A stretch of 64,000 nt of DNA, taken from contig NZ_CP053538.1 of assembly GCF_013137895.1 (NCBI RefSeq), forward strand, positions 4,433,001-4,497,000, in the 5' to 3' direction. This DNA is from Hymenobacter taeanensis (GTDB lineage Bacteria; Bacteroidota; Bacteroidia; Cytophagales; Hymenobacteraceae). A program made the translations under genes and the position numbers. The notes under the pieces are model-generated. The model ran no database searches. It saw only the letters and a program-made list of their open reading frames with translations, and was not told where the DNA came from. This document shows positions 1 through 64,000 of the stretch, in pieces. Numbering within the stretch: position 1 is the first letter of the stretch; each line of letters opens with the position of its first letter.

Positions 1-492
1 GAAGATCCGTTGAAACCGGCTCTCTACTGTGGCCTCAGGGTGATAGAACGCCAAGGGCAAAATTCGCATCAACGAGCCATTTCCGTTGCTGTATTCATCT
101 GTACCGCCGGCCCGAACCAGGTCAGGGTTCGACTCTAACCGCTGAATGGCCTCCCGCGTTGTGATACCGATATCAAACACGGAACCGTGAGGCGTCCAGA
201 AGTTACTGGAGTACCAGCGGCAGCAGTTACGGGCCACTTTTTTCAGGCTGAAACCATCGGCAATGGCCTCCGCCAGGCAAAACGTGAGCGAGGCATCATC
301 CGACCAGGTACCGGCGGGTTGGTTATGCGTCCCGTAGGCCTGCATGTGCACCACGGGCAGCTGCTGACGCGCGGCACGACTTTGAAACTCAACCGGCTCG
401 CCCAGAGCATCACCCACTGCCAGGCCTAGCAGCGCCGCTCTAATCTGCTGCTCCAATAGCTTGCCGCTGGATATTATTGCTGTTGACTCCAC
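1..492 (-). CDS. ADP-ribosylglycohydrolase family protein (3' part beyond window edge)
   Basis: The reading frame runs off the left edge, so only the N-terminal ~164 residues are present. It shows GDALGEPVEF near the N-terminus, WSDDASLTFCLAEAI, and NGNGSLMRILPLAF. These match the conserved acidic metal-binding blocks of the DraG/ADP-ribosylglycohydrolase family, whose members remove ADP-ribose from proteins or nucleic acids using two divalent metals. No ATG lies upstream in frame before a stop. GTG at 492 is the best start and sits 15 bases after the stop of the HAD gene, so the two are probably cotranscribed. Substrate unknown; the family is confident, the start less so. Confidence 0.85.
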   Translation of the reverse strand, partial: MESTAIISSGKLLEQQIRAALLGLAVGDALGEPVEFQSRAARQQLPVVHMQAYGTHNQPAGTWSDDASLTFCLAEAIADGFSLKKVARNCCRWYSSNFWTPHGSVFDIGITTREAIQRLESNPDLVRAGGTDEYSNGNGSLMRILPLAFYHPEATVESRFQRIF

Positions 493-507
493 AATAGTCA
501 GGATAAT

Positions 508-1197
508 TTATTGATGGTTTTCCTTGATAATGGGCAGCACTTCCCGCAGGCTCTGGATAATATAAGTAGGATTCTGAGCTAGACTGTCGGCTTCCTGCCC
601 GAAGCCGTAGCTTGCCCAGCACGAAGCAATTCCGCAGTTGCGGGCAAACTTCAGGTCGGTGGCCGTATCACCAATCATGAGGGTGCTAGCCAAGCTGTGG
701 TCAGGAAAGCGTGGCTGAATCAACTGCGTGAACAGATCGGGAGCGGGTTTGAGAGCTACTCGCTCACCGGCCGCATTTGTGCTGCCATCACCCAGCACGA
801 GCAACGCATACTGGCGCAGGCCTAGGCGAGACAGGGAATCCTCCAGAATGGGTAAGCCCTTGTTACTGAGCACTACAATTTGCGCGCCCTGGGCCGTGGC
901 AGCCGCCAACACTTCTAACGCTCCCGCAAATGGTTGTACAAGGGGTTCGGCTTCGGTGGCATAGAGGTGGCGGTAAACCGGCAGCCAGTTGTCGGGCAGA
1001 GCCGTGGAGCCGGCGGGGTAAAACCGGCCTAGCGTTTGGGCCAGCGGGAGGCCTTGGTGCACTACGCCTTCCAGCACTTCAGGCAGGGGCTCTGGGTGGT
1101 CTAGCTCCTGAAAGGTGCGGCGCAAGGCGTGGCCAATGGCCTGCCGGGTATCACACAGGGTTCCATCGTAGTCAAACAGCAATAAGGAATAAGGCAT
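508..1197 (-). CDS. HAD-superfamily hydrolase, phosphoglycolate-phosphatase-like
   Basis: About 229 residues with all four HAD motifs: FDYDGTLCDT (nucleophile and acid aspartates), IVVLSNKG (motif II), the lysine in VALKPAPDLF (motif III) and MIGDTATDLKFARNCG (motif IV). An alpha-helical C1 cap fills roughly residues 16-90, as in Gph/PgmB-like phosphatases. The family cleaves small phosphomonoesters in the cytoplasm; the exact substrate cannot be read here. A start at 1212 is possible, but Met at 1197 places the nucleophile block at the usual distance from the N-terminus. It precedes the ADP-ribosylglycohydrolase gene, probably in one transcript. Confidence 0.85.
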   Translation of the reverse strand: MPYSLLLFDYDGTLCDTRQAIGHALRRTFQELDHPEPLPEVLEGVVHQGLPLAQTLGRFYPAGSTALPDNWLPVYRHLYATEAEPLVQPFAGALEVLAAATAQGAQIVVLSNKGLPILEDSLSRLGLRQYALLVLGDGSTNAAGERVALKPAPDLFTQLIQPRFPDHSLASTLMIGDTATDLKFARNCGIASCWASYGFGQEADSLAQNPTYIIQSLREVLPIIKENHQ

Positions 1198-1212
1198 ACA
1201 GACAAGGCACAA

Positions 1213-1558
1213 TAAGGCCCGAAAGTACGGTAGGGCACCAAAGAATTCACTTGTATTTGTCTTTACGGTGCTGCCTACGAGAATACACTTGTGAAGTAAC
1301 CATTTTATCTGGTCCCAACCAGCTACCCGGTTACAGAGCTGGCATCGAGCACTTAGCTAATCTTAAGTCACAGTGGATCAGAGCCTAATATTGTAACAGA
1401 CTGACACTAATTAATCCAGCTTTTTCAAAAAAGTATAAGCAGAGGAACTTTTTCCACATCAGCGGCTGACTTTTTTTCAATTGTCTCGGAATATGGCCGG
1501 ACATTTGCCAAGCCTTCAACAACACTAGCACTTCCTCGCGCTTCTCACTATTCTATTT
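1213..1558. other. Intergenic region upstream of two divergent genes
   Basis: This stretch holds the promoters of the HAD operon (leftward) and the small basic secreted protein (rightward). It is AT-rich towards the right. A leftward TACTTTCG, one base off the TAnnTTTG box, lies just before the HAD start. No coding frame or RNA gene is evident. Confidence 0.4.
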
Positions 1559-1828
1559 ATGGCAAGAATCTTTCTTCTCCTTTGGCTCTTTTTGGCGGCA
1601 CTCGTTGACGCTAGTCCGGCTTTAGCCGACCAGGGTGGCCCCGCGGCCCGCGCAAAAATGCGCGGCAAAGTGTACGTTCACCGCCCCAATTACAAGTACT
1701 ACGCTCGAAGTAAGCGCACTAAGAACTCCCAGAAGCGTTGGTATCAGTTCTGGAAGCGCCGCAAAGCCAAGAAAGCGACTCCCGCTCCTGCCCGTCCATC
1801 ACGCAACCAAACGCTTGGTGGGAGCTAA
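1559..1828 (+). CDS. Small, basic, secreted protein (paralogue A)
   Basis: 89 residues: a hydrophobic N-terminal signal peptide ending near ALA-DQG, then a mature part very rich in Lys, Arg and Tyr. The block ARAKMRGKVYVHRPNYKYY is repeated in the next gene as ARAKMKGRSYTHRPFYKKY, so the two are tandem paralogues. No enzymatic motif is visible. The strong positive charge could favour binding to nucleic acid, polysaccharide or the cell surface, but this is inference. The unit is closed by its own hairpin terminator. Function unknown. Confidence 0.75.
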   Translation: MARIFLLLWLFLAALVDASPALADQGGPAARAKMRGKVYVHRPNYKYYARSKRTKNSQKRWYQFWKRRKAKKATPAPARPSRNQTLGGS

Positions 1829-1848
1829 TAGCTTCTAAACCAGCAATA

Positions 1849-1888
1849 AACAACAGGGCTTTCCTATCTGGAAAGCCCTGTTGTTTTG
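1849..1888 (+). terminator. Intrinsic terminator after small basic protein A
   Basis: A 16-bp perfect stem (1849-1864 with 1870-1885) around a 5-base loop, followed by a short T-rich tract. Confidence 0.85.
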
Positions 1889-1996
1889 GTATATAGCTAA
1901 ATTGCCGTCGCGCCAACGGTAAAACTTATTACAGGGTTACGCAATTTTTGAGCTGCCTTCGAGGTTATTAAAGCAACACTAATTCTGGTTTGCTTT

Positions 1997-2227
1997 ATGT
2001 ACAGAATACTTCTTCTATTTTTTGCGCTGCTGCTGGCCAGCAACGTTGAATCGGTGGCAGCCCGCCCAACGGCGTATGCTCGAGCTAAAATGAAGGGTCG
2101 GAGTTACACGCACCGCCCTTTTTATAAAAAGTATAAAGGCCGTAAATCCAGCAAAAAACGTGGCTTCCTTAGCCGCAAAGGAACTTCTAGCAAATCTACC
2201 TACCGCGTAGGCCACTCTACCCGGTAA
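1997..2227 (+). CDS. Small, basic, secreted protein (paralogue B)
   Basis: 76 residues with a clear signal peptide (LLLFFALLLASNVESVAA) and a short mature part dominated by Lys, Arg, Ser and Tyr. It shares the AxAKMxGxxYxHRPxYKxY signature with the gene just upstream, while signal peptide and tail differ, so duplication was followed by divergence. A terminator follows directly. No known domain is recognised. Secretion is inferred from the N-terminus; function unknown. Confidence 0.75.
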   Translation: MYRILLLFFALLLASNVESVAARPTAYARAKMKGRSYTHRPFYKKYKGRKSSKKRGFLSRKGTSSKSTYRVGHSTR

Positions 2228-2249
2228 GTATTTTGACATTACAACTCGT

Positions 2250-2293
2250 AAAAATCGGGTCAGGGAGCTTCTAAGCTTTCTGACCCGATTTTT
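2250..2293. terminator. Bidirectional terminator between convergent genes
   Basis: A 14-bp stem (2250-2263 with 2280-2293) with A-run on one side and T-run on the other. It serves the small basic protein on the plus strand and overlaps the stop codon of the minus-strand nucleotidyltransferase. Confidence 0.85.
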
Positions 2294-3375
2294 TAGTGAG
2301 CGGCCTGCGCATACCATGCCCGGCGTACCTGAATCAGGAGGCGCTCAGCAGCTACCTGATCTGGAGCCGTGAGCAAGTGAGAGGTGGCAAAGGCGGCTTC
2401 TACCTGCTCCAACAGGGCCTCGGCCATCTGCAGCAGCTCTTCGTATTGAAACTCCCCTCGCCGAATTTGGAGCAGAAACTCCCGATCTGGCCGGCGCACT
2501 TGTAGCTGCCCCGTAAGGGCAATTTCGTGGGCCATGCGCAACAGCCGAAACACGTGCAGCATGTTCTTGGCATCATAATTTTTGCCGTGCTGCACGGTGT
2601 TTTGGTAGCGCTCGGCGTTGCGCTTCTGCACCCACTCGTGGTACTCCCGGTACACGCGGCAGTAGCTGCTATAGCCATTGCGGTTGAAGCTCAGGTAAGC
2701 CACTGGCTCCTCACCTTTAGGCACGGAGGTAAGCTGCACGTCCTGCGAGGTTTCGGCATCACGCACCAAGCCCCGGTACCCGAGCGTACCACTCGGGGAT
2801 GCATCCACGAACAGCGCGTACAGGTCCTGGAGGTGCGGCACGTTGGCCAGCCCGCACTGCTCTGCCGTAAGGTGTTGCTCAGCTAGCCACTGGCCTACCG
2901 GCTGGGCCCCGGCTCCTGCCGTAACGTAACAAAAGTCCAGCACCGACTTGCGGCCGGGTGGCTCGGGGTGGTTGATCTTCTTGTTGAGGCCCCGGGCTTT
3001 TCTGATTTGGGCCGCGGCGTACTCGGCAAAGCTTTGCAGACAGAGCTGAGAGAGAAAATCTTCGGGCCGAAAGGCTTCAAACAATGGGTGCCGGAAAATC
3101 ACACAGTCAGCGGGGGTACCGAGCAGCTCCAGCACCGTGGGGTTGTTTTTGAGCAAAAGCTCCACGAAGCGGCGCAGCTCATAAAACACCTCGTCGTTGG
3201 TTTCATTCGCTACCTGCGGTACGTACTCCAGGCCATAGAATTCAGCTTCGGGCAGAATGAATACGCCTTTCAGATCAGAATCAGAATGTGGTAGATTAGT
3301 ACCATACGCGCGGCTGCCGCTGATGGCTTCAAAAAGGATTAAGCCGCGCTGGCGCAGCTCGGTAATAGTGAGCAT
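2293..3375 (-). CDS. DNA polymerase beta-fold nucleotidyltransferase, COG3541/RlaP-like
   Basis: About 360 residues. The N-terminus carries the nucleotidyltransferase signature: GSRAYGTNLPHSDSDLKGVF, with G20-S21 for nucleotide binding and D32/D34 as the metal-binding acid pair. The rest is a long helical region with a NHPEPPGRKSVLDFCY segment. Length and layout fit the COG3541 group, which includes RlaP enzymes linked to RNA repair operons. Such enzymes are expected to add or remove nucleotides at RNA ends, but activity here is inference. Start at 3375 puts the signature at the usual distance; a longer frame reaching 3438 would overlap the divergent GNAT start. It lies downstream of the RNA repair genes, on the same strand. 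Confidence 0.8.
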   Translation of the reverse strand: MLTITELRQRGLILFEAISGSRAYGTNLPHSDSDLKGVFILPEAEFYGLEYVPQVANETNDEVFYELRRFVELLLKNNPTVLELLGTPADCVIFRHPLFEAFRPEDFLSQLCLQSFAEYAAAQIRKARGLNKKINHPEPPGRKSVLDFCYVTAGAGAQPVGQWLAEQHLTAEQCGLANVPHLQDLYALFVDASPSGTLGYRGLVRDAETSQDVQLTSVPKGEEPVAYLSFNRNGYSSYCRVYREYHEWVQKRNAERYQNTVQHGKNYDAKNMLHVFRLLRMAHEIALTGQLQVRRPDREFLLQIRRGEFQYEELLQMAEALLEQVEAAFATSHLLTAPDQVAAERLLIQVRRAWYAQAAH

Positions 3376-3406
3376 ATTTCTACGTAAGAGCAAGAACGGT
3401 ATCAGG

Positions 3407-3886
3407 ATGCAGAACCAAGTACAGTTACGGCAGACCAAACAAGCTGACCTAGAGCAGCTGTTTTACTTTCAGCTTGATGAAGAGGCAGGTTACCTGGCAG
3501 CCTTTATGCCGGCAAACCATACCAACAAAGAGGCCTACTTAGAAAAATACACCCGTTTTCTGCATGCCCCAACCATCAACATGCAGACCATTATGGTTGG
3601 GGAAACTATCGTGGGCAGTATCGCTAAGTTTATACTGGAAGGCGACGCCGAAATCACCTATTGGCTAGATCGGCGCTTTTGGGGTAAAGGCATTGCCACC
3701 TCCGCCCTGAGGAATTTTCTAGCTGTTGAAGGCACTAGGCCTATTCGGGGGCGAGTTGCCTTTGACAACGTGAGCTCACAGAAGGTGTTGGAAAACTGCG
3801 GGTTTGTGAAAATCAGCACCGACAAAGGATTCGCTAATGCGCGCCAGACCGAGATAGTTGAATTTATCTACCAGCTGAAACAGTAG
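3407..3886 (+). CDS. GNAT-family N-acetyltransferase (RimJ/RimL-like)
   Basis: 159 residues. The segment EITYWLDRRFWGKGIATSAL contains the acetyl-CoA-binding motif (R/Q-x-x-G-x-G/A), followed by GRVAFDNVSSQKVLENCGF, the N-S-x-x-v-x-e-x-x-G-F block of the RimJ/RimL group. Acetyl acceptor unknown. ATG at 3407 lies 31 bases from the divergent nucleotidyltransferase start, so the two promoters must overlap. Its 3' end overlaps by 23 bases the 3' end of the truncated nucleotidyltransferase on the other strand, and it is the only plus-strand gene in this locus. Confidence 0.85.
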   Translation: MQNQVQLRQTKQADLEQLFYFQLDEEAGYLAAFMPANHTNKEAYLEKYTRFLHAPTINMQTIMVGETIVGSIAKFILEGDAEITYWLDRRFWGKGIATSALRNFLAVEGTRPIRGRVAFDNVSSQKVLENCGFVKISTDKGFANARQTEIVEFIYQLKQ

Positions 3887-4190
3887 CAACCACCGGCGAC
3901 TGCAGCCACTCAAACACGGCAGCGTTAGAGCTGTGCAGCAGCTTCAGAGCCTTGCGTAACTCCCAACCAGCCAAGTCCAGCTCATCGTCAACGGGAAAAT
4001 TCAGGGTATCGGGGCCCTCATCCAGCGTTAGGTACCACTCGGCAGGATGCACATACAAGAAGCGCACATCATAGTCCGAATCCGGCGACGGGAAGCCCCA
4101 CGCCCGGCTCCCCGACTCGCAAGCGTACAGGATGCGGATATTGTGGGAGGTTTCAAACTGAATAAGAGCGGTTTGGATGCGAGTAAGCAT
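3864..4190 (-). CDS. Truncated COG3541-type nucleotidyltransferase (N-terminal catalytic half only)
   Basis: 108 residues covering only the nucleotidyltransferase core: G27-S28 in SGSRAWGFPSPDSDYDVRFL with D39/D41 as the acid pair, then DELDLAGWELRKALKLL and FEWLQSP. Family members usually continue for a further ~130 residues. Here homology stops after FEWLQSPVV and a short unrelated tail runs into the 3' end of the convergent GNAT gene. The catalytic residues are intact, so it may work as a minimal nucleotidyltransferase or be a decaying remnant. It is related to, but clearly different from, the full-length nucleotidyltransferase 0.5 kb downstream. Confidence 0.65.
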   Translation of the reverse strand: MLTRIQTALIQFETSHNIRILYACESGSRAWGFPSPDSDYDVRFLYVHPAEWYLTLDEGPDTLNFPVDDELDLAGWELRKALKLLHSSNAAVFEWLQSPVVATVSAGR

Positions 4191-4368
4191 AGAAATAGTA
4201 AGTCCTTACTGCAGATAGGAGCGCATAAGGTAGCGCTACACTACTGCTGTAATTGTAAGAGGTTGGTAAGCGGCGCAATTCCCGTATGCTCATTGCTGCC
4301 CCTGGCCTGGGACCTCAATAAGCTATAAAGGAGGCTAATGCAAATTTAATGAGGTGCCCTGCCATGGC

Positions 4369-5157
4369 TTAAAGCTCCGAATACTCAGTCGGGCGCAGGA
4401 ACACGATGTCGATGTGCGACACGTTGTTCTGATACTCGGGCAGGCTGGATAATTTCTTCCACTCCGGGTCGCTGCCGAAGGCTTTCCAATGCGCTTCCCT
4501 AGCTGGCATATTCGGGAAAGAGGTCATGTACATCAGGTTCGGCATTTTTGAGCCGAAGACCACTTCCCCATAGAAAATAGCATTAAAGTCGAGGCGGGAG
4601 AATAGCTTAATCTCCCCTCCGGCATTAAACATCTGCACTTTATTCCGGAATATCTTCTCGCTGGCCCCTTCATAGCTCCGCAGCTCATATACCCGTTCGT
4701 TTTTGGGCGCACTAAATCGCGGAGCAATTAGGTCGGTCATTTCCTCGAAGGGCTTGATAAAGACTGTTTCTAAGCGGCTGTAAGCCGGGTTATTATGGGC
4801 GGCGTTTACATAGGTGCCCCCAGCTGCGAGGAGCTTGTTGGTGGTTTCCTTGGTTACTTTCTCCCACTGCTTGAGCGAGCTATAAGGAGTCAAAACATAA
4901 ATCCGTCTATCAGCGGCCGTATCGTTACCGATGGGTTTGAACACGCCAATGGTAGCAATACCAGCGGCGTGCAGAGCCGGCATATACTGGAGTTGCAGGA
5001 AACTATCAATCACCGCTTCCTGCTGGCTGGTTTTGAGGTGGTACACCTTAAGCTCCAGATAAGCGGGCCGCCCCGCCGGGGTGGTTGCCGCAGCATGCCC
5101 ACTACCCAACCCACATGCGAAGAGAATAGTGATAATCACCAACTGAAGTTGTTTCAT
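4369..5157 (-). CDS. Secreted NIPSNAP-family protein
   Basis: 262 residues with an N-terminal signal peptide (hydrophobic to about residue 24), then two ferredoxin-like NIPSNAP repeats. The first starts at YLELKVYHLKTS (about residue 33) and the second at VYELRSYEGAS (about 160), with PNLMYMTSFPNMPARE typical of the second. Bacterial NIPSNAP proteins have no settled biochemical role; some act in oxidative or catabolic contexts. It sits 82 bases after pnkp on the same strand, so it may be part of that operon, though an exported protein has no obvious place in RNA repair. Confidence 0.85.
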   Translation of the reverse strand: MKQLQLVIITILFACGLGSGHAAATTPAGRPAYLELKVYHLKTSQQEAVIDSFLQLQYMPALHAAGIATIGVFKPIGNDTAADRRIYVLTPYSSLKQWEKVTKETTNKLLAAGGTYVNAAHNNPAYSRLETVFIKPFEEMTDLIAPRFSAPKNERVYELRSYEGASEKIFRNKVQMFNAGGEIKLFSRLDFNAIFYGEVVFGSKMPNLMYMTSFPNMPAREAHWKAFGSDPEWKKLSSLPEYQNNVSHIDIVFLRPTEYSEL

Positions 5158-5239
5158 GTACAGGACAGATTACTGAATAACGGTAAAGAAAGAACCCTCC
5201 AGTCAGTTGGCTGGCTTAACTCAGGGCGGGGCTTACTCC

Positions 5240-7867
5240 TTAAAGCCGCGGGTCTATGGCCTCACTTTCCAGCGCCAGCACCCCAAATACGCACTGGTGT
5301 ACCTCGCGCAGCGGCGCCCCGGCCACAAAGCGCTCCAGGCCTTCTACCCCAAGCGCAAATTCGCGGAGGGCGAGGTTGCGCTTACTTTTCACGGCCCGCT
5401 CCCGCAGGCGCTCCAGATTGCCAGGCAGCAGATAGTCGGGGCCATAGATGATGCGCAGGTACTCGCGGCCCCGGCACTTGAGGGCGGGCTGCACCAGGTT
5501 TTGCCGCCCTCCGGGAATAAAGTCATAGGGTTTCACTACCATACCTTCGCCTCCGGCTGCGGTGAGGTCAGTCCACCACTGGGTGGCAGCCTCCACATCC
5601 GCAACATCCTGGAGGTGCACTACGCGGTAGGGTGTGGCCCTGAGCAAAGCCTCGTCGGCGAGGCAAATGGCGCGCAGGGTTTCCATTTGCCAGGCGTGGT
5701 CCTTGTCGAAGTAAGTGCGGCCTTCGGTAGCGAGCAGGTGGAAAGGCGCCAGGCGCAGGTCAGCAAGACTCTCCACGGGCCAGCTGTAGCGCCGGTAAGC
5801 CTCGGCGTAGTGCTGAGCGGCGGTTTGGCGGGCGGTAGTGCGAGCCAGTAGCGCCTCTATTCCGTCTAGGCCACGTGCGGCCGCCTGGGTTAGTACGGCG
5901 GCAGCTTCGGGCAGAGCGGCCGTGGCCGCCGCCGCTACGGCTGCATACTGGTTTCTGATGAGTTCCTGCGCCTTGGCTGACCAGGGCAGTAGCTCGGCAT
6001 CAAGGCAGAGCCAATCGGTCTGGAATTTCTCCCAGAAGCCGGCCGTAGCCAGGGCCTCCTGCAAGCGCGTCAGAAAAGCCGCTTCTAGGCCACTATCGGT
6101 AAAGAAGTTGCGGCCGGTGCGGGTATAGCATTTGCCGGGGCCCTCGCCTACCACCCCGAAGCGGCGGCGCGCCGCATCTTCATCCTTGGCCAGCACCACA
6201 ACCACCCGGCTGCCCATGTGCTTTTCTTCGCACACCACCCGTTCCTGGCCTTGCCGACGGAAATAGTCGAAGGCTTCGGTGGGATGTTCCAGCAGATCGG
6301 GCAGGGCGCTGGTTTCTGAGGGGCTCATGGTGGGTGGCAGGTAAAGCAGCCACTTCGGGTTCAGGGCAAACCTACTCATCACCTCCAGGGCGGCGGTGGC
6401 ATTTTCCTCCCGAATGGTAACCGAAGGCAACAGGCGCGTTTTGATGATCTGCTTGCCGGTCACGTCCCTGATGTCCAGCAGGTCGTCGTGCTGTTGCTGG
6501 GCGGTGAGGCTACCAGCCGCAGATAAGCTACCAAGTGCGGCTTCCTGCTGCTGACGCAGGTAGTCGAGCGGGCGCACTGGCTCACAGTAGACCTGGGCGG
6601 CAGGCACAGCTACCAGTACTCGCTCAGGATACCGCAGGGCAGTGAGGTGACCACCAAATACGCAGCCGGTATCAATATCAATGGTATTATTAAGCCACTC
6701 AGCGTTAGGCACGGGCGTGTGACCGTACACCACCATGGCCCGGCCCCGATACTCAGAGGCCCAGTTGTAGCGCACCGGCAAGCCAAACTCGTCAATTTCT
6801 CCAGTCGTTTCGCCGAACAGCGCGAAGGCCCGCACGGCGCCGGAGCCGCGGCCCTGCATTTCCTCGCGCATACCCGCGTGGGCCACCACCAACTGGCCGC
6901 CATCCAGCACATAGTGGCTTACGAGCCCATCTAGGAACTGCCGCACCTGACTTTTGAACGTGTCCGATTCGGTGGCCAGCTGTGCTACCGTTTCGGCGAA
7001 GCCATGCTGCTCATTCACGCTTTTACCATTGAGGTAGCGCAGGAGCTTGATGTCGTGGTTGCCGGGCACGCAAAGCGCCAGGCCACTCTGCACCATGTGC
7101 ATCACCAGCCGTAGCACTTGCGGCGAGGCGGGCCCACGGTCAACCAGGTCGCCGAGGAACAGTGCCCGGCGGCCGGCTGGGGCCGTCACGCGCACGCCCA
7201 GGTCGCGGGCATCCTGCATGGGTACTTCCTCTACGCCATAGCCTAGGCCAGAGAGCAACTGCACCAGCTCCTGGTAGCAGCCGTGCACGTCACCAATGAT
7301 GTCGAAGGGCCCGGCATCCTGCTTGCGGTTGCTGTAGAGCGGATCGCGCACGATGGTTTGCACGGCGTCAATCTCCTCGGGGCCATGCAGGTGATATATG
7401 TGGCGAAAGCCTTCCTGCTTGAGCGTTTTGAGGCTGCGCCGAAGCTGCTGGCGCTGCTGAGGCACCACGTGGCGCCCCATGTGCTGACGCTCAGCACGCT
7501 GGCGGTTGCGGTCTTCGGCTAGGCGGTCGGGTACGTCGAGAATGATGGCAGTGGGCAGCACGTGGTAGTCGCGGGCCAGCTGCACGAGGGTTTTTCGGGC
7601 CTCGGGCTGTACGTTGGTAGCGTCCACCACCGTCAGCAAGCCCCGCTTAAGGCGTAGGCCTATCAGGTAATGCAGCAGGGCAAAGGCTTCGGGGGTGGCC
7701 GACTGGTCGTTTTCGTCATCGGCCACTAACGCCCGGCATTGGTCCGACGACACAATCTCAGTGGCCTTAAACAAGCGGCGGGCAAACGTACTCTTCCCTG
7801 CCCCTGAGGTGCCAATTAGCAGAACCAGGGAGAGCTCAGGGAGTTTGAGAGAGGTATATAGGGGCAT
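5240..7867 (-). CDS. pnkp: Bacterial polynucleotide kinase-phosphatase-ligase (RNA repair)
   Basis: 875 residues in three modules (residue numbers from a possible upstream Met at 7909; subtract 14). Kinase: P-loop GTSGAGKS at 33-40, then SSDQCR. Metallophosphatase: DIIGDVHG at 203-210, GDLVDRG at 253-259, GNHD at 283-286, VAHAGM and VVYGHTP. Adenylyltransferase/ligase: nucleotidyl lysine K563 in CEEKHMGSR, then EGMVVKP and LKCRGREYL. This is the architecture of Clostridium thermocellum Pnkp, which phosphorylates 5'-OH ends, removes 2',3'-cyclic phosphates and seals broken RNA together with Hen1. Start 7867 is preferred because family members begin a few residues before the LSLVLLIG strand. 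The partner hen1 lies two genes upstream. Confidence 0.95.
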   Translation of the reverse strand: MPLYTSLKLPELSLVLLIGTSGAGKSTFARRLFKATEIVSSDQCRALVADDENDQSATPEAFALLHYLIGLRLKRGLLTVVDATNVQPEARKTLVQLARDYHVLPTAIILDVPDRLAEDRNRQRAERQHMGRHVVPQQRQQLRRSLKTLKQEGFRHIYHLHGPEEIDAVQTIVRDPLYSNRKQDAGPFDIIGDVHGCYQELVQLLSGLGYGVEEVPMQDARDLGVRVTAPAGRRALFLGDLVDRGPASPQVLRLVMHMVQSGLALCVPGNHDIKLLRYLNGKSVNEQHGFAETVAQLATESDTFKSQVRQFLDGLVSHYVLDGGQLVVAHAGMREEMQGRGSGAVRAFALFGETTGEIDEFGLPVRYNWASEYRGRAMVVYGHTPVPNAEWLNNTIDIDTGCVFGGHLTALRYPERVLVAVPAAQVYCEPVRPLDYLRQQQEAALGSLSAAGSLTAQQQHDDLLDIRDVTGKQIIKTRLLPSVTIREENATAALEVMSRFALNPKWLLYLPPTMSPSETSALPDLLEHPTEAFDYFRRQGQERVVCEEKHMGSRVVVVLAKDEDAARRRFGVVGEGPGKCYTRTGRNFFTDSGLEAAFLTRLQEALATAGFWEKFQTDWLCLDAELLPWSAKAQELIRNQYAAVAAAATAALPEAAAVLTQAAARGLDGIEALLARTTARQTAAQHYAEAYRRYSWPVESLADLRLAPFHLLATEGRTYFDKDHAWQMETLRAICLADEALLRATPYRVVHLQDVADVEAATQWWTDLTAAGGEGMVVKPYDFIPGGRQNLVQPALKCRGREYLRIIYGPDYLLPGNLERLRERAVKSKRNLALREFALGVEGLERFVAGAPLREVHQCVFGVLALESEAIDPRL

Positions 7868-8010
7868 TATGTTGCTTGGAATACGACTAGCAGACGTAAG
7901 GTTAGACACAATTAACTGCTACCAGTATATCATATAGAGGTGGCTAAGCAAATTAACTTACTCACCTACCGAGATTTACTTTGCTACTAAACTGCCGTAG
8001 CACTCAAAAG

Positions 8011-10020
8011 CTACCGACCCGTCACCCGAAACTCTACGCGGCGGTTGAGCTGGCGAGTAGCTTCCTGGTCGTTGCTGGCTCTGGGCTCGGTGCCACCCAG
8101 GCCTAGGCCAGTAATGCGGCCTTCAGCAATGCCATGCTGCACCAGGTAGTTTTTTACGGTGGTCACGCGCTGTTCGCTGAGTGCCACGTTTTTCTCCGCT
8201 GGCCCCACGTTATCAGTATGGCCGCGCAGCTCAATGGTCAGGTTAGGGGTATCGGTGAGTAGCTGAAGCAGGTTGCGCAAGGCCGGGTACGACGAAGCCA
8301 GCAGCCGGGCACTCCCCTGCTCGAAGCGCACCCGCTCTAGCGGCATAGTAGCCCCCACATTGAGCGGGCGGAGCAGCACATCTTGCACGTACGGGCCGCG
8401 CAAGGCCGTGTACGTACTATCGAGTGGTGCGTAGCCCGCCACTTGCACGTGCGCAGCGGTGGCGCGGCCGGGCTCTACCGAAACGGAAAACTTGCCATCT
8501 GCTTGGAGTGGCACGGTGGTTTCGGCACCGGCCTGCCCCAAACGGAGGCTGGCCTGAGGCAGAGGCAGCAACGTAGCGGCATCCAGCAGTCGCCCGCGCC
8601 ACGTACCACTGGTAGGAACGGCCAGCACCACGGGAGCCTGCGGGCGAGGAAATACGGGTTTGGCCTGTTTCAGGCGAAAGGTGTTGCAACCCGCCAGATC
8701 AGTGTAGATACCCCGGCGCACCACCTCAGCCTGGCCACTGCTCAACTCCACTCGATACAGTGATTGGGGGCCCGCCAGGTATAAGCGCCGCTGACCATCG
8801 TCATCATCGTGAAACAGTAGGTCGCTGTAGCCGCCGCGCTCGGGTAGGCCAGTCAGAGCGGTCAGGGCCGGGGCGGGCTGCTGTGTTTCGAGGTTGATGC
8901 TCATCAGGGAGCCATCGGTACTGTACACTTGGTACAACGTGTGAGCCTCACCCAGACAAAAGTTACCGTGCGAGCCGGCTCCCTTAAAGCCAATGGTTGC
9001 GTAGTACGGTGCCTTCCGTTGCGGGTCAGTGGTCCAGACCACCGTCACGGCCCCACTGGCGGGGTCAATTTTAACCAGCTGCGCGGCGTCGGAGGTCATA
9101 AAGTACAGCTGGCCCTGCTCATCCGTAGCCGCCGATATCCAGGCATTTTCGGGGCCCTGAGCGGGTAGCTGCCAGGTGGTGTACTCCCCCTGCCTCGTTT
9201 TTGGGTTATAACGGTACACCAGCTCCGGCCTGTTGGTGGGCGCTTTGGTAACCGAATACAAGCAGTTATCAAAGCCCTTCGCCAAGGCGTATGACTGAAA
9301 CGGCAGCACCTGCTGGTGCACTTTTGGGCGCCCCGAAAAATCAGAGCCGGTAAACTCATGAATGGTCCGGCAATCATCTTCCCAAAGATCATTGTGCACG
9401 CGCAGAGCCGCAATGCCATATATCTTATCGTCGCACTGCGGAATTCTGAAAGTTGTGGGGGCAGGCAGGGGCGGCGCTAAAGGAGCCGGGCGGGGCTTGA
9501 AGCTGAACGACTCCAGCAGCTGCTCACCTTCATCCCGGAACCGGGCATCCTGCCGGATAGCCGCGCTGTATTCCAGTTGCCATTCGGTAGTGTCGCGCCA
9601 GAGGCGGCGGCCCAGTACCCGAATGCGAGACGCCGAAGCTGTCTCACCAGCGTACGTATAGTGGTATCTTACCTCAAGGTGGTTGCCCGTATATTGGTGC
9701 TTTACATAAAGCACGCGCACCTGGGGTAGCTGCAGAATAGTCTGCCACAGGGCATCCTGCTGGTTCTGGGCAAACGCAGCGCTTTGTTGAGGTGGCCTAG
9801 CGAACAAAGGCCGCTGCCCAAGCGTTACAACGGCCTGCTTAGGTGCCACTCCAGTAGTAAACAGCATCTCGCCAGTGGGGCGGGGTTGGCGCTGCCAGGT
9901 AGCCAGATAAATGAGCTGGTATTGTCCCGCTGAGTCGGCGTAAACCCGTCCGGGCACCAGCCCCTGCGCGTGGAGCTGCAGCCAGCAAAGCGTTAGGGCC
10001 AGCGTTAGCAACACCTTCAT
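8011..10020 (-). CDS. Secreted protein with propeller-like region and C-terminal OmpA domain
   Basis: 669 residues from Met at 10020, which begins a good signal peptide (MKVLLTLALTLCWLQLHAQG); a Met six residues earlier is possible. Residues ~200-440 read as repeated beta-propeller-like segments. A carboxypeptidase-regulatory-like beta domain follows at ~475-560 (GRLLDAATLLPLPQASLRL). The last ~105 residues are an OmpA/Pal peptidoglycan-binding domain: RVRFEQGSARLL, IELRGHTDNVG, NVALSEQRV and RRVEFRV. It probably anchors to peptidoglycan from the outer membrane. It lies between hen1 and pnkp with gaps of 88 and 143 bases, an unexpected neighbour for cytoplasmic RNA repair. Confidence 0.85.
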   Translation of the reverse strand: MKVLLTLALTLCWLQLHAQGLVPGRVYADSAGQYQLIYLATWQRQPRPTGEMLFTTGVAPKQAVVTLGQRPLFARPPQQSAAFAQNQQDALWQTILQLPQVRVLYVKHQYTGNHLEVRYHYTYAGETASASRIRVLGRRLWRDTTEWQLEYSAAIRQDARFRDEGEQLLESFSFKPRPAPLAPPLPAPTTFRIPQCDDKIYGIAALRVHNDLWEDDCRTIHEFTGSDFSGRPKVHQQVLPFQSYALAKGFDNCLYSVTKAPTNRPELVYRYNPKTRQGEYTTWQLPAQGPENAWISAATDEQGQLYFMTSDAAQLVKIDPASGAVTVVWTTDPQRKAPYYATIGFKGAGSHGNFCLGEAHTLYQVYSTDGSLMSINLETQQPAPALTALTGLPERGGYSDLLFHDDDDGQRRLYLAGPQSLYRVELSSGQAEVVRRGIYTDLAGCNTFRLKQAKPVFPRPQAPVVLAVPTSGTWRGRLLDAATLLPLPQASLRLGQAGAETTVPLQADGKFSVSVEPGRATAAHVQVAGYAPLDSTYTALRGPYVQDVLLRPLNVGATMPLERVRFEQGSARLLASSYPALRNLLQLLTDTPNLTIELRGHTDNVGPAEKNVALSEQRVTTVKNYLVQHGIAEGRITGLGLGGTEPRASNDQEATRQLNRRVEFRVTGR

Positions 10021-10108
10021 GAGCAAACCAGTCAGCAATGATATGCCCTAAAGATAAATAACCCGCCGCACCTTCCGGACTCTTAGCCGTTTATTTACCA
10101 CCTAAAGT

Positions 10109-11578
10109 TTACGCTCCGGCGGTAGCCCCCAGCTCAAACACTGCTAGCTGAGAGGGCGCACCCACCTCCGCAGCTTCGGGCCCCAGGGGTACCACGCGTA
10201 CGGTGTACCCGTGGCGCGCAGCTACACCGGCAGCCCACGCCGCAAACTGGGCACGCGTCCACTCAAAGCGGTGGTCAGCGTGGCGAAACTCACCGGCGGA
10301 AAGGGTTTCGTAGCGTTGATTATAGTCGGCGTTGGGGGTAGTAACAAGCACGGCGCCGGGGCGGGCCCGGGCAAAAACCACCTGCTCGAACGCGGTCAGC
10401 CGGCCTTCATCCAAGTGCTCAATTACTTCTACTACGGCCGCCGCATCATAACCCGCCAGGCGTGGGTCGTGGTACAGCAAAGAACCTTGGGTGAGCGTAA
10501 GCCGCTCACGCTGGCGCGGGGGCATCTCGGCTACGTGCAGCCGCTGCTGCGCCCGCTCCAGCTCCCGCCACGACACGTCCAGGGCCAGGATGTGCTCAAC
10601 CTGCGGAATCTTGAGCAGGCGGCGCACCAACTTGCCTTCGCCGCAGCCCAAGTCCAGCACGCGCTTGGCTCCGAGCCGGCTGATTTCTTCCGCTACGCGG
10701 TCCAGGCGGATGTCGTGCAGGTTCTGCTTTTCTCTGGTTGGCTGCGCACCTGGCTGATCTGCCGGTTCTGTTCCTGCGAATAGATCAACAGAACTTGCCC
10801 CCGTCAGACCCAGGCTGCCCGGTACTTCATCGGAAGGGGCTTCCTCTTCTCCCAGCAGGCGCTCGAGCGTGGGGTTCACGTACTCGGCAAAGCGCAGGTA
10901 GCGGCGCGTGATAAACTCCCGCTCTGGGTGCTGGGGCAGCCACTCGCCTCCTCTGTGCAGCAGCTTTTCGACTTCTGCCTCGTTAATCCAGTAATGCTTG
11001 TTGTTGTCGAGAACAGGAATCAGCACGTAGAGGTGGGTTAGCGAATCACGCAGGCGGATACCCGGGTGGCGCAGCCGCAACGTGAAGTAGCGGCTGTTGC
11101 CCCACTCCGGTACGGTTGGGTCCAGCGGGTGGGCCTCGGTTTCTACCGTGTACCCCAGCGGCTGAAACAGGCGCTCCAGCTGTTCTGCAGTAGCCGCCGG
11201 CATTACGGCCACGGTTGCTTCAAGCGGAAGCAGCACCTCCGGCAGCTCAGGCCGGTCCTTACAGGTGCCGTTCATAGCTGTGTTAAAGGCCTTAGCTAGG
11301 GCCGAGCTCAGGAAGGAGGAAGCCACGTAGGGCCGGTCGTTCACGTATTGCTCCAGCGCGAAGCCATCACCGGCAGGGCCGCGCTGGTTCCGTACGAGCG
11401 CTATGGGGTCTATGTCGAGTAGGAGCGCCGCGGTGCAGCGCTCGGGGGTAGCTTCAGGATAGAAAATGTGGGCCTGCCCGGCAGTTATTTCCAGCGTTTG
11501 AAGCCGGGCAGGATTCTTATGCAGCAGAAAGCCCAAGTCGGTGGCGGGCTGATGGGTAGTGGTAATGGTAAGCAGCAT
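10109..11578 (-). CDS. hen1: Hen1: 3'-terminal RNA ribose 2'-O-methyltransferase
   Basis: 489 residues. The N-terminal half starts with LLTITTTHQPATDLGFLLHK, a hallmark of bacterial Hen1, and continues with AHIFYPEA and DRPYVASSFLS. The C-terminal methyltransferase has the SAM motif VLDLGCGEGKLVRRLL (~307-322). The metal-binding set is E384, E387, H388 (VVEVIEHLD) and H433 (FRHADHRFEW); the spacing equals that of C. thermocellum Hen1. The enzyme methylates the 2'-OH of the 3' end at a break before Pnkp ligates, protecting the repaired site from re-cleavage. Start 11578 is chosen because homologues begin at this Met; a longer frame reaches 11665. First gene of the minus-strand locus. Confidence 0.95.
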   Translation of the reverse strand: MLLTITTTHQPATDLGFLLHKNPARLQTLEITAGQAHIFYPEATPERCTAALLLDIDPIALVRNQRGPAGDGFALEQYVNDRPYVASSFLSSALAKAFNTAMNGTCKDRPELPEVLLPLEATVAVMPAATAEQLERLFQPLGYTVETEAHPLDPTVPEWGNSRYFTLRLRHPGIRLRDSLTHLYVLIPVLDNNKHYWINEAEVEKLLHRGGEWLPQHPEREFITRRYLRFAEYVNPTLERLLGEEEAPSDEVPGSLGLTGASSVDLFAGTEPADQPGAQPTREKQNLHDIRLDRVAEEISRLGAKRVLDLGCGEGKLVRRLLKIPQVEHILALDVSWRELERAQQRLHVAEMPPRQRERLTLTQGSLLYHDPRLAGYDAAAVVEVIEHLDEGRLTAFEQVVFARARPGAVLVTTPNADYNQRYETLSAGEFRHADHRFEWTRAQFAAWAAGVAARHGYTVRVVPLGPEAAEVGAPSQLAVFELGATAGA

Positions 11579-11794
11579 CGGCAGGATAGCAACGCAAAAT
11601 AGAATACAGCGCCTGCTACTTAGCATACCAGGCAGGAGCAAGTTACAGGAATGCGCGTTGTTCACGCTTCATGAGAACAGCCTAAAGCAGACCTGCCTGC
11701 TACTAACATTCGCGTAATCATCCCGTCACTCGTGCTTAACCATTTGGACACTGCTTCATAACCAGCCGTAAATCATGCGGTAACACGGTCGAAA

Positions 11795-11802
11795 TACTTT
11801 TG
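11795..11802 (+). promoter_or_regulatory. Candidate -7 box upstream of PhoX-like lipoprotein gene
   Basis: TACTTTTG matches the Bacteroidota -7 consensus TAnnTTTG and lies 42 bases before the gene's start. No clear TTG is present at -33. Confidence 0.4.
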
Positions 11803-11843
11803 GGCATCCTTCCAAATCCTCTTTTTGCCCCTTACCTCTACCC

Positions 11844-13343
11844 GTGTTTATGAACACTCCTACTCTCTCGCTGCGCCTGTTCCTGGGCCTGACTTTCACT
11901 ACTGGCCTGGCAGCCTGCTCCAATGATAACGATACTACTAGCCCAGCCGAGACCCCTAGCACAGTCAAACTCGACAACTACTCAGTCACCCCGGTACTGG
12001 CCAAAACGCAGGCAGGGTTTGAGGGCGTGAAGATGTACTCGCTCATCAGCTCTGATGATAAACTGGCCGCCTCACCAGACTTCATGTTCGGCGGCTCAGC
12101 CGACGGGGCCGGTTTGCTGCGCGACCCCGATGGTAAGGGCTTTACCATGCTCGTAAACAACGAGGATAACATGGCCATTTCCCGGCTTCACTTTGATGAA
12201 ACCTTACGCCCCGTGCGCGGCGAGTATGTACTGAACTCCGATGGGGGCCGTTGGCGCCTGTGCTCCGCTACACTGGTTACGCCCGCTGAGCACGGCTTCG
12301 GTCCTTACTTCCTGAGCGCCGGCGAAAGCGCAGTAGATGCTCAGACCCATTTAATTCAACCCTTCGCTGATAACAATACCCAAAGCACGCCTAAAGGTGT
12401 TAAGGGGTTGGGCTATTGGAGCGCTGAAAACGCAGTGCCTTTACCCAAAACAGCTTATGCGAACAAAACGGTGGTGCTCACGGGCGAGGATGCTTCAGAT
12501 GCTACGGGTGGGCAGGTAGCGCTCTACGTGAGCAACGCAGTGGGCGACCTCGACGGTGGGCAGCAGTATATGCTCCGCCGCAAAGATCTTAACCAGCGCG
12601 AAAAAGACATGGTGGTAGGCCAGAAGTATGAGGTAGAATTTGCGACCATCCCGGATCATAAGAACCTCACGGGAAGCCAGATGCAGGCTCAGGTAGACCC
12701 ACTCAAGGCCATTAAGTTTGGGCGGGTTGAGGACCTTGACTACCGCAAAGGTAGCGGAGCGAATGGCCGTGAGGTGTACTTCAATGTGACTGGCCAAGAC
12801 TTTACGGGCGTAAATGCCGACCAGAGCCGCACCAAATGGGGACGCACCTACCGCCTGCTGCTCAATGAGCAAAACCCGTTGCAAGGCACGCTGGAAGTCA
12901 TTCTGGATGGGGACGACCGTACCGGCAAGGCCAAGGACTTTCAGAATCCTGACAACATTTGCGTAACCCAGAACTACGTCTACATCCAGGAAGACTCAAA
13001 CGGATACGGCGCTGAAACGCACGATGCCTACCTCTACCAATACAACATTGCCACGGGTGAGCTCAAAAAGGTGCTGGAACTAGACCACCGCCGCACCGAA
13101 ACTGATAAGGACAAGTACAACGTGACCGGTAACACCTATACGCCGGCTACCTCCTCAAAAGGCAGCTGGGAGTACGGCGCCCTAGTAGATGTATCGGATG
13201 TAGTAGGTCAGCCAAATACGTTTACGCTGTGCATTCAGCCCCACTCCTGGCGCGCCCAGAAGTACAAGGACGGCGGTGCCAAGCCTAACAATGGCAACGA
13301 TCAGGCCAGCCAAGTGGTAGTCCTGAGTGGCCTACCCCGTTAG
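11844..13343 (+). CDS. PhoX-like (DUF839) lipoprotein
   Basis: 499 residues with a lipobox (TTGLAAC, Cys25). The frame contains FMFGGSADGAGLL, TMLVNNEDN, GRVEDLDYRKG, NPDNICVTQNYVYIQEDSNG and a C-terminal FTLCIQPHSW block. This NED/EDL plus PDNI...EDSNG pattern is that of the DUF839/PhoX beta-propeller group, in which acidic residues hold calcium and iron for alkaline phosphatase activity. Surface or periplasmic location is inferred from the lipobox. Phosphatase activity is likely but not certain, since the family includes non-enzymatic members. ATG at 11850 is an equally possible start. Confidence 0.75.
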   Translation: MFMNTPTLSLRLFLGLTFTTGLAACSNDNDTTSPAETPSTVKLDNYSVTPVLAKTQAGFEGVKMYSLISSDDKLAASPDFMFGGSADGAGLLRDPDGKGFTMLVNNEDNMAISRLHFDETLRPVRGEYVLNSDGGRWRLCSATLVTPAEHGFGPYFLSAGESAVDAQTHLIQPFADNNTQSTPKGVKGLGYWSAENAVPLPKTAYANKTVVLTGEDASDATGGQVALYVSNAVGDLDGGQQYMLRRKDLNQREKDMVVGQKYEVEFATIPDHKNLTGSQMQAQVDPLKAIKFGRVEDLDYRKGSGANGREVYFNVTGQDFTGVNADQSRTKWGRTYRLLLNEQNPLQGTLEVILDGDDRTGKAKDFQNPDNICVTQNYVYIQEDSNGYGAETHDAYLYQYNIATGELKKVLELDHRRTETDKDKYNVTGNTYTPATSSKGSWEYGALVDVSDVVGQPNTFTLCIQPHSWRAQKYKDGGAKPNNGNDQASQVVVLSGLPR

Positions 13344-13402
13344 TTTATCCACCCGATTTTGAGGCTTACAGTCGTAAGCTGTTAGCGCACCCAATGTGTA
13401 AT

Positions 13403-13438
13403 AAAAGCCCTGCTTCTCCCCCCAGGAGCAGGGCTTTT
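13403..13438 (+). terminator. Intrinsic terminator after PhoX-like gene
   Basis: A 12-bp stem (13403-13414 with 13427-13438) around a C-rich loop, ending in TTTT. Confidence 0.85.
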
Positions 13439-13551
13439 CATAACTACAGCAACTTCGCTTAAGAGGAGGCCCTGTGCTTTTAATAAAACTCAAATCATTT
13501 ACCCAAATGATAATGCAGTCGTTAAAACATTTGGTAAAATAATGATTCACA

Positions 13552-15498
13552 ATGCATAAGCCTCATATTAAATTTTCTATTCCCCTAGCTCTTTTTAGCC
13601 TTGCCGTTACTTGGGTAAGCTGTCAACGCCCCTCTCCTAGCCTTGTACAAGCTCCGCCGACGAGCCCCGCTGCGCAAGCAATGCAACAGTATCAGCATGA
13701 CCTCACGCAACTAGACTCTGCAGTAGCTCTGTTGAACCGAGCCGTTGCGCAAAAGCAACCGATGGAAAAACAGCGGGGGGCTTTTCTGGCCGCTCGGCGC
13801 GCCTGGAAACGCACGGAAATGCTGGCGGAATATTATAGCCCTTCCACAGCTAAGCTTCTTAATGGACCGGCCCTGGGTGAGGTAGAGGAATTTGACCAGC
13901 AGCAACGCGTGCACGCACCGGAGGGCCTGCAAGTCCTGGAAACCTACTTTTACCCCAAGGCCTATCCCCCCGGGCAACAAGGGCAAGTGCTGGAGCAGCT
14001 AGCTTTTGTGCGTAGTAGCCTACTGAGCCTACATCACGCCGCCGAAACGATTTCAACCACCGATAAGCATCTCTTCGATGCGGCTCGACTGGAAGTATTC
14101 AGAGTAATGACCCTGGGTATTTCGGGGTTTGACACGCCAGCCTCACCGGGTACCGTGCCAGAAGCCGCTGAAGCCTTGGCCGCAGTGCAGGCCACCCTGG
14201 CCCCCTACCGGCCGCAACTGCTGGCGCGGCAGCCCCACCTCGCCACCCGCCTCGACAGCACCTTTCGCGCCATTCAGACATTTCTAGGCCACCACCCCGA
14301 TGCGGCAAATTTTGACCGGCTCCGGTTTTTGGTGGCCTATGCCAACCCGCTCAGCCAGCAGCTCTGGGCGGCGCAACAGGCTCTCGGCATTCCGGCCTTC
14401 AAGGAGGTGCGCGCCCTTCGGCCTGATGCGGCGTCCTTATTTCAAGCAGATGCGTTTGAAGTTGCTGCTTTCGCTGCCAACACCACTGCACGCCCCACCC
14501 AGCAACAAATTAACCTGGGCCGGCAGCTGTTTTTTGATCCGGTGCTTTCCGGCAACGGCAGCAGGAGTTGTGCCAGCTGCCACCACCCCACGCGGGCTTT
14601 CACCGATGGGCAGGCCAAGAGTGTGGCTTTTGGAGGGCGCGGTCAGGTAGCCCGGAATGCTCCCACGCTGTTAAACGCCGCGCTGCAGCGCAATCAGTTT
14701 CATGATGGCCGCGTAAGCTTCTTAGAGGATCAGGCCGCCGCTGTAGTAGCTAACCCTACCGAAATGCATGGCTCGTTAGCGGTTGTGGCGCGGCTGCTAA
14801 CGCGTAATTCAAACTACCGCAGGGCATTTGCGGCTGCCTTTGCCGCGGCGCCCGATTCGGGGGTGCAGGAGGACCAAGTAAAATCGGCGCTGGCCGCCTA
14901 TCTCCGTTCCCTTATCAGCCTCAACTCGCCTTTTGATACGTATATGCGCGGGGAACCAGAGGCCCTTGGCGCAGCAGCTCAACGAGGAGCCAATGTATTT
15001 TTGGGTAAAGCCAAATGCGCCACCTGTCACTTCCTACCCTTGTTCAATGGTACAGTACCACCTGGCTTCGAACGCTCTGAAGCGGAAGTGCTGGGCACTC
15101 CTGCTCAAGCCAGCCTCCACCCCCGCACCCTCGATCGGGACCTGGGCCGGGGCGGGGCCACGGGCATCCGGTGGCAGCAGCATGCTTTTAAAACTCCAAC
15201 GCTGCGTAATGTGGCTGTCACGGCTCCCTACATGCACAATGGGGCCTACCGCAGCCTTGAAGCAGTCGTTGACTTCTACAACCAGGGAGGAGGCGCAGCC
15301 CTGGGCCTGCGGGTGCCCAATCAAACGCTTCCCTCCGATAAGCTCCACCTCACTACTCAAGAAAAGCACGACCTGATAACCTTCCTCCAAGCCCTCACTG
15401 ATACCACTGGTCTAGGCCACTCCGCACCTCGCTCACTCCCTCAATTTCCCACTGAGTTATCCTGGCTGAATCAGCGCAAAGTGGGCGGCCGATATTGA
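13552..15498 (+). CDS. Imelysin-like domain fused to di-heme cytochrome c peroxidase
   Basis: 648 residues with a lipoprotein-type signal (WVSC, Cys24). Residues ~40-300 are all-helical and resemble imelysin/M75-type iron-regulated proteins (FLAARRAWKRTEMLAEYYSP, NGPALGEVEEFD). The second half is a MauG/CcpA-like di-heme peroxidase with haem motifs CASCH (340-344) and CATCH (489-493), LGRQLFFDPVLSGNGS, FKTPTLRNVAVTAPYMHNG and LTTQEKHDLITFL. The peroxidase half reduces peroxide or oxidises partner proteins in the periplasm. Such fusions are seen in Bacteroidota, but the role of the helical half is open. It follows the PhoX-like gene after a terminator, so it is transcribed separately. Confidence 0.85.
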   Translation: MHKPHIKFSIPLALFSLAVTWVSCQRPSPSLVQAPPTSPAAQAMQQYQHDLTQLDSAVALLNRAVAQKQPMEKQRGAFLAARRAWKRTEMLAEYYSPSTAKLLNGPALGEVEEFDQQQRVHAPEGLQVLETYFYPKAYPPGQQGQVLEQLAFVRSSLLSLHHAAETISTTDKHLFDAARLEVFRVMTLGISGFDTPASPGTVPEAAEALAAVQATLAPYRPQLLARQPHLATRLDSTFRAIQTFLGHHPDAANFDRLRFLVAYANPLSQQLWAAQQALGIPAFKEVRALRPDAASLFQADAFEVAAFAANTTARPTQQQINLGRQLFFDPVLSGNGSRSCASCHHPTRAFTDGQAKSVAFGGRGQVARNAPTLLNAALQRNQFHDGRVSFLEDQAAAVVANPTEMHGSLAVVARLLTRNSNYRRAFAAAFAAAPDSGVQEDQVKSALAAYLRSLISLNSPFDTYMRGEPEALGAAAQRGANVFLGKAKCATCHFLPLFNGTVPPGFERSEAEVLGTPAQASLHPRTLDRDLGRGGATGIRWQQHAFKTPTLRNVAVTAPYMHNGAYRSLEAVVDFYNQGGGAALGLRVPNQTLPSDKLHLTTQEKHDLITFLQALTDTTGLGHSAPRSLPQFPTELSWLNQRKVGGRY

Positions 15499-16023
15499 AT
15501 CCTAAGGCCAAGAAACGATATGGTCTTTTGCTACAAAGCATAGTTCATCACCAAGGTTCAATGGCTTATTTAATTACAACCATATGTTAAATACAGTATA
15601 AAGCCAAACACTCAAATATCCTCTCCAGCATTATAAAGCATGCTTTTTTATATCCATTTGCATAATAATATAGCCGCTGCTTAACTGCTGTTTGCGGCAA
15701 AGCGCTTTACCCAACCTGTGTAGAGGTTATTGTTCACGCTAGCATTTTGGCTACAAAATTTACATGGTGTCCTCTGTACAATACCTGAAGTGACACTCAA
15801 TCATAGTCAGTGGAAATGGATGGAGTGGCTTTAATGGAGATAGAGGAAATGCCACCACTAGACTAGCGCCTCGCCAAAATGTTTGTACTATGGCGTGGGG
15901 AAAATTTCTTTTGCCACACACACTGACTGCCTGTACTGCACTTCTAGCTTAAACTTACAACTACTTTATCCGGTGCTATCAGACACTAACCGAAACAATT
16001 CCGCATCACCCCACCCTATTTCC
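15499..16023. other. AT-rich intergenic region, no gene seen
   Basis: About 0.5 kb between the peroxidase fusion and the next secreted protein. It is clearly AT-rich in its first half (short A/T runs around 15580-15700). No frame with coding character, tRNA or strong hairpin was found. Confidence 0.5.
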
Positions 16024-16031
16024 TATCTTTG
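16024..16031 (+). promoter_or_regulatory. Candidate -7 box for the secreted 186-residue protein
   Basis: TATCTTTG, an exact TAnnTTTG match, lies 48 bases before the start codon. No TTG is seen at -33. Confidence 0.5.
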
Positions 16032-16079
16032 CCTGGTCGTAAACCGACTGATCTACTGAACCGCCCATAATTGAATTAT

Positions 16080-16640
16080 ATGAAGAAATTTTTTCTCGTT
16101 TCCGCCTTATTGTTAGGCACTTTGGCCGCTTCGGCCCAATACATGCCCGGCAAGCCGCGTAAGAAGTACACGTTCCCCAAAAAGGATGAGGAAAGCCCCT
16201 ACGTGCTCAATGTCACGAAGAATACCGACGAGGACGCGGAGGTAGAAGCCTGCGTTACGCGGGTAGACTACCGCCCCTATTCTGTGCTGCTCACGGAAAT
16301 AAATGAGCTAAAGCGCATGAACAACTGGGCCGATACCACCTACCAGCGTCGCTTTCAGCAGCTGCCTGCTGGCGGGCAGCTCACCGTAACCATGTACCGC
16401 CGGGGGGCACAGAACGCCGACCCTGCCTACCTAAGCCTGGTAGCCAAAACCAAAGACGGTAAGGAAGTGCTGAACCTGCAGGAATTACCCGGCGGTCAGG
16501 GCCGCTTCTGGAACCGCGACCTGTACATGAGCAAGCGGGCTGTGCCATTCACTAAAACGGATGCGCCCCAGGATATTTTCCTGACCATCAACGACGCCAA
16601 GACAAAGCAAAACTTCGAATACATCATCAAGGCTGAATAG
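16080..16640 (+). CDS. Secreted protein of unknown function
   Basis: 186 residues. ATG at 16080 begins a typical signal peptide (MKKFFLVSALLLGTLAASAQ); an upstream TTG at 16071 is less likely. The mature part is mixed alpha/beta with charged stretches (PRKKYTFPKKDEESPYVLN) and a middle segment VDYRPYSVLLTEINELKRMN. The end, DIFLTINDAKTKQNFEYIIKAE, looks like a complete beta-rich C-terminus. No domain recognised. Single-gene unit with its own promoter box and an unusually long terminator hairpin. Confidence 0.7.
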   Translation: MKKFFLVSALLLGTLAASAQYMPGKPRKKYTFPKKDEESPYVLNVTKNTDEDAEVEACVTRVDYRPYSVLLTEINELKRMNNWADTTYQRRFQQLPAGGQLTVTMYRRGAQNADPAYLSLVAKTKDGKEVLNLQELPGGQGRFWNRDLYMSKRAVPFTKTDAPQDIFLTINDAKTKQNFEYIIKAE

Positions 16641-16650
16641 AGCACTTATC

Positions 16651-16715
16651 TTAATTGCCCAACTAGAAAGAGCCAGCTGTTCAAAACAGCTGGCTCTTTC
16701 TAGTTGGGCAATTAA
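16651..16715. terminator. Very long perfect hairpin between convergent genes
   Basis: 31 bases at 16651-16681 are the exact reverse complement of 16685-16715, leaving a 3-base loop. It probably terminates the 16080 gene, but the stem is far longer than a normal intrinsic terminator needs. Confidence 0.75.
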
Positions 16716-16913
16716 GGGGCCTGAAGTTAGCTTGAGGGAGAGCCTTGAGTTACGGAAACTTAAACTAGGCGAGTATAGCTCCAGGCCAGTTGTTAGCCTG
16801 ATCAAGCTGCACGGCTCTTTCGATGAAGCACCAGCTGTCAGAGCGAAGTAATGCCGCAGCAAGGAGGGTTTCTGTGTTGTGGCCAGAAGTAGTTTTACGC
16901 TCAGCCAAAAGGC

Positions 16914-17429
16914 CTACTTATCCCGTAGTTGGGCCCACTGAACTGCTATAAGGGTTTTACCATCTTCGAAGGAAGCTTTCCTAAGCTCTTCCCGACGATA
17001 GTACACGGGTTCAATCTTCTCGTTTTCCTCTGCTAGGCCTCCCCCTTGGCCACTTTGATTGCTTACTTCGGCGTAGAAGATAGTTATAACCTCAGCGCTT
17101 GTGCCGGGCGAAGGCAGCATACGAACAATCTTTTCCAGGTAATCTATATCATAGCCCAGCTCTTCCTGAACTTCGCGCCGTACAGCCTCTTCGGGCTCTT
17201 CGCCCCCGTCAACCATGCCAGCGGCTAATTCCACCAATTCCTTTTCGGGGCCCACCCGATACTGGCGCGTTAGAACGTACTGTTGGGTTTGGGTGTTAAA
17301 TATAAGTGCGGCCACAGCAGTGCCCGGCTCAAAACGCTCCCGCTTCAGCGTAGTATCGCCATCCTGCACTTGCAGCTGGCTGAGTTTGTAGTGCCCGTCG
17401 TAGGCCACTTTCCGGTCGGTGATGCGCAT
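16914..17429 (-). CDS. Nudix hydrolase, ADP-ribose pyrophosphatase-like
   Basis: 171 residues with a complete Nudix box: G in AAGMVDGGEEPEEAVRREVQ followed by EELG, which fits Gx5Ex7REUXEExGU. Upstream VLTRQYRVGPEKELVELAAG and downstream PSPGTSAEVITIFYAEV match the ADP-ribose/NDP-sugar pyrophosphatase group (NudF-like). Proteins of this group hydrolyse ADP-ribose or related nucleoside diphosphate derivatives. It stands alone between a long hairpin and the divergent helicase gene. Confidence 0.85.
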   Translation of the reverse strand: MRITDRKVAYDGHYKLSQLQVQDGDTTLKRERFEPGTAVAALIFNTQTQQYVLTRQYRVGPEKELVELAAGMVDGGEEPEEAVRREVQEELGYDIDYLEKIVRMLPSPGTSAEVITIFYAEVSNQSGQGGGLAEENEKIEPVYYRREELRKASFEDGKTLIAVQWAQLRDK

Positions 17430-17642
17430 AGCAAGTGGTGTAATTGAAGTTCTTCGAAAGAAAGTAAACGGATTTTATGCGCTCGGGTGTTTTGCTTTCT
17501 CAAGTAGTACAGGGGCTGGCGGGTTGCTTCTGCATACCCACGCATGCAAACAACCCTTCAATCATCTGATTAGTAACACGATTACCTCCTGACCTTATAT
17601 TTCTCACTACCCCTCCCTACTAGGGTTGTGGCTTCCCTATAG

Positions 17643-17686
17643 TAGGTTTGCCGGCAGTCGGCGTAAAAAAGCCGACCTTTGCCGGC
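17643..17686 (+). promoter_or_regulatory. Candidate promoter box and leader hairpin of the RhlE-like helicase gene
   Basis: TAGGTTTG at 17643-17650 matches TAnnTTTG. The following leader can fold: GCCGGCA (17650-17656) with TGCCGGC (17680-17686), and TCGGC (17658-17662) with GCCGA (17671-17675). Confidence 0.4.
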
Positions 17687-17743
17687 GCAATTCTTGTTTT
17701 GCCATATCTACTGCCCGTTTGGCAGCTGCTTTTTTTCTTTTTG

Positions 17744-19150
17744 ATGTCGTTCGACGAACTAAACCTTATTGATCCTATCCTGCGTGCCTTGCACGAGGAA
17801 GGATACACCAACCCCACTCCCATTCAGGAACAAGCTATTCCGCACGTGTTGGATGGCCGCGACCTCCTCGGGGTTGCCCAAACGGGCACCGGCAAAACTG
17901 CCGCTTTCACAGTTCCTATACTTCAGGTTCTGCATCAAACGGCCCTGGTAGAGCGCCACGCTCCCGGCCGTATCCGCTGCCTTATTCTCACCCCCACTCG
18001 CGAGCTGGCCATTCAAATTGGAGAAAGCTTTGCCTCTTACGGCCGTCACTTGAAGCTGCGCCACACTGTTATTTTTGGCGGCGTAGGCCAGGCTCCGCAG
18101 GTGAATGCGCTTAAGCGCGGCGTTGATATCATCATTGCCACACCCGGGCGCCTGCTCGACCTCATGAACCAGGGCTTCATCGACCTGCGTCACTTAGAGG
18201 TATTTGTGCTCGACGAAGCCGACCGCATGCTCGACATGGGCTTCATTCACGATATCAAGCGTCTGTTGCCTAAGCTGCCCGCTTCCCGCCAGACCCTGTT
18301 TTTCTCGGCCACCATGCCGGGGCAAATTCAGGACCTAGCCGATACTATTCTGAAGCCAAACCCAGTGAAAGTGGCCGTGACACCCGTGTCCAGCACCGCT
18401 GAGAAGGTAACGCAGGCCGTGTACATGGTGGAGAAAGAGAATAAGGCGGCTCTGCTGGAGCACGTATTATCAGATAAGAACATCCGCCGGGTGCTGGTAT
18501 TTACGCGCACCAAACACGGGGCCGATAAAGTGGTGAAAACGCTTGCCAAGGCTAACATTCCATCCGAGGCCATCCACGGCAACAAGTCGCAGAACCACCG
18601 CCAGCGGGCTCTGCACAACTTCAAGGCCGGTGACACACGCGTACTTGTGGCCACTGACATTGCCGCCCGCGGTATTGACGTGGAGGAGCTCACCCACGTT
18701 ATTAATTACGAAATCCCGAACGAGCCCGAAACCTACGTGCACCGCATTGGCCGCACGGGTCGCGCCGGCGCCGATGGCATTGCTCTCTCCTTCTGCGAAG
18801 ACGAAGAGCGTGCCTACCTGCAGGATATCCAGAAGCTCATTCGTCGGCAGATTCCGGTGGTTAATCAGCACCCCTTCGCGTCTGATAATGTGGCGCCCGT
18901 ACCACTTTCTGGTGGCCCAGCTATTAAACGCCCTAAAGGCCCGGCTGGCCGCCCCCCGCGCCCTGGCCGCGAAGGTCGCCCACAAGGCCGTAGCGGCGAG
19001 CGGCCCGCCGGCCACGGTCAGCGCTCTGGTGGAGGCTCCTCTCGCCCAGCAGGCTCCAGCAGTGGCGGCCGAGCTGCCACGGCTGGGAGCAGCCAGGGCG
19101 GTGGCCAGCGGCGCCGGTCTCGCGGTGGCAACGGCGGCGCCAACCGCTAA
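17744..19150 (+). CDS. DEAD-box RNA helicase, RhlE-like
   Basis: 468 residues. Motifs in order: Q-motif region ([12 protein letters not shown]), [11 protein letters not shown] (I), PTRELAIQI (Ia), [13 protein letters not shown] (II), FFSATM (III), [20 protein letters not shown] (V) and [15 protein letters not shown] (VI). The last ~75 residues are Gly/Arg/Pro/Ser-rich and disordered, typical for RNA-binding tails in Bacteroidota helicases. ATP-dependent RNA unwinding in ribosome assembly or mRNA turnover is expected. ATG at 17744 begins MSFDELNL, the usual N-terminus; the frame is open upstream to 17648 but that part is not conserved-looking. Confidence 0.92.
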
Positions 19151-19185
19151 CCCCTTGTAAGAAGCCTGCAGGTCTTTTGTTCATT

Positions 19186-19223
19186 GCCCCATCTGCTCAA
19201 GCTGAAGCTTGAGCAGATGGGGC
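19186..19223 (+). terminator. Intrinsic terminator after the RhlE-like helicase gene
   Basis: An 18-bp perfect stem (19186-19203 with 19206-19223), followed by a T-rich stretch. Confidence 0.8.
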
Positions 19224-19363
19224 GATTTGTTATTATCTCCCTTTAGGCGTTAGGGCAAAGTGATACTTAGTTGGAGATGAAACAAAAGCCCCTACTTTCT
19301 CCTTATTAAGGGGTAGCGCACTGCTTCACTATACATGTATTTCTGCTTCAACAACGTTCTGAT

Positions 19364-19849
19364 ATGGCTCAAAGCACTCTTTCCGTCATTCAGGCGCTGC
19401 GCGATACTGCTCAGCGCTTAGTTGCGCAGGCTCCCTACCAATGGGGCCATATGGGCAGCTGCAACTGCGGCCATCTGGCCCAAACTATCACCAAGCTCAC
19501 AAAAGGCGAGATTCACGCTCGCGCCATGCAGCGCTACGGCGACTGGGAGCGCCAGATCAATGACTATTGCCCTACTAGCGGCCTACCCATCGACGAAACT
19601 ATTGATGAGATGCTGGCCCTTGGGTTCACTCGCCAAGACCTGGCTCACCTGGAGCGCCTCGCCGACCCCACCATCCTAGCCGCTATTCCCTTTGAGCGGC
19701 GTGACGCCATGCGCCACAACCAGCGTGATGATGTGGTACTGTATCTGCGCACCTGGGCCGACTTACTGGAGGCGCAGTTATTGACTACTATTCAACTTTC
19801 TGACCTAACCACGGACGCTCTACTACCGCATCCTATGATGGCTCACTAG
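19364..19849 (+). CDS. Conserved-looking protein of unknown function with CxC-GH motif
   Basis: 161 residues, no signal peptide and no membrane segment. Near the N-terminus lies WGHMGSCNCGHLAQTITKLT, with two cysteines and two histidines that could bind metal. The middle is charged and Trp/Arg-containing (MQRYGDWERQINDYCPTSG), and the rest looks alpha-helical (RQDLAHLERLADPTILAAI). No family name can be given. It is a single-gene unit ending at a strong terminator. Cytoplasmic location is inferred. Confidence 0.65.
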   Translation: MAQSTLSVIQALRDTAQRLVAQAPYQWGHMGSCNCGHLAQTITKLTKGEIHARAMQRYGDWERQINDYCPTSGLPIDETIDEMLALGFTRQDLAHLERLADPTILAAIPFERRDAMRHNQRDDVVLYLRTWADLLEAQLLTTIQLSDLTTDALLPHPMMAH

Positions 19850-19880
19850 TTGTAGAATCAACTCACTTCCCACCCGGAGC

Positions 19881-19919
19881 CAAAAAGCCCCGCTACACCA
19901 AGAGTAGCGGGGCTTTTTG
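19881..19919 (+). terminator. Intrinsic terminator
   Basis: A 16-bp perfect stem (19881-19896 with 19904-19919) with flanking A-run and T-run; it can act in both directions. Confidence 0.85.
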
Positions 19920-20116
19920 TTGTTCTTATGTAGTTGCTTCGTGGCTAGGCCTAAGAGCAGCTACCGGTGGCCCAGGCCACTGCCATCGGGGAGAAGTTGG
20001 ATGAAGCGTACTGTTGTAAGGCACAAGCACAGTTTTTTTAATCTCTAAAAACATTGCTATGGGGTTAGCAAAAAAACATCCCAACTTTATGCCACCCATC
20101 CTCCATATCCTTACGC

Positions 20117-20575
20117 ATGTTGTTTCCTGCCAAAACAGTATTAAAGGCCGCTCTATTTCCGCTGCTATTTGCCTTATTGTCCTCTTCCTGTTCCAAAAAT
20201 AATGTACCCCCGGACATGGCTCCTTTGCGTTGGAACGTAGATGGCAACGACTTTTCCTCCAGAAGTCCAAACTATACTTTACATACAGGAGGTACTATTA
20301 TTGAGTTAAGTGGCAGCACACGTAATGGTGGAGAAGCAGTACAGCTATATATGCCCAAAAAAGTGGGATCCTACACAGTTGGCGCGTTCGGCAGTGGCGT
20401 TTGGGCATCTTACATATCCGATAATCTATACCAATCAGTAAGTGGTACCATAACGGTTACTTCGGCTTCTGCCACTGCTATCACAGGTACGTTTTCTTTT
20501 ACCGCAGAAGGCAATTACGGTAGCACACCCATAACCAGAACAATTACCGGAGGAATATTTAATGTTCCCTTTTGA
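20117..20575 (+). CDS. Small lipoprotein, DUF6252-like
   Basis: 152 residues. The signal peptide ends in a lipobox (LLSSSC, Cys25). The mature part is a small beta-sandwich-like sequence: LRWNVDGNDFSS near the start and TGTFSFTAEGNYGSTPITRT then GGIFNVPF at the end. The xGTFSFTA...I.GGxFNVPF ending is typical of Bacteroidota lipoproteins such as DUF6252; the family call is tentative. The TGA stop lies inside the left arm of a 41-bp inverted repeat. Codons are more AT-rich than in neighbouring genes. Confidence 0.65.
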   Translation: MLFPAKTVLKAALFPLLFALLSSSCSKNNVPPDMAPLRWNVDGNDFSSRSPNYTLHTGGTIIELSGSTRNGGEAVQLYMPKKVGSYTVGAFGSGVWASYISDNLYQSVSGTITVTSASATAITGTFSFTAEGNYGSTPITRTITGGIFNVPF

Positions 20576-20657
20576 TATACAACGATTACCTACCCATCAA
20601 AGAAGGGCCGGCATAAGCCGGCCCTTCTTTGATGGGTAGGTAATCGTTGTATATCAA
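20572..20657. repeat. Perfect 41-bp inverted repeat overlapping a stop codon
   Basis: Bases 20572-20612 are the exact reverse complement of 20617-20657, with the 4-base loop ATAA. The left arm begins inside the last codons of the lipoprotein gene. It may work as a terminator or an mRNA 3'-end protector. Confidence 0.85.
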
Positions 20658-20867
20658 GAGTATCGTGTTCTTACGTATCGACCCTTTCATAAATGAATAG
20701 AGCTAAAACAGCTGAGCCTGCTTAGGCCATTAGGCTGAAGCAGGCTCAGAGTTGTCGTGGTTCAAATAGTGCGTGCAGGTGGGTGGAGTTTTCGGCGCCA
20801 TAAAGCATCTGCTTCACCGCATCAACTGATGAAGAACTGGTACCACCAAGTTATAACTAGTAGTCAG

Positions 20868-21038
20868 TTAATAGTTGACGTCGCTGCGCTGCGCCTGACG
20901 GTATCCTTCAGGGCGGTGGCTACGCTTATAGGCAGCATCGGCGTTAGGATCTTTCTCCGCGTCGGGAGCTTGCGAGCAAGACGACAGGAACAACGAGGCG
21001 CCAGCGGCGAACAGGACGAAGAGACGGAAATTTTTCAT
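20868..21038 (-). CDS. 56-residue lipoprotein
   Basis: A short gene: MKNFRLFVLFAAGASLFLSS then CSQAPDAEKDPNADAAYKRS, ending in RPEGYRQAQRSDVNY. The hydrophobic N-terminus followed by a lipobox (LSSC) marks an exported lipoprotein with only ~35 mature residues, highly charged. A well-formed promoter (TTG, 20 bases, TACCTTTG) lies directly upstream, leaving only four bases before the ATG, which strongly supports expression. Function unknown; no similar sequence recognised. Confidence 0.75.
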   Translation of the reverse strand: MKNFRLFVLFAAGASLFLSSCSQAPDAEKDPNADAAYKRSHRPEGYRQAQRSDVNY

Positions 21039-21042
21039 GGCC

Positions 21043-21073
21043 CAAAGGTAAGCACCGTCCCGAAAACGGCCAA
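21043..21073 (-). promoter_or_regulatory. Bacteroidota promoter of the 56-residue lipoprotein gene
   Basis: Reading leftward: TTG at 21073-21071, 20 bases, then TACCTTTG at 21050-21043, an exact match to TTG-N19-21-TAnnTTTG. The start codon follows after four bases, so the transcript may be leaderless. Confidence 0.75.
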
Positions 21074-21837
21074 GTACTCAAAGAGTAACTATTCTCTGAA
21101 GTAAAACTAGGTATTACCTACTCAGTTTACACATGTAACACCCGTCAAGTGTACGTGATTATTTATGCAGCCGGCATTGAGTGAAACACACCAGAGGCAG
21201 AGAAAACAACAATTCTATACATATAATTTCACCTCGAGCGCTGCAGAAGTAGCTAGTAAACTGTTTCACTGTGATGTACAGCTAGAGCTAGCTGTTTGCT
21301 GCAATATCCTTCATGTAGAGTTACTACTCTGCAATGCAAAAACACCTATCACCCTTTAACGTATTAAAATGAAATATAATTTTTTTTACAAGCATAGAAG
21401 GTTAAAAATCTTAGCACTCCCGTGTGTTGAACGCCACAAAAAATAGCATCTGCTTAAATTACATATATCCACCTAAGCACGTATCTCAACAACAACTTAT
21501 TTAGTTAAAATCTTTGCTTAAACAACAACATGTTTACATCTGAAAAACAATGACTTATAAGTTTATAAAATCCCACTAACCTCAAACCATTAGCAGATTC
21601 CAGTATTGGCTTTTATTAATAAACGCCACACTATTCTGTTACGCATTTATCACCCCTATTGAGATACACCAAATACCCCGCAAACAGTCACTATCCACAT
21701 ACTGACAAATTGAACAGCAAGCAATTTAGCCCTTGGCTACAGAAGCTAGAAGCACTGTGGTAGCAATAGATAGACAGTCCTACGAAAGCAGAGAGATAGA
21801 AGTAAAGAATACTCCATATGGCAGCTACCCATTCGAG
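21074..21837. other. AT-rich intergenic region
   Basis: About 0.75 kb without a convincing gene; a 64-codon open frame at 21165-21359 has no coding character. AT content is high from about 21360 to 21730. TACACATGTA at 21128-21137 fits the TACAnnTGTA pattern seen on the other side of the XRE regulator gene. Confidence 0.5.
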
Positions 21838-22446
21838 CTAGATAGTGCCTGCCTCGGGCTGATAATCCGTAAACGTGCCGTCGCTGTAAAAGATAACAAT
21901 GCGACGGATAGCTTTTCCAGGCTCCGAAAAGGCCGCAGCTACGATTGGAGGAGAGACGGGGGAGGTAACTGCCGGATTAGGCGGTTTAACTGGCGTCGTA
22001 ACCGTTGCTGACACGTCATGCGCTACTGGAGTTGCCGGCCCCCCCAAGGGCTCATGGTTTAGAGATACAGGCTCCTTTATTGATGGTGGAGCTGCTACCG
22101 GTATAGGAGCAGCTACTGGCGTCTGCACTTCCTGCGAAGCTGCGGGTTGCTTTTCAGCCACGCGTGCCGTGGTGGGCCTGCTATTGGCCTTAGAGAGGGT
22201 GCCAGGCGTACCAGCCTGTGGCTGAACAGATGGGGCATCTGTTTCCATAGGCCCTGTACCACTCAACAACCACGGGAGAGAAAGCTCCGGGTAGGCACTA
22301 ATTATCTTCTGGACAACTTCTAAGCTAGGTTTATTCCGACCGCTCAGAATGTGGCTCACAATAGGCCGTGCCGTACCAATAGCATCTGCAAATTGAGTAG
22401 GAGTCAGCTGATACTTACTCAGTATTTCTCGAATACGCTCAAGCAT
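21838..22446 (-). CDS. XRE-family DNA-binding regulator with long Pro/Ala linker
   Basis: 202 residues. The N-terminal ~65 residues form a HTH_3 domain: LERIREILSKYQLTPTQFAD, AIGTARPIVSHILSGRNKPS, LEVVQKIISAYPELS. Residues ~75-175 are a Pro/Ala/Thr/Val-rich disordered linker. The C-terminus ends in a short beta segment RRIVIFYSDGTFTDYQP, possibly a ligand or dimer element. This layout recurs in Bacteroidota XRE regulators of unknown target. Candidate operators (TACAnnTGTA palindromes) lie in the AT-rich region just upstream, which suggests autoregulation (inference). Confidence 0.85.
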   Translation of the reverse strand: MLERIREILSKYQLTPTQFADAIGTARPIVSHILSGRNKPSLEVVQKIISAYPELSLPWLLSGTGPMETDAPSVQPQAGTPGTLSKANSRPTTARVAEKQPAASQEVQTPVAAPIPVAAPPSIKEPVSLNHEPLGGPATPVAHDVSATVTTPVKPPNPAVTSPVSPPIVAAAFSEPGKAIRRIVIFYSDGTFTDYQPEAGTI

Positions 22447-22516
22447 AAGGCCTAATGTTATCTGGTTACAAATCTAGCAATATATAGTCTGCTTCAACGC
22501 CAAATTCGATTATGCA

Positions 22517-22606
22517 TACATATGTAATTCACCACTAAGAACGACCATTCATAGTTTATAAATATAAACACCACGTACATTAGTTTACAATTGTATAACA
22601 TATGTA
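22517..22606. promoter_or_regulatory. Cluster of TACAnnTGTA-type palindromes upstream of the XRE gene
   Basis: TACATATGTA at 22517-22526, TACAATTGTA at 22586-22595 and the near match AACATATGTA around 22597-22606. All lie 70-160 bases before the regulator start. They are candidate operators for this regulator. The rest of 22447-22771 contains no gene. Confidence 0.45.
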
Positions 22607-22771
22607 AATCATACTTGCCTTAGCAGCTTATGCGGGTAGGAAATCATAAGTTTATGCTTGCTGCTTTCTTTCAGGAGTCACGCTTCATTACTGGACCCTG
22701 GCCATTATTGCTGCATACTGATGTTGCGCTTCAACTCTCGTTTCAAGAGGCGCTGGTAAGTTTGCTCCATA

Positions 22772-22819
22772 AACAGTAAGCCCCGGGCTCCTGATCTCAG
22801 GAGCCCGGGGCTTACTGTT
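22772..22819. terminator. Terminator of the L,D-transpeptidase gene
   Basis: A 23-bp perfect GC-rich stem (22772-22794 with 22797-22819), directly after the minus-strand gene. Confidence 0.8.
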
Positions 22820-22838
22820 AGTGCGTTATTTGGAGAGG

Positions 22839-24614
22839 CTAGTTAAAGTATTCTTTAGCCAGCGCTTTATCATGGCCGTAGATGTCATCGCGGAAGTTGA
22901 CCTTGCCGTTCTCATCAACCCACGCGGTAAAATACACCAGGTACACTGGCAGTTTCTCAGGAAGTGTGATATACTTCTCCCGGCGTCCAGCAATGGTGTC
23001 GAGGATGGCGGTTCGGTCCCAGCCTGACTTATTACGCAACAGGTATTCAGCTAGCTTGATAGGCTCTGCTACACGCACGCAGCCATGGCTGAAGCCTCGC
23101 TTGCTCTGGCTAAAAAGCTCATCGTGGGGAGTATCATGCAGGTAGATGTCGTTCGAGTTCGGGAAGATAAACTTCACATCACCCAAGTCATTCTTGGGGC
23201 CCGGACGACGACGCAAGGTGTACTTCCAAGTCTTTTCCGTTACGTTGGCCCAGTCTACGCTACTAGGGTTGATGGGGGTAGCTTTAGCCCCCCACCCTTT
23301 TACTACTTCCATGTCAAGCCGATCGAGGGTGCCTTGGGCATTAGCTACCAATTTCGGGCGTAGTTCTTTATCGATGATGCTAAAGGGAACATTCCAGTAA
23401 GGCGCTAGCACCACATACTCTACCTTATCGCTGAAGACTGGCGTTGCGTTCAGCGTTTTGCCTACAATCACACGCATGTTGAAGGCCTCTTTGCCATCCT
23501 CAACCACATGCAGAGTATAGTCGGGAATGTTTACGAGCAGGTAGCTAGGTTCAAATTTCTTAGGAATCCAACGCCACCGCTCCATATTCAGTACAATCTG
23601 ATCAATGCGCTGCGAGAGTGGAATGTTCAGCAAACGGAGCGTTTCACCACCTACAACGCCATCTGGCGTTAGCCCATTCTGCTGTTGAAACTCCTTTACA
23701 GCCGCTACCAGCTCGGCATCATATGGCTGAGAAGCGGCCGCCGTAGCAGTTGCCGACTGAGAGGCATCACCCGTCTTGTTTGATACATTTTGAACGGGAG
23801 TAGCGGCCGGCTGTGGTGTAGCGGCACTAGGGCCTAGCAAGCGAGTACGCAGAGCCGCCACTGCCGGTGAACTTGCCCCGGGCTTGAGCTTGGTACCAGC
23901 CGGAATGGTAGGCCAGCCACCATTCCGCTGCAGAGTACGGTACTCAGCCAACGCTTTTTTCAGGCGGTCATACTCGGGGTGCAAGGGCTCAAACTCATAG
24001 TAAGGATACGTGCTCTCACGCTCCTTCAAAATCGTCATGAGGGCCTTGTGCAGCTTAATCTTATTGCGTTTTACGTTCCAGTCAATGCTCTTAACCTGAC
24101 GCGGATTAACTGTACCCCGATAAAAGTCAGAGGCCCAGTTAAAGTAAGTGCTTGACAAGGCTACATCAATTTCCTTCTCCAGGGCATTACGCTTGGTTGA
24201 GTCAGACTGGGCTTCTTTCAATGAGGCGAAAAGCGTTGGGAAGTCCTTGACTTGATACTCTTTAGGATCTAGACCTTCTTCTCCGGCTTTATTAATAACG
24301 CCAAGCATTGTTTGGGCCTGAGGAACCAATTCATGGTTACGAAACCAGCCCAAGCGAAAATCACGCTCTTTGTAAAACTTCTTAGCCCATTCAATCTGGT
24401 CCTTGAATTTGGGCTCGGCGCTCATGTACTTTTCAATGTACACGCTATCAAGCTTGGGCTGAGGGCCGCCAACCTTCGTGAGGCCCATGGGCAATGCCTC
24501 CTTAATCTGGGCTTTTTGGTCTTGGCTGCACGATATGGTAGACGTGAGCAACAACAGCCCAAAGAGCCAGCAGCAGAAGGTGGTAAAAAAAGAAAATTTG
24601 GGTGTATCGTTCAT
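22839..24614 (-). CDS. L,D-transpeptidase, YcbB/LdtD-like lipoprotein
   Basis: 591 residues with a lipobox (TSTISC, Cys29). An N-terminal helical scaffold domain is followed by a peptidoglycan-binding-like helix bundle (VKEFQQQNGLTPDGVVGGET) and a YkuD catalytic domain (YLLVNIPDYTLHVVEDGKE, VIVGK, IYLHDTP). The catalytic motif is SHGCVRV with Cys512. The large size and scaffold match the YcbB group, which makes 3-3 cross-links in peptidoglycan in the periplasm and resists most beta-lactams. A Ser/Ala/Thr/Gln-rich insertion sits at ~265-300. Single-gene unit with its own terminator. Confidence 0.92.
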   Translation of the reverse strand: MNDTPKFSFFTTFCCWLFGLLLLTSTISCSQDQKAQIKEALPMGLTKVGGPQPKLDSVYIEKYMSAEPKFKDQIEWAKKFYKERDFRLGWFRNHELVPQAQTMLGVINKAGEEGLDPKEYQVKDFPTLFASLKEAQSDSTKRNALEKEIDVALSSTYFNWASDFYRGTVNPRQVKSIDWNVKRNKIKLHKALMTILKERESTYPYYEFEPLHPEYDRLKKALAEYRTLQRNGGWPTIPAGTKLKPGASSPAVAALRTRLLGPSAATPQPAATPVQNVSNKTGDASQSATATAAASQPYDAELVAAVKEFQQQNGLTPDGVVGGETLRLLNIPLSQRIDQIVLNMERWRWIPKKFEPSYLLVNIPDYTLHVVEDGKEAFNMRVIVGKTLNATPVFSDKVEYVVLAPYWNVPFSIIDKELRPKLVANAQGTLDRLDMEVVKGWGAKATPINPSSVDWANVTEKTWKYTLRRRPGPKNDLGDVKFIFPNSNDIYLHDTPHDELFSQSKRGFSHGCVRVAEPIKLAEYLLRNKSGWDRTAILDTIAGRREKYITLPEKLPVYLVYFTAWVDENGKVNFRDDIYGHDKALAKEYFN

Positions 24615-24974
24615 GCGGAGGGAGAGAAAATAAAACGTTGACTAGGAGGACTACCAGCTATCAGGCAAAAAGCCTTCCAACTTACACTCCAAGCCTATGG
24701 TGTTTTACTGGTTTCCGTGACGTTGAGTTGCCACAGAAGCAGTTCTTCTCTACTGTTGCAAGGTAGCATTTTTCGATATACGCTGCCTTATTCGCACGTA
24801 TTTACGCCAGGCAGTAGTAAGCTTAGCATACTGGAAAGAATACTAATTGCCGACCTTGCCCTTAGAGGATCGTATAGGTGAAAGTGTACCTTAGCCAATA
24901 TCCGTGCCTTCGGTTAATGCCCAAAGCTTTACTTTTTTCCTTTCTGGCTGGGCCAGTTTTCTTTCGCTCTGTTT
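24615..24974. other. Divergent promoter region
   Basis: 360 bases between the divergent transpeptidase and aminopeptidase starts. TACCTTAG near 24890 is one base off the -7 consensus for the rightward gene. No gene or RNA is seen. Confidence 0.45.
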
Positions 24975-26795
24975 ATGTCTAACCCCATCGCCCCCTCAAT
25001 TTCCTCCGCCTCCACCGACCCGCACAGCTTTGCTCAGCCCCAGGACGTAAGCGTTCATCATTTAGCGCTAAACCTTACTGTTGATTTTGACGCTCGAGTG
25101 CTGGCTGGCCATGCCACATGGCAACTGGCCAACTCAACGGGCGCAACCGAGCTTTTGCTGGATGCCCGCTCCTTACAAATTGAGGAAGTACTGTTAGGTG
25201 GCCTAGAGGGAGAGCCTACCTCATTCACGCTGGGTAGTGAAGATGCGGTGCTAGGCCAGCCGCTTCGAATTGTGCTTGAGCCCGGCACTGAGGCCGTTAC
25301 CATCCGGTACCGGACCACACCCGGAGCGGCGGCCCTGCAATGGCTGACACCCGAGCAGACGGCCGGCCGGGAGCATCCGTTCCTGTTTACCCAGTCGCAG
25401 GCTATTCTGGCCCGCACCTGGATACCGTGTCAGGACTCGCCGGGGGTACGCTTCACGTATGAAGCCCAGGTGCAGGTGCCCGCAGAACTGTTGGCCCTGA
25501 TGAGTGCCGAGAACCCGCAGCAGCGCTCTGCCACGGGCACCTATCACTTTCGGATGGATCAACCCATTCCGGCCTATCTAATGGCCTTGGCCGTGGGCAA
25601 CCTTGAGTTTCAAGCGCTCAGCCCCCGGACCGGCGTATACGCCGAGCCTGCGACGCTGCCAACTGCCACCAGCGAGTTTGCCGATCTGGAGAATATGGTG
25701 GTTGCTGCCGAAGACTTATATGGTCCTTACCGCTGGGAGCGGTATGATTTACTGGTCTTGCCACCTTCATTTCCATTTGGCGGCATGGAAAACCCGCGTT
25801 TAACATTTGTAACTCCTACCATTTTGGCCGGCGACCGAAGCCTGACTAGTTTAGTGGCCCATGAGCTGGCCCATTCTTGGTCGGGTAACCTCGTTACCAA
25901 TGCCACCTGGAATGACTTCTGGCTGAATGAAGGCTTCACGGTGTACTTCGAGCGGCGCATTATGGAGAAACTTTACGGTCGCCCCTACTCCGATATGTTG
26001 CAGGTACTAGGCCACACAGGGCTGCTACATACCATTGAAGAGCTTGGCCCTGACAGCCCTGATACGCACCTGCACCTAGCCCTAGCCGGCCGTGACCCCG
26101 ACGAGAGCCTGAACGAAATTGCCTATGAGAAGGGAGACTACCTTCTGCTTACCCTTGAGCACTTGGTAGGGCGCGAAGAGCTAGACACCTTTATAAAGGA
26201 GTACTTCGCTCGGCACAGTTTCCAGAGCATGGACACCGATTCGTTTGTGGCCTACCTGCGCCGCGAGTTACTTGATAAACATCCGGGCTTGGAAGAGCAG
26301 GTGCAGCTTGATGCCTGGATTAACGGCCCTGGCATTCCGGCCGTGGCTCCGCCGGTTTCATCGGCGCGGTTTGTGGCGGTAGAGCAGGCCCTGGGCCAGT
26401 GGCAAGCCGGAGCGGCGGCGGCTAGCTTGGCCACGGCGGAGTGGAGCAGCCATGAGTGGGTGCACTTCCTGCATGGCCTACCTCCTGCCCTGCCCGCTGT
26501 AAAGCTTGCTGAACTGGATGCTGCCTTTGGCTTTACCCAATCTGGCAACTCGGAAATACTAGCGGCTTGGTTCCCGCACACTATTGCGGCGGGTTACTCA
26601 GCGGCTGATGCGGCGCTACATAACTTCCTCACGCACGTGGGCCGGCGCAAATTTTTGGTTCCGCTCTACAAAGCCCTGCTGGCTACCCCAGGAGGGGCAG
26701 CACGGGCCCGGCAGATTTACACCGAAGCCCGCCCAAACTACCATGCGGTAGCCAGCGTCACCTTCGACGCGCTTTTGGGTAAGCCGACCGAATGA
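24975..26795 (+). CDS. M1-family metallopeptidase, leukotriene A4 hydrolase-like aminopeptidase
   Basis: 606 residues. Substrate motif FGGMENPRLTF and zinc site H296-E-L-A-H300 with E319 in WLNEGFT. Layout: N-terminal saddle domain (1-~200), catalytic domain (~200-450) and C-terminal LTA4H-type helical domain (~455-606, ending in YHAVASVTFDALL). These features place it in the leukotriene A4 hydrolase/aminopeptidase B subgroup. In bacteria such enzymes are general aminopeptidases that trim N-terminal residues. No signal peptide is seen, so it is likely cytoplasmic. It is transcribed divergently from the transpeptidase gene. Confidence 0.92.
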   Translation: MSNPIAPSISSASTDPHSFAQPQDVSVHHLALNLTVDFDARVLAGHATWQLANSTGATELLLDARSLQIEEVLLGGLEGEPTSFTLGSEDAVLGQPLRIVLEPGTEAVTIRYRTTPGAAALQWLTPEQTAGREHPFLFTQSQAILARTWIPCQDSPGVRFTYEAQVQVPAELLALMSAENPQQRSATGTYHFRMDQPIPAYLMALAVGNLEFQALSPRTGVYAEPATLPTATSEFADLENMVVAAEDLYGPYRWERYDLLVLPPSFPFGGMENPRLTFVTPTILAGDRSLTSLVAHELAHSWSGNLVTNATWNDFWLNEGFTVYFERRIMEKLYGRPYSDMLQVLGHTGLLHTIEELGPDSPDTHLHLALAGRDPDESLNEIAYEKGDYLLLTLEHLVGREELDTFIKEYFARHSFQSMDTDSFVAYLRRELLDKHPGLEEQVQLDAWINGPGIPAVAPPVSSARFVAVEQALGQWQAGAAAASLATAEWSSHEWVHFLHGLPPALPAVKLAELDAAFGFTQSGNSEILAAWFPHTIAAGYSAADAALHNFLTHVGRRKFLVPLYKALLATPGGAARARQIYTEARPNYHAVASVTFDALLGKPTE

Positions 26796-26981
26796 ATTCT
26801 GCCGTACGATGAGCAATAGTAGTATTGCCGCAGCAAACGTTGTTCATTTAAGAACTTAGTCAGTTGGAGAACCAGAGCAGCTGTCTGCTGGTTTAATTCT
26901 CTTACTGGCTTAGCGCTGGCTCGAAGCTTGCTTGCTTCGAGTGGGCCTTTTCCCATTTTGTTAGTTAAGCTACCCTTCGAA

Positions 26982-27920
26982 TTGAAAAAAATAAAACCGC
27001 TCGGTAAGCTGATTGCCATTGGAGGCAATGAAGACAAGGGCACTTACCCTAACCCGCGCACGAAAAAAAAATACTACCTCAACTTTTTTGAGCTAGGCAT
27101 ACTCAAGCGCGTCATTCTAGAATCGGGCAAAGCTGATCCACGGATTGAAGTAGTCACTACCGCTTCCATGATTCCGGAAGAAGTAGCACGCATTTACGTG
27201 TCGTCGTTTGCCATGCTCAATTGCCACAATGTGGGCATCATGGACATTCGGGTGCCCGAGGATGCGCTGCAGCCAGAGTATGTTGAGCGACTGAAGGTGG
27301 CTGATGTAGTAATGTTCTCGGGTGGTAACCAGTCGCGCCTCACAGAAATGTTTGGTGGCACTGAATTTCTGCGCACTCTAAAGGAGCGCTATCAGAAGCA
27401 GCCCAACTTTGTGATTGCCGGCACTAGTGCCGGGGCCATGGCCATGTCGCATACCATGATTAAGGGAGGCAGTGTGCCAGATGCCCTCATGAAGGGTGCC
27501 GTGAAAATGGGCACTGGCCTAGGCTTGATTGATTGCGTGGTAATTGATTCGCACTTTGTAAAGCGCGGCCGCTTCGGGCGGTTGATTGAAGCGGTGGCAT
27601 TGCACCCCAAACTGATTGGCATTGGGCTTGGTGAAGATACCGGCGTGCTTATTACCGAAGGACACCTGATGGAAACCATTGGCTCTAACCTCGTCATCAT
27701 TATGGATGGCCATAAGCTGGAGCACAACAACGCGGCCGCGGCCCCAAAGGGCACGGCCATCTCCATCGAGAATATGCTGCTCCATGCCTTGGTAAAGGGC
27801 AATATTTACGACGTAACCGAGCGTGAATTCTATCCGAACATCAACCTACGCCTGCAAGCTGCCGAGTCGGTGGCCCTAACGGCTGGTCAGGATGCCAACG
27901 AGCCAGCACCTGCCAACTAG
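26982..27920 (+). CDS. cphB: Cyanophycinase (peptidase S51 family)
   Basis: About 312 residues. LIAIGGNEDKG, VVTTASMIPEEV, VVMFSGGNQSRL and the nucleophile elbow GTSAGAMAMS (Ser149 if translation starts at 26982) define the S51 cyanophycinase fold; VVIDSHFVKRGRFGRL and GIGLGEDTG follow. The enzyme cuts cyanophycin (poly-Asp with Arg side chains) into beta-Asp-Arg dipeptides. No ATG lies at the expected N-terminus: TTG at 26982 gives MKKIKPLGKLIAIGG and is preferred; the frame stays open to 26928. The facing gene is an isoaspartyl peptidase, which would complete the pathway. No cyanophycin synthetase is in the window. Confidence 0.9.
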   Translation: MKKIKPLGKLIAIGGNEDKGTYPNPRTKKKYYLNFFELGILKRVILESGKADPRIEVVTTASMIPEEVARIYVSSFAMLNCHNVGIMDIRVPEDALQPEYVERLKVADVVMFSGGNQSRLTEMFGGTEFLRTLKERYQKQPNFVIAGTSAGAMAMSHTMIKGGSVPDALMKGAVKMGTGLGLIDCVVIDSHFVKRGRFGRLIEAVALHPKLIGIGLGEDTGVLITEGHLMETIGSNLVIIMDGHKLEHNNAAAAPKGTAISIENMLLHALVKGNIYDVTEREFYPNINLRLQAAESVALTAGQDANEPAPAN

Positions 27921-27927
27921 CGCCACC

Positions 27928-27984
27928 ACCAAGTAAAAAAGTGCAGCCTCTCCTACAAAGAGAGGCTGCACTTTTTTACTTGGT
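27928..27984. terminator. Terminator after the cyanophycinase gene
   Basis: A 25-bp perfect stem (27928-27952 with 27960-27984) with A- and T-runs inside the arms. It can stop transcription from either side. Confidence 0.85.
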
Positions 27985-28129
27985 AAATGAGGCAGAAAAG
28001 GTCTTTTATAACACATAATTCTTATGGCAGCATAATCAGGTCTTATTTTCTGAATACCAGGCAATTACCTAGCTTTTCTAATTTAGCAGCTACTCCTTAT
28101 ATATATAGGCGCAAAAAAGATGCTCAAAG

Positions 28130-29122
28130 TTAGTCCTTATAGATGCCAATGTAAGGTACCCCATCGGAGGAGCTTAGGCTCGCCCGGTACATACCTTCGG
28201 AGTTGAATGGCAGAGCAATGTTGCCGGCCGCATCAACGGCTACCAGGCCCCCTTCGCCCCCTATTGGCGCAAGCTTTTCATGCACTACAATGCGGCAGGC
28301 TTCTGCCAGGCTCAAGCCCCGGTATTCCATGAGGCAGCTGATGTCGTGGGCTACTACTGCGCGGAGGAAGAACTCACCGTGACCTGTGCAGCTGATGGCG
28401 CAGGTGCGGTTGTCGGCGAAAGTACCGGCGCCAATAATGGGTGAGTCGCCGATGCGGGAGTAACGTTTGTTGGTCATGCCCCCAGTGCTGGTGGCAGCCG
28501 CCAGGTTACCGTGCTGGTCGCGTGCTACAGCCCCAACCGTTCCCATTTTCCTTTTAGGATCTTCTTCAAACGCTATGGGCTCTTCTAACGGCGAAGGCGT
28601 TGGCTCCGGCTGGGCCTGACTATGGTCGAGGCGCATTCGACCTTCGAGCAGTGCTTCCTGCAGTTGATCGTAGCGGTGCTGGGTGAAAAAGTATTCAACC
28701 GGCTGGGTAGGTAGGCCATGCTGGCGGGCCAGCTCATCAGCACCGGGGTGAGCAAGAAGTACGTGGTCGGTTTGTTCCATCACCAGCCGTGCGGCCCTAA
28801 TGGGGTTTTGCACGGTACGCACGCCGGTTACGGCGCCAGCCTCCCGGTTGCGGCCATCCATAATGGCGGCGTCCATTTCGTGATGCCCTTCGTGGGTAAA
28901 CACTGCTCCTTTCCCCGCATTAAACAATGGGCAGTCTTCGAGGCTGCGCACTGTTAACTCCACCGCATCAAGAGCGGGCCCGCCTTGCCGCAGCACGGCG
29001 TAGCCAATTTCCAGGGCTTCGCGGAGAGCCTGTAGGTATTGCTGCTCCTGCCCCGAGGTCATCAGTTGCCGGGTAATAGTGCCGGCGCCTCCGTGCAGAG
29101 CTAGCGAAAAGGGTATATTCAT
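28130..29122 (-). CDS. iaaA: Isoaspartyl peptidase / plant-type L-asparaginase
   Basis: 330 residues. HGGAG near the N-terminus, NAGKGAVFTHEG, HEMDAAIMDG and GAVTGVRTVQNPI define the Ntn-hydrolase asparaginase family. The autocatalytic Thr195 lies in KMGTVGAVA, so the precursor would split into alpha and beta chains there; DNRTCAISCTGHGE and GGEGGLVAVDAAG are in the beta chain. It hydrolyses beta-aspartyl dipeptides, including beta-Asp-Arg from cyanophycin, as well as asparagine. A low-complexity Pro/Glu stretch (QPEPTPSPLEEPIAFEEDP) sits before the cleavage site. It faces the cyanophycinase gene across one terminator. Confidence 0.92.
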   Translation of the reverse strand: MNIPFSLALHGGAGTITRQLMTSGQEQQYLQALREALEIGYAVLRQGGPALDAVELTVRSLEDCPLFNAGKGAVFTHEGHHEMDAAIMDGRNREAGAVTGVRTVQNPIRAARLVMEQTDHVLLAHPGADELARQHGLPTQPVEYFFTQHRYDQLQEALLEGRMRLDHSQAQPEPTPSPLEEPIAFEEDPKRKMGTVGAVARDQHGNLAAATSTGGMTNKRYSRIGDSPIIGAGTFADNRTCAISCTGHGEFFLRAVVAHDISCLMEYRGLSLAEACRIVVHEKLAPIGGEGGLVAVDAAGNIALPFNSEGMYRASLSSSDGVPYIGIYKD

Positions 29123-29225
29123 CAGAAAAAACTATTTCGAAAAAAGCCAAAATACAAGGTAAAGGTACGCAGGTAAATGCCCCCAGAAGGGGGTGGCCAA
29201 CTTAGCCTAACCGCGTTTTTTTTCG

Positions 29226-29233
29226 TACGTTTG
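29226..29233 (+). promoter_or_regulatory. Candidate -7 box for the DUF3127 gene
   Basis: TACGTTTG matches TAnnTTTG exactly and lies 38 bases before the ATG. Confidence 0.5.
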
Positions 29234-29271
29234 AATTACTGTTTTAACATCCCCAAACATATTTTTTTCCT

Positions 29272-29694
29272 ATGGCTTACGAAGCTACCGGCCGCCTGCA
29301 CGAGATATTCGACGAACAGCAGGTGAGCGAAAAATTCCGCAAGCGCGAATTCGTGCTGGAAGTCGTAGACGGCCAGTATCCTGAGCATATCAAGTTTCAA
29401 TTGGTGCAGGACAAAACCGCCCTCATCGACCCATACAAAGTAGGTGACGAGGTTAAAATCTCTTTCAACCTGCGTGGTCGTGGTTTCAACAAGAACGGTC
29501 AGATGCTGTACTTCACCAACCTCGAGGCATGGCGCATTGAGGCTGGCACCGGTGGTGGCGCTGCTCCTCAAGGTGGTGGCAACTTCCAGCAGGCCGCCCC
29601 TCGTGCTGCTGCTCCCGCTGCCAACTCAAACCCCAACCTGCGCGCTTCGGCCGCTCCTATCGCCTCCGACGACGACAACGACCTGCCCTTCTAA
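29272..29694 (+). CDS. DUF3127 protein with SSB-like acidic tail
   Basis: 140 residues. The first ~95 form a DUF3127 beta-barrel (OB-like): YEATGRLHEIFDEQQVSEKF, FRKREFVLEVVDGQYPEHIK, KISFNLRGRGFN, LYFTNLEAWRIE. A Gly/Ala/Pro-rich linker follows, then the tip ASDDDNDLPF, closely resembling the conserved C-terminal tip of single-stranded DNA-binding proteins. DUF3127 is a Bacteroidota family of unsettled role. The tail suggests it binds the same partners as SSB at ssDNA (inference). Own promoter box and terminator: a single-gene unit. Confidence 0.85.
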   Translation: MAYEATGRLHEIFDEQQVSEKFRKREFVLEVVDGQYPEHIKFQLVQDKTALIDPYKVGDEVKISFNLRGRGFNKNGQMLYFTNLEAWRIEAGTGGGAAPQGGGNFQQAAPRAAAPAANSNPNLRASAAPIASDDDNDLPF

Positions 29695-29722
29695 GCAGCG
29701 TTGCCTTGCTAGGCCACCCTTC

Positions 29723-29755
29723 AAAAGCCGCCTCCGGAAATGGGGCGGCTTTTTT
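29723..29755 (+). terminator. Intrinsic terminator after the DUF3127 gene
   Basis: A 10-bp stem (29723-29732 with 29744-29753) followed by T-run. Confidence 0.85.
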
Positions 29756-30043
29756 GTGGTCTATCAGAAACCCTTACCTATCCCGTTCAATTAGCTAGAG
29801 TACAATCAGCCCAGCTGAACTACTATAGTTAACCCCATTAATCGGCGGGAGTACCGCTTATATTTTGCCAAGCTTTTCCCTGCCCAACACATAGTACTAT
29901 TTAAATTAGCCTGCACGTGAGCCTCACTACTCTTTCCAAAGATCTTCTTACGCTCACCCTTTTAATACTATTGCACGTAAGTCAGGCCAGCTTCCAATCG
30001 TTTTAGATTTCGTAGGCCAGTACACCCCTTCAACTTTGCCCTT

Positions 30044-30051
30044 TACCTTTG
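30044..30051 (+). promoter_or_regulatory. -7 box placed six bases before the SDR start
   Basis: TACCTTTG is an exact TAnnTTTG match and ATG follows at 30058, so the transcript would have almost no leader. Confidence 0.5.
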
Positions 30052-30057
30052 CCGCGT

Positions 30058-30927
30058 ATGGCGTTATCTTCTTCTCTTGCCGGTAAAATTGCACTTATTA
30101 CGGGTGGCACAAGTGGCATTGGGCTAGTTACGGCACGTGAGTTAGCACGCCAGGGCGCTACTGTGGTCTTGGTGGGCCGCGACGCGGACAAGGCCGAGCG
30201 GGCACGCGCTTCCATCCAAACCGCCGTAGGACCCGAGGCACTGGTACAGGTAAAGTGCTATGACCTGTCGTTGCTCCGAAATGTGCGGGCGCTGGCCGAG
30301 GAAATGCAGCAGGAGCACAGCCAATTAGATATTTTGGTAAATAACGCGGGTATTATGCCCGGCGTGCTCCACATCACCGACGAAGGAAATGAGCTTAGCT
30401 GGGCCACTAATCATTTAGCGCCCTACGCCTTAACTAACCTCCTGCTTCCGCTTCTGGATGCGGCTGGTAAAGCCCGAGTAGTTACAGTGTCGTCGATAGC
30501 GCATTGGGTAGGTGAGATTGAACCCTCCCGTGAAACCCGTAACTCACCCGACAAGTACAGCTGGCTCACCGCTTACGCCGATTCTAAACTAGCTAATATC
30601 CTATTTACCAAAGAACTGGCCTACCGCCTGGACTTAACGGGCATTACCGCCAACTGCCTCCACCCCGGCATGGTAGATACCGGCCTGATCCGCACCGATA
30701 CATCGCCGGTAATGAAGGGCTTGTGGTGGGCAGCTCGCCCCCTGATGATTTCTCCGGAGCAGGGTGCCCAAACTACTCTCTATTTGGCTACCTCCCCGGA
30801 TGTGGCCAACGTTAGTGGGCGGTATTTTTCAAATCGGCAGCCTGCCCGCTGCTCCAGCCGCGCCGACAGCCCCATTGAGGCCAGCCGTTTGTGGAAGATT
30901 TCGGCTGAGGAAACCGGGATTGAGTAA
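30058..30927 (+). CDS. Short-chain dehydrogenase/reductase, retinol dehydrogenase-like
   Basis: 289 residues. The cofactor loop is GGTSGIG (TGxxxGxG type), followed by NNAGIMPG, the active-site serine in VVTVSSIAH and YADSK (YxxxK). The later LHPGMVDTGL matches the PG motif. The pattern, including LSWATNHLAPYALTNLLLP, is that of retinol dehydrogenase/WW-domain oxidoreductase-like SDRs, NADP-dependent oxidoreductases of broad substrate range. ATG at 30058 starts MALSSSLAGKIALI. Substrate cannot be inferred from neighbours. Confidence 0.88.
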   Translation: MALSSSLAGKIALITGGTSGIGLVTARELARQGATVVLVGRDADKAERARASIQTAVGPEALVQVKCYDLSLLRNVRALAEEMQQEHSQLDILVNNAGIMPGVLHITDEGNELSWATNHLAPYALTNLLLPLLDAAGKARVVTVSSIAHWVGEIEPSRETRNSPDKYSWLTAYADSKLANILFTKELAYRLDLTGITANCLHPGMVDTGLIRTDTSPVMKGLWWAARPLMISPEQGAQTTLYLATSPDVANVSGRYFSNRQPARCSSRADSPIEASRLWKISAEETGIE

Positions 30928-31078
30928 GAAAACTTGCTGCGCAATGGGTTCTAGGCCACTCTTGTAATCTTTCCTGGATGGTGAGTTGCCTTTGCTTGCG
31001 CGTGACTTTTTGGGGCGTCCCGCGTTTAGGTACTAGCGACTGGCCTAGGCTACTTTTCAGGGCTGGCGCTGTTAGGCT

Positions 31079-31708
31079 ATGACTGACTTACAGGAATTGA
31101 TACGGCAGGGCGAAGGAGAGCGGCTGGAGTTTAAGAAGCGAACAACCCATCCTCACCGCATCTCGCGCACCCTTTCCTCACTGGCTAACACCCACGGTGG
31201 CCGTGTGCTGGTGGGCGTGGAAGATAATGGCCGGATTGTGGGCGTGCGCGACGCAGCAGAAGAAATATACCAACTACGCGAAGCCGCCGCCCACTACATT
31301 GACCCACCCTTAACGAGCCTGCGGTTTCGGGAAGTGGAAGAAGATGGCCGCGTGGTGGTGGTGGTTACGGTGCCGGAGAGCCCCGAGAAACCCCACCGCG
31401 CCCAGGTAGCCCCCGACGATTGGCGCTCTTACGTGCGCGTGCGCGATGAGAGTGTACAAACCAGCCAGCTCACAGAGAAAGTGTTGGAGCGCCATGATAC
31501 TACCCCGATGTTTGAGCGCATTCCCCTAAACAAAGAGGAACTGGCGGTGCTGGAATACCTGCGCAAGCACCCGCGCATAACGCTGGGCCAGTACATGAAG
31601 CTGCTCAACATTGGGCAGCGCCGTGCCTACCGTACCCTGATTAAGCTCACCCTGCACGGCTACATCAAGCACCACGACAAAGAAAAAGAGGTGTATTATA
31701 CGCTCTGA
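31079..31708 (+). CDS. AlbA_2 (Schlafen-type) domain protein with winged helix
   Basis: 209 residues. The N-terminus has ERLEFKKRT and the block SSLANTHGGRVLVGVEDNGR with GVRDA, diagnostic of the AlbA_2/ATP-binding (AAA_4) domain; DWRSYVRVRDESVQTS completes it. The C-terminal ~65 residues (LAVLEYLRKHPRITLGQYMK onwards) are a winged helix. Such proteins are putative DNA- or RNA-linked regulators with no general biochemical assignment. The 3' end overlaps the convergent VOC gene by 13 bases. Confidence 0.85.
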   Translation: MTDLQELIRQGEGERLEFKKRTTHPHRISRTLSSLANTHGGRVLVGVEDNGRIVGVRDAAEEIYQLREAAAHYIDPPLTSLRFREVEEDGRVVVVVTVPESPEKPHRAQVAPDDWRSYVRVRDESVQTSQLTEKVLERHDTTPMFERIPLNKEELAVLEYLRKHPRITLGQYMKLLNIGQRRAYRTLIKLTLHGYIKHHDKEKEVYYTL

Positions 31709-32094
31709 GCGGGCTCGAGCAAGTCCCACTGATTGCCATACAAATCAGCGAATACTAGCACCTTACCATACGGCTCTGTTACCGGGGGGCGCACTATAGT
31801 TACGCCCTGGGCCTGTAGTTGCGCATAGTCGCGGGCCACATCATCGGTGTAGAGGAATAGGGCCACGCGGCCGCCCGTCTGGTTGCCAACGCACTTGGCT
31901 TGTGCGGGCGTTGCGGCCCGGGCCAGCAGCAGCTCAGCACCGGCCAACCCATGCGGAGCTACCCGCACCCACCGTTTCTCCGGGCTGAGCACGGTATCTT
32001 CTAGCAGCCGGAAGCCTAGCTTTTGCGTGTAAAAGGCAATGGCTTCATCGTAGTCAGCTATTACCAGGGTAACGAGTGCAATTCTCTGGTTCAC
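31696..32094 (-). CDS. VOC-family (glyoxalase/bleomycin-resistance-like) protein
   Basis: 132 residues spanning two beta-alpha-beta-beta-beta modules: VIADYDEAIAFYTQKLGFRL at the start and VLVFADLYGNQWDLLEP at the end, where Glu is a usual metal ligand. The family includes glyoxalases, dioxygenases and drug-binding resistance proteins; which of these applies is unknown. Its stop overlaps the 3' end of the AlbA_2 gene on the other strand, so the pair ends convergently with no terminator between. Confidence 0.85.
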   Translation of the reverse strand: MNQRIALVTLVIADYDEAIAFYTQKLGFRLLEDTVLSPEKRWVRVAPHGLAGAELLLARAATPAQAKCVGNQTGGRVALFLYTDDVARDYAQLQAQGVTIVRPPVTEPYGKVLVFADLYGNQWDLLEPAQSV

Positions 32095-32180
32095 GGCAAT
32101 GGAGCAGCAATGGTATAACGCAAAACAGCCGGCTTCACTAACGCGAGCCGGCCGTTTCAGGTACTTCTCAAAAGGCCAGC

Positions 32181-32297
32181 TTAGTCTTGCTGGCGGGCTT
32201 TCAGGGCTTTCTTTTCTTCTTTGGCAGCCTTCTTCTCCTTGGTGGTTTTGGTAGGCTCTTTCTTCTTTTCCTTGCGGGGTTCTTGCGCTTTAGCCAT
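32181..32297 (-). CDS. 38-residue lysine-rich microprotein
   Basis: A short frame from ATG at 32297 to TAA: MAKAQEPRKEKKKEPTKTTK, then EKKAAKEEKKALKARQQD. About 16 of 38 residues are Lys or Arg. There is no hydrophobic stretch, so it is likely cytoplasmic and either a helix or disordered. The frame fills an otherwise empty 275-base gap, and its extreme composition is hard to get by chance from GC-rich DNA. A nucleic acid- or ribosome-binding role is possible but only inferred from charge. Confidence 0.65.
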   Translation of the reverse strand: MAKAQEPRKEKKKEPTKTTKEKKAAKEEKKALKARQQD

Positions 32298-32369
32298 GAT
32301 GAGTAGTTGTTGGAGGGAATGGATGCACCCTTAACGCAGCGGCGTGGAGAGGTGTTGTTTGCAAGTACG

Positions 32370-32909
32370 CTATTTGACTAGCATAGATAGGTATCTATCC
32401 TGCAAAATATGTACATGGTGCGCCTCATGCCCTGGCAGAATATAGGCCAGTGCCCGCACGCTTGTTGGGCTATTACTAGCAGTACCCTTCCGCTCAAAGG
32501 CCTCTGGCTCAAATGATTCAAACAAACTCAGCGTAGCTGCCCGCACCGTATCATACTCGTGCAGAATACTTTCCATGGTCCGCGCATCGGCGCCGGAGGC
32601 TGGCACGTAGTCGTCCTGCTCAAAACCGGGTAGTGGCTGCTGGTCGCCGCGCGCAATGCGCAGGGCGCGGTAGGCAAATATGCGCTCAGTGTCTATCATG
32701 TGCACCAGCATTTCCTTGATGCTCCATTTGCCCGGGGCGTAGCGCAGCAGGCCCTGCTCCTCAGTGAAGTCGGCAAGCAACTCCTTCAGCAGCAAGGGCT
32801 GCTCATGCAACTGCTGAAGAGGGTTGTGGCCGGCAGGAATGTTCTTAATGTACAGGTCATAGTACGGAGCGTACTCGCCGGCAGCAGGTCGGGTGGTTAG
32901 GTGGCTCAT
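32370..32909 (-). CDS. DinB-family protein
   Basis: 179 residues in a four-helix bundle pattern. Metal-site histidines fall in the expected places: WSIKEMLVHMIDTERIFAYR (helix 2) and GHEAHHVHILQDRYL (last helix), the HxxxH-type end of DinB/YfiT-like proteins. Bacterial members include thiol transferases that use bacillithiol or similar cofactors; many, like this one, are unassigned. Single-gene unit, divergent from the YdcF-like gene. Confidence 0.85.
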   Translation of the reverse strand: MSHLTTRPAAGEYAPYYDLYIKNIPAGHNPLQQLHEQPLLLKELLADFTEEQGLLRYAPGKWSIKEMLVHMIDTERIFAYRALRIARGDQQPLPGFEQDDYVPASGADARTMESILHEYDTVRAATLSLFESFEPEAFERKGTASNSPTSVRALAYILPGHEAHHVHILQDRYLSMLVK

Positions 32910-32973
32910 GAGGCGAAGCTACAAGAAAGCCGTAATTTCCACCGCTTTTGCTCTTATTAGGTAAACGTTGTTC

Positions 32974-33543
32974 ATGCATCCAGTTAAATGCCTGCTTCGC
33001 TCTATATTTTGGCTTTCAAGCAGCTGGGTTCTGCTGCACCTTCTTATCACTACCGCTGATGGGCTCCTGGATACTACTGAGCCAGCCGATTGCTTAGTGG
33101 TATTGGGCAATACGGTTAATGCTGATGGCAGCCTCTCAGCCCGGCTCCAAGCCCGGCTTGATAAGGCATTAGAACTCTACAAGGCTGGAGTCAGCCCACT
33201 GATTTTCGTGAGTGGTGGCCTAGGCAAAGAAGGGCACTATGAAGGCACTGCCATGCAACGGTATTTAGTAGCCAAAGGCGTACCTTCAATGGCTATTGTA
33301 GTAGATAATGCTGGCAATAACACCCTAGCAACGGCACGTAATTTTGCGCGAATTGCCCACGCCAGAAACTTGAGCTCGGCGCTGGTTGTGACGCAGTTCT
33401 TCCACGTGACCCGCACAAAGCTTCTGCTCCGCCAACAAGGGATTGCTACAGTAGAGGGCGCTCATGCTGAATATGTTGAATGGCGCGACGTTTATGCCTT
33501 GCTCCGGGAGTTTTTTGCCTACTATGCCTACCGGCTGGCGTAG
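32974..33543 (+). CDS. YdcF/ElyC-family (DUF218) protein
   Basis: 189 residues with one N-terminal membrane-spanning segment (WLSSSWVLLHLLITTADGLL). The DUF218 core shows CLVVLGNTVNADGSLSARLQ, FVSGGLGKEGHYEGTAMQRY, NNTLATARNF and VVTQFFHVTRTKLLLR. Family members are implicated in envelope carrier-lipid and polysaccharide metabolism; precise activity is unknown. ATG at 32974 is preferred to an upstream TTG. The DUF1232 gene follows 69 bases later on the same strand. Confidence 0.85.
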   Translation: MHPVKCLLRSIFWLSSSWVLLHLLITTADGLLDTTEPADCLVVLGNTVNADGSLSARLQARLDKALELYKAGVSPLIFVSGGLGKEGHYEGTAMQRYLVAKGVPSMAIVVDNAGNNTLATARNFARIAHARNLSSALVVTQFFHVTRTKLLLRQQGIATVEGAHAEYVEWRDVYALLREFFAYYAYRLA

Positions 33544-33612
33544 CACTGCTTAACCTGGCAACGTAGGGCGAGAGGGCCGCGTACACGGGGCATATTCCAA
33601 CCTACTTTTCCT

Positions 33613-34134
33613 ATGGCCAATCTCGTCGAAAAAGGACTTTCGATTTCTAAAAATGCGCTGTTTAGCGTCTTCCTGAACCGTGCTGGCAAACTGCTGGGCC
33701 GCCCCTTCAAGGTAATAATGGTGCTGAATGAAGTTGCCAATAAGCTCTCCAGTAAAGAAAGCGGCGACAACAAGTTCAAGCAGCTCTTTAGCGTAGCCTT
33801 CACCGTGGTGCGGCTGGTACGCAACTACGTGAGCGGCACCTACCGCCAAGTAGATACCGGCACTATTGTCTCGGCACTGGGCGTACTGCTATATACCCTT
33901 TCTCCCGTTGACTTGGTACCCGATTTTATCCCCGTTGTGGGCTTCCTGGATGACTTAGCTCTGATTAGCTGGTTTGTAGAGAAATTCCAGGGCGAAATAA
34001 CCAGATTCCGGGAGTGGGAAGAAACGCACGCCGGTGAGGAAACCGACGACATTCCAGCGGCTTCTCCTGCGCCCGCGGCCTCCAAGACCAACGCCCAGAA
34101 CGCGGCCGCAGTAGCCGAGCTAGGCCACTCTTAA
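33613..34134 (+). CDS. YkvA-family (DUF1232) membrane protein
   Basis: 173 residues. The DUF1232 signature is LGVLLYTLSPVDLVPDFIPV, followed by VGFLDDLALISWFV. The N-terminal ~85 residues are helical and charged. The C-terminus is Ala/Pro-rich and low in complexity (PAASPAPAASKTNAQNAAAV). Function of the family is unknown; its short hydrophobic segment suggests membrane association. Probably cotranscribed with the YdcF-like gene. Confidence 0.85.
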   Translation: MANLVEKGLSISKNALFSVFLNRAGKLLGRPFKVIMVLNEVANKLSSKESGDNKFKQLFSVAFTVVRLVRNYVSGTYRQVDTGTIVSALGVLLYTLSPVDLVPDFIPVVGFLDDLALISWFVEKFQGEITRFREWEETHAGEETDDIPAASPAPAASKTNAQNAAAVAELGHS

Positions 34135-34192
34135 CGCCTTTCAGTTGGCCGGCTGGCCTGCGCAAAGCGGGTGTATTCAGCGGCCCTCTGTT

Positions 34193-34222
34193 CAATGCCC
34201 ACCCGGCTTCGGGTGGGCATTG
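34193..34222 (+). terminator. GC-rich hairpin after the YkvA-family gene
   Basis: A 13-bp perfect stem (34193-34205 with 34210-34222) and a 4-base loop, lacking a T-run; it may stabilise the 3' end rather than terminate. Confidence 0.6.
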
Positions 34223-34343
34223 GCATGTACGCACTACTGCGCTCAAGCTACGGTGCGCCGCTTGCACGGCTGGGCTTACAAGCAGCTAGTTTGCTATTTT
34301 TACGTCTTCCTCTTTTGCTAGGCCACCCTTTATCTTCATTTCT

Positions 34344-36599
34344 ATGACCCGAATTCCCCGGCTGGTATTGCTGGCTCTTACGCTATTTACCCTCCTGCCC
34401 CAGGCCCGCGCCGACGAAGGCATGTGGCTGCCGCTGCTGCTCAAGCAGCTCAATGAGGCCGACATGCAAAAGAAAGGCCTCAAGCTCACGGCCGAGCAAA
34501 TCTACAGCATCAACCAAGGCAGCCTGAAAGATGCCGTGGTACAGTTTGGCGGCGGTTGCACCGGCGAAATCATCTCCGATCAGGGCCTACTACTCACCAA
34601 CCACCACTGTGGCTACAGCCAAATTCAGAGCCACTCTTCCGTAGAGAACGACTACCTCACGAAGGGCTATTGGGCCATGACGCGCGAGCAGGAACTGCCC
34701 AATCCTGGCCTTACCGCCACCTTCATTGTGCGCATGGAGGATGTCACGCAGCAGGTGCTTACCGGCGTGCCCGCCACCAATATCCTGGAGGCGGAGCGCG
34801 AACAATTAGTACAGGCCAACAGCCAGCGCGTGGCCCGGGCGGCCGTGCAGGGCACCAACTACCAGGCCTTTGTGCGGCCCATGTTCAGCGGCAACGAGTA
34901 CTACCTGTTTGTGACGGAAGTATTCCAGGACATTCGGTTGGTGGGTGCACCGCCGAGCAGCATCGGTAAATTTGGCGGCGACACCGACAACTGGGCCTGG
35001 CCCCGCCACACCGGCGACTTCAGCATTTTCCGCATTTATGCTGGCCCCGATAACAAACCCGCGCCCTACTCGCCCGAGAACCAGCCCTTTAAGCCCCGCC
35101 ACCACCTACCCATTTCCCTGAGCGGCGTGCAGCCCGGCGACTTTACCCTGGTCTTCGGGTTTCCCGGCCGCACCAATGAGTACCTTACCTCCTGGGGTGT
35201 AGATGAGGTGTACTCCCTCTCTAACCCGGCCAAAATCAAAGTACGCGACGCCAAGCTGCGCATTCTGGATACTGATATGAAGGCTTCGGACAAAGTGCGC
35301 ATTCAGTACGCGGCCAAGTACGCCAGCATTGCCAACTACTGGAAGAAGTGGATTGGCGAGACCCGCGGCCTAAAGAAGCTCGACGCCGTAACGCGCAAGC
35401 AGGAGCAAGAGGCCCAGTTTCAGAAGTGGGCCGAGAGTGGTGATGAGGCCCGCAAAGCTGCCTACGCCCCATTGCTGCCGCAGTTCCAGAAAAGCTACGC
35501 CGCCGTGCGCGACTACACTCTGGCCCGTGATTACGTGACCGAAGCCGCCTTGGGTATAGAGTTGATGCTCTACGCCAACAGCCTACTTCCCGCCCTTGAC
35601 CTGACCGATAAAAAAGCTTCAGCCGAAGAAATGGCCACGGCCATTGAGAAGCTGAAAAAAGGCGCCCCCGGATTCTTCCGCAACTACAATGCGGCTACTG
35701 ACCAGAAAGTAGCGGCAGCCTTGTTACCTCTGTACGCCAACGGCACGCCAGCAGCCCTGCTCCCCGCCTACGTGAAGAACCTGCAGAAGCAGTATGCCAC
35801 CACGGGTGGCTGGAACGCCTACGCAGAACAGCTCTACGGTAAGTCGCGCCTGACCTCACTGGAAAGCGCCTTGAAAGTGCTGGACGAAGTAGCCAAAGGC
35901 AACGCGCAAGGCTTGCGCCAAGACCCAGCCATTCAGCTGGCTCAATCCATTGTAAACACATACCGCCAGCAGGTACTCCCCACTTATAACGCGGCTACCG
36001 ACAATATTGCCCTGCTTCAGCGCACGTACGTGGCAGGCCTGCGCCAACAGCAAACCGACCGCAAATTCTACCCCGACGCCAACTCTACCCTGCGAGTGGC
36101 CTACGGACAAGTAGCTGGCTATGAGCCCGCCGACGGCACGAAGTATGACTTTTATACCACCCTCGATGGTATCATGGAAAAGGCCGACCCCACTAACCCC
36201 GAGTTTGAGGTACCCGCTCGCCTGGCCGAGCTGTACAAGAACAAGGACTACGGCCCCTATGCCTACAAAGGCTCAGTACCGGTGGCGTTTATTGCCACTA
36301 ACCATACCACCGGTGGCAACTCCGGCTCGCCCGTTATCAATGGCAGTGGGGAGCTGATTGGCATCAACTTCGACCGTAACTGGGAAGGCACCATGTCGGA
36401 TATTATGTTCGACCCCGACCGCGTGCGTAACATTACGCTGGATGTGCGCTACATGCTCTTCGTGGTGGATAAGTACGCCGGCGCTGGCCACCTGGTAAAG
36501 GAAATGACCCTGGTTGGTGGCCCGAAAGAGGCTGACCCGGCCGGGAAGAAGCTGGAGAAGATTAAAGTAAAGCGCAAGCCTGCTAAGCAGAAAGCGTAG
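34344..36599 (+). CDS. S46-family dipeptidyl-peptidase, DPP11-like
   Basis: 751 residues with a signal peptide cut near ARA-DEG. Catalytic triad: His in TNHHCGY (87/88), Asp in DTDNWAWPRHTGDFS, and Ser660 in GGNSGSP. Family S46 is typical of Bacteroidota and removes dipeptides from N-termini in the periplasm. Eighteen residues after Ser660 lies Arg678 (NFDRNWEG). In Porphyromonas gingivalis the equivalent Arg673 gives DPP11 its preference for Asp/Glu, while DPP7 has Gly, so acidic P1 specificity is predicted. It would supply acidic dipeptides from external protein. Confidence 0.93.
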   Translation: MTRIPRLVLLALTLFTLLPQARADEGMWLPLLLKQLNEADMQKKGLKLTAEQIYSINQGSLKDAVVQFGGGCTGEIISDQGLLLTNHHCGYSQIQSHSSVENDYLTKGYWAMTREQELPNPGLTATFIVRMEDVTQQVLTGVPATNILEAEREQLVQANSQRVARAAVQGTNYQAFVRPMFSGNEYYLFVTEVFQDIRLVGAPPSSIGKFGGDTDNWAWPRHTGDFSIFRIYAGPDNKPAPYSPENQPFKPRHHLPISLSGVQPGDFTLVFGFPGRTNEYLTSWGVDEVYSLSNPAKIKVRDAKLRILDTDMKASDKVRIQYAAKYASIANYWKKWIGETRGLKKLDAVTRKQEQEAQFQKWAESGDEARKAAYAPLLPQFQKSYAAVRDYTLARDYVTEAALGIELMLYANSLLPALDLTDKKASAEEMATAIEKLKKGAPGFFRNYNAATDQKVAAALLPLYANGTPAALLPAYVKNLQKQYATTGGWNAYAEQLYGKSRLTSLESALKVLDEVAKGNAQGLRQDPAIQLAQSIVNTYRQQVLPTYNAATDNIALLQRTYVAGLRQQQTDRKFYPDANSTLRVAYGQVAGYEPADGTKYDFYTTLDGIMEKADPTNPEFEVPARLAELYKNKDYGPYAYKGSVPVAFIATNHTTGGNSGSPVINGSGELIGINFDRNWEGTMSDIMFDPDRVRNITLDVRYMLFVVDKYAGAGHLVKEMTLVGGPKEADPAGKKLEKIKVKRKPAKQKA

Positions 36600-36618
36600 T
36601 AGCACTTACTTAAGCTGC

Positions 36619-36658
36619 AATGCCCGTCGGAAAACCTATCTTCCGGCGGGCATTTCTA
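36619..36658 (+). terminator. Terminator after the S46 peptidase gene
   Basis: A 14-bp stem (36619-36632 with 36641-36654) containing one G-U pair, then a T-rich tail. Confidence 0.8.
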
Positions 36659-36672
36659 TTTTATATGGCTGT

Positions 36673-37257
36673 ATGAGCCTCACATACTTATACCCAGATC
36701 TAAAACAGATCAGCCGGAAGCTCACTGAGTCCGGGAGCTCAGTAACTTTTCACTATTCTTACTCCGAAATACGGCTCTGCTGGAACCCGCTCACGCCAGA
36801 ACAAAAGCAGCTAGGCCTGCTATTTCTCGGTGTGTTTATCAGCTTATTTATAGGAGTAAGTGTATACAACGAGGAATACCTGATGTTGCTTCTGTTGATA
36901 ATTATGGGGTTAGTAGTGTGGTTCGATGAGCGCCGAAAAAAAAAGGATATGCAAGAATTACGCCTGCAAAACGATGTAAGAATAGATAGCATAGCCCAAC
37001 ATATTCTAGTTAAACATCTGAATAACAGCTACCGCCAGCAAGTTACCAAGGAGCAATTGATACTATTTAATACTATAAGGGCGGTAAAGGTGCAAGCGTC
37101 AGGATATGCTGGTATTCTGTACTTAGAGTTGGCAGATGCAAGCAAGCTGTTTCTTCTGGAAGTGGAAGCGGAGAATATTGCTCAGCAAATGGCCTATGTT
37201 CTACGACGGGTAATCGGGCTACCCGAACCTGCGCGCCGGGCGTGGTGGCAATTCTGA
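36673..37257 (+). CDS. Membrane protein of unknown function
   Basis: 194 residues. Two adjacent membrane segments (LGLLFLGVFISLFIGVSV and LMLLLLIIMGLVVWF) are followed by a charged DERRKKKDMQELRLQ stretch and a C-terminal alpha/beta domain. The two-helix hairpin plus PH-like soluble domain is reminiscent of YcxB/bPH-type membrane proteins, but no signature supports that. Codon use is more AT-rich than in flanking genes. No function assigned. Confidence 0.6.
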   Translation: MSLTYLYPDLKQISRKLTESGSSVTFHYSYSEIRLCWNPLTPEQKQLGLLFLGVFISLFIGVSVYNEEYLMLLLLIIMGLVVWFDERRKKKDMQELRLQNDVRIDSIAQHILVKHLNNSYRQQVTKEQLILFNTIRAVKVQASGYAGILYLELADASKLFLLEVEAENIAQQMAYVLRRVIGLPEPARRAWWQF

Positions 37258-37260
37258 CAA

Positions 37261-37280
37261 GCGACACTATCTTGTGTCGC
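37261..37280 (+). other. Short hairpin before the amidohydrolase gene
   Basis: GCGACAC (37261-37267) pairs with GTGTCGC (37274-37280) around TATCTT, in the gap between the membrane protein and the amidohydrolase start. It may be a weak terminator or a leader element. Confidence 0.45.
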
Positions 37281-37303
37281 ATCATTTTCTCAACGCACCA
37301 ACT

Positions 37304-38590
37304 ATGCGCATTTTCGGGGCCTCTGCGATATTCTCGCTAGTTCTATTTTCACACTTGTCGCTAGGCCAGTCGACGCCCTCAACAACTTTCCCTACTCAGC
37401 TGCTACTCCGTCCCGCGGCCGTTTTCGATGGCGAAACCCTGCACCTGGGCTGGGCCGTGCTGGTGGAAAACGACAAGATCAAAGCCGTAGGCCCCTCTGC
37501 CCAACTCGCGGCCCCTGCCGGCGCCCGCACTTTAGAGCTACCGGGCCTCACGCTGTTGCCGGGCCTTATTGAGGGGCACAGCCACATGCTGCTCCACCCC
37601 TACAACGAAACACCCTGGAACGACCAGGTGCTGCAGGAGTCACAGGCGTTGCGGGTGGCCCGCGCTACGGCCCATGCCCGCCGCACCCTGGAGGCCGGCT
37701 TTACCACGGCTCGGGACTTAGGCAGCGAGGGCGCCGGCTTCGCCGATGTAGGTCTCAAGCAAGCGATAGACCAGAATATAATTCCTGGGCCTAGATTGCT
37801 GGTAGCCACGCGGGCGTTGGTTGCCACGGGTAGCTATGGCCCCAAACTATCCACTGATGTAGATGTGCCCCAGGGTGCCCAGGAAGCCGACGGTGTAGAT
37901 GACATCATTCGGGCGGTGCGGGAGCAAATAGGAAAGGGCGCCGACATTATAAAAGTGTATGCCGACTACCGCTGGGGTGCCAACGAACCCAGCCGCGCTA
38001 CCTTCTCTCAAGACGAGCTCAACCTAATTGTGCAAACGGCCCGCAGTGCCGGTAGGCCAGTAGTGGCCCACGCTAGCACGCCCGAAGGCATGCGCCGCGC
38101 AACTCTGGCTGGCGTGCAAACCATTGAACACGGCGACGGCGGCACCCCGGAAGTGTTTAAACTGATGAAGCAGCGCGGCGTGGCCCTCTGCCCCACTGTG
38201 GCAGCCGGCGATGCAATTTCGCAGTACCGTGGCTGGCACAAGGGCCAAGACCCCGTACCCGAACGCATTCAGCAGAAGCGCCAGAGCGTAAAGGCTGCTT
38301 TGCAAAGCGGGGTAGAAATTGCTGTGGGCGGCGATGTAGGAGTATTTACGCACGGAGAGAATGTACGCGAAGCTGTGTTGCTTGCGCAGGAGTATGGCAT
38401 GAGCCCTTTACAGGTGCTGCGCGCCGTTACGAGCGGTAATGCTCACGCCTTCCAACTCCCTGATCGTGGCCGCATTCAGCCGGGCCTGCTCGCTGATTTG
38501 ATGGCCGTTTCCGGCGACCCAACCCAGGATATAACCACCTTGCGCCAAGTACGCTTGGTAGTGAAAGGCGGCGTAATTGTGAAGCAGTAA
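37304..38590 (+). CDS. Secreted amidohydrolase-family protein (imidazolonepropionase/prolidase-like)
   Basis: 428 residues with a signal peptide ending near SLGQS. Metal-site motifs of the amidohydrolase superfamily: GLIEGHSHML (HxH), ADIIKVYADYRWG (carbamylated or bridging Lys), VVAHAST, TIEHGDG and GGDVG. The C-terminal strand returns to the beta-sandwich (GLLADLMAVSGDPTQDITTL). This group holds dipeptidases and imidazolonepropionase-like hydrolases; periplasmic members often cut Xaa-Pro or other peptides, but substrate cannot be decided. The preceding gene ends 46 bases upstream. Confidence 0.85.
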   Translation: MRIFGASAIFSLVLFSHLSLGQSTPSTTFPTQLLLRPAAVFDGETLHLGWAVLVENDKIKAVGPSAQLAAPAGARTLELPGLTLLPGLIEGHSHMLLHPYNETPWNDQVLQESQALRVARATAHARRTLEAGFTTARDLGSEGAGFADVGLKQAIDQNIIPGPRLLVATRALVATGSYGPKLSTDVDVPQGAQEADGVDDIIRAVREQIGKGADIIKVYADYRWGANEPSRATFSQDELNLIVQTARSAGRPVVAHASTPEGMRRATLAGVQTIEHGDGGTPEVFKLMKQRGVALCPTVAAGDAISQYRGWHKGQDPVPERIQQKRQSVKAALQSGVEIAVGGDVGVFTHGENVREAVLLAQEYGMSPLQVLRAVTSGNAHAFQLPDRGRIQPGLLADLMAVSGDPTQDITTLRQVRLVVKGGVIVKQ

Positions 38591-38635
38591 TCTGCTAGCT
38601 CCTTACTAGGCAGTCTGATACACCAACTTTTTAGT

Positions 38636-38738
38636 CCACATCAGCCTACCGCAGCAAGTCCCTCATCACGTCTGACCGAGTGGCACTAGGCCAGTCGTTC
38701 TAACAAGATGAGGGCCCTGCTGCGGTAGGCTGATGTGG
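38636..38738. repeat. Imperfect inverted repeat between convergent genes
   Basis: Bases 38636-38656 are the exact reverse complement of 38718-38738. After a 3-base mismatch the pairing resumes for eight bases (38660-38667 with 38707-38714). The ~39-base loop contains CTAGGCCA. It ends in TTTT, so it may terminate the amidohydrolase gene. Confidence 0.65.
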
Positions 38739-38838
38739 TTTTGTAGCGTAGAACCTGCTTATCTAAGCTGGATTTTCTATTACATCCATCGAATTCAGCT
38801 AACACATAGAGGATGCTTAGCTGCCTAGTAAGCCATTG

Positions 38839-39600
38839 TTAACCTGGCCTTTCAACGCCTAATGCTTGCAGCTGATCAGCGTACTTATCATAAATGACTC
38901 GCAAATCAGCACCGTGCTTGTCGGCGTCTACTCCAATGCTCACGTTGTTGGTGTGAAAGCGGTGCAAGTGGCTAATGTGAGGGCAAATAACGGGCAAGTG
39001 GCCCGCTAGCAGGAACCGTACGTACAGGTCCAAGTCTTCTGCCATTTCAATTTCCTCGTCGTAGCCCCCTACTTCGTCAAACAGTGCGCGGCTATAGCAG
39101 ACATTACCCTGTATGAAGTGCTCAGCCCTGAAAATAGCGCGGAGCATATCGGCTGGGGAGTCAAACTTCCAAGCATAATAATCTTCATTGGGCAGATAAC
39201 GGCGTTCTTCATCAACCCGCAGAAAGTCGGCCACAAACCAAGGCTGCTCACTATGTTGCTGTATCTCGGCGGCATAGTGGTAGAGGGCCCGCTGCAGAAG
39301 CACGTCGTCATCGTCGAGCGGGACCAGCCACCCATCGGCGGGGGCATCTTTGCGGATTATCAAATTACGGGCGGGGCCGGGCAGTAGCTTGGTCGCCTGG
39401 GTGCGCACCCGCAGCGGCACGCCATCTTTCTCTGCTTCCGAGCGAAGCCACTCCGCGGTGTTATCGGTGCTGGCGTTTTCGCAAATCAGGTGTTCGAAGC
39501 TAAAGTCTAGCGGAGCCGAAACGCTGGCTCGCACGCTGGCTACTGTCTCGGGCAGAAACTGCAGCCGGTTGTAGGTGGGGGTAATAACGGAGAAGTGCAT
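38839..39600 (-). CDS. Family 2 glycosyltransferase
   Basis: 253 residues. GT-A fold markers: MHFSVITPTYNRLQFLPETV at the N-terminus, ENASTDNTAEWL, the metal-binding DXD as VPLDDDDVLL, then GGYDEEIEMAEDLDLYVRF, which holds the ED catalytic-base motif. It transfers a sugar from a nucleotide donor, probably for surface glycans; donor and acceptor are unknown. No other glycan gene lies nearby, so it is an isolated transferase. Confidence 0.88.
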   Translation of the reverse strand: MHFSVITPTYNRLQFLPETVASVRASVSAPLDFSFEHLICENASTDNTAEWLRSEAEKDGVPLRVRTQATKLLPGPARNLIIRKDAPADGWLVPLDDDDVLLQRALYHYAAEIQQHSEQPWFVADFLRVDEERRYLPNEDYYAWKFDSPADMLRAIFRAEHFIQGNVCYSRALFDEVGGYDEEIEMAEDLDLYVRFLLAGHLPVICPHISHLHRFHTNNVSIGVDADKHGADLRVIYDKYADQLQALGVERPG

Positions 39601-39694
39601 GAGGCTGTATTCTCAAATAGCCCTCAAAAAGTTACACTGGCAGGAATAGCTCAACTTTCCTGGCCGTAGGGCGTTTAGGCCTTAGTGAGATATT

Positions 39695-39994
39695 ATGGCC
39701 AAATTTGTTGTTTCTTTTCGTTTGCCTGATGCCTTTGAGGAGGACTTCATTTCCCTCATTCCGCGTCACCGTGCCTATATCAACCGCCTGCTTGAGGAGA
39801 ATGTAATTGAGGCCTACGCTATTAGCGCTGACCGTAGCCGTGGCTGGGTCACCATGAACGGGCAGCACGATGCGGCTGTTAGGTCAATAGTCGAACAATT
39901 CCCACTGTATCGTTATTTACGGGAAGTGGAGATTGATGAATTATTCATCTTCGACAGTGCCGCCAGTCGCTTTCCCAGAATAAGCCTTAACTAG
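39695..39994 (+). CDS. Small protein with dimeric alpha/beta-barrel (MIase/YciI-like) pattern
   Basis: 99 residues. The sequence alternates strand and helix: MAKFVVSFRLPDAFEEDFIS, RAYINRLLEENVIEAYAIS, GWVTMNGQHDAAVRSIVEQF, REVEIDELFIFDSA. Length and order fit the ferredoxin-like muconolactone-isomerase or YciI group, but no catalytic residue identifies an enzyme. Cytoplasmic; function unknown. Single gene, divergent from the glycosyltransferase. Confidence 0.65.
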   Translation: MAKFVVSFRLPDAFEEDFISLIPRHRAYINRLLEENVIEAYAISADRSRGWVTMNGQHDAAVRSIVEQFPLYRYLREVEIDELFIFDSAASRFPRISLN

Positions 39995-40145
39995 GTCTGC
40001 GGGGTGGGGGTTGCTTCAGGCCGCTTTGCCGCAGGCTAGCTCCCTGCCCCAACCTTTCGCAGTACTTACCTATTTTGCTTCCGGCCCGGTTTGTGCACTG
40101 CGTTAGGCCACTTTCCACCCCTTCTTTATTTCGTTACGCTCTCCT

Positions 40146-40997
40146 ATGAATTCTTTTTTTCGGCTCTCAGCCGCGGCAGCTGTTCTGGTATCCGTATCAG
40201 CAGCCGCCCCGGCTCCCAGCGAAAAGCTTACCACCGATCAGCTGATTACGAACTTAAGCTCGGCTATTAATAACCTCAAAACGCTGCGCTGCACGGTACG
40301 GGCTAAAGAGCGCATTGGCAACACGTACCAACCCGCCCAAACCGTCATGAAAATGGCGTTCAACCCGTATAAGGTATATCTGCGCAATCAGAAGGGCGTA
40401 GAAGTGCTTTGGGTGACCGGCCAGAATAATGGCGACGCGATGGTGTATCCCAACAGTTTTCCCTACGTCACGCTGAACCTGGATCCGCTGGGTTCCCTTA
40501 TGCGCAAGAATCAGCATCATAGCGCCTTAGACGCCGGCTATGGCACCATTGCCGAGATGCTGCATGGCTCTAAAACCCGCCTCGACCACTCTTTCGAGAA
40601 GACCTTTCGCTACGATGGCGACACCACCATTGCCGGCCGACAGGCCTACATCCTGCGGGCCTCCTACCCGCAGTTCCGATATGTGGCCTACAAAACCACC
40701 AAGCCCGAAACGGTTACTGCTATCTCCGACAAGTTTGGTTGCGGCGAATACCGCATTCTGGAACGTAACGACCTAAGCGCTGGGGCTACGGTACCCGCTG
40801 GCCGCACCTTGCAAGTACCTAATGCCTATGGCCGCCGCGTAGTACTGTGCATTGATCAAAAGATGATGCTCCCATTAGTAGTGCAAGTACACGACGACAA
40901 GGGCCTGTATGAGAAGTTTGAGTTCTCTGACGTTATCCCCAACCAGCCTATTCCAGCAGCAGAGTTTACCAAGGACTTTAAAGGCTACAAATTTTAA
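40146..40997 (+). CDS. Secreted DUF1571-family protein
   Basis: 283 residues with a short signal peptide (to about AAA-PAPS). Mature part: LTTDQLITNLSSAINNLKTL, TVRAKERIGNTYQPAQTVMK, NPYKVYLRNQKGVEVLWVTG and NAYGRRVVLCIDQKMMLPLV, the DUF1571 pattern with a LolA-like curved beta-sheet. These periplasmic proteins may carry lipid or lipoprotein, but function is not established. A strong terminator follows, shared with the convergent SDR gene. Confidence 0.8.
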   Translation: MNSFFRLSAAAAVLVSVSAAAPAPSEKLTTDQLITNLSSAINNLKTLRCTVRAKERIGNTYQPAQTVMKMAFNPYKVYLRNQKGVEVLWVTGQNNGDAMVYPNSFPYVTLNLDPLGSLMRKNQHHSALDAGYGTIAEMLHGSKTRLDHSFEKTFRYDGDTTIAGRQAYILRASYPQFRYVAYKTTKPETVTAISDKFGCGEYRILERNDLSAGATVPAGRTLQVPNAYGRRVVLCIDQKMMLPLVVQVHDDKGLYEKFEFSDVIPNQPIPAAEFTKDFKGYKF

Positions 40998-41012
40998 AGC
41001 CCCTGCTATGCT

Positions 41013-41059
41013 TAAAAGCAAAAGACGCCCGGGTTGTACCTGGGCGTCTTTTGCTTTTA
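41013..41059. terminator. Bidirectional terminator
   Basis: An 18-bp perfect stem (41013-41030 with 41042-41059) with A- and T-rich outer arms; it lies between convergent genes. Confidence 0.85.
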
Positions 41060-41083
41060 GAGTAACCTGCTTATAGCCGTGAT

Positions 41084-41962
41084 TTAGCGGCGCATGGTTC
41101 GCTCGATTTCGTCCCACATAGGCGCAGGGATGGCTTCGAGCTTGTTAAACTCGCCGGCTCCGTTGAGCCACTCACCGCCGTCGAGGGTTACTACCTCGCC
41201 GTTCATATAAGCTGCGAAATCTGACACCATATAGGCGGCCAGATTGGCTAGCTCCTGATGGTCGCCCACGCGTTTGAGGGGCACACTGGCGGCGGGGTCA
41301 AGCTTAGCCGCCAGGGCATCGGGGAACAAGCGGCTCCAAGCGCCTTCCGTTGGGAACGGCCCAGGGGCTATGGCGTTTGAGCGGATACCATACTTAGCCC
41401 ACTCAACGGCCAGAGAACGAGTAAGGGCCAACACGCCGGCTTTAGCCGCCGCCGAAGGCACGACATAAGCCGAGCCAACCGATGCGTAGGTAGTCACAAT
41501 ATTCAGGATGGTACCGGGCTTTTTGTCGGCAATCCAGCGCTTGCCAAAAGCCAGGGTGCAGTTGTATGAGCCCTTCAATACGATATCCACAATCACATCA
41601 AACGCCTTGTGACTCAAGCGTTCGGTGGGACTAATGAAGTTACCGGCCGCATTGTTGAGCAACACATCAACACCGCCGTAGGTGTCAATGGTGGTTTGCA
41701 GCAGGGCTTCCACCTCATTATACTTACGTACGTCGCACTGCACGGCTAGCACCTGCCCGCCAGTTTGCTGGCGTAGCTCCTCCGCAGTGGCTTCCAGCAC
41801 GTCCAGCTTACGGGAGCTGATGACCACGTTGGCACCAAGCTGCAGGAAATAGGTGGTCATGGCGCGGCCTAAGCCAGTACCGCCACCCGTCACGACAATG
41901 GTTTTACCCTGTAGGGCATTATCGCGCAGCATAGGCTGGGCGTAAGGATGGCTGGAAGACAT
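41084..41962 (-). CDS. SDR-family oxidoreductase, 2,4-dienoyl-CoA reductase-like
   Basis: 292 residues. NADP loop TGGGTGLGRAM with VISSRK after beta-2, NNAAGNFISP, LKGSYNCTLAFGKRWI, and a catalytic segment where the usual YxxxK is replaced by SAAAK (VVPSAAAKAGVLALTRSLAV). The NNAAGNF motif and loss of that Tyr are typical of the DECR/peroxisomal dienoyl-CoA reductase group, which reduces unsaturated fatty acyl-CoA during beta-oxidation. No other beta-oxidation gene is near. Confidence 0.88.
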   Translation of the reverse strand: MSSSHPYAQPMLRDNALQGKTIVVTGGGTGLGRAMTTYFLQLGANVVISSRKLDVLEATAEELRQQTGGQVLAVQCDVRKYNEVEALLQTTIDTYGGVDVLLNNAAGNFISPTERLSHKAFDVIVDIVLKGSYNCTLAFGKRWIADKKPGTILNIVTTYASVGSAYVVPSAAAKAGVLALTRSLAVEWAKYGIRSNAIAPGPFPTEGAWSRLFPDALAAKLDPAASVPLKRVGDHQELANLAAYMVSDFAAYMNGEVVTLDGGEWLNGAGEFNKLEAIPAPMWDEIERTMRR

Positions 41963-42010
41963 AAGAAGACTTGGTGGGAAGTTGGGGAAGTTGAAAACAA
42001 GCCGTAGATA

Positions 42011-42400
42011 CTACCGCTCCTCAAATAAACCAGTTATTCGGGTAACTGTCCCTTCAGCTACAATGCGGTTGCCCTCTACACAGTAAAAGGAGGTACCGGG
42101 GCGCACTTGCTTTTGATGCACTCTTATGCGGGTTTCTGGTACGATGCAGTACATGCGAGCAAAGAGCCATTCACCAATTGTTACAGGCATTTCCCGCCAA
42201 GAGTCGCCGGTTTCAGGGTAGTAAAAGTCAGGGTAAAGCATAAAACACACCTTAGAATTTTCGCCCGTTGCGTACCGGAAATCCCAGCGTATCCCATTAT
42301 AAGGAGGATAATTACGCCCCCCTTCCTCCTCGGTCAAAATTCGAATGCGAGCTTCAAAGTCGTCTCTACGATCGTCATATAATCGATAGGAAGTAGTCAT
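42011..42400 (-). CDS. Free-standing EF-Tu domain III-like protein
   Basis: 129 residues from ATG at 42400. FEARIRILTEEEGGRNYPPY closely resembles the start of EF-Tu domain III (FxxxVyxLxxeEGGRhtPf), followed by IRWDFRYA, EWLFARMYCIVPETRIRV and a C-terminus VEGNRIVAEGTVTRI that parallels the FAIREGGRTVGAGVV end of EF-Tu. No GTPase domain or domain II is present. Similar stand-alone proteins exist in Bacteroidota, with unknown role. A longer upstream frame has no EF-Tu similarity and is not used. Confidence 0.75.
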   Translation of the reverse strand: MTTSYRLYDDRRDDFEARIRILTEEEGGRNYPPYNGIRWDFRYATGENSKVCFMLYPDFYYPETGDSWREMPVTIGEWLFARMYCIVPETRIRVHQKQVRPGTSFYCVEGNRIVAEGTVTRITGLFEER

Positions 42401-42501
42401 AGTGCCAGTATTGATTTTTCGAAGTGACACAAAATAGAGCATCTTCCTTTGCAAAGGACACCTCTTGTGTAAGAAAGATTTTTTGCCACCTTTACCCCCA
42501 C

Positions 42502-43350
42502 ATGACCAACACCACTGCCTCCTTCCGCTCTCCTTCATTGCCAACTGTTGCCGTTCTGGGTTGCGGCTGGCTGGGCCTGCCGTTGGCTCGCGCCTTGGTT
42601 GAGGAGGGCTACCGGGTGCATGGTTCTACTACCACTCCCCTGCAGCTTCTTACGCTGCGGGATGCCGGTATCCGGCCCTTTTTACTGCGTCTTAGCACTA
42701 AGCTCTCCCCCATCGACGCCGATACCCTAAGCGCGATGTTGCAGGAGGTAGACATTCTGGTGCTTAACATTCCTCCTTCGCGGGCCGCCGGTTCAGCCGA
42801 GGCCTACCCCGAGCTGCTCCAGCCAGTGGTGGCCGCTGCCAAGCAAGCTGGTGTGCAGCACATCCTGTACGTAAGCACCACGGGCGTGTACCCCGATGAG
42901 CCCCGCGCCATGCGCGAAACAGATGCCCAAGCCGCCGCCGACGCCGCTGCCCCTCTGCTGCGCGCCGAAGCACTTTTTCCGGCTCCCGACCACACGGTGG
43001 TACGCTTAGGTGGCCTACTAGGGCCAGGCCGGGCTGCGGGCCGATTTTTAGCAGGTCGCCACGACCTGCCCCAGGGCGATGCCCCCGTTAACCTTATTCA
43101 TCTTGATGATTGTGTAGGCCTGCTTTGCCACATTATTGAGCTGGAAATCTGGGGGCATACCTTTAATGCCTGCGCAGCTCATCACCCTCCGCGCCGTGAG
43201 TTTTACCCTCAGGCCGCCGCCCGGCTAGGCCTGCAGCCGCCCACCTTTCTGCCAGAGTCGGCGGGCGGTAAGCTCATTGATAGCACCTTGGTGCGGAAGC
43301 TCACGGGCTACACGTTCCAGCACGATGATGTGCTGGCCACTCTCGGCTAG
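42502..43350 (+). CDS. NAD(P)-binding epimerase-like SDR (YeeZ-like)
   Basis: 282 residues. Rossmann start VAVLGCGWLGLPLARALVEE (GxGxxG), HGSTTTPLQL, VLNIPPSR, HILYVSTTGVYPDE, VVRLGGLLGPGR and INLIHLDDCV-like VNLIHLDDCVGLL are the extended SDR features of the YeeZ group. There is no YxxxK; STTGVY is the nearest segment. Substrate unknown. ATG at 42502 gives the usual short N-terminus. The gene ends TAG inside a CTAGGCCA motif. Confidence 0.83.
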   Translation: MTNTTASFRSPSLPTVAVLGCGWLGLPLARALVEEGYRVHGSTTTPLQLLTLRDAGIRPFLLRLSTKLSPIDADTLSAMLQEVDILVLNIPPSRAAGSAEAYPELLQPVVAAAKQAGVQHILYVSTTGVYPDEPRAMRETDAQAAADAAAPLLRAEALFPAPDHTVVRLGGLLGPGRAAGRFLAGRHDLPQGDAPVNLIHLDDCVGLLCHIIELEIWGHTFNACAAHHPPRREFYPQAAARLGLQPPTFLPESAGGKLIDSTLVRKLTGYTFQHDDVLATLG

Positions 43351-43451
43351 GCCACTCCTGCCCAGTTGATTCGTTTAGTCAGCACTGGATAATTTTCTTC
43401 CTTTCAGGGCAGTAAAACAGCTGGCTAGATGGTACTCGCGTGGGGGCATCG

Positions 43452-43459
43452 TACCTTTG
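43452..43459 (+). promoter_or_regulatory. -7 box placed four bases before a GTG start
   Basis: TACCTTTG matches TAnnTTTG exactly; GTG at 43464 follows after four bases. The position supports GTG as the real start of the flavoprotein and suggests a leaderless transcript. Confidence 0.55.
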
Positions 43460-43463
43460 CAGC

Positions 43464-44708
43464 GTGAAAGCAGAGAAGAAAACAGTAGCCGTTATTGGGG
43501 GTGGAGCAGCGGGATTTTTTGGGGCTATAACCTGCGCCGAAACTAACCCGCAGCTGCGAGTGCTCCTGATTGAGAAGACCGGCAAGCTGCTGAGCAAAGT
43601 GCGCATTTCGGGCGGCGGCCGCTGCAACGTAACGCACGCGGCCGATACGCCCGCCCAACTCGTGCAGCATTATCCGCGGGGCCAGAAGCAGCTTAAAGAG
43701 CCCTTCAAGCAATTTGGGGCCATTGATACGGTGCGCTGGTTTGAGCGCCGCGGTGTGCGGCTTAAAACTGAGCCCGATGGCCGCATGTTTCCCACCACCG
43801 ATTCATCTGAAACCATTGCCCAGTGCCTGTTGGACGCCGCTCATCGCGCCGGCGTACAAATTTTGCTGCACACCCAGGCAGAGCACATTGAGCCCCTACC
43901 CGAAGGAGGCTTTCGTCTGACTATAACTGGCCCGCATGCCCAAACTCTAGATGTGGCTCGCCTGCTCATTGCTACGGGTGGCGCACCTAAAGCAGACCAA
44001 TATGCGTGGCTGCGGCAGCTAGGCCACTCTATTCAGGAGCCCGTGCCTAGCTTGTTCACTTTCAACGTGCCCAACTCGCCCCTGCGCGAACTGCCCGGCG
44101 TAAGCGTGCCGCAGGCCCGCGTGCGCGTAGCGGGTGAGAAGCTGGAGTACGAAGGCCCGGTTCTGGTAACGCACTGGGGGCTAAGTGGCCCGGCTGTGCT
44201 GAAGCTCTCTGCTTGGGGCGCCCGCCGCCTGCACGAGCTAGGCTACCAAAGCACGGCCCTGGTTAACTGGATTCCGCAACACACAGAGGAAAGCCTACGG
44301 CAGTGGCTGCTGGAGTTTCGGGAGCAGAACGGCAAGAAAGGCGTGGTGAATAACCCTTTGTTTGGGCTACCCCAACGCCTGTGGCGCACTTTAGCTGAAC
44401 AGGCCGGCATTGGTGCGGAAACGCGCTGGAATGAGTTGCCAACTAAATTACAGAACCGCTTAATAGAGGGTTTGCTGCGTACGGCCCTGCCCGTGCGAGG
44501 CAAGACCACTTACAAGGACGAGTTTGTTACCTGCGGGGGTATTCTGCTCAGCGAAGTAAACATGCAGACTATGGAAAGCCGCCGCGTACCTGGCCTACAT
44601 TTCGCCGGTGAGGTATTGGATATCGACGGTATCACGGGCGGCTTCAACTTTCAGGCTGCCTGGACCACCGGCTTCTTGGCCGGCCGCGCTATGGGAGCAG
44701 TGGAGTAG
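43464..44708 (+). CDS. BaiN/HI0933-family NAD(P)/FAD-dependent oxidoreductase
   Basis: 414 residues. Flavin fold at the N-terminus: VAVIGGGAAGFFGAI (GxGxxG), LLIEKTGKLLSKVRISGGGR then CNVTHAA, the family hallmark. Further on come RLLIATGGAPKADQYAWL and the C-terminal FAGEVLDIDGITGGFNFQAA, which closes the FAD site. The group includes BaiN and RdsA flavoproteins; physiological substrates are mostly unknown. GTG at 43464 is chosen from the promoter box and from distance to the fold. Confidence 0.9.
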   Translation: MKAEKKTVAVIGGGAAGFFGAITCAETNPQLRVLLIEKTGKLLSKVRISGGGRCNVTHAADTPAQLVQHYPRGQKQLKEPFKQFGAIDTVRWFERRGVRLKTEPDGRMFPTTDSSETIAQCLLDAAHRAGVQILLHTQAEHIEPLPEGGFRLTITGPHAQTLDVARLLIATGGAPKADQYAWLRQLGHSIQEPVPSLFTFNVPNSPLRELPGVSVPQARVRVAGEKLEYEGPVLVTHWGLSGPAVLKLSAWGARRLHELGYQSTALVNWIPQHTEESLRQWLLEFREQNGKKGVVNNPLFGLPQRLWRTLAEQAGIGAETRWNELPTKLQNRLIEGLLRTALPVRGKTTYKDEFVTCGGILLSEVNMQTMESRRVPGLHFAGEVLDIDGITGGFNFQAAWTTGFLAGRAMGAVE

Positions 44709-45038
44709 TGGTGAAATTGTGAGGTGGTAAAGGTGTACACTGCTGTTGCCAGCAACGCACCCGTAGTACACCGTAGTTAGTGCTTGTTTTTCACTGTGCT
44801 GAGTCACCTAAATCGAAAAGCCCTTACCTCCTGCATGGCAGTAAGGGGTTTTGAATAAATCAGAGATGGTAGAGGCCTAAGAAAGAATTAGCTCCGTTGT
44901 CCTGCGAGTGCGCTGTCGGGCCTCCTCCCTATGACGCGTCACCTAGTCGCTTAATTGGTATCTCGCAACCCTGGTTGAGGTTTAGGAGTAAAGGAAGTCA
45001 CAACTATTCCTTTCCTAAACACCAAAACTGCTCTCCTC
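44709..45038. other. Intergenic region with two hairpins
   Basis: 330 bases without a gene. AAAAGCCCTTAC (44816-44827) pairs with GTAAGGGGTTTT (44841-44852), one mismatch, a likely terminator of the flavoprotein. Nearer the next gene, 44979-44995 can pair imperfectly with 45007-45023, a possible leader structure of the DUF2383 gene. Confidence 0.5.
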
Positions 45039-45485
45039 ATGGACTCTAAAGCACTCCAAGCCGGTCTGAACGAACTTCTCGAAACTCTGAAAGACGGCCA
45101 GCGTGGTTACGCTGAAGCATTGACTGACGTAGAAGATGCTGACCTGAAGCAAGTATTCAAGAAGTATGCGGCTCAGCGCTCTGAGTATATCACGGAGCTG
45201 GAAGACCAGATGCACAAGCTGAACTTGCATCCAGAAGAGGAATCTTCAATCACGGGTACAGTACACCGGGCTTTTATCAACCTGAAAGGCCTTGTTACGG
45301 GTAAAGACCGTCATAGCATCCTGGCCGAATGTGAGCGTGGTGAAGACTACGCTAAGAAAGCCTACGAAACGGCCCAGAAACTCCAGGATCTGCCAGGTGG
45401 TTTGAAGTCGCTGATCGAAAAGCAAGCCGCTGGCATTAAGCAGGGCCACGACGAAATTCGCAACCTGCGCGATGCTGCCAAATAG
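45039..45485 (+). CDS. DUF2383 (PA2169-type) ferritin-like four-helix protein
   Basis: 148 residues, all alpha-helical and rich in Glu, Lys and Ala: LNELLETLKDGQRGYAEALT, DLKQVFKKYAAQRSEYITEL, VHRAFINLKGLVTGKDRHSI, LAECERGEDYAKKAYETAQK. The PA2169/DUF2383 pattern includes ferritin-like acidic and His residues that could bind metal. Proteins of this family are often induced by stress. Cytoplasmic. Single-gene unit with a strong terminator. Confidence 0.88.
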   Translation: MDSKALQAGLNELLETLKDGQRGYAEALTDVEDADLKQVFKKYAAQRSEYITELEDQMHKLNLHPEEESSITGTVHRAFINLKGLVTGKDRHSILAECERGEDYAKKAYETAQKLQDLPGGLKSLIEKQAAGIKQGHDEIRNLRDAAK

Positions 45486-45557
45486 TACACTAGCATTCCG
45501 CTAAGCCCGCAGCCTGTTAAAGCAGCAAGAGCTTATCGGAATTGCTACCTACTTCAC

Positions 45558-45601
45558 AGCAAACAAAAAGGCCACTCAACTGAGTGGCCTTTTTGTTTGC
45601 T
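45558..45601. terminator. Bidirectional terminator
   Basis: A 21-bp perfect stem (45558-45578 with 45581-45601) with A5 and T5 runs, between convergent genes. Confidence 0.88.
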
Positions 45602-45637
45602 AGTACCTCGCTATGTAGCGAGACTTATCATACGAGA

Positions 45638-47578
45638 CTATTCGTCGCCGCCGTCGCGCTTGCCTTTGTAGCCACCGCCGTAGCTGCCGCCACCCCGGTT
45701 ACCACCGTAGCTGCCCCCGCCGCGGTTACCACCGTAGCTGCCCCCGCCGCGGTTGCCACCAAAGCCGCCTTCCCGACGGTCGCCGCCGTAGCTGCCGCCA
45801 CGATTACCGTAGCTGTTGCCACCTTCCCGACGGTCGCCGTAGGAGCCACCACGGTTGCCACCGTAGCCGCCCTCGCGACGCTCACCACCACCGAAGCCCC
45901 CTGGGCCCCGACGAGGACGGTCGCCACCGAAGCCACCGCGGTTGCCACCTTCCTGCTGCGCATCACCTTCCTGGCGAGGAGTAGCAATGTTAAAGGCTAC
46001 CGGACGACCCTGAATGGTGCTGCGGCCCAACTGGCTGATTACTTCTTCAACAAACTCGTTCGGGATTTCCACGAAGCTGAATTTGTCGTACAGGGCGATG
46101 TCGCCTACTTTACCAGCGGAAAGGCTGGTGTTCTCGGCAATCAGGTCTACAATGTCGCGGGGATGCAGACGGTCCTTCTTGCCCATGGTAACGAAGAGGC
46201 GCGTAAAGCCGGCACGGGCAGCACCTTGGGTGCGGCTGGCGTCGAGGCTTTCCTGAGCGCGCTTGTCCTCCTTCATGGTCATCTTGAGCAGGGCCGCAGC
46301 TACGTCCAGCGACGTTACGGCATCTTCCTGGTCCTGATCAATGAGGCGCTGTACGCGTGCAATGTACTTATCAAGGTTACCCTTATCAATCACCTCCTTA
46401 ATAGAGTTGAGCATGAGGGTAGTTTTCACCTCCGACACATCTTCGAAGGACGGCACGCGCTCCTGCTTGATGGTGGCCTTGGTGAAGCGCATGATGTCGC
46501 GCAGCTTATAGATGTCGCGGCCACTCACGAAGGTGAAGGCTTTGCCCTGCTTACCAGCGCGGCCAGTACGGCCAATGCGGTGCACGTAGTATTCTTCGTC
46601 GGCGGGCAGGTCGTAGTTTACTACTACTTCCACATTATCCACGTCGATGCCGCGGGCAGCAACGTCGGTAGCAACGAGGATTTCCAGCGTGCCTTTGCGG
46701 AATTTATCCAGCGTGTTCTGGCGCTGCTGCTGGCCCATGTCGCCGTGCAGACCTTCGGCGAAGTAGCCTTTGGCTTGCAGGTCGCCCACAATCTCGTCAA
46801 CCATGCGCTTCGTGTTAGCGAAGACGATGCCCGACTTGATGTTATACATGTCGATGAGGCGCGTCAAAACATCTTTCTTCTGCGGGCCACGTACCTCAAA
46901 GTAGCTCTGCTCGATGTTGGTAACCGTCATTTCCTGATGGTTTACCTTCACAATCTGCGGATCCTTCTGGTAGCGCTTGGTCATCTCCATGATCGGCTTG
47001 CTCATGGTAGCCGAGAAGAACACCGTCTGGCGCTCCTCAGGCATCTTTTTCAACACCGTCTCGATGTCGTCGCGGAAGCCCATGTCCAGCATTTCGTCAG
47101 CCTCATCGAGGATGATCATTTTGCAGTTGTCGAGCTTCAGCGTACCACGCTCAATGTGGTCCATTACACGGCCAGGGGTACCAATTACAATTTGCACGCC
47201 GCGCTCCAGGGCCCGGAACTGACGATCGTAAGAAGAGCCACCGTAGATTGGCACAACGGCCAAGCCACGCTTGTATTTACCGAGCTTCTGGATTTCGCCA
47301 GAAACCTGTACAGCCAGCTCACGGGTTGGGCAAAGCACCAGGGCCTGGACCTCACGCGAGTCGGTATTGATTAATTCAATAGCTGGGATAGAGAAGGCGG
47401 CAGTTTTGCCGGTACCCGTCTGGGCCTGGCCAATTACATCGCGGCCAGCAAGCAGCACGGGAATGGCGCCAGCCTGGATAGGCGAGGCTTCCTCGTAGCC
47501 TACCTCAGTAATAGCGCGTTGCATTTCTTCAGAGAGGGTCAGCTCACTGAACTTCATTTTTTCCGTTTCGTTTTCCAT
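45638..47578 (-). CDS. deaD: DEAD-box RNA helicase, DeaD/CsdA-type
   Basis: 646 residues. Motifs: [64 protein letters not shown] and [12 protein letters not shown]. Residues ~475-550 ([29 protein letters not shown]) form a DbpA-type RNA-binding domain. The last ~85 residues are Gly/Arg repeats with a 9-residue period (GGNRGGGSY). This layout matches DeaD/CsdA, a cold-shock helicase in ribosome assembly and mRNA decay. A -7 box (47766-47759) implies a leader of ~175 bases. cspA lies upstream on the same strand. Confidence 0.92.
45670..45765 (-). repeat. 27-bp in-frame tandem repeat in the helicase tail
   Basis: About three near-identical 27-base units encode GGNRGGGSY. Repeat-copy variation would change the length of the RNA-binding tail without a frameshift. 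Confidence 0.75.
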
Positions 47579-48070
47579 TTCTGTTTTGATGGAGTGGAGT
47601 CAATAGCTCTGAAAACAGCGGATTCAGCGACGCTCTTCTCCCACTCAACAACAACGACAAGTGACGGAAGCAACGGACGGAAGACAAAGCCGGCCCAACA
47701 AGTTTCTTTAAGGCAGCTCTCAAGCTGCGCGGAACGTGGCCGTTCTCAAATGCGGCTGCAAAGGTAGGAAGAAATATTGATAATCCTATTATCCTCTGTA
47801 ATCTTAGGCTTTGAATTAGGTTCTGATTTAGCTGAATTTTACGTTCAATCCCCCTCCTGGTTATCTGGCTCCACCCGTGTTCGGTTGGTACTTATTGACT
47901 GCAAGTGCAGTAACGCGCTATATTTTGTGGTAAAAACGTCACCACGGAAATAACACCAGGTATTAATGCAACACATTGTAACGTAGCTGAGCACCTCCTA
48001 TTCTTTCAGTATGATCCTTAGCAAACCATTATAGAGGGGGGTGACCTGAAACCCACTCAAAAAGCCACAA
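47579..48070. other. Leader of the DEAD-box gene and intergenic region
   Basis: No gene seen. TACCTTTG reading leftward at 47766-47759 is an exact -7 box for the helicase gene, so 47579-47755 would be its 5' leader. The remainder to 48070 is AT-rich and empty. Confidence 0.5.
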
Positions 48071-48102
48071 AAAAAGCAGGCCCTTTAGAGGACCTGCTTT
48101 TT
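48071..48102 (-). terminator. Terminator of the cspA-like gene
   Basis: A 10-bp stem (48071-48080 with 48093-48102), T-run on the minus strand. Confidence 0.75.
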
Positions 48103-48127
48103 AAAATCTATCCGTTGAAGGATGAAA

Positions 48128-48319
48128 CTAGGCAAGCTTCACTTTCACGGCGTTCAGGCCTTTACGACCCTGAGCAATTTCGAACTCAACTTTGTCTTTG
48201 TCGCGGATCTCGTCGATCAGCTCGCTTACGTGTACGAAGATGTCCTCGCCGGTCTCGTCCACTTTGATGAAACCAAAGCCTTTGGTTTCGTTGAAGAATT
48301 TTACAGTTCCTGTCTGCAT
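48128..48319 (-). CDS. cspA: CspA-family cold-shock protein
   Basis: 63 residues: MQTGTVKFFNETKGFGFIKV holds RNP1 (KGFGFI), and DIFVHVS is RNP2. The rest (GRKGLNAVKVKLA) matches the short Bacteroidota CspA form. It binds single-stranded RNA and DNA as a chaperone. The -7 box at 48438-48431 gives a leader of ~105 bases, as is common for cold-shock genes whose leader controls translation. It stands 0.5 kb upstream of the DeaD-type helicase. Confidence 0.95.
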   Translation of the reverse strand: MQTGTVKFFNETKGFGFIKVDETGEDIFVHVSELIDEIRDKDKVEFEIAQGRKGLNAVKVKLA

Positions 48320-48430
48320 GGTACTTTTGTGATAGATGATTTTTTAAGATAAGCAGTTCTCAATTCTGCTTACCCTCCTTTGGGGAGTGCTCAACAGGAC
48401 TTTGTTCACTACATTTTCTTAAACCTGCTT

Positions 48431-48474
48431 CAAAGATAGTACTATCTTTTAAATTAACCATATACAGTACTATC
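48431..48474 (-). promoter_or_regulatory. cspA promoter with overlapping palindrome
   Basis: Reading leftward, TATCTTTG (48438-48431) is an exact -7 box. It lies within the 18-base perfect palindrome AAAGATAGTACTATCTTT (48432-48449). The core GTACTATC recurs at 48467-48474. The palindrome could be an operator or simply structure at the transcript start. Confidence 0.55.
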
Positions 48475-48643
48475 ATGCCCTGATTTTATACCAAAAAACG
48501 GGCTAACTGATGTGATTTAGCCCTTTATTTGTGGTTCCAAGCAGCTCTAAACAAGGTCTTTGGCTGCCGAAATGAGTGTTGAAGCAGCATTTCCAGCTTC
48601 GTTAAGGCTACGTTCCAGCTCCACCATTCCACCTGTTTTATTG

Positions 48644-49054
48644 ATGCAAAGTCCAGCTTTCCGATTCTCGCGCCAACTAACTGTGCAACCCCAGGATATT
48701 GATGAGCTGGACCACGTAAATAACGTGCAGTACGTGCGGTGGGTGCAGGATACGGCCGGGGAGCATTGGCTGACGGCCTACCCGCCCGGCGAGCGTGAGC
48801 AGTACATTTGGGTGGTGCGGGAACACCGGGTGCAGTACCGCCACCCGGCCCTGCTGGGCGAAGAGCTGCGCTGCACCACGTGGATTGGCGAGGTGCGCGG
48901 CGCCCAGTGCCAACGCTTCGTGCGCATTGAGCGGGCTACTGATAACAAGCTGCTCTGTGAGGCGGAAACGCAGTGGGTGTTGCTTGACCCACTTTCAAAA
49001 CGGCCAGTGCGCATTGAGCAGGACGTAGTGAAGCGGCTGTGGGAACCGGTTTAA
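48644..49054 (+). CDS. Acyl-CoA thioesterase, 4-hydroxybenzoyl-CoA thioesterase-like
   Basis: 136 residues in the hot-dog fold. The catalytic segment DIDELDHVNNVQYVRWVQDT contains the Asp of the 4HBT group (D-x-x-x-H-V-N-N), followed by REHRVQYRHPALLGEEL and EAETQWVLLD. Expected to cleave short or medium acyl-CoA thioesters in the cytoplasm. ATG at 48644 gives the usual N-terminus; an upstream frame to 48560 lacks similarity. Preceded by the cspA promoter region on the opposite strand. Confidence 0.88.
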   Translation: MQSPAFRFSRQLTVQPQDIDELDHVNNVQYVRWVQDTAGEHWLTAYPPGEREQYIWVVREHRVQYRHPALLGEELRCTTWIGEVRGAQCQRFVRIERATDNKLLCEAETQWVLLDPLSKRPVRIEQDVVKRLWEPV

Positions 49055-49068
49055 AGTGAGTTTATTAT

Positions 49069-49419
49069 TTAGTTTGAAGATTCTTCACCTCCCAATTTAA
49101 TGAGAGCATTAGCTACTATCTTCATTAACTCAGGGCACTCAGGCTCGGAAATTAAAAGAATATAGCTCTCATCTTCGATAATTGTTTTGAAGAGATGTAT
49201 AGCCTTGTACTTAGACGAGAATCGCCTCAATAAATTGTTACACCTAGGATCTTTAAGCTCATATAGAAATTCGTCTGGGTTGAGTTTTTGATTGGCATTA
49301 CAGGCTTTTGGAACAGATACATAGACTTGTATCTCCTGGTCCTTCCATATAGTAAGAATGATTTCTTCAATGGAAGGATTACCTAAGGCGAACGTAAACT
49401 CAACTCTACAGATACCCAT
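49069..49419 (-). CDS. Small AT-rich gene of unknown function
   Basis: 116 residues, no signal peptide or membrane segment. Segments: VEFTFALGNPSIEEIILTIW, DEFLYELKDPRCNNLLRRFS, IIEDESYILLISEPECPELM, IVANALIKLGGEESS. A mixed alpha/beta domain with acidic character. Its base composition is clearly more AT-rich than flanking genes, suggesting recent arrival. No family recognised; immunity proteins can look like this, but nothing supports that further. Confidence 0.55.
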   Translation of the reverse strand: MGICRVEFTFALGNPSIEEIILTIWKDQEIQVYVSVPKACNANQKLNPDEFLYELKDPRCNNLLRRFSSKYKAIHLFKTIIEDESYILLISEPECPELMKIVANALIKLGGEESSN

Positions 49420-49479
49420 GAAAAAGATACTAATGTGACTACTGAGTTACAATAATTACGTTTTTATTTCCCTCCCCCA

Positions 49480-52400
49480 ATGCCTGCCACCTTCCGCATC
49501 TATTCCTCATCCGCCGGCTCCGGCAAAACGTATCAGCTCACCAAGGAATACCTGAAGCTGGCGCTGGGCACTGATGACGCGGCGTACTTCAAGCGGATTC
49601 TGGCCATCACGTTTACCAACGATGCGGCCGGCGAGATGAAGGAGCGCATAATCGGGGCGTTGCGGCGGTTTGCATACCCGCAGGAAGGCGGAACGGACCA
49701 GTTGCTGGCGGATATTGCGGAAGAACTGGCCTACGAGGGCAAGCTGGAATACCTGCCCACGCCCGAGGAGCGGCAGCAGGAGCTGCGCCAACGGGCCAGC
49801 AAAACCTTCCGGCTGGTGATGTACCACTACGCCGATTTTGGCGTCAGCACCATTGACTCTTTTGTGCAGCGCATTGTAACGGCGTTTACCCGAGAGCTAG
49901 GCCTGCCTGCCACGTTTGAGGTGGAGCTGGACAGCGCTACCGTGCTGCAAAGTGCCGTGGCCCTGCTATTAGACCGCGTGAATCGGGACCCAAACGCGGC
50001 CCTGCTTTCGCGCACTATTTCGGACTTCGCTTTGATGAAGGCCGACGAAGGTCGGAGTTGGAACAACCTGCCCGATGAGCTAGTGGATTTCGGGCAGTTC
50101 CTGCTGAGCGAGCCGGTGCACGAAGCCGTAGACCAGTTGCAGAAGCTCTCGATGCAAGATTACCGCCGCCTGCACGAAGGCCTGCGTCTGCGCCGCGACG
50201 AGATTGAAACCGCCTTCCGGACGGTGGCAGAAGTGGCTCAGGAAGCAATTGAAACAGCCGGCGTTTCTGAATCAGACCTGTATCAGGGCAAGAGTGGCCT
50301 ACTGGGCTACGTGACCAAGTGGGAGGAGCGTTTACAACCTGATAAGGAGGCTAATACTTACGTGCGGGCCACCGTGGAGCAGGACAAATGGTACAGCAGC
50401 AAAGTAAAAACTGCCGCCGATAAGGCCCGCGTGGATGCTGCTAGGCCGGTACTGCTTCAGGCCTACGAACAGATGGAGCAGCTACGGGCCCACCTGCTGC
50501 CCGACTATTTGCTGGTAACCGGCATGCTGCCCTACCTCTTTCAGGTGTCATTGCTGAGTGAGCTGAGCAAGGCCGTGGACCAGCTCAGCCGCGACCGGGG
50601 CGTGGTGCTGATTGCGGAGTTTAACCGCCGCATTGCGCAAATTGTGCTGCGTGAGCCGGTGCCGTTCCTGTATGAGCGCCTCGGCGACCGGTACCAGCAT
50701 TTGCTCATCGACGAGTTCCAGGACACCTCGGTGTTGCAGTGGAACAACCTGCTCCCGCTGGTGGAAAACGCCGTTTCAACGGGCAGCTTGAGTTTGGCCG
50801 TGGGCGACGCTAAGCAGGCCATTTACCGGTGGCGCGGGGGCGAGATGGAACAGATCCTGCGCCTCTACCAGAACCAGACGGAACACCTCTACGGCCGCAT
50901 TACCGACGAAGAGCTGCGCGGCCTGTTGGCCGACCGCTACTTCACGCTGGACCAGGCCCTGGAACCCGCCAATCTTAACAAAAACTACCGCTCGGCCAGC
51001 GAAATCATTCACTTCAATAATGCCCTGTTTGCGCACATCAGCCACTCGCATGCCATGCTGCCGCTGGTGCAAGGCATTTACGATGAGGGCTTTCAGCAAA
51101 TAGCGCCGCCGCAGAAAGCCACTGCCGTACTAGGCCACGTGGAATTGCTGTTTACCGAAGACAGTGCGCCCGCCTGCCGCTATGATGCGGCCATTGGCAC
51201 GTACACACCGGCTTTGTTGCCAGGCTACACCGTTGGCCAGACGCTGGATTACGAGGAAAGCACCCTCTACCTCACCCTGCAGCTGGTAGAGCAAGCGCTG
51301 GATGATGGTTTCCGGCTCCAGGATGTGGCTGTGCTCTGTCGCCGCCGCGACCACAGCCGACGCGTAGCCAAGTTCCTGAAAGAGCGTGGGTACGATATCA
51401 TCTCCGCTGACTCCCTGTCGTTGGAGTTTGCGGAGGTGGTGAACCTATTAGTGGCCCTGTTTCGGGTGCTCAACCAGCCCGCTGACACCCTGGCGCGGGC
51501 AGAAGCGCTGCTGCTCACGGAGCGCGTAGTGCGCGGCCTCGACCCCACCCCAGAGCGGGCCCGCCACTGGGCCGAGCTGGCCAACGCGGAGTCGGCGCTG
51601 CCATTCTTTGATGAGCTGCGTGCCCTGGGCTACGACGTGCGAGAGCGGGAAACCGGCAACCTAGGCCTGTATGAGCTGACGGAGCGCCTCATTGGCCTAT
51701 TCGGGCTCCTGGACCGGGCCGCGGAGCGAGAATACTTGTTCCGCTTCCTGGACCTGACGCTGGAGTACAGCCTGCGCTTCGGCAACAACCTCAATAACTT
51801 CCTGGCCTACTGGGACCAGAAGAAGAGCAGCCTCAGCATCAACGCCCCCGCCGGCCGCAACGCCATTACCATCACCACCGTGCACAAAGCCAAAGGACTG
51901 GCCTACGGTGTGGTGATAGTGCCGTTTGCCGATTGGTCGCTGACGCCGTACCGCGGCACGCTGCTCTGGGGCCGGCTCAGCGAAGAATCGGAGAAGCCCG
52001 TTGCGCAAATGCCGGGCGTGGCGGTGCTGCCCCAAACCCAGGCGCTGCTGCACACCCCGCTGGCCCTGCAGTACACAGAGGAACTGGAAAAGACCTTCCT
52101 GGAAGGCTTAAACATGCTATACGTGGCTTTCACGCGCCCTCGCCACCGCCTGTACGCCATTACCCGCAAGCCTAGGCCAGTAAAGGCGACAAAGGAAGGG
52201 GAAGTCCCCGCCCCGCCAGAGCCCGCCAAAACCGTGGCCGAGATTCTGCATCGGTATCTGCTGAGCACCAGCCAGTGGGAGGATGAACAGATGGCCTACG
52301 TAGTGGCCGATGGGCAACGCACGGCCCCTCCTATCAACCTAGCCTCCATCAAGCCCAACCACGACCTGCCCCTTACCAACCTTACCAGCACGCCCTGGGA

Positions 52401-52905
52401 AGAGCGCCTGCGGTTAAAGCGCCACGCCAATACGGTATTCGACTTCGACGACCAGCAGGAGTTGCGCGAGTGGAACCGTAAGCTCCACTACGCCCTGCGC
52501 CGTACGCACCTGGCCTCTGACGTGGAGCGCGTTGCGGCTATGCTAGTGGCCGAAGGCTTGGTGAGCACCAAGGAACGGCCGGAGCTACTGCAAAAGCTGC
52601 GGAACGTGGTAGGCCACCCCGAAATGGCCCACTACTTCAGCCCCCAGGTGCAGGCCGAGGCCGAGCGGGAAATCCTGGTGGGTGGCACCCGCAAGCAGGA
52701 CTACAAGCCCGACCGCATCGTGTTTGAAGCGGCGCCCAACGGCGGACGGGGGCGCGTTACCTTAATTGACTTCAAGGTGCCACCCGCCGAGCCACGGCAC
52801 CGCCAGCCCTTGCTTAAGTACGCGGAGCTGTTCCGCCAGCTTGGGTACCAGGATGTGCAGTGCGTACTGTACTACTTTGATACGCAGGAGGTATTAAAAT
52901 TCTAA
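49480..52905 (+). CDS. UvrD/AddA-like helicase-nuclease
   Basis: 1141 residues. Superfamily 1 motifs in order: SSSAGSGKTYQL (I, residues 9-20), AITFTNDAAGEMKER (Ia), LLIDEFQDTSVLQW (II), GDAKQAIYRWRGG (III), NKNYRSASEI (IV), TVHKAKGLAYGVVIVP (V) and LYVAFTRPRHRLYAI (VI). The C-terminus ends in a PD-(D/E)XK nuclease: LIDFK with D1097 and K1099. This is the AddA architecture, resecting DNA double-strand ends for recombination. The probable partner, an AddB-like nuclease, lies 4 kb downstream, separated by three unrelated genes. Confidence 0.9.
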   Translation: MPATFRIYSSSAGSGKTYQLTKEYLKLALGTDDAAYFKRILAITFTNDAAGEMKERIIGALRRFAYPQEGGTDQLLADIAEELAYEGKLEYLPTPEERQQELRQRASKTFRLVMYHYADFGVSTIDSFVQRIVTAFTRELGLPATFEVELDSATVLQSAVALLLDRVNRDPNAALLSRTISDFALMKADEGRSWNNLPDELVDFGQFLLSEPVHEAVDQLQKLSMQDYRRLHEGLRLRRDEIETAFRTVAEVAQEAIETAGVSESDLYQGKSGLLGYVTKWEERLQPDKEANTYVRATVEQDKWYSSKVKTAADKARVDAARPVLLQAYEQMEQLRAHLLPDYLLVTGMLPYLFQVSLLSELSKAVDQLSRDRGVVLIAEFNRRIAQIVLREPVPFLYERLGDRYQHLLIDEFQDTSVLQWNNLLPLVENAVSTGSLSLAVGDAKQAIYRWRGGEMEQILRLYQNQTEHLYGRITDEELRGLLADRYFTLDQALEPANLNKNYRSASEIIHFNNALFAHISHSHAMLPLVQGIYDEGFQQIAPPQKATAVLGHVELLFTEDSAPACRYDAAIGTYTPALLPGYTVGQTLDYEESTLYLTLQLVEQALDDGFRLQDVAVLCRRRDHSRRVAKFLKERGYDIISADSLSLEFAEVVNLLVALFRVLNQPADTLARAEALLLTERVVRGLDPTPERARHWAELANAESALPFFDELRALGYDVRERETGNLGLYELTERLIGLFGLLDRAAEREYLFRFLDLTLEYSLRFGNNLNNFLAYWDQKKSSLSINAPAGRNAITITTVHKAKGLAYGVVIVPFADWSLTPYRGTLLWGRLSEESEKPVAQMPGVAVLPQTQALLHTPLALQYTEELEKTFLEGLNMLYVAFTRPRHRLYAITRKPRPVKATKEGEVPAPPEPAKTVAEILHRYLLSTSQWEDEQMAYVVADGQRTAPPINLASIKPNHDLPLTNLTSTPWEERLRLKRHANTVFDFDDQQELREWNRKLHYALRRTHLASDVERVAAMLVAEGLVSTKERPELLQKLRNVVGHPEMAHYFSPQVQAEAEREILVGGTRKQDYKPDRIVFEAAPNGGRGRVTLIDFKVPPAEPRHRQPLLKYAELFRQLGYQDVQCVLYYFDTQEVLKF

Positions 52906-53163
52906 TCACGGATTCAGTCTGTGTGGGCAGGTAACCAAGAGCCCATTATGCTGAGCGCAACTGAAGCATCTTGCTTGCTGAAGTTGCCATAGTAGTGTGA
53001 TTACCAATGCGCGAGATGCTTCGGCTGCGCTCAGCATGACGTTCTAGCAGTGTACAACGCCCTGGCTGCCTATATAGCCTAGACGGATATTTCGGATTGC
53101 AGTGGTTCGCTTTAAGGAATCTGGCACATGCGTAACTGCCGTTTTACGGTTGGTTGAAAAGTA
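52906..53163. other. Intergenic region with dispersed-type inverted repeat
   Basis: No gene. The imperfect inverted repeat at 52948-53037 occupies its centre. Confidence 0.55.
52948..53037. repeat. Imperfect inverted repeat, candidate dispersed intergenic element
   Basis: The arms at 52948-52971 and 53014-53037 share ATGCTGAGCGCA...GAAGCATCT in opposite orientation, 21 of 24 positions matching. The ~42-base centre includes GCTTGCTG. Similar CATGCTGAGC...AAGCATCT stretches recur between genes in this bacterial group (from memory, not searched). Confidence 0.65.
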
Positions 53164-53193
53164 TTGAGCGCTGTAATTTCTAACGTAATTTTG
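53164..53193 (+). promoter_or_regulatory. Promoter of the MFS transporter gene
   Basis: TTG at 53164-53166, 19 bases, TAATTTTG at 53186-53193: a full Bacteroidota promoter. The start codon lies 99 bases downstream. Confidence 0.65.
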
Positions 53194-53292
53194 GCCCTGG
53201 CTTTAGCTCACTAGCAGCGGGCAGCTTATTGCACCAGATATAGATGCCTGCGCATCCGTGTTATCCGAGAAATCCGTTTCAATCCGTGATTT

Positions 53293-54555
53293 ATGGCAGT
53301 TCCCCGCAAGGCCGCGCTTGGTTTCATTTTCCTGACCTTGCTGCTTGATGTCACGGGCATTGGCATCATTATTCCGGTGATACCCAGGCTCATCCAGCAC
53401 CTTACCGGCGGCACGGTCAGCGATGCGGCGCGCTACGGCGGGTGGCTGGTGTTTGCGTTTGCGGCCATGCAGTTCCTGTTTTCCCCCGTGCTGGGCAACC
53501 TCTCCGACCGGTACGGTCGGCGGCCGGTGCTACTGCTTTCCCTGCTGGGCTTCGGTCTTGACTACATTCTGGTGGCCTTTGCCCCGAGTATTGCCTGGTT
53601 GTTTGTGGGCCGCCTGATTGCGGGCGTGATGGGGGCTAGCTTCACCACGGCCTCCGCTTACATTGCCGACATCTCGGCGCCGGAAGAACGAGCCCAGAAC
53701 TTTGGGATGATTGGCGCTGCGTTTGGGCTGGGCTTTATTATTGGGCCATTGCTGGGTGGGCTGCTGGGTAAGCATGGGCATCAGCTGCCGTTTCTGGTGG
53801 CCGCGGGGCTCACATTCCTGAATGTGGCCTACGGCTACTTTGTACTGCCCGAGTCGTTGCCCGCCGAGAAGCGCCGTCAGTTTGAATGGAGCCGGGCTAA
53901 CCCTATCGGCTCGCTTAAGATGCTGCAGCGCTACCCCGTTATTATGGGGCTGGTGGCATCGCTGCTGTTCATTTACGTGGCTGCTCATGCTACCCAATCT
54001 ACGTGGACTTACTACGTGATGGAGAAGTTTAAGTGGGATGAGGCCTGGGTAGGCTACTCACTGGGGGCCATCGGGCTGCTGGTGGCACTGGTGCAGGGTG
54101 TGCTGATTCGGCGCATCAACCCGGCGCTAGGCCAGAAGCGGTCCGTGTACGTTGGGATGGCGCTGTACGCCGTTGGGTTCGTGCTCTTTGCCTTTGCTAC
54201 CAAGGGCTGGATGATGTTTGCTTTCCTGGTGCCCTACTGCCTGGGCGGCATTGCGGGACCGGCGTTGCAAGGTATCATTTCCGGGCAGGTGCCAGCCAAC
54301 CAGCAAGGCGAGCTGCAGGGTGCCCTCACCAGTCTGATGAGCCTGACCTCCATCATCGGCCCGCCCCTAATGACTAACCTGTTTGCTTACTACACCAGCC
54401 CTACCACTCCTGTGTACTTCCCTGGGGCTCCCTTCCTGCTGGGTGCGGTTCTTATCCTCATCAGTCTGGGTTTGGCAGTGCGCTCCTTGGCTACCTATGT
54501 TACACCAGCCCCTGCTGACGCGGAGGCGGAGCCGGTAGTGAGTGTAGGCCACTAA
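53293..54555 (+). CDS. MFS transporter, TetA-like (DHA1)
   Basis: 420 residues with 12 predicted membrane helices. The N-terminal [18 protein letters not shown] and motif [15 protein letters not shown] between helices 2 and 3, then [20 protein letters not shown], closely follow TetA/DHA1 drug:proton antiporters. Export of a hydrophobic drug or metabolite is likely; tetracycline itself cannot be claimed. It has its own promoter. The next gene, a rhomboid, starts 23 bases later and may share the transcript. Confidence 0.88.
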
Positions 54556-54578
54556 GCAACGCTTATATAATTCTCTTT

Positions 54579-56144
54579 ATGTTAACTAATTACGGATTCA
54601 AGCTCCGGTATATATTCCTGCCCGCCGTTTTGTTGGTATGCAGCTTTTTGGTGGTTTACGGCTTACTATACTGGTTACTGGTACTGAAGTGGGAGTTTTT
54701 CGACCCTAATTCCGATTTGGTCTTTTGGCTGCCTTTCGCGCTGGGTGGCCTAGCAACCTTTTGGGGGCTGCGCAGTCGGGTTAACTTACTGCAACGGAGT
54801 GCAGACAGCCGTTGGGTAACCTTATATTATCTGGCTCCCTGCGTTATTATCTTAATAGGTTCACTGACCCTATGCGACTACCTAACCCAGGCCACCGGCA
54901 TACTAACGACGCTGAGTGCGCCAAATGAAGTAGCACGCTTCACCCCCACCCGGTTTTACGCGCTCAAACAAGGCTATGCGTATAAGCCCGGCGCCGGCCT
55001 CGAAGTAACGGTGACTCCGACGGGTAAAAACAATACTCAACTCCAGATAAAGGTTTATGCGGCTTGCCCCATACTGGCTACTGCCGCCGACTCCAGCACC
55101 AGCACCGCTGCCCTCTGGCTGGCCTGGACTAGGTCGAAGCAGATAGCTGCGGGCCTACCCCAGCAGGAAAAGGAACAGTTATTCAAAGAATTTCTCACCG
55201 CCTGCGAATCTGAGTTTCGGGCGGCTGATCTGGATGAGTATCGCTACCTCTCCAGAGTAACTGCCGCCGACGGAAAAGCCGAGCTTCAAACTGCCGCGCG
55301 ACGTAGCCCTCTCTACCGCGCCTCTGGTCCGCTCGTGCTGGTAATGCCTCAAACTGGGCTGTTCGAGGAGCGGACCGTGGCACCGCTCCGGCACCTGGTT
55401 TGGGCGCTGAGTATCGGGTTTGGAGTGTACCTGCTTATGCTGGTATTCCCGCAGGTTGGGGCTACCACGGGCGAGCTTTGGCTGGCGGGTGGTACTGCTA
55501 CGCCACTCTGGCCCCAGATCCGGCCCATCATTCTGCCCAGACCGGGGTATGTGGTTACGCCTTTGCTGGTAGGCAGCATTGTGTTGGTATATCTGGCGAT
55601 GGTAGGCGCCGGCCTGGGCGTCACGGCGTTCCGGTCTGCCGACTTACTGCGCTGGGGTGCTTCGAGTGGCCTAGTGGTGCAGCAGGGGGAGTGGTGGCGC
55701 CTGCTCACCAGCACGTTTCTGCACGGCGGCCTAATGCACATTCTCTATAACGCCTTAGCACTAGGAATGATTAGTTGGCTGATAGAGCCAGTAGCCGGTG
55801 CTTTACGCTTACTGATAACCTACTTTGTAAGTACCGTAGGGGCAGGCTTGGTAAGCACCTGGTGGCACCCAGAAACGGTGAGCGTAGGAGCATCGGGGGC
55901 TATTTTTGGCCTCTTCGGGGTATCCATTATGCTCAGCCTAAGCCCAAGAATACCAGAAGAAGACCGCGGTAGCCTTCTTCTGATACCCTTACTATTCGGC
56001 ATTCCAAGCCTGCTGTTTGGCTGGTTTATACCTTCGGTTGATAATGCCGCACACTTAGGTGGCCTGGCTACCGGCCTGCTGGTTGGGGCTGCTTTGCTCC
56101 CGACTTTCCCATCGTACTACCAGCGGTCCATAAGCCGGTACTAA
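54579..56144 (+). CDS. Rhomboid-family intramembrane serine protease
   Basis: 521 residues. Two N-terminal membrane helices and a ~250-residue extracytoplasmic region precede the six-helix rhomboid core (~310-515). Core motifs: GEWWRLLTSTFLHGGLMHIL, GASGAIFGLFG with Ser439, and DNAAHLGGLATG with His492, the catalytic dyad. It cleaves membrane proteins within the bilayer; substrate unknown. The large soluble insertion before the core is not typical and might recruit substrate (inference). Confidence 0.88.
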   Translation: MLTNYGFKLRYIFLPAVLLVCSFLVVYGLLYWLLVLKWEFFDPNSDLVFWLPFALGGLATFWGLRSRVNLLQRSADSRWVTLYYLAPCVIILIGSLTLCDYLTQATGILTTLSAPNEVARFTPTRFYALKQGYAYKPGAGLEVTVTPTGKNNTQLQIKVYAACPILATAADSSTSTAALWLAWTRSKQIAAGLPQQEKEQLFKEFLTACESEFRAADLDEYRYLSRVTAADGKAELQTAARRSPLYRASGPLVLVMPQTGLFEERTVAPLRHLVWALSIGFGVYLLMLVFPQVGATTGELWLAGGTATPLWPQIRPIILPRPGYVVTPLLVGSIVLVYLAMVGAGLGVTAFRSADLLRWGASSGLVVQQGEWWRLLTSTFLHGGLMHILYNALALGMISWLIEPVAGALRLLITYFVSTVGAGLVSTWWHPETVSVGASGAIFGLFGVSIMLSLSPRIPEEDRGSLLLIPLLFGIPSLLFGWFIPSVDNAAHLGGLATGLLVGAALLPTFPSYYQRSISRY

Positions 56145-56170
56145 GTCGTCAGGCTGGTACCGGGCCACTC

Positions 56171-56674
56171 CTACCGTCGTCCCAGCAGATTCTTAAGTCC
56201 CTTTACGGCTTCGGGTATAGCCAGCGCCAGTGAGGCAATAGAAGCCACTGAGGCCACCTGGCAGTAGAAGCATAGGGCTTTGTTTTCCTTCCACTCTTCC
56301 TGGCCTAGCTTCAGAGTAGTGACGGTGTCAAACAGAGTTTTAAGCCCCATGGCTACCGGAATAGCGGGCTGTTTGCTGGCCCGGTGTAGGCCACCGGCTC
56401 CGGCCAGGCAGGCGGTTAGGCCGTAAGTTACAATCATGGGCAGGGCATCAGGAGTGTCTAGGCGCTTGTAGCCGTAGTCGGAGGCGTCTACCTTGTCGGA
56501 ATCAAAAGGGCCTACGGGCGGGTCGGGCAGGTGGTGGATAATGCCAGTTTGGTACATGCTCACAATCTGACCGGCGGCCACGCCCAGCAGGGAGAGGCCG
56601 ATAATCCAGCGGCGGCGTTTGAGGTCGGGGCTTTGCCCGAGGCGGAGTTCAAGGCTAAGTTGAGTAGGGTCCAT
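56171..56674 (-). CDS. VKOR-like membrane protein with CxxC motif
   Basis: 167 residues with about four membrane helices: WIIGLSLLGVAAGQIVSMYQ, ALPMIVTYGLTACLAGAGGL, and a pair near the C-terminus. The loop DSDKVDASDYGYKRLDTPDA and CFYCQVASVASIAS (CxxC) fit a vitamin K epoxide reductase-like layout. If so, it would reoxidise periplasmic dithiol oxidases via quinone, but the usual outer cysteine pair is not obvious, so assignment is tentative. It converges with the rhomboid gene. Confidence 0.6.
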   Translation of the reverse strand: MDPTQLSLELRLGQSPDLKRRRWIIGLSLLGVAAGQIVSMYQTGIIHHLPDPPVGPFDSDKVDASDYGYKRLDTPDALPMIVTYGLTACLAGAGGLHRASKQPAIPVAMGLKTLFDTVTTLKLGQEEWKENKALCFYCQVASVASIASLALAIPEAVKGLKNLLGRR

Positions 56675-56848
56675 TGAAAGAACAGTTGCAGTTGAGTTTC
56701 TACCACTGGTACGTGGCCGTTAGGGGGTATGGTTAAGGTGGCGCTTACGCTAGGCCACTTCGGTAGGTAAAGTTTAGGAACTGAGTGCTAGTACAGTTCC
56801 TTATAGCAGAACCAGACTACCGACCACTAGCCGTATCTTTACTAGCCT

Positions 56849-59800
56849 ATGATTTCCTCCCCCGCCGCCCCGCTTACCACTTCTGCTGCCACCACAAGTC
56901 TTCCCGCCGCCCTGCCCTTCCTCACGCGCATGGCCCGGGAGCTGGTGGCGAAATACGGCCCAAGTGATGAGCTATCGGACTTAGTGGTAGTGGTGCCTAC
57001 GCGGCGGGCAGTAGTATATCTGCAGAATGAGCTGAGCCTGGCTGCCGAGGCAGGGCGGGCCGTCTGGAGCCCGCGCATTGCCGCCATGGAAGATTACATG
57101 GTGGAGCTGGCCGGCGTGCAGGTGGAAGAACCCATTGCCCTGCAGCTGCTGCTGTTTGAGATTCTGCGGGAGATTGACTCGAAGCTGGATTTTGACCAGT
57201 TCGTGGGGTGGTCGGGGTTGCTGCTCCAGGATTTTTCGAGCCTCGATCAGAACCTGGCTTCACCCAAGAAAATCTTTGAATACCTGTCGCAGGCCAAGGC
57301 GCTGGAGCGCTGGGAGCTGAGCAACGAGCCCGCCCCGCAGAGCACCACGGCCGCTTACTTCCGCTTCTGGGACGACCTGGAGAAGGTGTACCGCCGCCTG
57401 CGCCGCCAGATGGAGCGCACCCACCTGGCCTACCCGGGCCTGGCTTATCGCCTCGCCGTCAATAAAATTCAGACCCGTCTGGAGGCCGACGAGACGCTGC
57501 CCCAGCACGTGTTCATAGGCCTGGGCTCCCTCTCCAAGGCTGAGGAAAAGCTGATTCGGCTGCTGCGCAAGGCCCGCCGGGCGGAGGTGCATTTTGACGG
57601 CGACACATTTTACCTGGAGCCCGGCTCGCCCAACCGTGCCGGCCAGCACCTGCGCCGCTACCAGGATATTTTTGAGCTGCCCAACGAGAACCTTGGGGGG
57701 CCCGCTGATTTGCTGCGGGGCCTGCCGCGCGAAATCCGGTTTGTGGGCGTGGCTAATGCTTCTATGCAAGGCAAAGTGGCCGGGCAGCTGCTGGCAGAGT
57801 CGCGCCGCGCGAACCCCAGCGCCAAAGTGGCCGTGGTGCTGCCCGACGAAACCCTGCTGCTGCCCGTGTTGCACGGCCTCCCGCTGGATGCAGTGCCCGA
57901 GTACAATGTGACCATGGGTTTGAGCTTCCAGAGCACGCCCCTGTTCAACCTGGTGGATCTGTTGTTTGAGGTGCACCTGACCGGTGTGCGCGAGGGCTCT
58001 GCCGAAACCGGCTACGGGGTACCGCGCTACCACCATTTGGCCGTCAGCAAGCTGCTGCAGCATCCGTTCCTTAGGCGCTACCAGCAGTGGCTCGATAAGC
58101 AGCCAGAGGAGAACTACCATGGTCTGCTGGATAAGGTATGCCGCACCATTGTGAAGCGCCACGCGGTGCTGCTGACGGCCGAGGAGTTGCAGGCGTGGGG
58201 ACAACACCACCCCCTTATTCAAGCCTTGTTCACCACCTGGAACAACTGCGACGACATCATTGCAGCTTGCTATACTCTGATTGACCTGCTCAAAAAGGCT
58301 TACCAGGATCAGCATTCCGCCATTGAGGCCGAATACCTATACCTGTTTTTCACGTTGGTAAAGCGGCTGGATTCAGTGTTTGACTGCCGGGAGCAGCGGC
58401 TGTCGGTACGCTCATTCCGGCGGTTTTTGTACGAGCAGATGAAGAACACCCGTCTGCCGTTCAGCGGGGAGCCTATTGCTGATGTGCAGGTGATGGGTCT
58501 GCTGGAAACCCGCGCCCTCGACTTCGACCACATCATTATTTTGAGCTGCAACGAGAACGTGCTGCCGGCTCCCAAGCGCCATAGTTCTCTGTTTCCGTAC
58601 GACGTACTCACCACCTTCCAGCTCCCCACCTACGCCGACCATGAGGCCGCCACGGCTCACCAGTTCTGGCGCCTGCTGCAGCGGGCCCGGCAGGTAGATC
58701 TGCTCCATATTCTGCCCGGCGCCGAAGGTACCCGCACCGGCGAGCGAAGCCGCTTCCTGCTGCAAATAGAAAACGACCTGCTGCCCCAAAGCCCTGGCCT
58801 ACACCTGCAAGACCTGACGGTGACCTCACCCGCTGATGAGTCAGTCAACCCACTGTCTTCGCGCCCTCCCACCACATCGGCGCATGAACTGACGCTGGAG
58901 CGGGAGATGGAATCACCCGGCGACATTGTATTGGAGAAGGATGCCGGCATGCTGTTGGCTCTGCGGGAGGTGCTCACCAAAGGCCTCTCGCCTACGGCCC
59001 TTAACCAGTACCTAAACTGTTCCCTGCAGTTCTACTTCCAGCGAGTAGCCCGTTTTCGGGAGAACGATGAGGTAGAAGAAGCCCTGGGCCCCGATGGCTT
59101 CGGGACGGTAGTGCACGAAGCACTGGAAGAGCTGATGCAGCCCTTTCAGCAGCGCAAACAGCCAATTACCGCTGCCGATATTCCGGGTCTGGTAAAGCTG
59201 GCTCCTATAATGGTGGCAAAAGCCTTACGAAAAGAAGAGGAAGGTCGCCATGCTCGCGCCGATGAGGGCCTCAACCACGTGCTGGGCCAGGTGGCCTCGC
59301 AGTTGGTGCGCCGTTATTTAGAGGGGCTGCCAGACCAGCCAGGCGCGCTGCCGCTGCAGGTACAGAGCCTGGAAGAGGCCCTGCAGGCAACGGTATATGT
59401 GCCCCTGCCTTCGGGCGAAAAGCTACCCGTAAGCCTGGTTGGCTTCGCCGACCGGGTAGACCAGCTCGCTGACGGCCGCCTACGGGTTATTGACTACAAG
59501 ACGGGCCTCGTGCAGGCATACGACTTGCGCCTGCTCAAGCGCGGCGAAGGCCCCGCCGATGCCGTAGAACACTTGGTAACGGATGCCACCCCCAGCGCCG
59601 ACAAGGTGCGGCAGCTCTGGCTGTACCGCCTGATGCTGGCCCACGGTGGCCGGCCCGCTGCCGATGCCGCCATCATCTCTCTGCGCAACCTCAGCGCCGG
59701 CCCCATGTCGGCCGACATGAGCTTCCTCACGGAAGGCGGCCAGGACTTTGTGCAGCACAGCGAGCAGCTGCTGGGCCGCCTTGTCAACCGTATCCTCGAC

Positions 59801-59878
59801 CCGCAGGAGCCCATCCGTAAAACCGACGACTTAGATAAGTGCCAGTACTGCGCCTATCGCGGAATTTGCGCCCGCTAG
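56849..59878 (+). CDS. AddB-like PD-(D/E)XK nuclease with iron-sulphur site
   Basis: 1009 residues. The N-terminal half is an inactivated helicase-like region (VVVPTRRAVVYLQNEL; no proper Walker A). The C-terminus is a PD-(D/E)XK nuclease: VIDYKTGLVQAYDL with the catalytic Asp and Lys. Four cysteines, C724 in NCSLQFYFQ and C998, C1001, C1007 in KCQYCAYRGICAR, reproduce the AddB 4Fe-4S pattern. Partner of the AddA-like protein 4 kb upstream in double-strand break processing (inference from shared architecture). Ends in TAG within CTAGGCCA. Confidence 0.88.
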   Translation: MISSPAAPLTTSAATTSLPAALPFLTRMARELVAKYGPSDELSDLVVVVPTRRAVVYLQNELSLAAEAGRAVWSPRIAAMEDYMVELAGVQVEEPIALQLLLFEILREIDSKLDFDQFVGWSGLLLQDFSSLDQNLASPKKIFEYLSQAKALERWELSNEPAPQSTTAAYFRFWDDLEKVYRRLRRQMERTHLAYPGLAYRLAVNKIQTRLEADETLPQHVFIGLGSLSKAEEKLIRLLRKARRAEVHFDGDTFYLEPGSPNRAGQHLRRYQDIFELPNENLGGPADLLRGLPREIRFVGVANASMQGKVAGQLLAESRRANPSAKVAVVLPDETLLLPVLHGLPLDAVPEYNVTMGLSFQSTPLFNLVDLLFEVHLTGVREGSAETGYGVPRYHHLAVSKLLQHPFLRRYQQWLDKQPEENYHGLLDKVCRTIVKRHAVLLTAEELQAWGQHHPLIQALFTTWNNCDDIIAACYTLIDLLKKAYQDQHSAIEAEYLYLFFTLVKRLDSVFDCREQRLSVRSFRRFLYEQMKNTRLPFSGEPIADVQVMGLLETRALDFDHIIILSCNENVLPAPKRHSSLFPYDVLTTFQLPTYADHEAATAHQFWRLLQRARQVDLLHILPGAEGTRTGERSRFLLQIENDLLPQSPGLHLQDLTVTSPADESVNPLSSRPPTTSAHELTLEREMESPGDIVLEKDAGMLLALREVLTKGLSPTALNQYLNCSLQFYFQRVARFRENDEVEEALGPDGFGTVVHEALEELMQPFQQRKQPITAADIPGLVKLAPIMVAKALRKEEEGRHARADEGLNHVLGQVASQLVRRYLEGLPDQPGALPLQVQSLEEALQATVYVPLPSGEKLPVSLVGFADRVDQLADGRLRVIDYKTGLVQAYDLRLLKRGEGPADAVEHLVTDATPSADKVRQLWLYRLMLAHGGRPAADAAIISLRNLSAGPMSADMSFLTEGGQDFVQHSEQLLGRLVNRILDPQEPIRKTDDLDKCQYCAYRGICAR

Positions 59879-59968
59879 GCCATCAAGAACCACCTTAACC
59901 GTAGATTGCAGCCCAGTACCTACCCCACCACTGGCCTGGCACTACAGCCGGGCTCTTCCCAAGATACT

Positions 59969-60403
59969 ATGGACAAGTTCATGCAGGCCGCTATTGATGA
60001 GGCGCTACAAGGCCGTAAAGAAGGCGGCATCCCGATTGGCTCGGTGCTACGCCGTGGCGACGAGATTGTGAGCCGAGGCCGCAACAAGCGCGTGCAGGAA
60101 GACAACCCCATCAAGCACGGCGAGATGGATGCTCTCTATAACGCCGGCCGCCAGCGCTCCTACCGCGACACCGTGCTCTACACCACCCTCATGCCCTGCT
60201 ACATGTGCGCCGGCACTATTGTGCAGTTCAAAATCCCGAAAGTAGTGGTGGGCGAAGACCAGACCTTCGGCGAGTCCCGCGCTTTTCTGGAAAGCCACGG
60301 CGTAGAGGTTGAAATCCTGAACCTGCCCGAGTGCGTGCAGATGATGCAGGATTTTATTCGCGACGAGCCCACCCTCTGGAACGAAGACATAATGGAGCTG
60401 TAA
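59969..60403 (+). CDS. Nucleoside/cytosine deaminase
   Basis: 144 residues. Zinc site HGEMDAL (HxE) and PCYMCAG (PCxxC), the cytidine/deoxycytidylate deaminase-superfamily hallmark. EGGIPIGSVL near the start and the C-terminal LPECVQMMQDFIRDEPTLWN resemble yeast-type cytosine deaminase. Expected to deaminate cytosine or a related base for pyrimidine salvage. ATG at 59969 is used; a longer frame from 59906 is possible. It starts 90 bases after the AddB-like gene. Confidence 0.88.
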   Translation: MDKFMQAAIDEALQGRKEGGIPIGSVLRRGDEIVSRGRNKRVQEDNPIKHGEMDALYNAGRQRSYRDTVLYTTLMPCYMCAGTIVQFKIPKVVVGEDQTFGESRAFLESHGVEVEILNLPECVQMMQDFIRDEPTLWNEDIMEL

Positions 60404-60622
60404 AAGCAAGCCCGAAGAGGCCACGGTGGGGCAATTCTATCAGTGTAGCATCCGGCGGATACTGCTGGTAGCTGCCGCTAGCGTGGTACTGCTCGCGTAG
60501 TTGGTTATGGGGGGGGCAGCTTACTAACGGCTCTTTCCGCTGAACCGTGCTGCCCCCTGACGGGTTATAGGGCAGAACAATCTGTGCGCTAAAGTAAAGT
60601 GCCCAAGTGGCCTGGGCCCTAC
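60404..60622. other. Intergenic region with a GC-rich inverted repeat
   Basis: About 0.2 kb without a gene. GGGGGGCAGC near 60510-60520 can pair with GCTGCCCCC near 60549-60557, a possible terminator. Confidence 0.4.
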
Positions 60623-60630
60623 TACCTTTG
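60623..60630 (+). promoter_or_regulatory. Candidate -7 box for the zinc-ribbon gene
   Basis: TACCTTTG, an exact TAnnTTTG match, lies 27 bases before the ATG. No TTG is present at -33. Confidence 0.5.
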
Positions 60631-60657
60631 CTACGATAGTCCCGTTTGCCCCACCCT

Positions 60658-60969
60658 ATGCCCAACCACGACCCTCTGCTTAGTGCCACCAAGAAATGCC
60701 CGGCTTGTGGTTTCTGGAGCAATTGGCAGCAGCGCTCCGATGACCGGTGCGAGCGGTGCGGGCAGCTACTCGACCCGCAGCGCCTCCGTAGCGAACAGGC
60801 CCGGCAGAAGCAGGCCGATGAGCCGCTGCCCTCCTTTCTGCAAATCCAGATCAGCCCCGATGACAGCCCCACCGTTCGCTTCTTCAAGAAAATCATCCGG
60901 GGTGGGCAGCTGGCGTTTGCGGCCATGGTGTCGTTTATGGTCTGGTTTCTCACACTGCTGGCCGGATGA
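60658..60969 (+). CDS. Zinc-ribbon protein with C-terminal membrane helix
   Basis: 103 residues. CPACGFW...CERCGQ (two CxxC pairs) near the N-terminus form a zinc ribbon; the C-terminus ends in one membrane helix (AFAAMVSFMVWFLTLLAG). Function unknown. ATG at 60658 begins MPNHDPLLS. Its TGA overlaps the ATG of the next gene (ATGA), so the two are translationally coupled and probably act together. Confidence 0.75.
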   Translation: MPNHDPLLSATKKCPACGFWSNWQQRSDDRCERCGQLLDPQRLRSEQARQKQADEPLPSFLQIQISPDDSPTVRFFKKIIRGGQLAFAAMVSFMVWFLTLLAG

Positions 60970-61367
60970 AGTGGCCTAGGGAGCTGCGCCACCCCATTTT
61001 CCTGGTGGGTACGGGGCTGTATATTGTGGTGGCCATGTACAAATACGGGGGGCCAGTGGCGGCCCAGTGGCCCGTGTTGCCGCGTCTGCTTCGGGCCTAC
61101 CTGGGCGATGCGCTGGCGCTGCCGCTGGAGCTCACGCTTATGCTCTATGCCATGCGGCACTGGTACTTCCGGCGGCCCGAATTTGTGCTGCCCACTTCCT
61201 GGATTTTTAGCTTCTGGTTGGTAACATCAGTATGGTTTGAGGGCATCTTGCCGCACTATGATGCCCGCGCCACCGCCGACCCGCTTGATGTAGTGGCCTA
61301 CGCCTTGGGCGGCCTTATTTTTTGGCGCTGGATGAACCAGCCCGCCCGGCCCATTCCCGAACCATAA
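60966..61367 (+). CDS. Small membrane protein of unknown function
   Basis: 133 residues with about four hydrophobic segments (HPIFLVGTGLYIVVAM, LGDALALPLELTLMLYAM, SWIFSFWLVTSVWFEGIL, LDVVAYALGGLIFWRWM). The HYDARATADPLDVVAYALGG stretch resembles VanZ-like membrane proteins, only loosely. The ATGA overlap links it to the zinc-ribbon gene. Function unknown. Confidence 0.7.
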   Translation: MKWPRELRHPIFLVGTGLYIVVAMYKYGGPVAAQWPVLPRLLRAYLGDALALPLELTLMLYAMRHWYFRRPEFVLPTSWIFSFWLVTSVWFEGILPHYDARATADPLDVVAYALGGLIFWRWMNQPARPIPEP

Positions 61368-61395
61368 GCTCGTAGTTGTGCGTATATACCCCTTA

Positions 61396-61425
61396 AAGCC
61401 CCGTTGGCCCTGTGTCGCGGGGCTT
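61396..61425 (+). terminator. Terminator after the two small membrane genes
   Basis: AAGCCCCG (61396-61403) pairs with CGGGGCTT (61418-61425). Confidence 0.7.
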
Positions 61426-61461
61426 CTGCATTAGCCCGATGGGCAAATAACTTCTCAGTGT

Positions 61462-62286
61462 ATGCTACAGGATTTGAACCGCGTGCTGGCGGCGTATTGG
61501 CAGCAGTTTTTGTTTATTCTCCCCAAGCTGCTGATTGCCGGGGTATTACTGCTGATTGCCATTTTCATTGCTAACCGGGCAAGCAACCTTCTCGGCCGGC
61601 GCCTGCGTAGCCGCTCCTCCGACCCCCTGCTCCCCGACTTTCTGGCCAACATTAGCAGGTGGGTTATGTTACTGGCGGGGCTACTGCTGGCTTTCAACAT
61701 ATTGGGGTTCTCGGGGGTAGTAGGCAGCCTGATTGGGGCAGCCGGTGTGTCAGCTTTCGTGGTAGGCTTTGCCTTAAAAGACATCGCGGAGAATTTCCTG
61801 GCAGGGGTTATTCTGGCCTTCAACCGCCCCTTTCACATCAACGACACCGTGCAGGTGCGGGACCTGATTGGGCACGTAGAAGCCCTCAACCTACGTACCA
61901 CGCTCATGCGCACGTTTGATGGCAAGCATATCTTCCTGCCCAACTCTATGGTGCTGAAAGAGCCGCTCACTAATTTCACCCGTGACGGCAACCTGCGCCA
62001 GGAGTTTACGGTGACCGTGGAGCTAGGCCAGGACGTAGCACCCGATGCGGCTATTAACGTAATTCTGAATTACCTGCGCACCGTACCCGACGTGCAGCAG
62101 GTGCCGCGCAGCCCCTACGTGAACCTGGAAAAAGCCACTGCCACCACCGCCGACCTGCGCGTGTACTTCTGGACCGACTCTGAGGACTTCCGCCGGGGCG
62201 TGATTCAGCAGAAAAGCCGGCTTATGCAGGAAGTTAAACTGGAGCTGATTGGGGCTGGCTTAAGCGTACCGGCCCTTGGCCAGTAG
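61462..62286 (+). CDS. mscS: MscS-family mechanosensitive channel
   Basis: 274 residues with three membrane helices; the pore helix is VVGSLIGAAGVSAFVVGFAL then KDIAENFLAGVILAFNRPF, the family signature. It is followed by the beta domain (HINDTVQVRDLIGHVEALNL, TTLMRTFDGKHIFLPNS) and the C-terminal alpha/beta domain (SPYVNLEKATATTADLRVYF). Opens under membrane tension to release solutes after osmotic downshock. Length equals E. coli MscS. The next gene is a ClC channel. Confidence 0.93.
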   Translation: MLQDLNRVLAAYWQQFLFILPKLLIAGVLLLIAIFIANRASNLLGRRLRSRSSDPLLPDFLANISRWVMLLAGLLLAFNILGFSGVVGSLIGAAGVSAFVVGFALKDIAENFLAGVILAFNRPFHINDTVQVRDLIGHVEALNLRTTLMRTFDGKHIFLPNSMVLKEPLTNFTRDGNLRQEFTVTVELGQDVAPDAAINVILNYLRTVPDVQQVPRSPYVNLEKATATTADLRVYFWTDSEDFRRGVIQQKSRLMQEVKLELIGAGLSVPALGQ

Positions 62287-62500
62287 GTTACATACCTGCC
62301 CTAGCTGGTATAAAGGCCGAGGCTGGTTCCAGGCTTTGCTGTGAGAGTACCCGTAGAAGCGTGCGTATGTTAATCAGCCCACTTATATTATCATGAAAGT
62401 GGCAGATTGCTTGCCTAGGCCAGTGCTTTTGCCGTTGTTACAGCGGAGCTAGTCAGCCGCCCCGGACTTCCGGTCAGCCAATGGCTCCAGTTGCGCGCGT

Positions 62501-64000
62501 ATGTCTAAAAATACTATTCACCGGTTGCTGAGTCCCTTGTTGTTATGGCGTTTACGTCATCTCAACGACCGGGTGTACCTCATTCTGGTGAGTGTGCTGG
62601 TGGGTATTTTTGCGGGCCTGGCCGCCGTAGTTCTTAAAACCTCGGTGCACGATGCCCAGCACCTGCTGTATGCCTGGGTGCCAGAGCAGTACCGGGTGTT
62701 TGCGCTATCCTTGTATCCTATTGTGGGTGTAGCCCTTACGGTACTATTTACCCGCTACTTTCTGGGCGGAAATCTGGGCCGGGGCATTGGCCCTATTATT
62801 TACAACATTGCCCGCCAGAGCAGCATTGTACCGCGCAGCAAGCTTTATTCCCAACTGGTTTCTTCCTTTCTGACCGTAACGTTTGGCGGGTCAGCGGGTC
62901 TGGAGGCTCCTATTTCCGTAACGGGGTCGGCTATTGGCTCTAATACGGCCCGGGTGTTGCGCATTGGGCGGCGTGAGCGGCGTTTGCTTACGGGCTGCGG
63001 TGCCGCCGCAGGTATAGCAGCCATTTTTAACTCCCCTATTGCCGGGGTGCTGTTTGCCGTTGAGGTTATCCTTTCAGAGCTTTCGGCAGCCTTTTTCGTG
63101 CCGTTGCTCATTTCCTCAGCTACGGCCACAGTAGTATCCAAAGCCCTTTACGCCGGCCAGCCGTTCGTGCTGATTACCACCAGCTGGCCCGTTGATGCAG
63201 TGCCTTTTTACCTGATGCTGGCGGGTTTCACGGCGCTGTTGTCGGTCTACATGATTCGGGTATACTTCTGGGCCGATAAGTTCTTTGAGCGCCGGCGTGG
63301 TACCTTCCGAAAGGTATTGGTGGGGGGCCTATGCCTGGGGTTGCTGGTGTTCATTTTCCCACCGTTGTATGGTGAGGGTTACAATATTGTGCAGCTACTG
63401 CTGGGCGGCCACGCTGAGCAGCTCGTGGATGGCTCCCTGTTTGCCGTGTATCGCGATGAAAGCGTAGGCCTGCTGCTACTGGTGGCGGGTGGCAGTATGC
63501 TGCTGAAAGTGGTGGCTACCACCATTACCATTGGCTCTGGAGGAAACGGGGGTATGTTTGGCTCTTCTCTGTTTGCAGGAGCACTTATGGGGTTCATCTT
63601 TGCTCGCCTGATTAACCTGAGCGGCATATATCCCATCTCAGAAGTTCATTTTATAGTACTGGGTATGGCTGGCACGCTGGCGGGCGTGGTGCATGCCCCG
63701 CTCACGGGCATCTTCCTGATTGCCGAAATCACGGGTGGCTATGCCTTGTTCGTTCCGTTGATGGTCGTTACCTCGGGGTCCTATCTCATTACCCGCTACT
63801 TTGAACCTTACTCCGTGTACACGCGCAAGCTGGTGCAGCGGGGCGTGTACGTAAACCAGGACCGCGACCGGGGCCTGCTGGCTCAGTTGGATCTAAACGT
63901 GCTGGTGCAGACCGATTTTCTAACGGTACACCCCCAGGACACTCTCGGAGAGCTGGTTATTGCCTTTCGGCATGCCACGCGCAATCTGTTTCCGGTGGTA
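62501..64000 (+). CDS. ClC-family chloride channel/transporter with CBS domains (cut at right edge)
   Basis: 500 codons are visible and the frame is open at the window end. The gating glutamate is E135 in GGSAGLEAPI (GxEGP-type), followed by LLTGCGAAAGIAAIFNSPIA and GVLFAVEV, and GSGGNGGMFGSSLFAGALMG, the later pore motif. At the usual central-serine site (GSGIP) the sequence reads GRGIGP, with R94. After the membrane part comes a linker and the first CBS domain (LLAQLDLNVLVQTDFLTVHP). It is a ClC chloride channel or antiporter; which kind is unclear. Confidence 0.9.
   Translation, partial: MSKNTIHRLLSPLLLWRLRHLNDRVYLILVSVLVGIFAGLAAVVLKTSVHDAQHLLYAWVPEQYRVFALSLYPIVGVALTVLFTRYFLGGNLGRGIGPIIYNIARQSSIVPRSKLYSQLVSSFLTVTFGGSAGLEAPISVTGSAIGSNTARVLRIGRRERRLLTGCGAAAGIAAIFNSPIAGVLFAVEVILSELSAAFFVPLLISSATATVVSKALYAGQPFVLITTSWPVDAVPFYLMLAGFTALLSVYMIRVYFWADKFFERRRGTFRKVLVGGLCLGLLVFIFPPLYGEGYNIVQLLLGGHAEQLVDGSLFAVYRDESVGLLLLVAGGSMLLKVVATTITIGSGGNGGMFGSSLFAGALMGFIFARLINLSGIYPISEVHFIVLGMAGTLAGVVHAPLTGIFLIAEITGGYALFVPLMVVTSGSYLITRYFEPYSVYTRKLVQRGVYVNQDRDRGLLAQLDLNVLVQTDFLTVHPQDTLGELVIAFRHATRNLFPVV

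Follow-up and report, generated by a model that had tools for sequence, protein, structure and literature searches.

A row of minus-strand genes in Hymenobacter taeanensis raises the question of which of its members belong to one RNA-repair system. The window, i.e. the whole 64,000-nucleotide stretch analysed here, comes from a 4.88 Mb genome assembled as a single contig, and a preliminary description of it had pointed to the RNA break-repair pair Hen1 and Pnkp, two nucleotidyltransferases and exported proteins in between, with the suggestion that all of them may act as one unit. The features concerned are the following:

10109..11578, minus strand: hen1, 3'-terminal RNA ribose 2'-O-methyltransferase (TIGR04074, PF12623, signature residues)
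8011..10038, minus strand: OmpA-domain exported protein (PF00691, 67 bits)
5240..7909, minus strand: pnkp, kinase / phosphatase / ligase (TIGR04075, PF16542, PF13671, PF00149)
4369..5157, minus strand: NIPSNAP-domain protein with an N-terminus that by eye resembles a signal peptide (PF07978, 51.7 bits)
3864..4190, minus strand: RlaP-S remnant of 108 aa, N-terminal nucleotidyltransferase core only (PF10127)
3879..3889, no strand: deletion junction with about 550 bp lost (comparison with G119 and H. fodinae)
about 3407..3886, plus strand: GNAT acetyltransferase, convergent with the RlaP-S remnant (PF13302, 57 bits)
2293..3375, minus strand: RlaP-L, intact long-type RNA-ligase-associated Pol-beta nucleotidyltransferase of 360 aa (PF10127)

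We consider it probable that this locus represents, in Hymenobacter, the known Hen1-Pnkp system of RNA repair accompanied by its usual RlaP companions, of which only RlaP-L is likely to act.

The Hen1-Pnkp pair and the proposed repair pathway

Both central genes proved as intact as the preliminary description had held: their scores lie far above the cut-offs, and every residue named earlier was found. Hen1 (489 aa counted from the ATG at 11578) scores 658.7 bits in a profile search with TIGR04074 against a cut-off of 340, its Pnkp-associating N-domain is present (Hen1_L, PF12623, 354.8 bits), and the EXXEH...H methyltransferase site is complete with E384, E387, H388 and H433, numbered from the same ATG. 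The hen1 reading frame might start further out, at up to position 11665. Pnkp, in whose 889 aa the kinase, phosphatase and ligase domains are fused, matches TIGR04075 across the full model with 1374.8 bits (cut-off 750) and keeps its P-loop at residue 33, the phosphatase motifs at 207, 253, 283 and 344, and the ligase lysine K563 (KHMGS). Relatives with solved structures are available for Hen1 (4dqz, 3jwg) as well as for Pnkp (4drf, 3ty8, 4j6o, 4gp6). The two genes lie on the same strand 2.2 kb apart, with the OmpA gene alone between them.

According to passages of PMC4411300, the bacterial Pnkp-Hen1 complex heals both ends of a broken RNA and Hen1 methylates the terminal 2'-OH; the ligase is unlocked by the N-domain of Hen1, and a joint that carries the methyl group withstands the same ribotoxin. 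Section 3.4.9 of PMC7824862, which credits the idea to Burroughs & Aravind 2016, predicts that RlaP puts back nucleotides that went missing ahead of ligation, for example through RloC, and PMC2610378 describes RloC as excising the wobble nucleotide. Applied to the present locus, Pnkp would phosphorylate the 5' end and clear the 3' phosphate of a ribotoxin-cut RNA, RlaP would re-add the nucleotides missing from the 3' end, as the published prediction has it, and Hen1 would methylate the 2'-OH at the 3' terminus; sealing would then fall to the Pnkp ligase domain, dependent on the N-terminal domain of Hen1, leaving a joint that should resist recutting. We infer the Pnkp and Hen1 steps for this locus from the intact motifs, by analogy with the relatives for which they are established. 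The earlier idea that the nucleotidyltransferases act on the 3' end before sealing agrees with the RlaP prediction in section 3.4.9 of PMC7824862, itself a prediction only, and our literature search, too small in scope to establish absence, showed no biochemical result for RlaP among the papers listed. The link between these nucleotidyltransferases and RNA repair is not new, RlaP being already a named RNA-repair family.

Two RlaP paralogues, one of them truncated

PF10127, which Pfam names RlaP, "RNA repair pathway DNA polymerase beta family", has two matches in the whole genome, RlaP-S and RlaP-L, and no others were found. In a maximum-likelihood tree built on 24 selected sequences from the loci surveyed (midpoint-rooted for drawing purposes only), S and L form separate groups with support of 100/99 and 99/97, and adjacent RlaP copies from Acidobacteriota and Planctomycetota (L043, L053, L063) divide such that one falls with S and one with L. 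The tree indicates an old split into two paralogue clades, RlaP-S and RlaP-L, whose genes are usually adjacent.

RlaP-L matches the profile with 76 bits (cut-off 23; open reading frame 2293-3438 searched) over positions 18-139 only, and carries a long extra region besides. Its start is likely to be 3375 rather than 3438, the ATG there aligning with those of relatives. Both paralogues preserve the catalytic positions of the Pol-beta fold, in RlaP-L as G20, S21, D32, D34 and D61, the third acid having been assigned by eye via the alignment to RlaP-S. The RlaP-L alignment has 27 rows, one of which (L065) is grouped with S by the tree; 24 of them show D as this third acid, two show E and one shows Q, the Q row being L053, where an E adjoins. 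Relative to the nearest relative, dN/dS of RlaP-L is 0.035. The structure model of RlaP-L, with a mean pLDDT of 73.3, is no better than fair and gives weak fold matches, of which not one reaches an E-value of 0.001 or better; a sequence search of solved structures gave no meaningful relative for RlaP.

RlaP-S matches with 160 bits, covering profile positions 2-102 of 249, and its 3864-4190 frame falls short of a full-length protein of about 250 aa with nucleotidyltransferase core and C-terminal helical domain. Comparison with the nearest relative G119 (L089) and with H. fodinae (L001, the same species as L090) shows that the stretch from about codon 102 to the end, together with the gap to the GNAT stop codon, is missing, and indicates that the C-terminal helical half, kept in these two near relatives, was removed by a deletion of about 550 bp. 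The 3' end of the remnant now overlaps the GNAT gene by 23 bp.

The remnant might nevertheless still function as a stand-alone minimal nucleotidyltransferase core, similar to the MNT type and perhaps with RlaP-L lending the helical part, an interpretation that we regard as unlikely even though several observations are in its favour. All catalytic residues are retained (G27, S28, D39, D41, D72), there is no stop codon in the 101 codons shared with the relatives, and the cut coincides with the boundary between nucleotidyltransferase core and helical half in the fold modelled for RlaP-S of H. fodinae (mean pLDDT 92.5), which has a strand at 101-104 and helices starting at 108. A protein search moreover revealed in Hymenobacter sp. 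NBH84 (4.78-Mb contig) a second short RlaP-S, of 103 aa and with almost the same end point, presumably an independent loss. Against this, 89 of the 91 genus RlaP-S matches listed extend to profile position 223 or further, and the short or broken forms among them are just two, that of the window genome and that of G028, whose match is interrupted by a stop, which fits sporadic decay; six amino-acid changes on the window branch as compared to two on the sister branch give a weak hint of relaxation; and among the best 120 of 1394 matches in a search for short proteins no maintained short lineage appeared, many of the short matches being probably fragments because they lie on short contigs. The dN/dS of the remnant against the nearest relative (0.059 over 101 codons) does not separate selection before the deletion from selection after it. 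Of the two nucleotidyltransferases in the preliminary description, both match PF10127, but RlaP-S is a truncated remnant rather than a whole gene. RlaP-S being a deletion remnant, RlaP-L is consequently the only nucleotidyltransferase likely to act with Hen1-Pnkp.

Gene order in Hymenobacter and the genes in between

Linkage was examined in 120 genomes of the genus, that of the window included and a few of them merely 81-83% complete. RlaP is present in 93, Pnkp above cut-off in 93 and Hen1 above cut-off in 92. When partial or broken Pnkp genes are scored as present, 88 genomes hold both RlaP and Pnkp, 8 Pnkp only, 5 RlaP only and 19 neither; the corresponding Fisher p of 1.1e-11 ignores kinship and is inflated because most counts come from one genus with shared ancestry. 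Coordinates of both genes were at hand for 87 genomes, in 77 of which RlaP-S and Pnkp share a contig, and in 73 of these 77 they lie no more than 30 kb apart, RlaP-S being downstream and on the same strand in all 73, while in four (G055, G058, G059, G082) they are distant. The expectation that a Hen1-Pnkp-nucleotidyltransferase neighbourhood would be conserved in relatives is thereby borne out. In 57 of the 58 genomes with RlaP-L among the matches listed, S and L share a strand and lie within 5 kb of each other; in the remaining one the distance is 5.7 kb. Outside the Hymenobacter group, i.e. with 19 Hymenobacter loci and one Solirubrum locus set aside, 10 of 60 Pnkp loci, many with short flanks, hold an RlaP gene (L022, L023, L026, L028, L029, L034, L043, L053, L063, L065). 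At the window locus itself, the RNA ligase neighbouring RlaP is the ligase domain of Pnkp in the same cluster.

The genes in between behave differently. Hen1, OmpA, Pnkp, NIPSNAP and both RlaP genes all lie on the minus strand, as the preliminary description had it, but the row is broken by the plus-strand GNAT gene between the two RlaP genes; a continuous DNA match from GNAT to RlaP-L exists in nine other genomes of the genus. Among 29 mapped loci, those of the window and of 28 relatives, some of which were clipped, 20 have OmpA and 12 have NIPSNAP, counts that are lower bounds because the gene caller drops genes under longer overlapping ORFs. RlaP-S is absent from several locus maps through the same effect.

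These neighbours would become parts of the repair system if the whole minus-strand row, with OmpA and NIPSNAP, formed one operon whose exported proteins acted in RNA repair. In favour of this are the common strand, the frequency of OmpA and the short distances along the row: 70 bp from Hen1 to OmpA, 101 bp from OmpA to Pnkp and 82 bp from Pnkp to NIPSNAP. We consider this very improbable. In H. fodinae, antisense ORFs separate Hen1 from OmpA and also OmpA from Pnkp; OmpA persists beside RlaP in three genomes without Hen1 and Pnkp (G022, G066, G069; loci L106-L108); and 34 of 54 loci elsewhere have Hen1 and Pnkp no more than 150 bp apart, as opposed to 2 of 19 in the Hymenobacter group, where the distance exceeds 500 bp in 16 of 19 (0.9-8.2 kb). 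Such opening-up is not unique to Hymenobacter, since gaps above 500 bp were also found in 18 of the 54 outside loci. An operon-wide unit with exported proteins was accordingly rejected on the gene order of relatives. Scans for promoters (5 matches, 4.8 in shuffles) and terminators (17, 13.3 in shuffles) remained near shuffle level, and a promoter pattern of Bacteroidota type has one match, within the Pnkp coding region.

The distribution across relatives suggests that OmpA is probably a genus-level, patchy and separable neighbour outside the repair unit, and NIPSNAP, likewise genus-level, patchy and separable, and also GNAT count as neighbours rather than repair parts; the inclusion of exported proteins in the unit is thus not upheld. 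Because OmpA and NIPSNAP are patchy and separable, the row in the window is most simply read as an opened-up repair locus with other genes between its members, and the fact that Hen1 and Pnkp of Hymenobacter are mostly separated by other genes calls for caution against equating a same-strand row with a functional unit. Ten representatives of the recurrent genes in Hymenobacter loci, rather than every cluster, were scanned against Pfam: no ribotoxin-like gene was among them, the families found being M28 peptidase, S41 peptidase, DUF5991, TMEM175-type channel, epimerase-like, HEAT/Arm-repeat and GldB-like, and three of the ten had no Pfam match.

The RlaP pair, its ligase partners and comparison with known systems

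Three Hymenobacter genomes (the above-mentioned G022, G066 and G069) retain both RlaP genes without Hen1 and Pnkp. Among 247 Bacteroidota genomes of at least 90% completeness, in which S and L types were assigned by profile span and protein length, RlaP occurs in 17, of which 13 have S and L close together, four have the S type only and none L only. Pnkp is present in 3 of the 13 pair-bearing genomes, and one further genome of the sample (G250) has Pnkp without RlaP. Because the three genus genomes and 10 of the 13 pair-bearing genomes lack Pnkp, RlaP is not tied to the Pnkp ligase.

Eleven of the 13 pair loci (all except those of the window and of G005) and the four S-only loci were inspected for other partners. 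An RtcB homologue lies near the S+L pair in five of the eleven (L110, L113, L115, L116, L118), identified by Pfam in L113 and by phmmer with 105-568 bits in the other four; a rough chance estimate, which assumes two genes per 4 Mb and a 16-kb stretch, is p about 4e-8 for 5 of 13. Genes resembling Hen1 and the Pnkp ligase, together with kinase/phosphatase genes, accompany the pair in L111 and L117; L114 has just a kinase/phosphatase gene there, and L109 has Pnkp-Hen1. L112 (a 7.6-kb contig) and L119 gave no match to the RtcB, Hen1, ligase or kinase/phosphatase queries, nor did the four S-only loci to the same ligase and end-healing queries. RtcB was found in 12 of 12 genus genomes searched, and a search of 12 genus genomes for ATP-grasp RNA ligases of PF09414 found none.

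A further 11 genomes, reached via Pnkp loci, were scored for S and L. Five carry both (L032, L079, L043, L053, L063), and L027 carries L and a divergent second copy. L stands alone in the MAG L023 and in L029 (Chitinophaga qingshengii), S alone in the MAGs L028 and L065, and L058 has no RlaP. In L023 and L029 the L gene adjoins Hen1/Pnkp, so that the L-only state of the window has parallels. An obligatory S+L pair is ruled out by the existing L-only and S-only genomes.

The tendency of the pair, with its catalytic positions intact, to remain adjacent while the ligase varies (Pnkp-Hen1, the Hen1/ligase/kinase set, RtcB) makes it conceivable, and we advance it tentatively, that RlaP-S and RlaP-L are an old two-component module for restoring RNA ends, in which S and L may form a two-subunit enzyme or be split by the kind of nucleotide lost. 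Were this so, the window strain, and apparently NBH84 too, would be natural tests of an S protein reduced to its catalytic core, and the natural truncation offers a ready-made partial-loss strain; if the pair serves different ligases, the role of RlaP would be testable with S, L and S+L on RloC-type RNA ends. The abstract of Burroughs & Aravind 2016 is said to report a new nucleotidyltransferase associated with diverse ligases, and the ligase diversity around RlaP is hence likely already in print.

A different role, in which RlaP proteins would use nucleotidyl transfer to make signals or modify proteins and thereby control repair or defence instead of extending RNA ends, would suit the best structural matches listed for RlaP-S, namely HalB from the Hailong system as well as aminoglycoside nucleotidyltransferases (20 PDB chains, E 1e-4 to 1e-3), with CCA-adding enzymes absent from the best 50. 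It would likewise suit two non-Hymenobacter loci where S and L are separated by an AAA ATPase similar to ATPases of defence systems. The structural matches are distant, however (TM 0.3-0.5 over the query), and the companions of RlaP are often ligases and end-healing enzymes, of three kinds; we therefore hold such a role to be improbable and prefer to see in RlaP a predicted RNA-end polymerase.

Taken together, the locus is real, conserved and mostly known, and what is new is the truncation, the pairing of S and L across ligase types and the opened-up order in Hymenobacter. With the bacterial Pnkp-Hen1 complex it shares two intact genes, the signature motifs and solved relatives for each part, although its genes are 2.2 kb apart and elsewhere they mostly abut. 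Both nucleotidyltransferase genes resemble the RlaP family (PF10127) in scoring above cut-off and lying near an RNA ligase, yet they are two divergent paralogues, of which RlaP-S is truncated and RlaP-L bears its long extra region. Compared by description, the Pnkp1-Rnl-Hen1 system of Capnocytophaga gingivalis (passages of PMC4411300) combines the same four activities, but there ligase and kinase-phosphatase are separate proteins, whereas the Pnkp of the window fuses kinase, phosphatase and ligase in one protein; L111 and L117, with their Hen1-like, ligase-like and kinase-phosphatase set beside the same RlaP pair, resemble that system and are candidate members of it. In contrast to the five inspected phylum-sample loci with RtcB near the S+L pair, finally, the RtcB gene of the window genome lies about 300 kb away from the locus.

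Loss of Hen1 and Pnkp, and divergence of Hen1

The Hen1-Pnkp system seems to have been lost repeatedly within the genus: a substantial Pnkp match is missing from 24 of the 120 Hymenobacter genomes (a few of these being incomplete), and in G010, G048, G065, G083 and G092 Pnkp is, by appearance, broken or split. Three genomes, G022, G066 and G069 (loci L106, L107 and L108), are devoid of both Hen1 and Pnkp, yet retain OmpA and both RlaP genes.

Comparison with the loci of the nearest relative (L089) and of H. fodinae (L090) assigned 40 amino-acid changes in Hen1 (window 10109-11578) to the window branch versus 12 to the sister branch, with 26 unresolved. Changes are evenly distributed in Pnkp (12 versus 14) and RlaP-L (9 versus 7). 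The Hen1 excess may reflect relaxed selection or recombination.

Neighbouring genes and a possible RlaP fusion

An M28-family peptidase gene (~570 aa) is conserved in at least 20 of the 29 mapped loci, on the opposite strand and mostly between Pnkp and RlaP-S; the window's own locus lacks it. One example is:

L105:10099-11820, opposite strand, M28-family peptidase

Elsewhere, the window encodes a 648-aa protein with two CxxCH motifs, which on its sequence alone resembles a di-haem cytochrome c peroxidase:

13552-15498, plus strand, cytochrome-like protein

The search match P0251, a 156-aa protein on an 18-kb contig, appears by eye to be a fusion in which the N-terminal core of RlaP-S runs into the C-terminus of RlaP-L, the kind of product expected if a deletion had spanned both genes.

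RlaP pair loci in other Bacteroidota

At L109, L110 and L115, WYL-type regulator genes lie near the repair genes, on the opposite strand. Two further pair loci carry an AAA ATPase gene between RlaP-S and RlaP-L:

L111:6880-8862, AAA ATPase
L117:7978-9906, AAA ATPase

Hen1-like, ligase-like and kinase/phosphatase genes are found near both, and the two ATPases resemble defence ATPases (AriA/OLD-like models).
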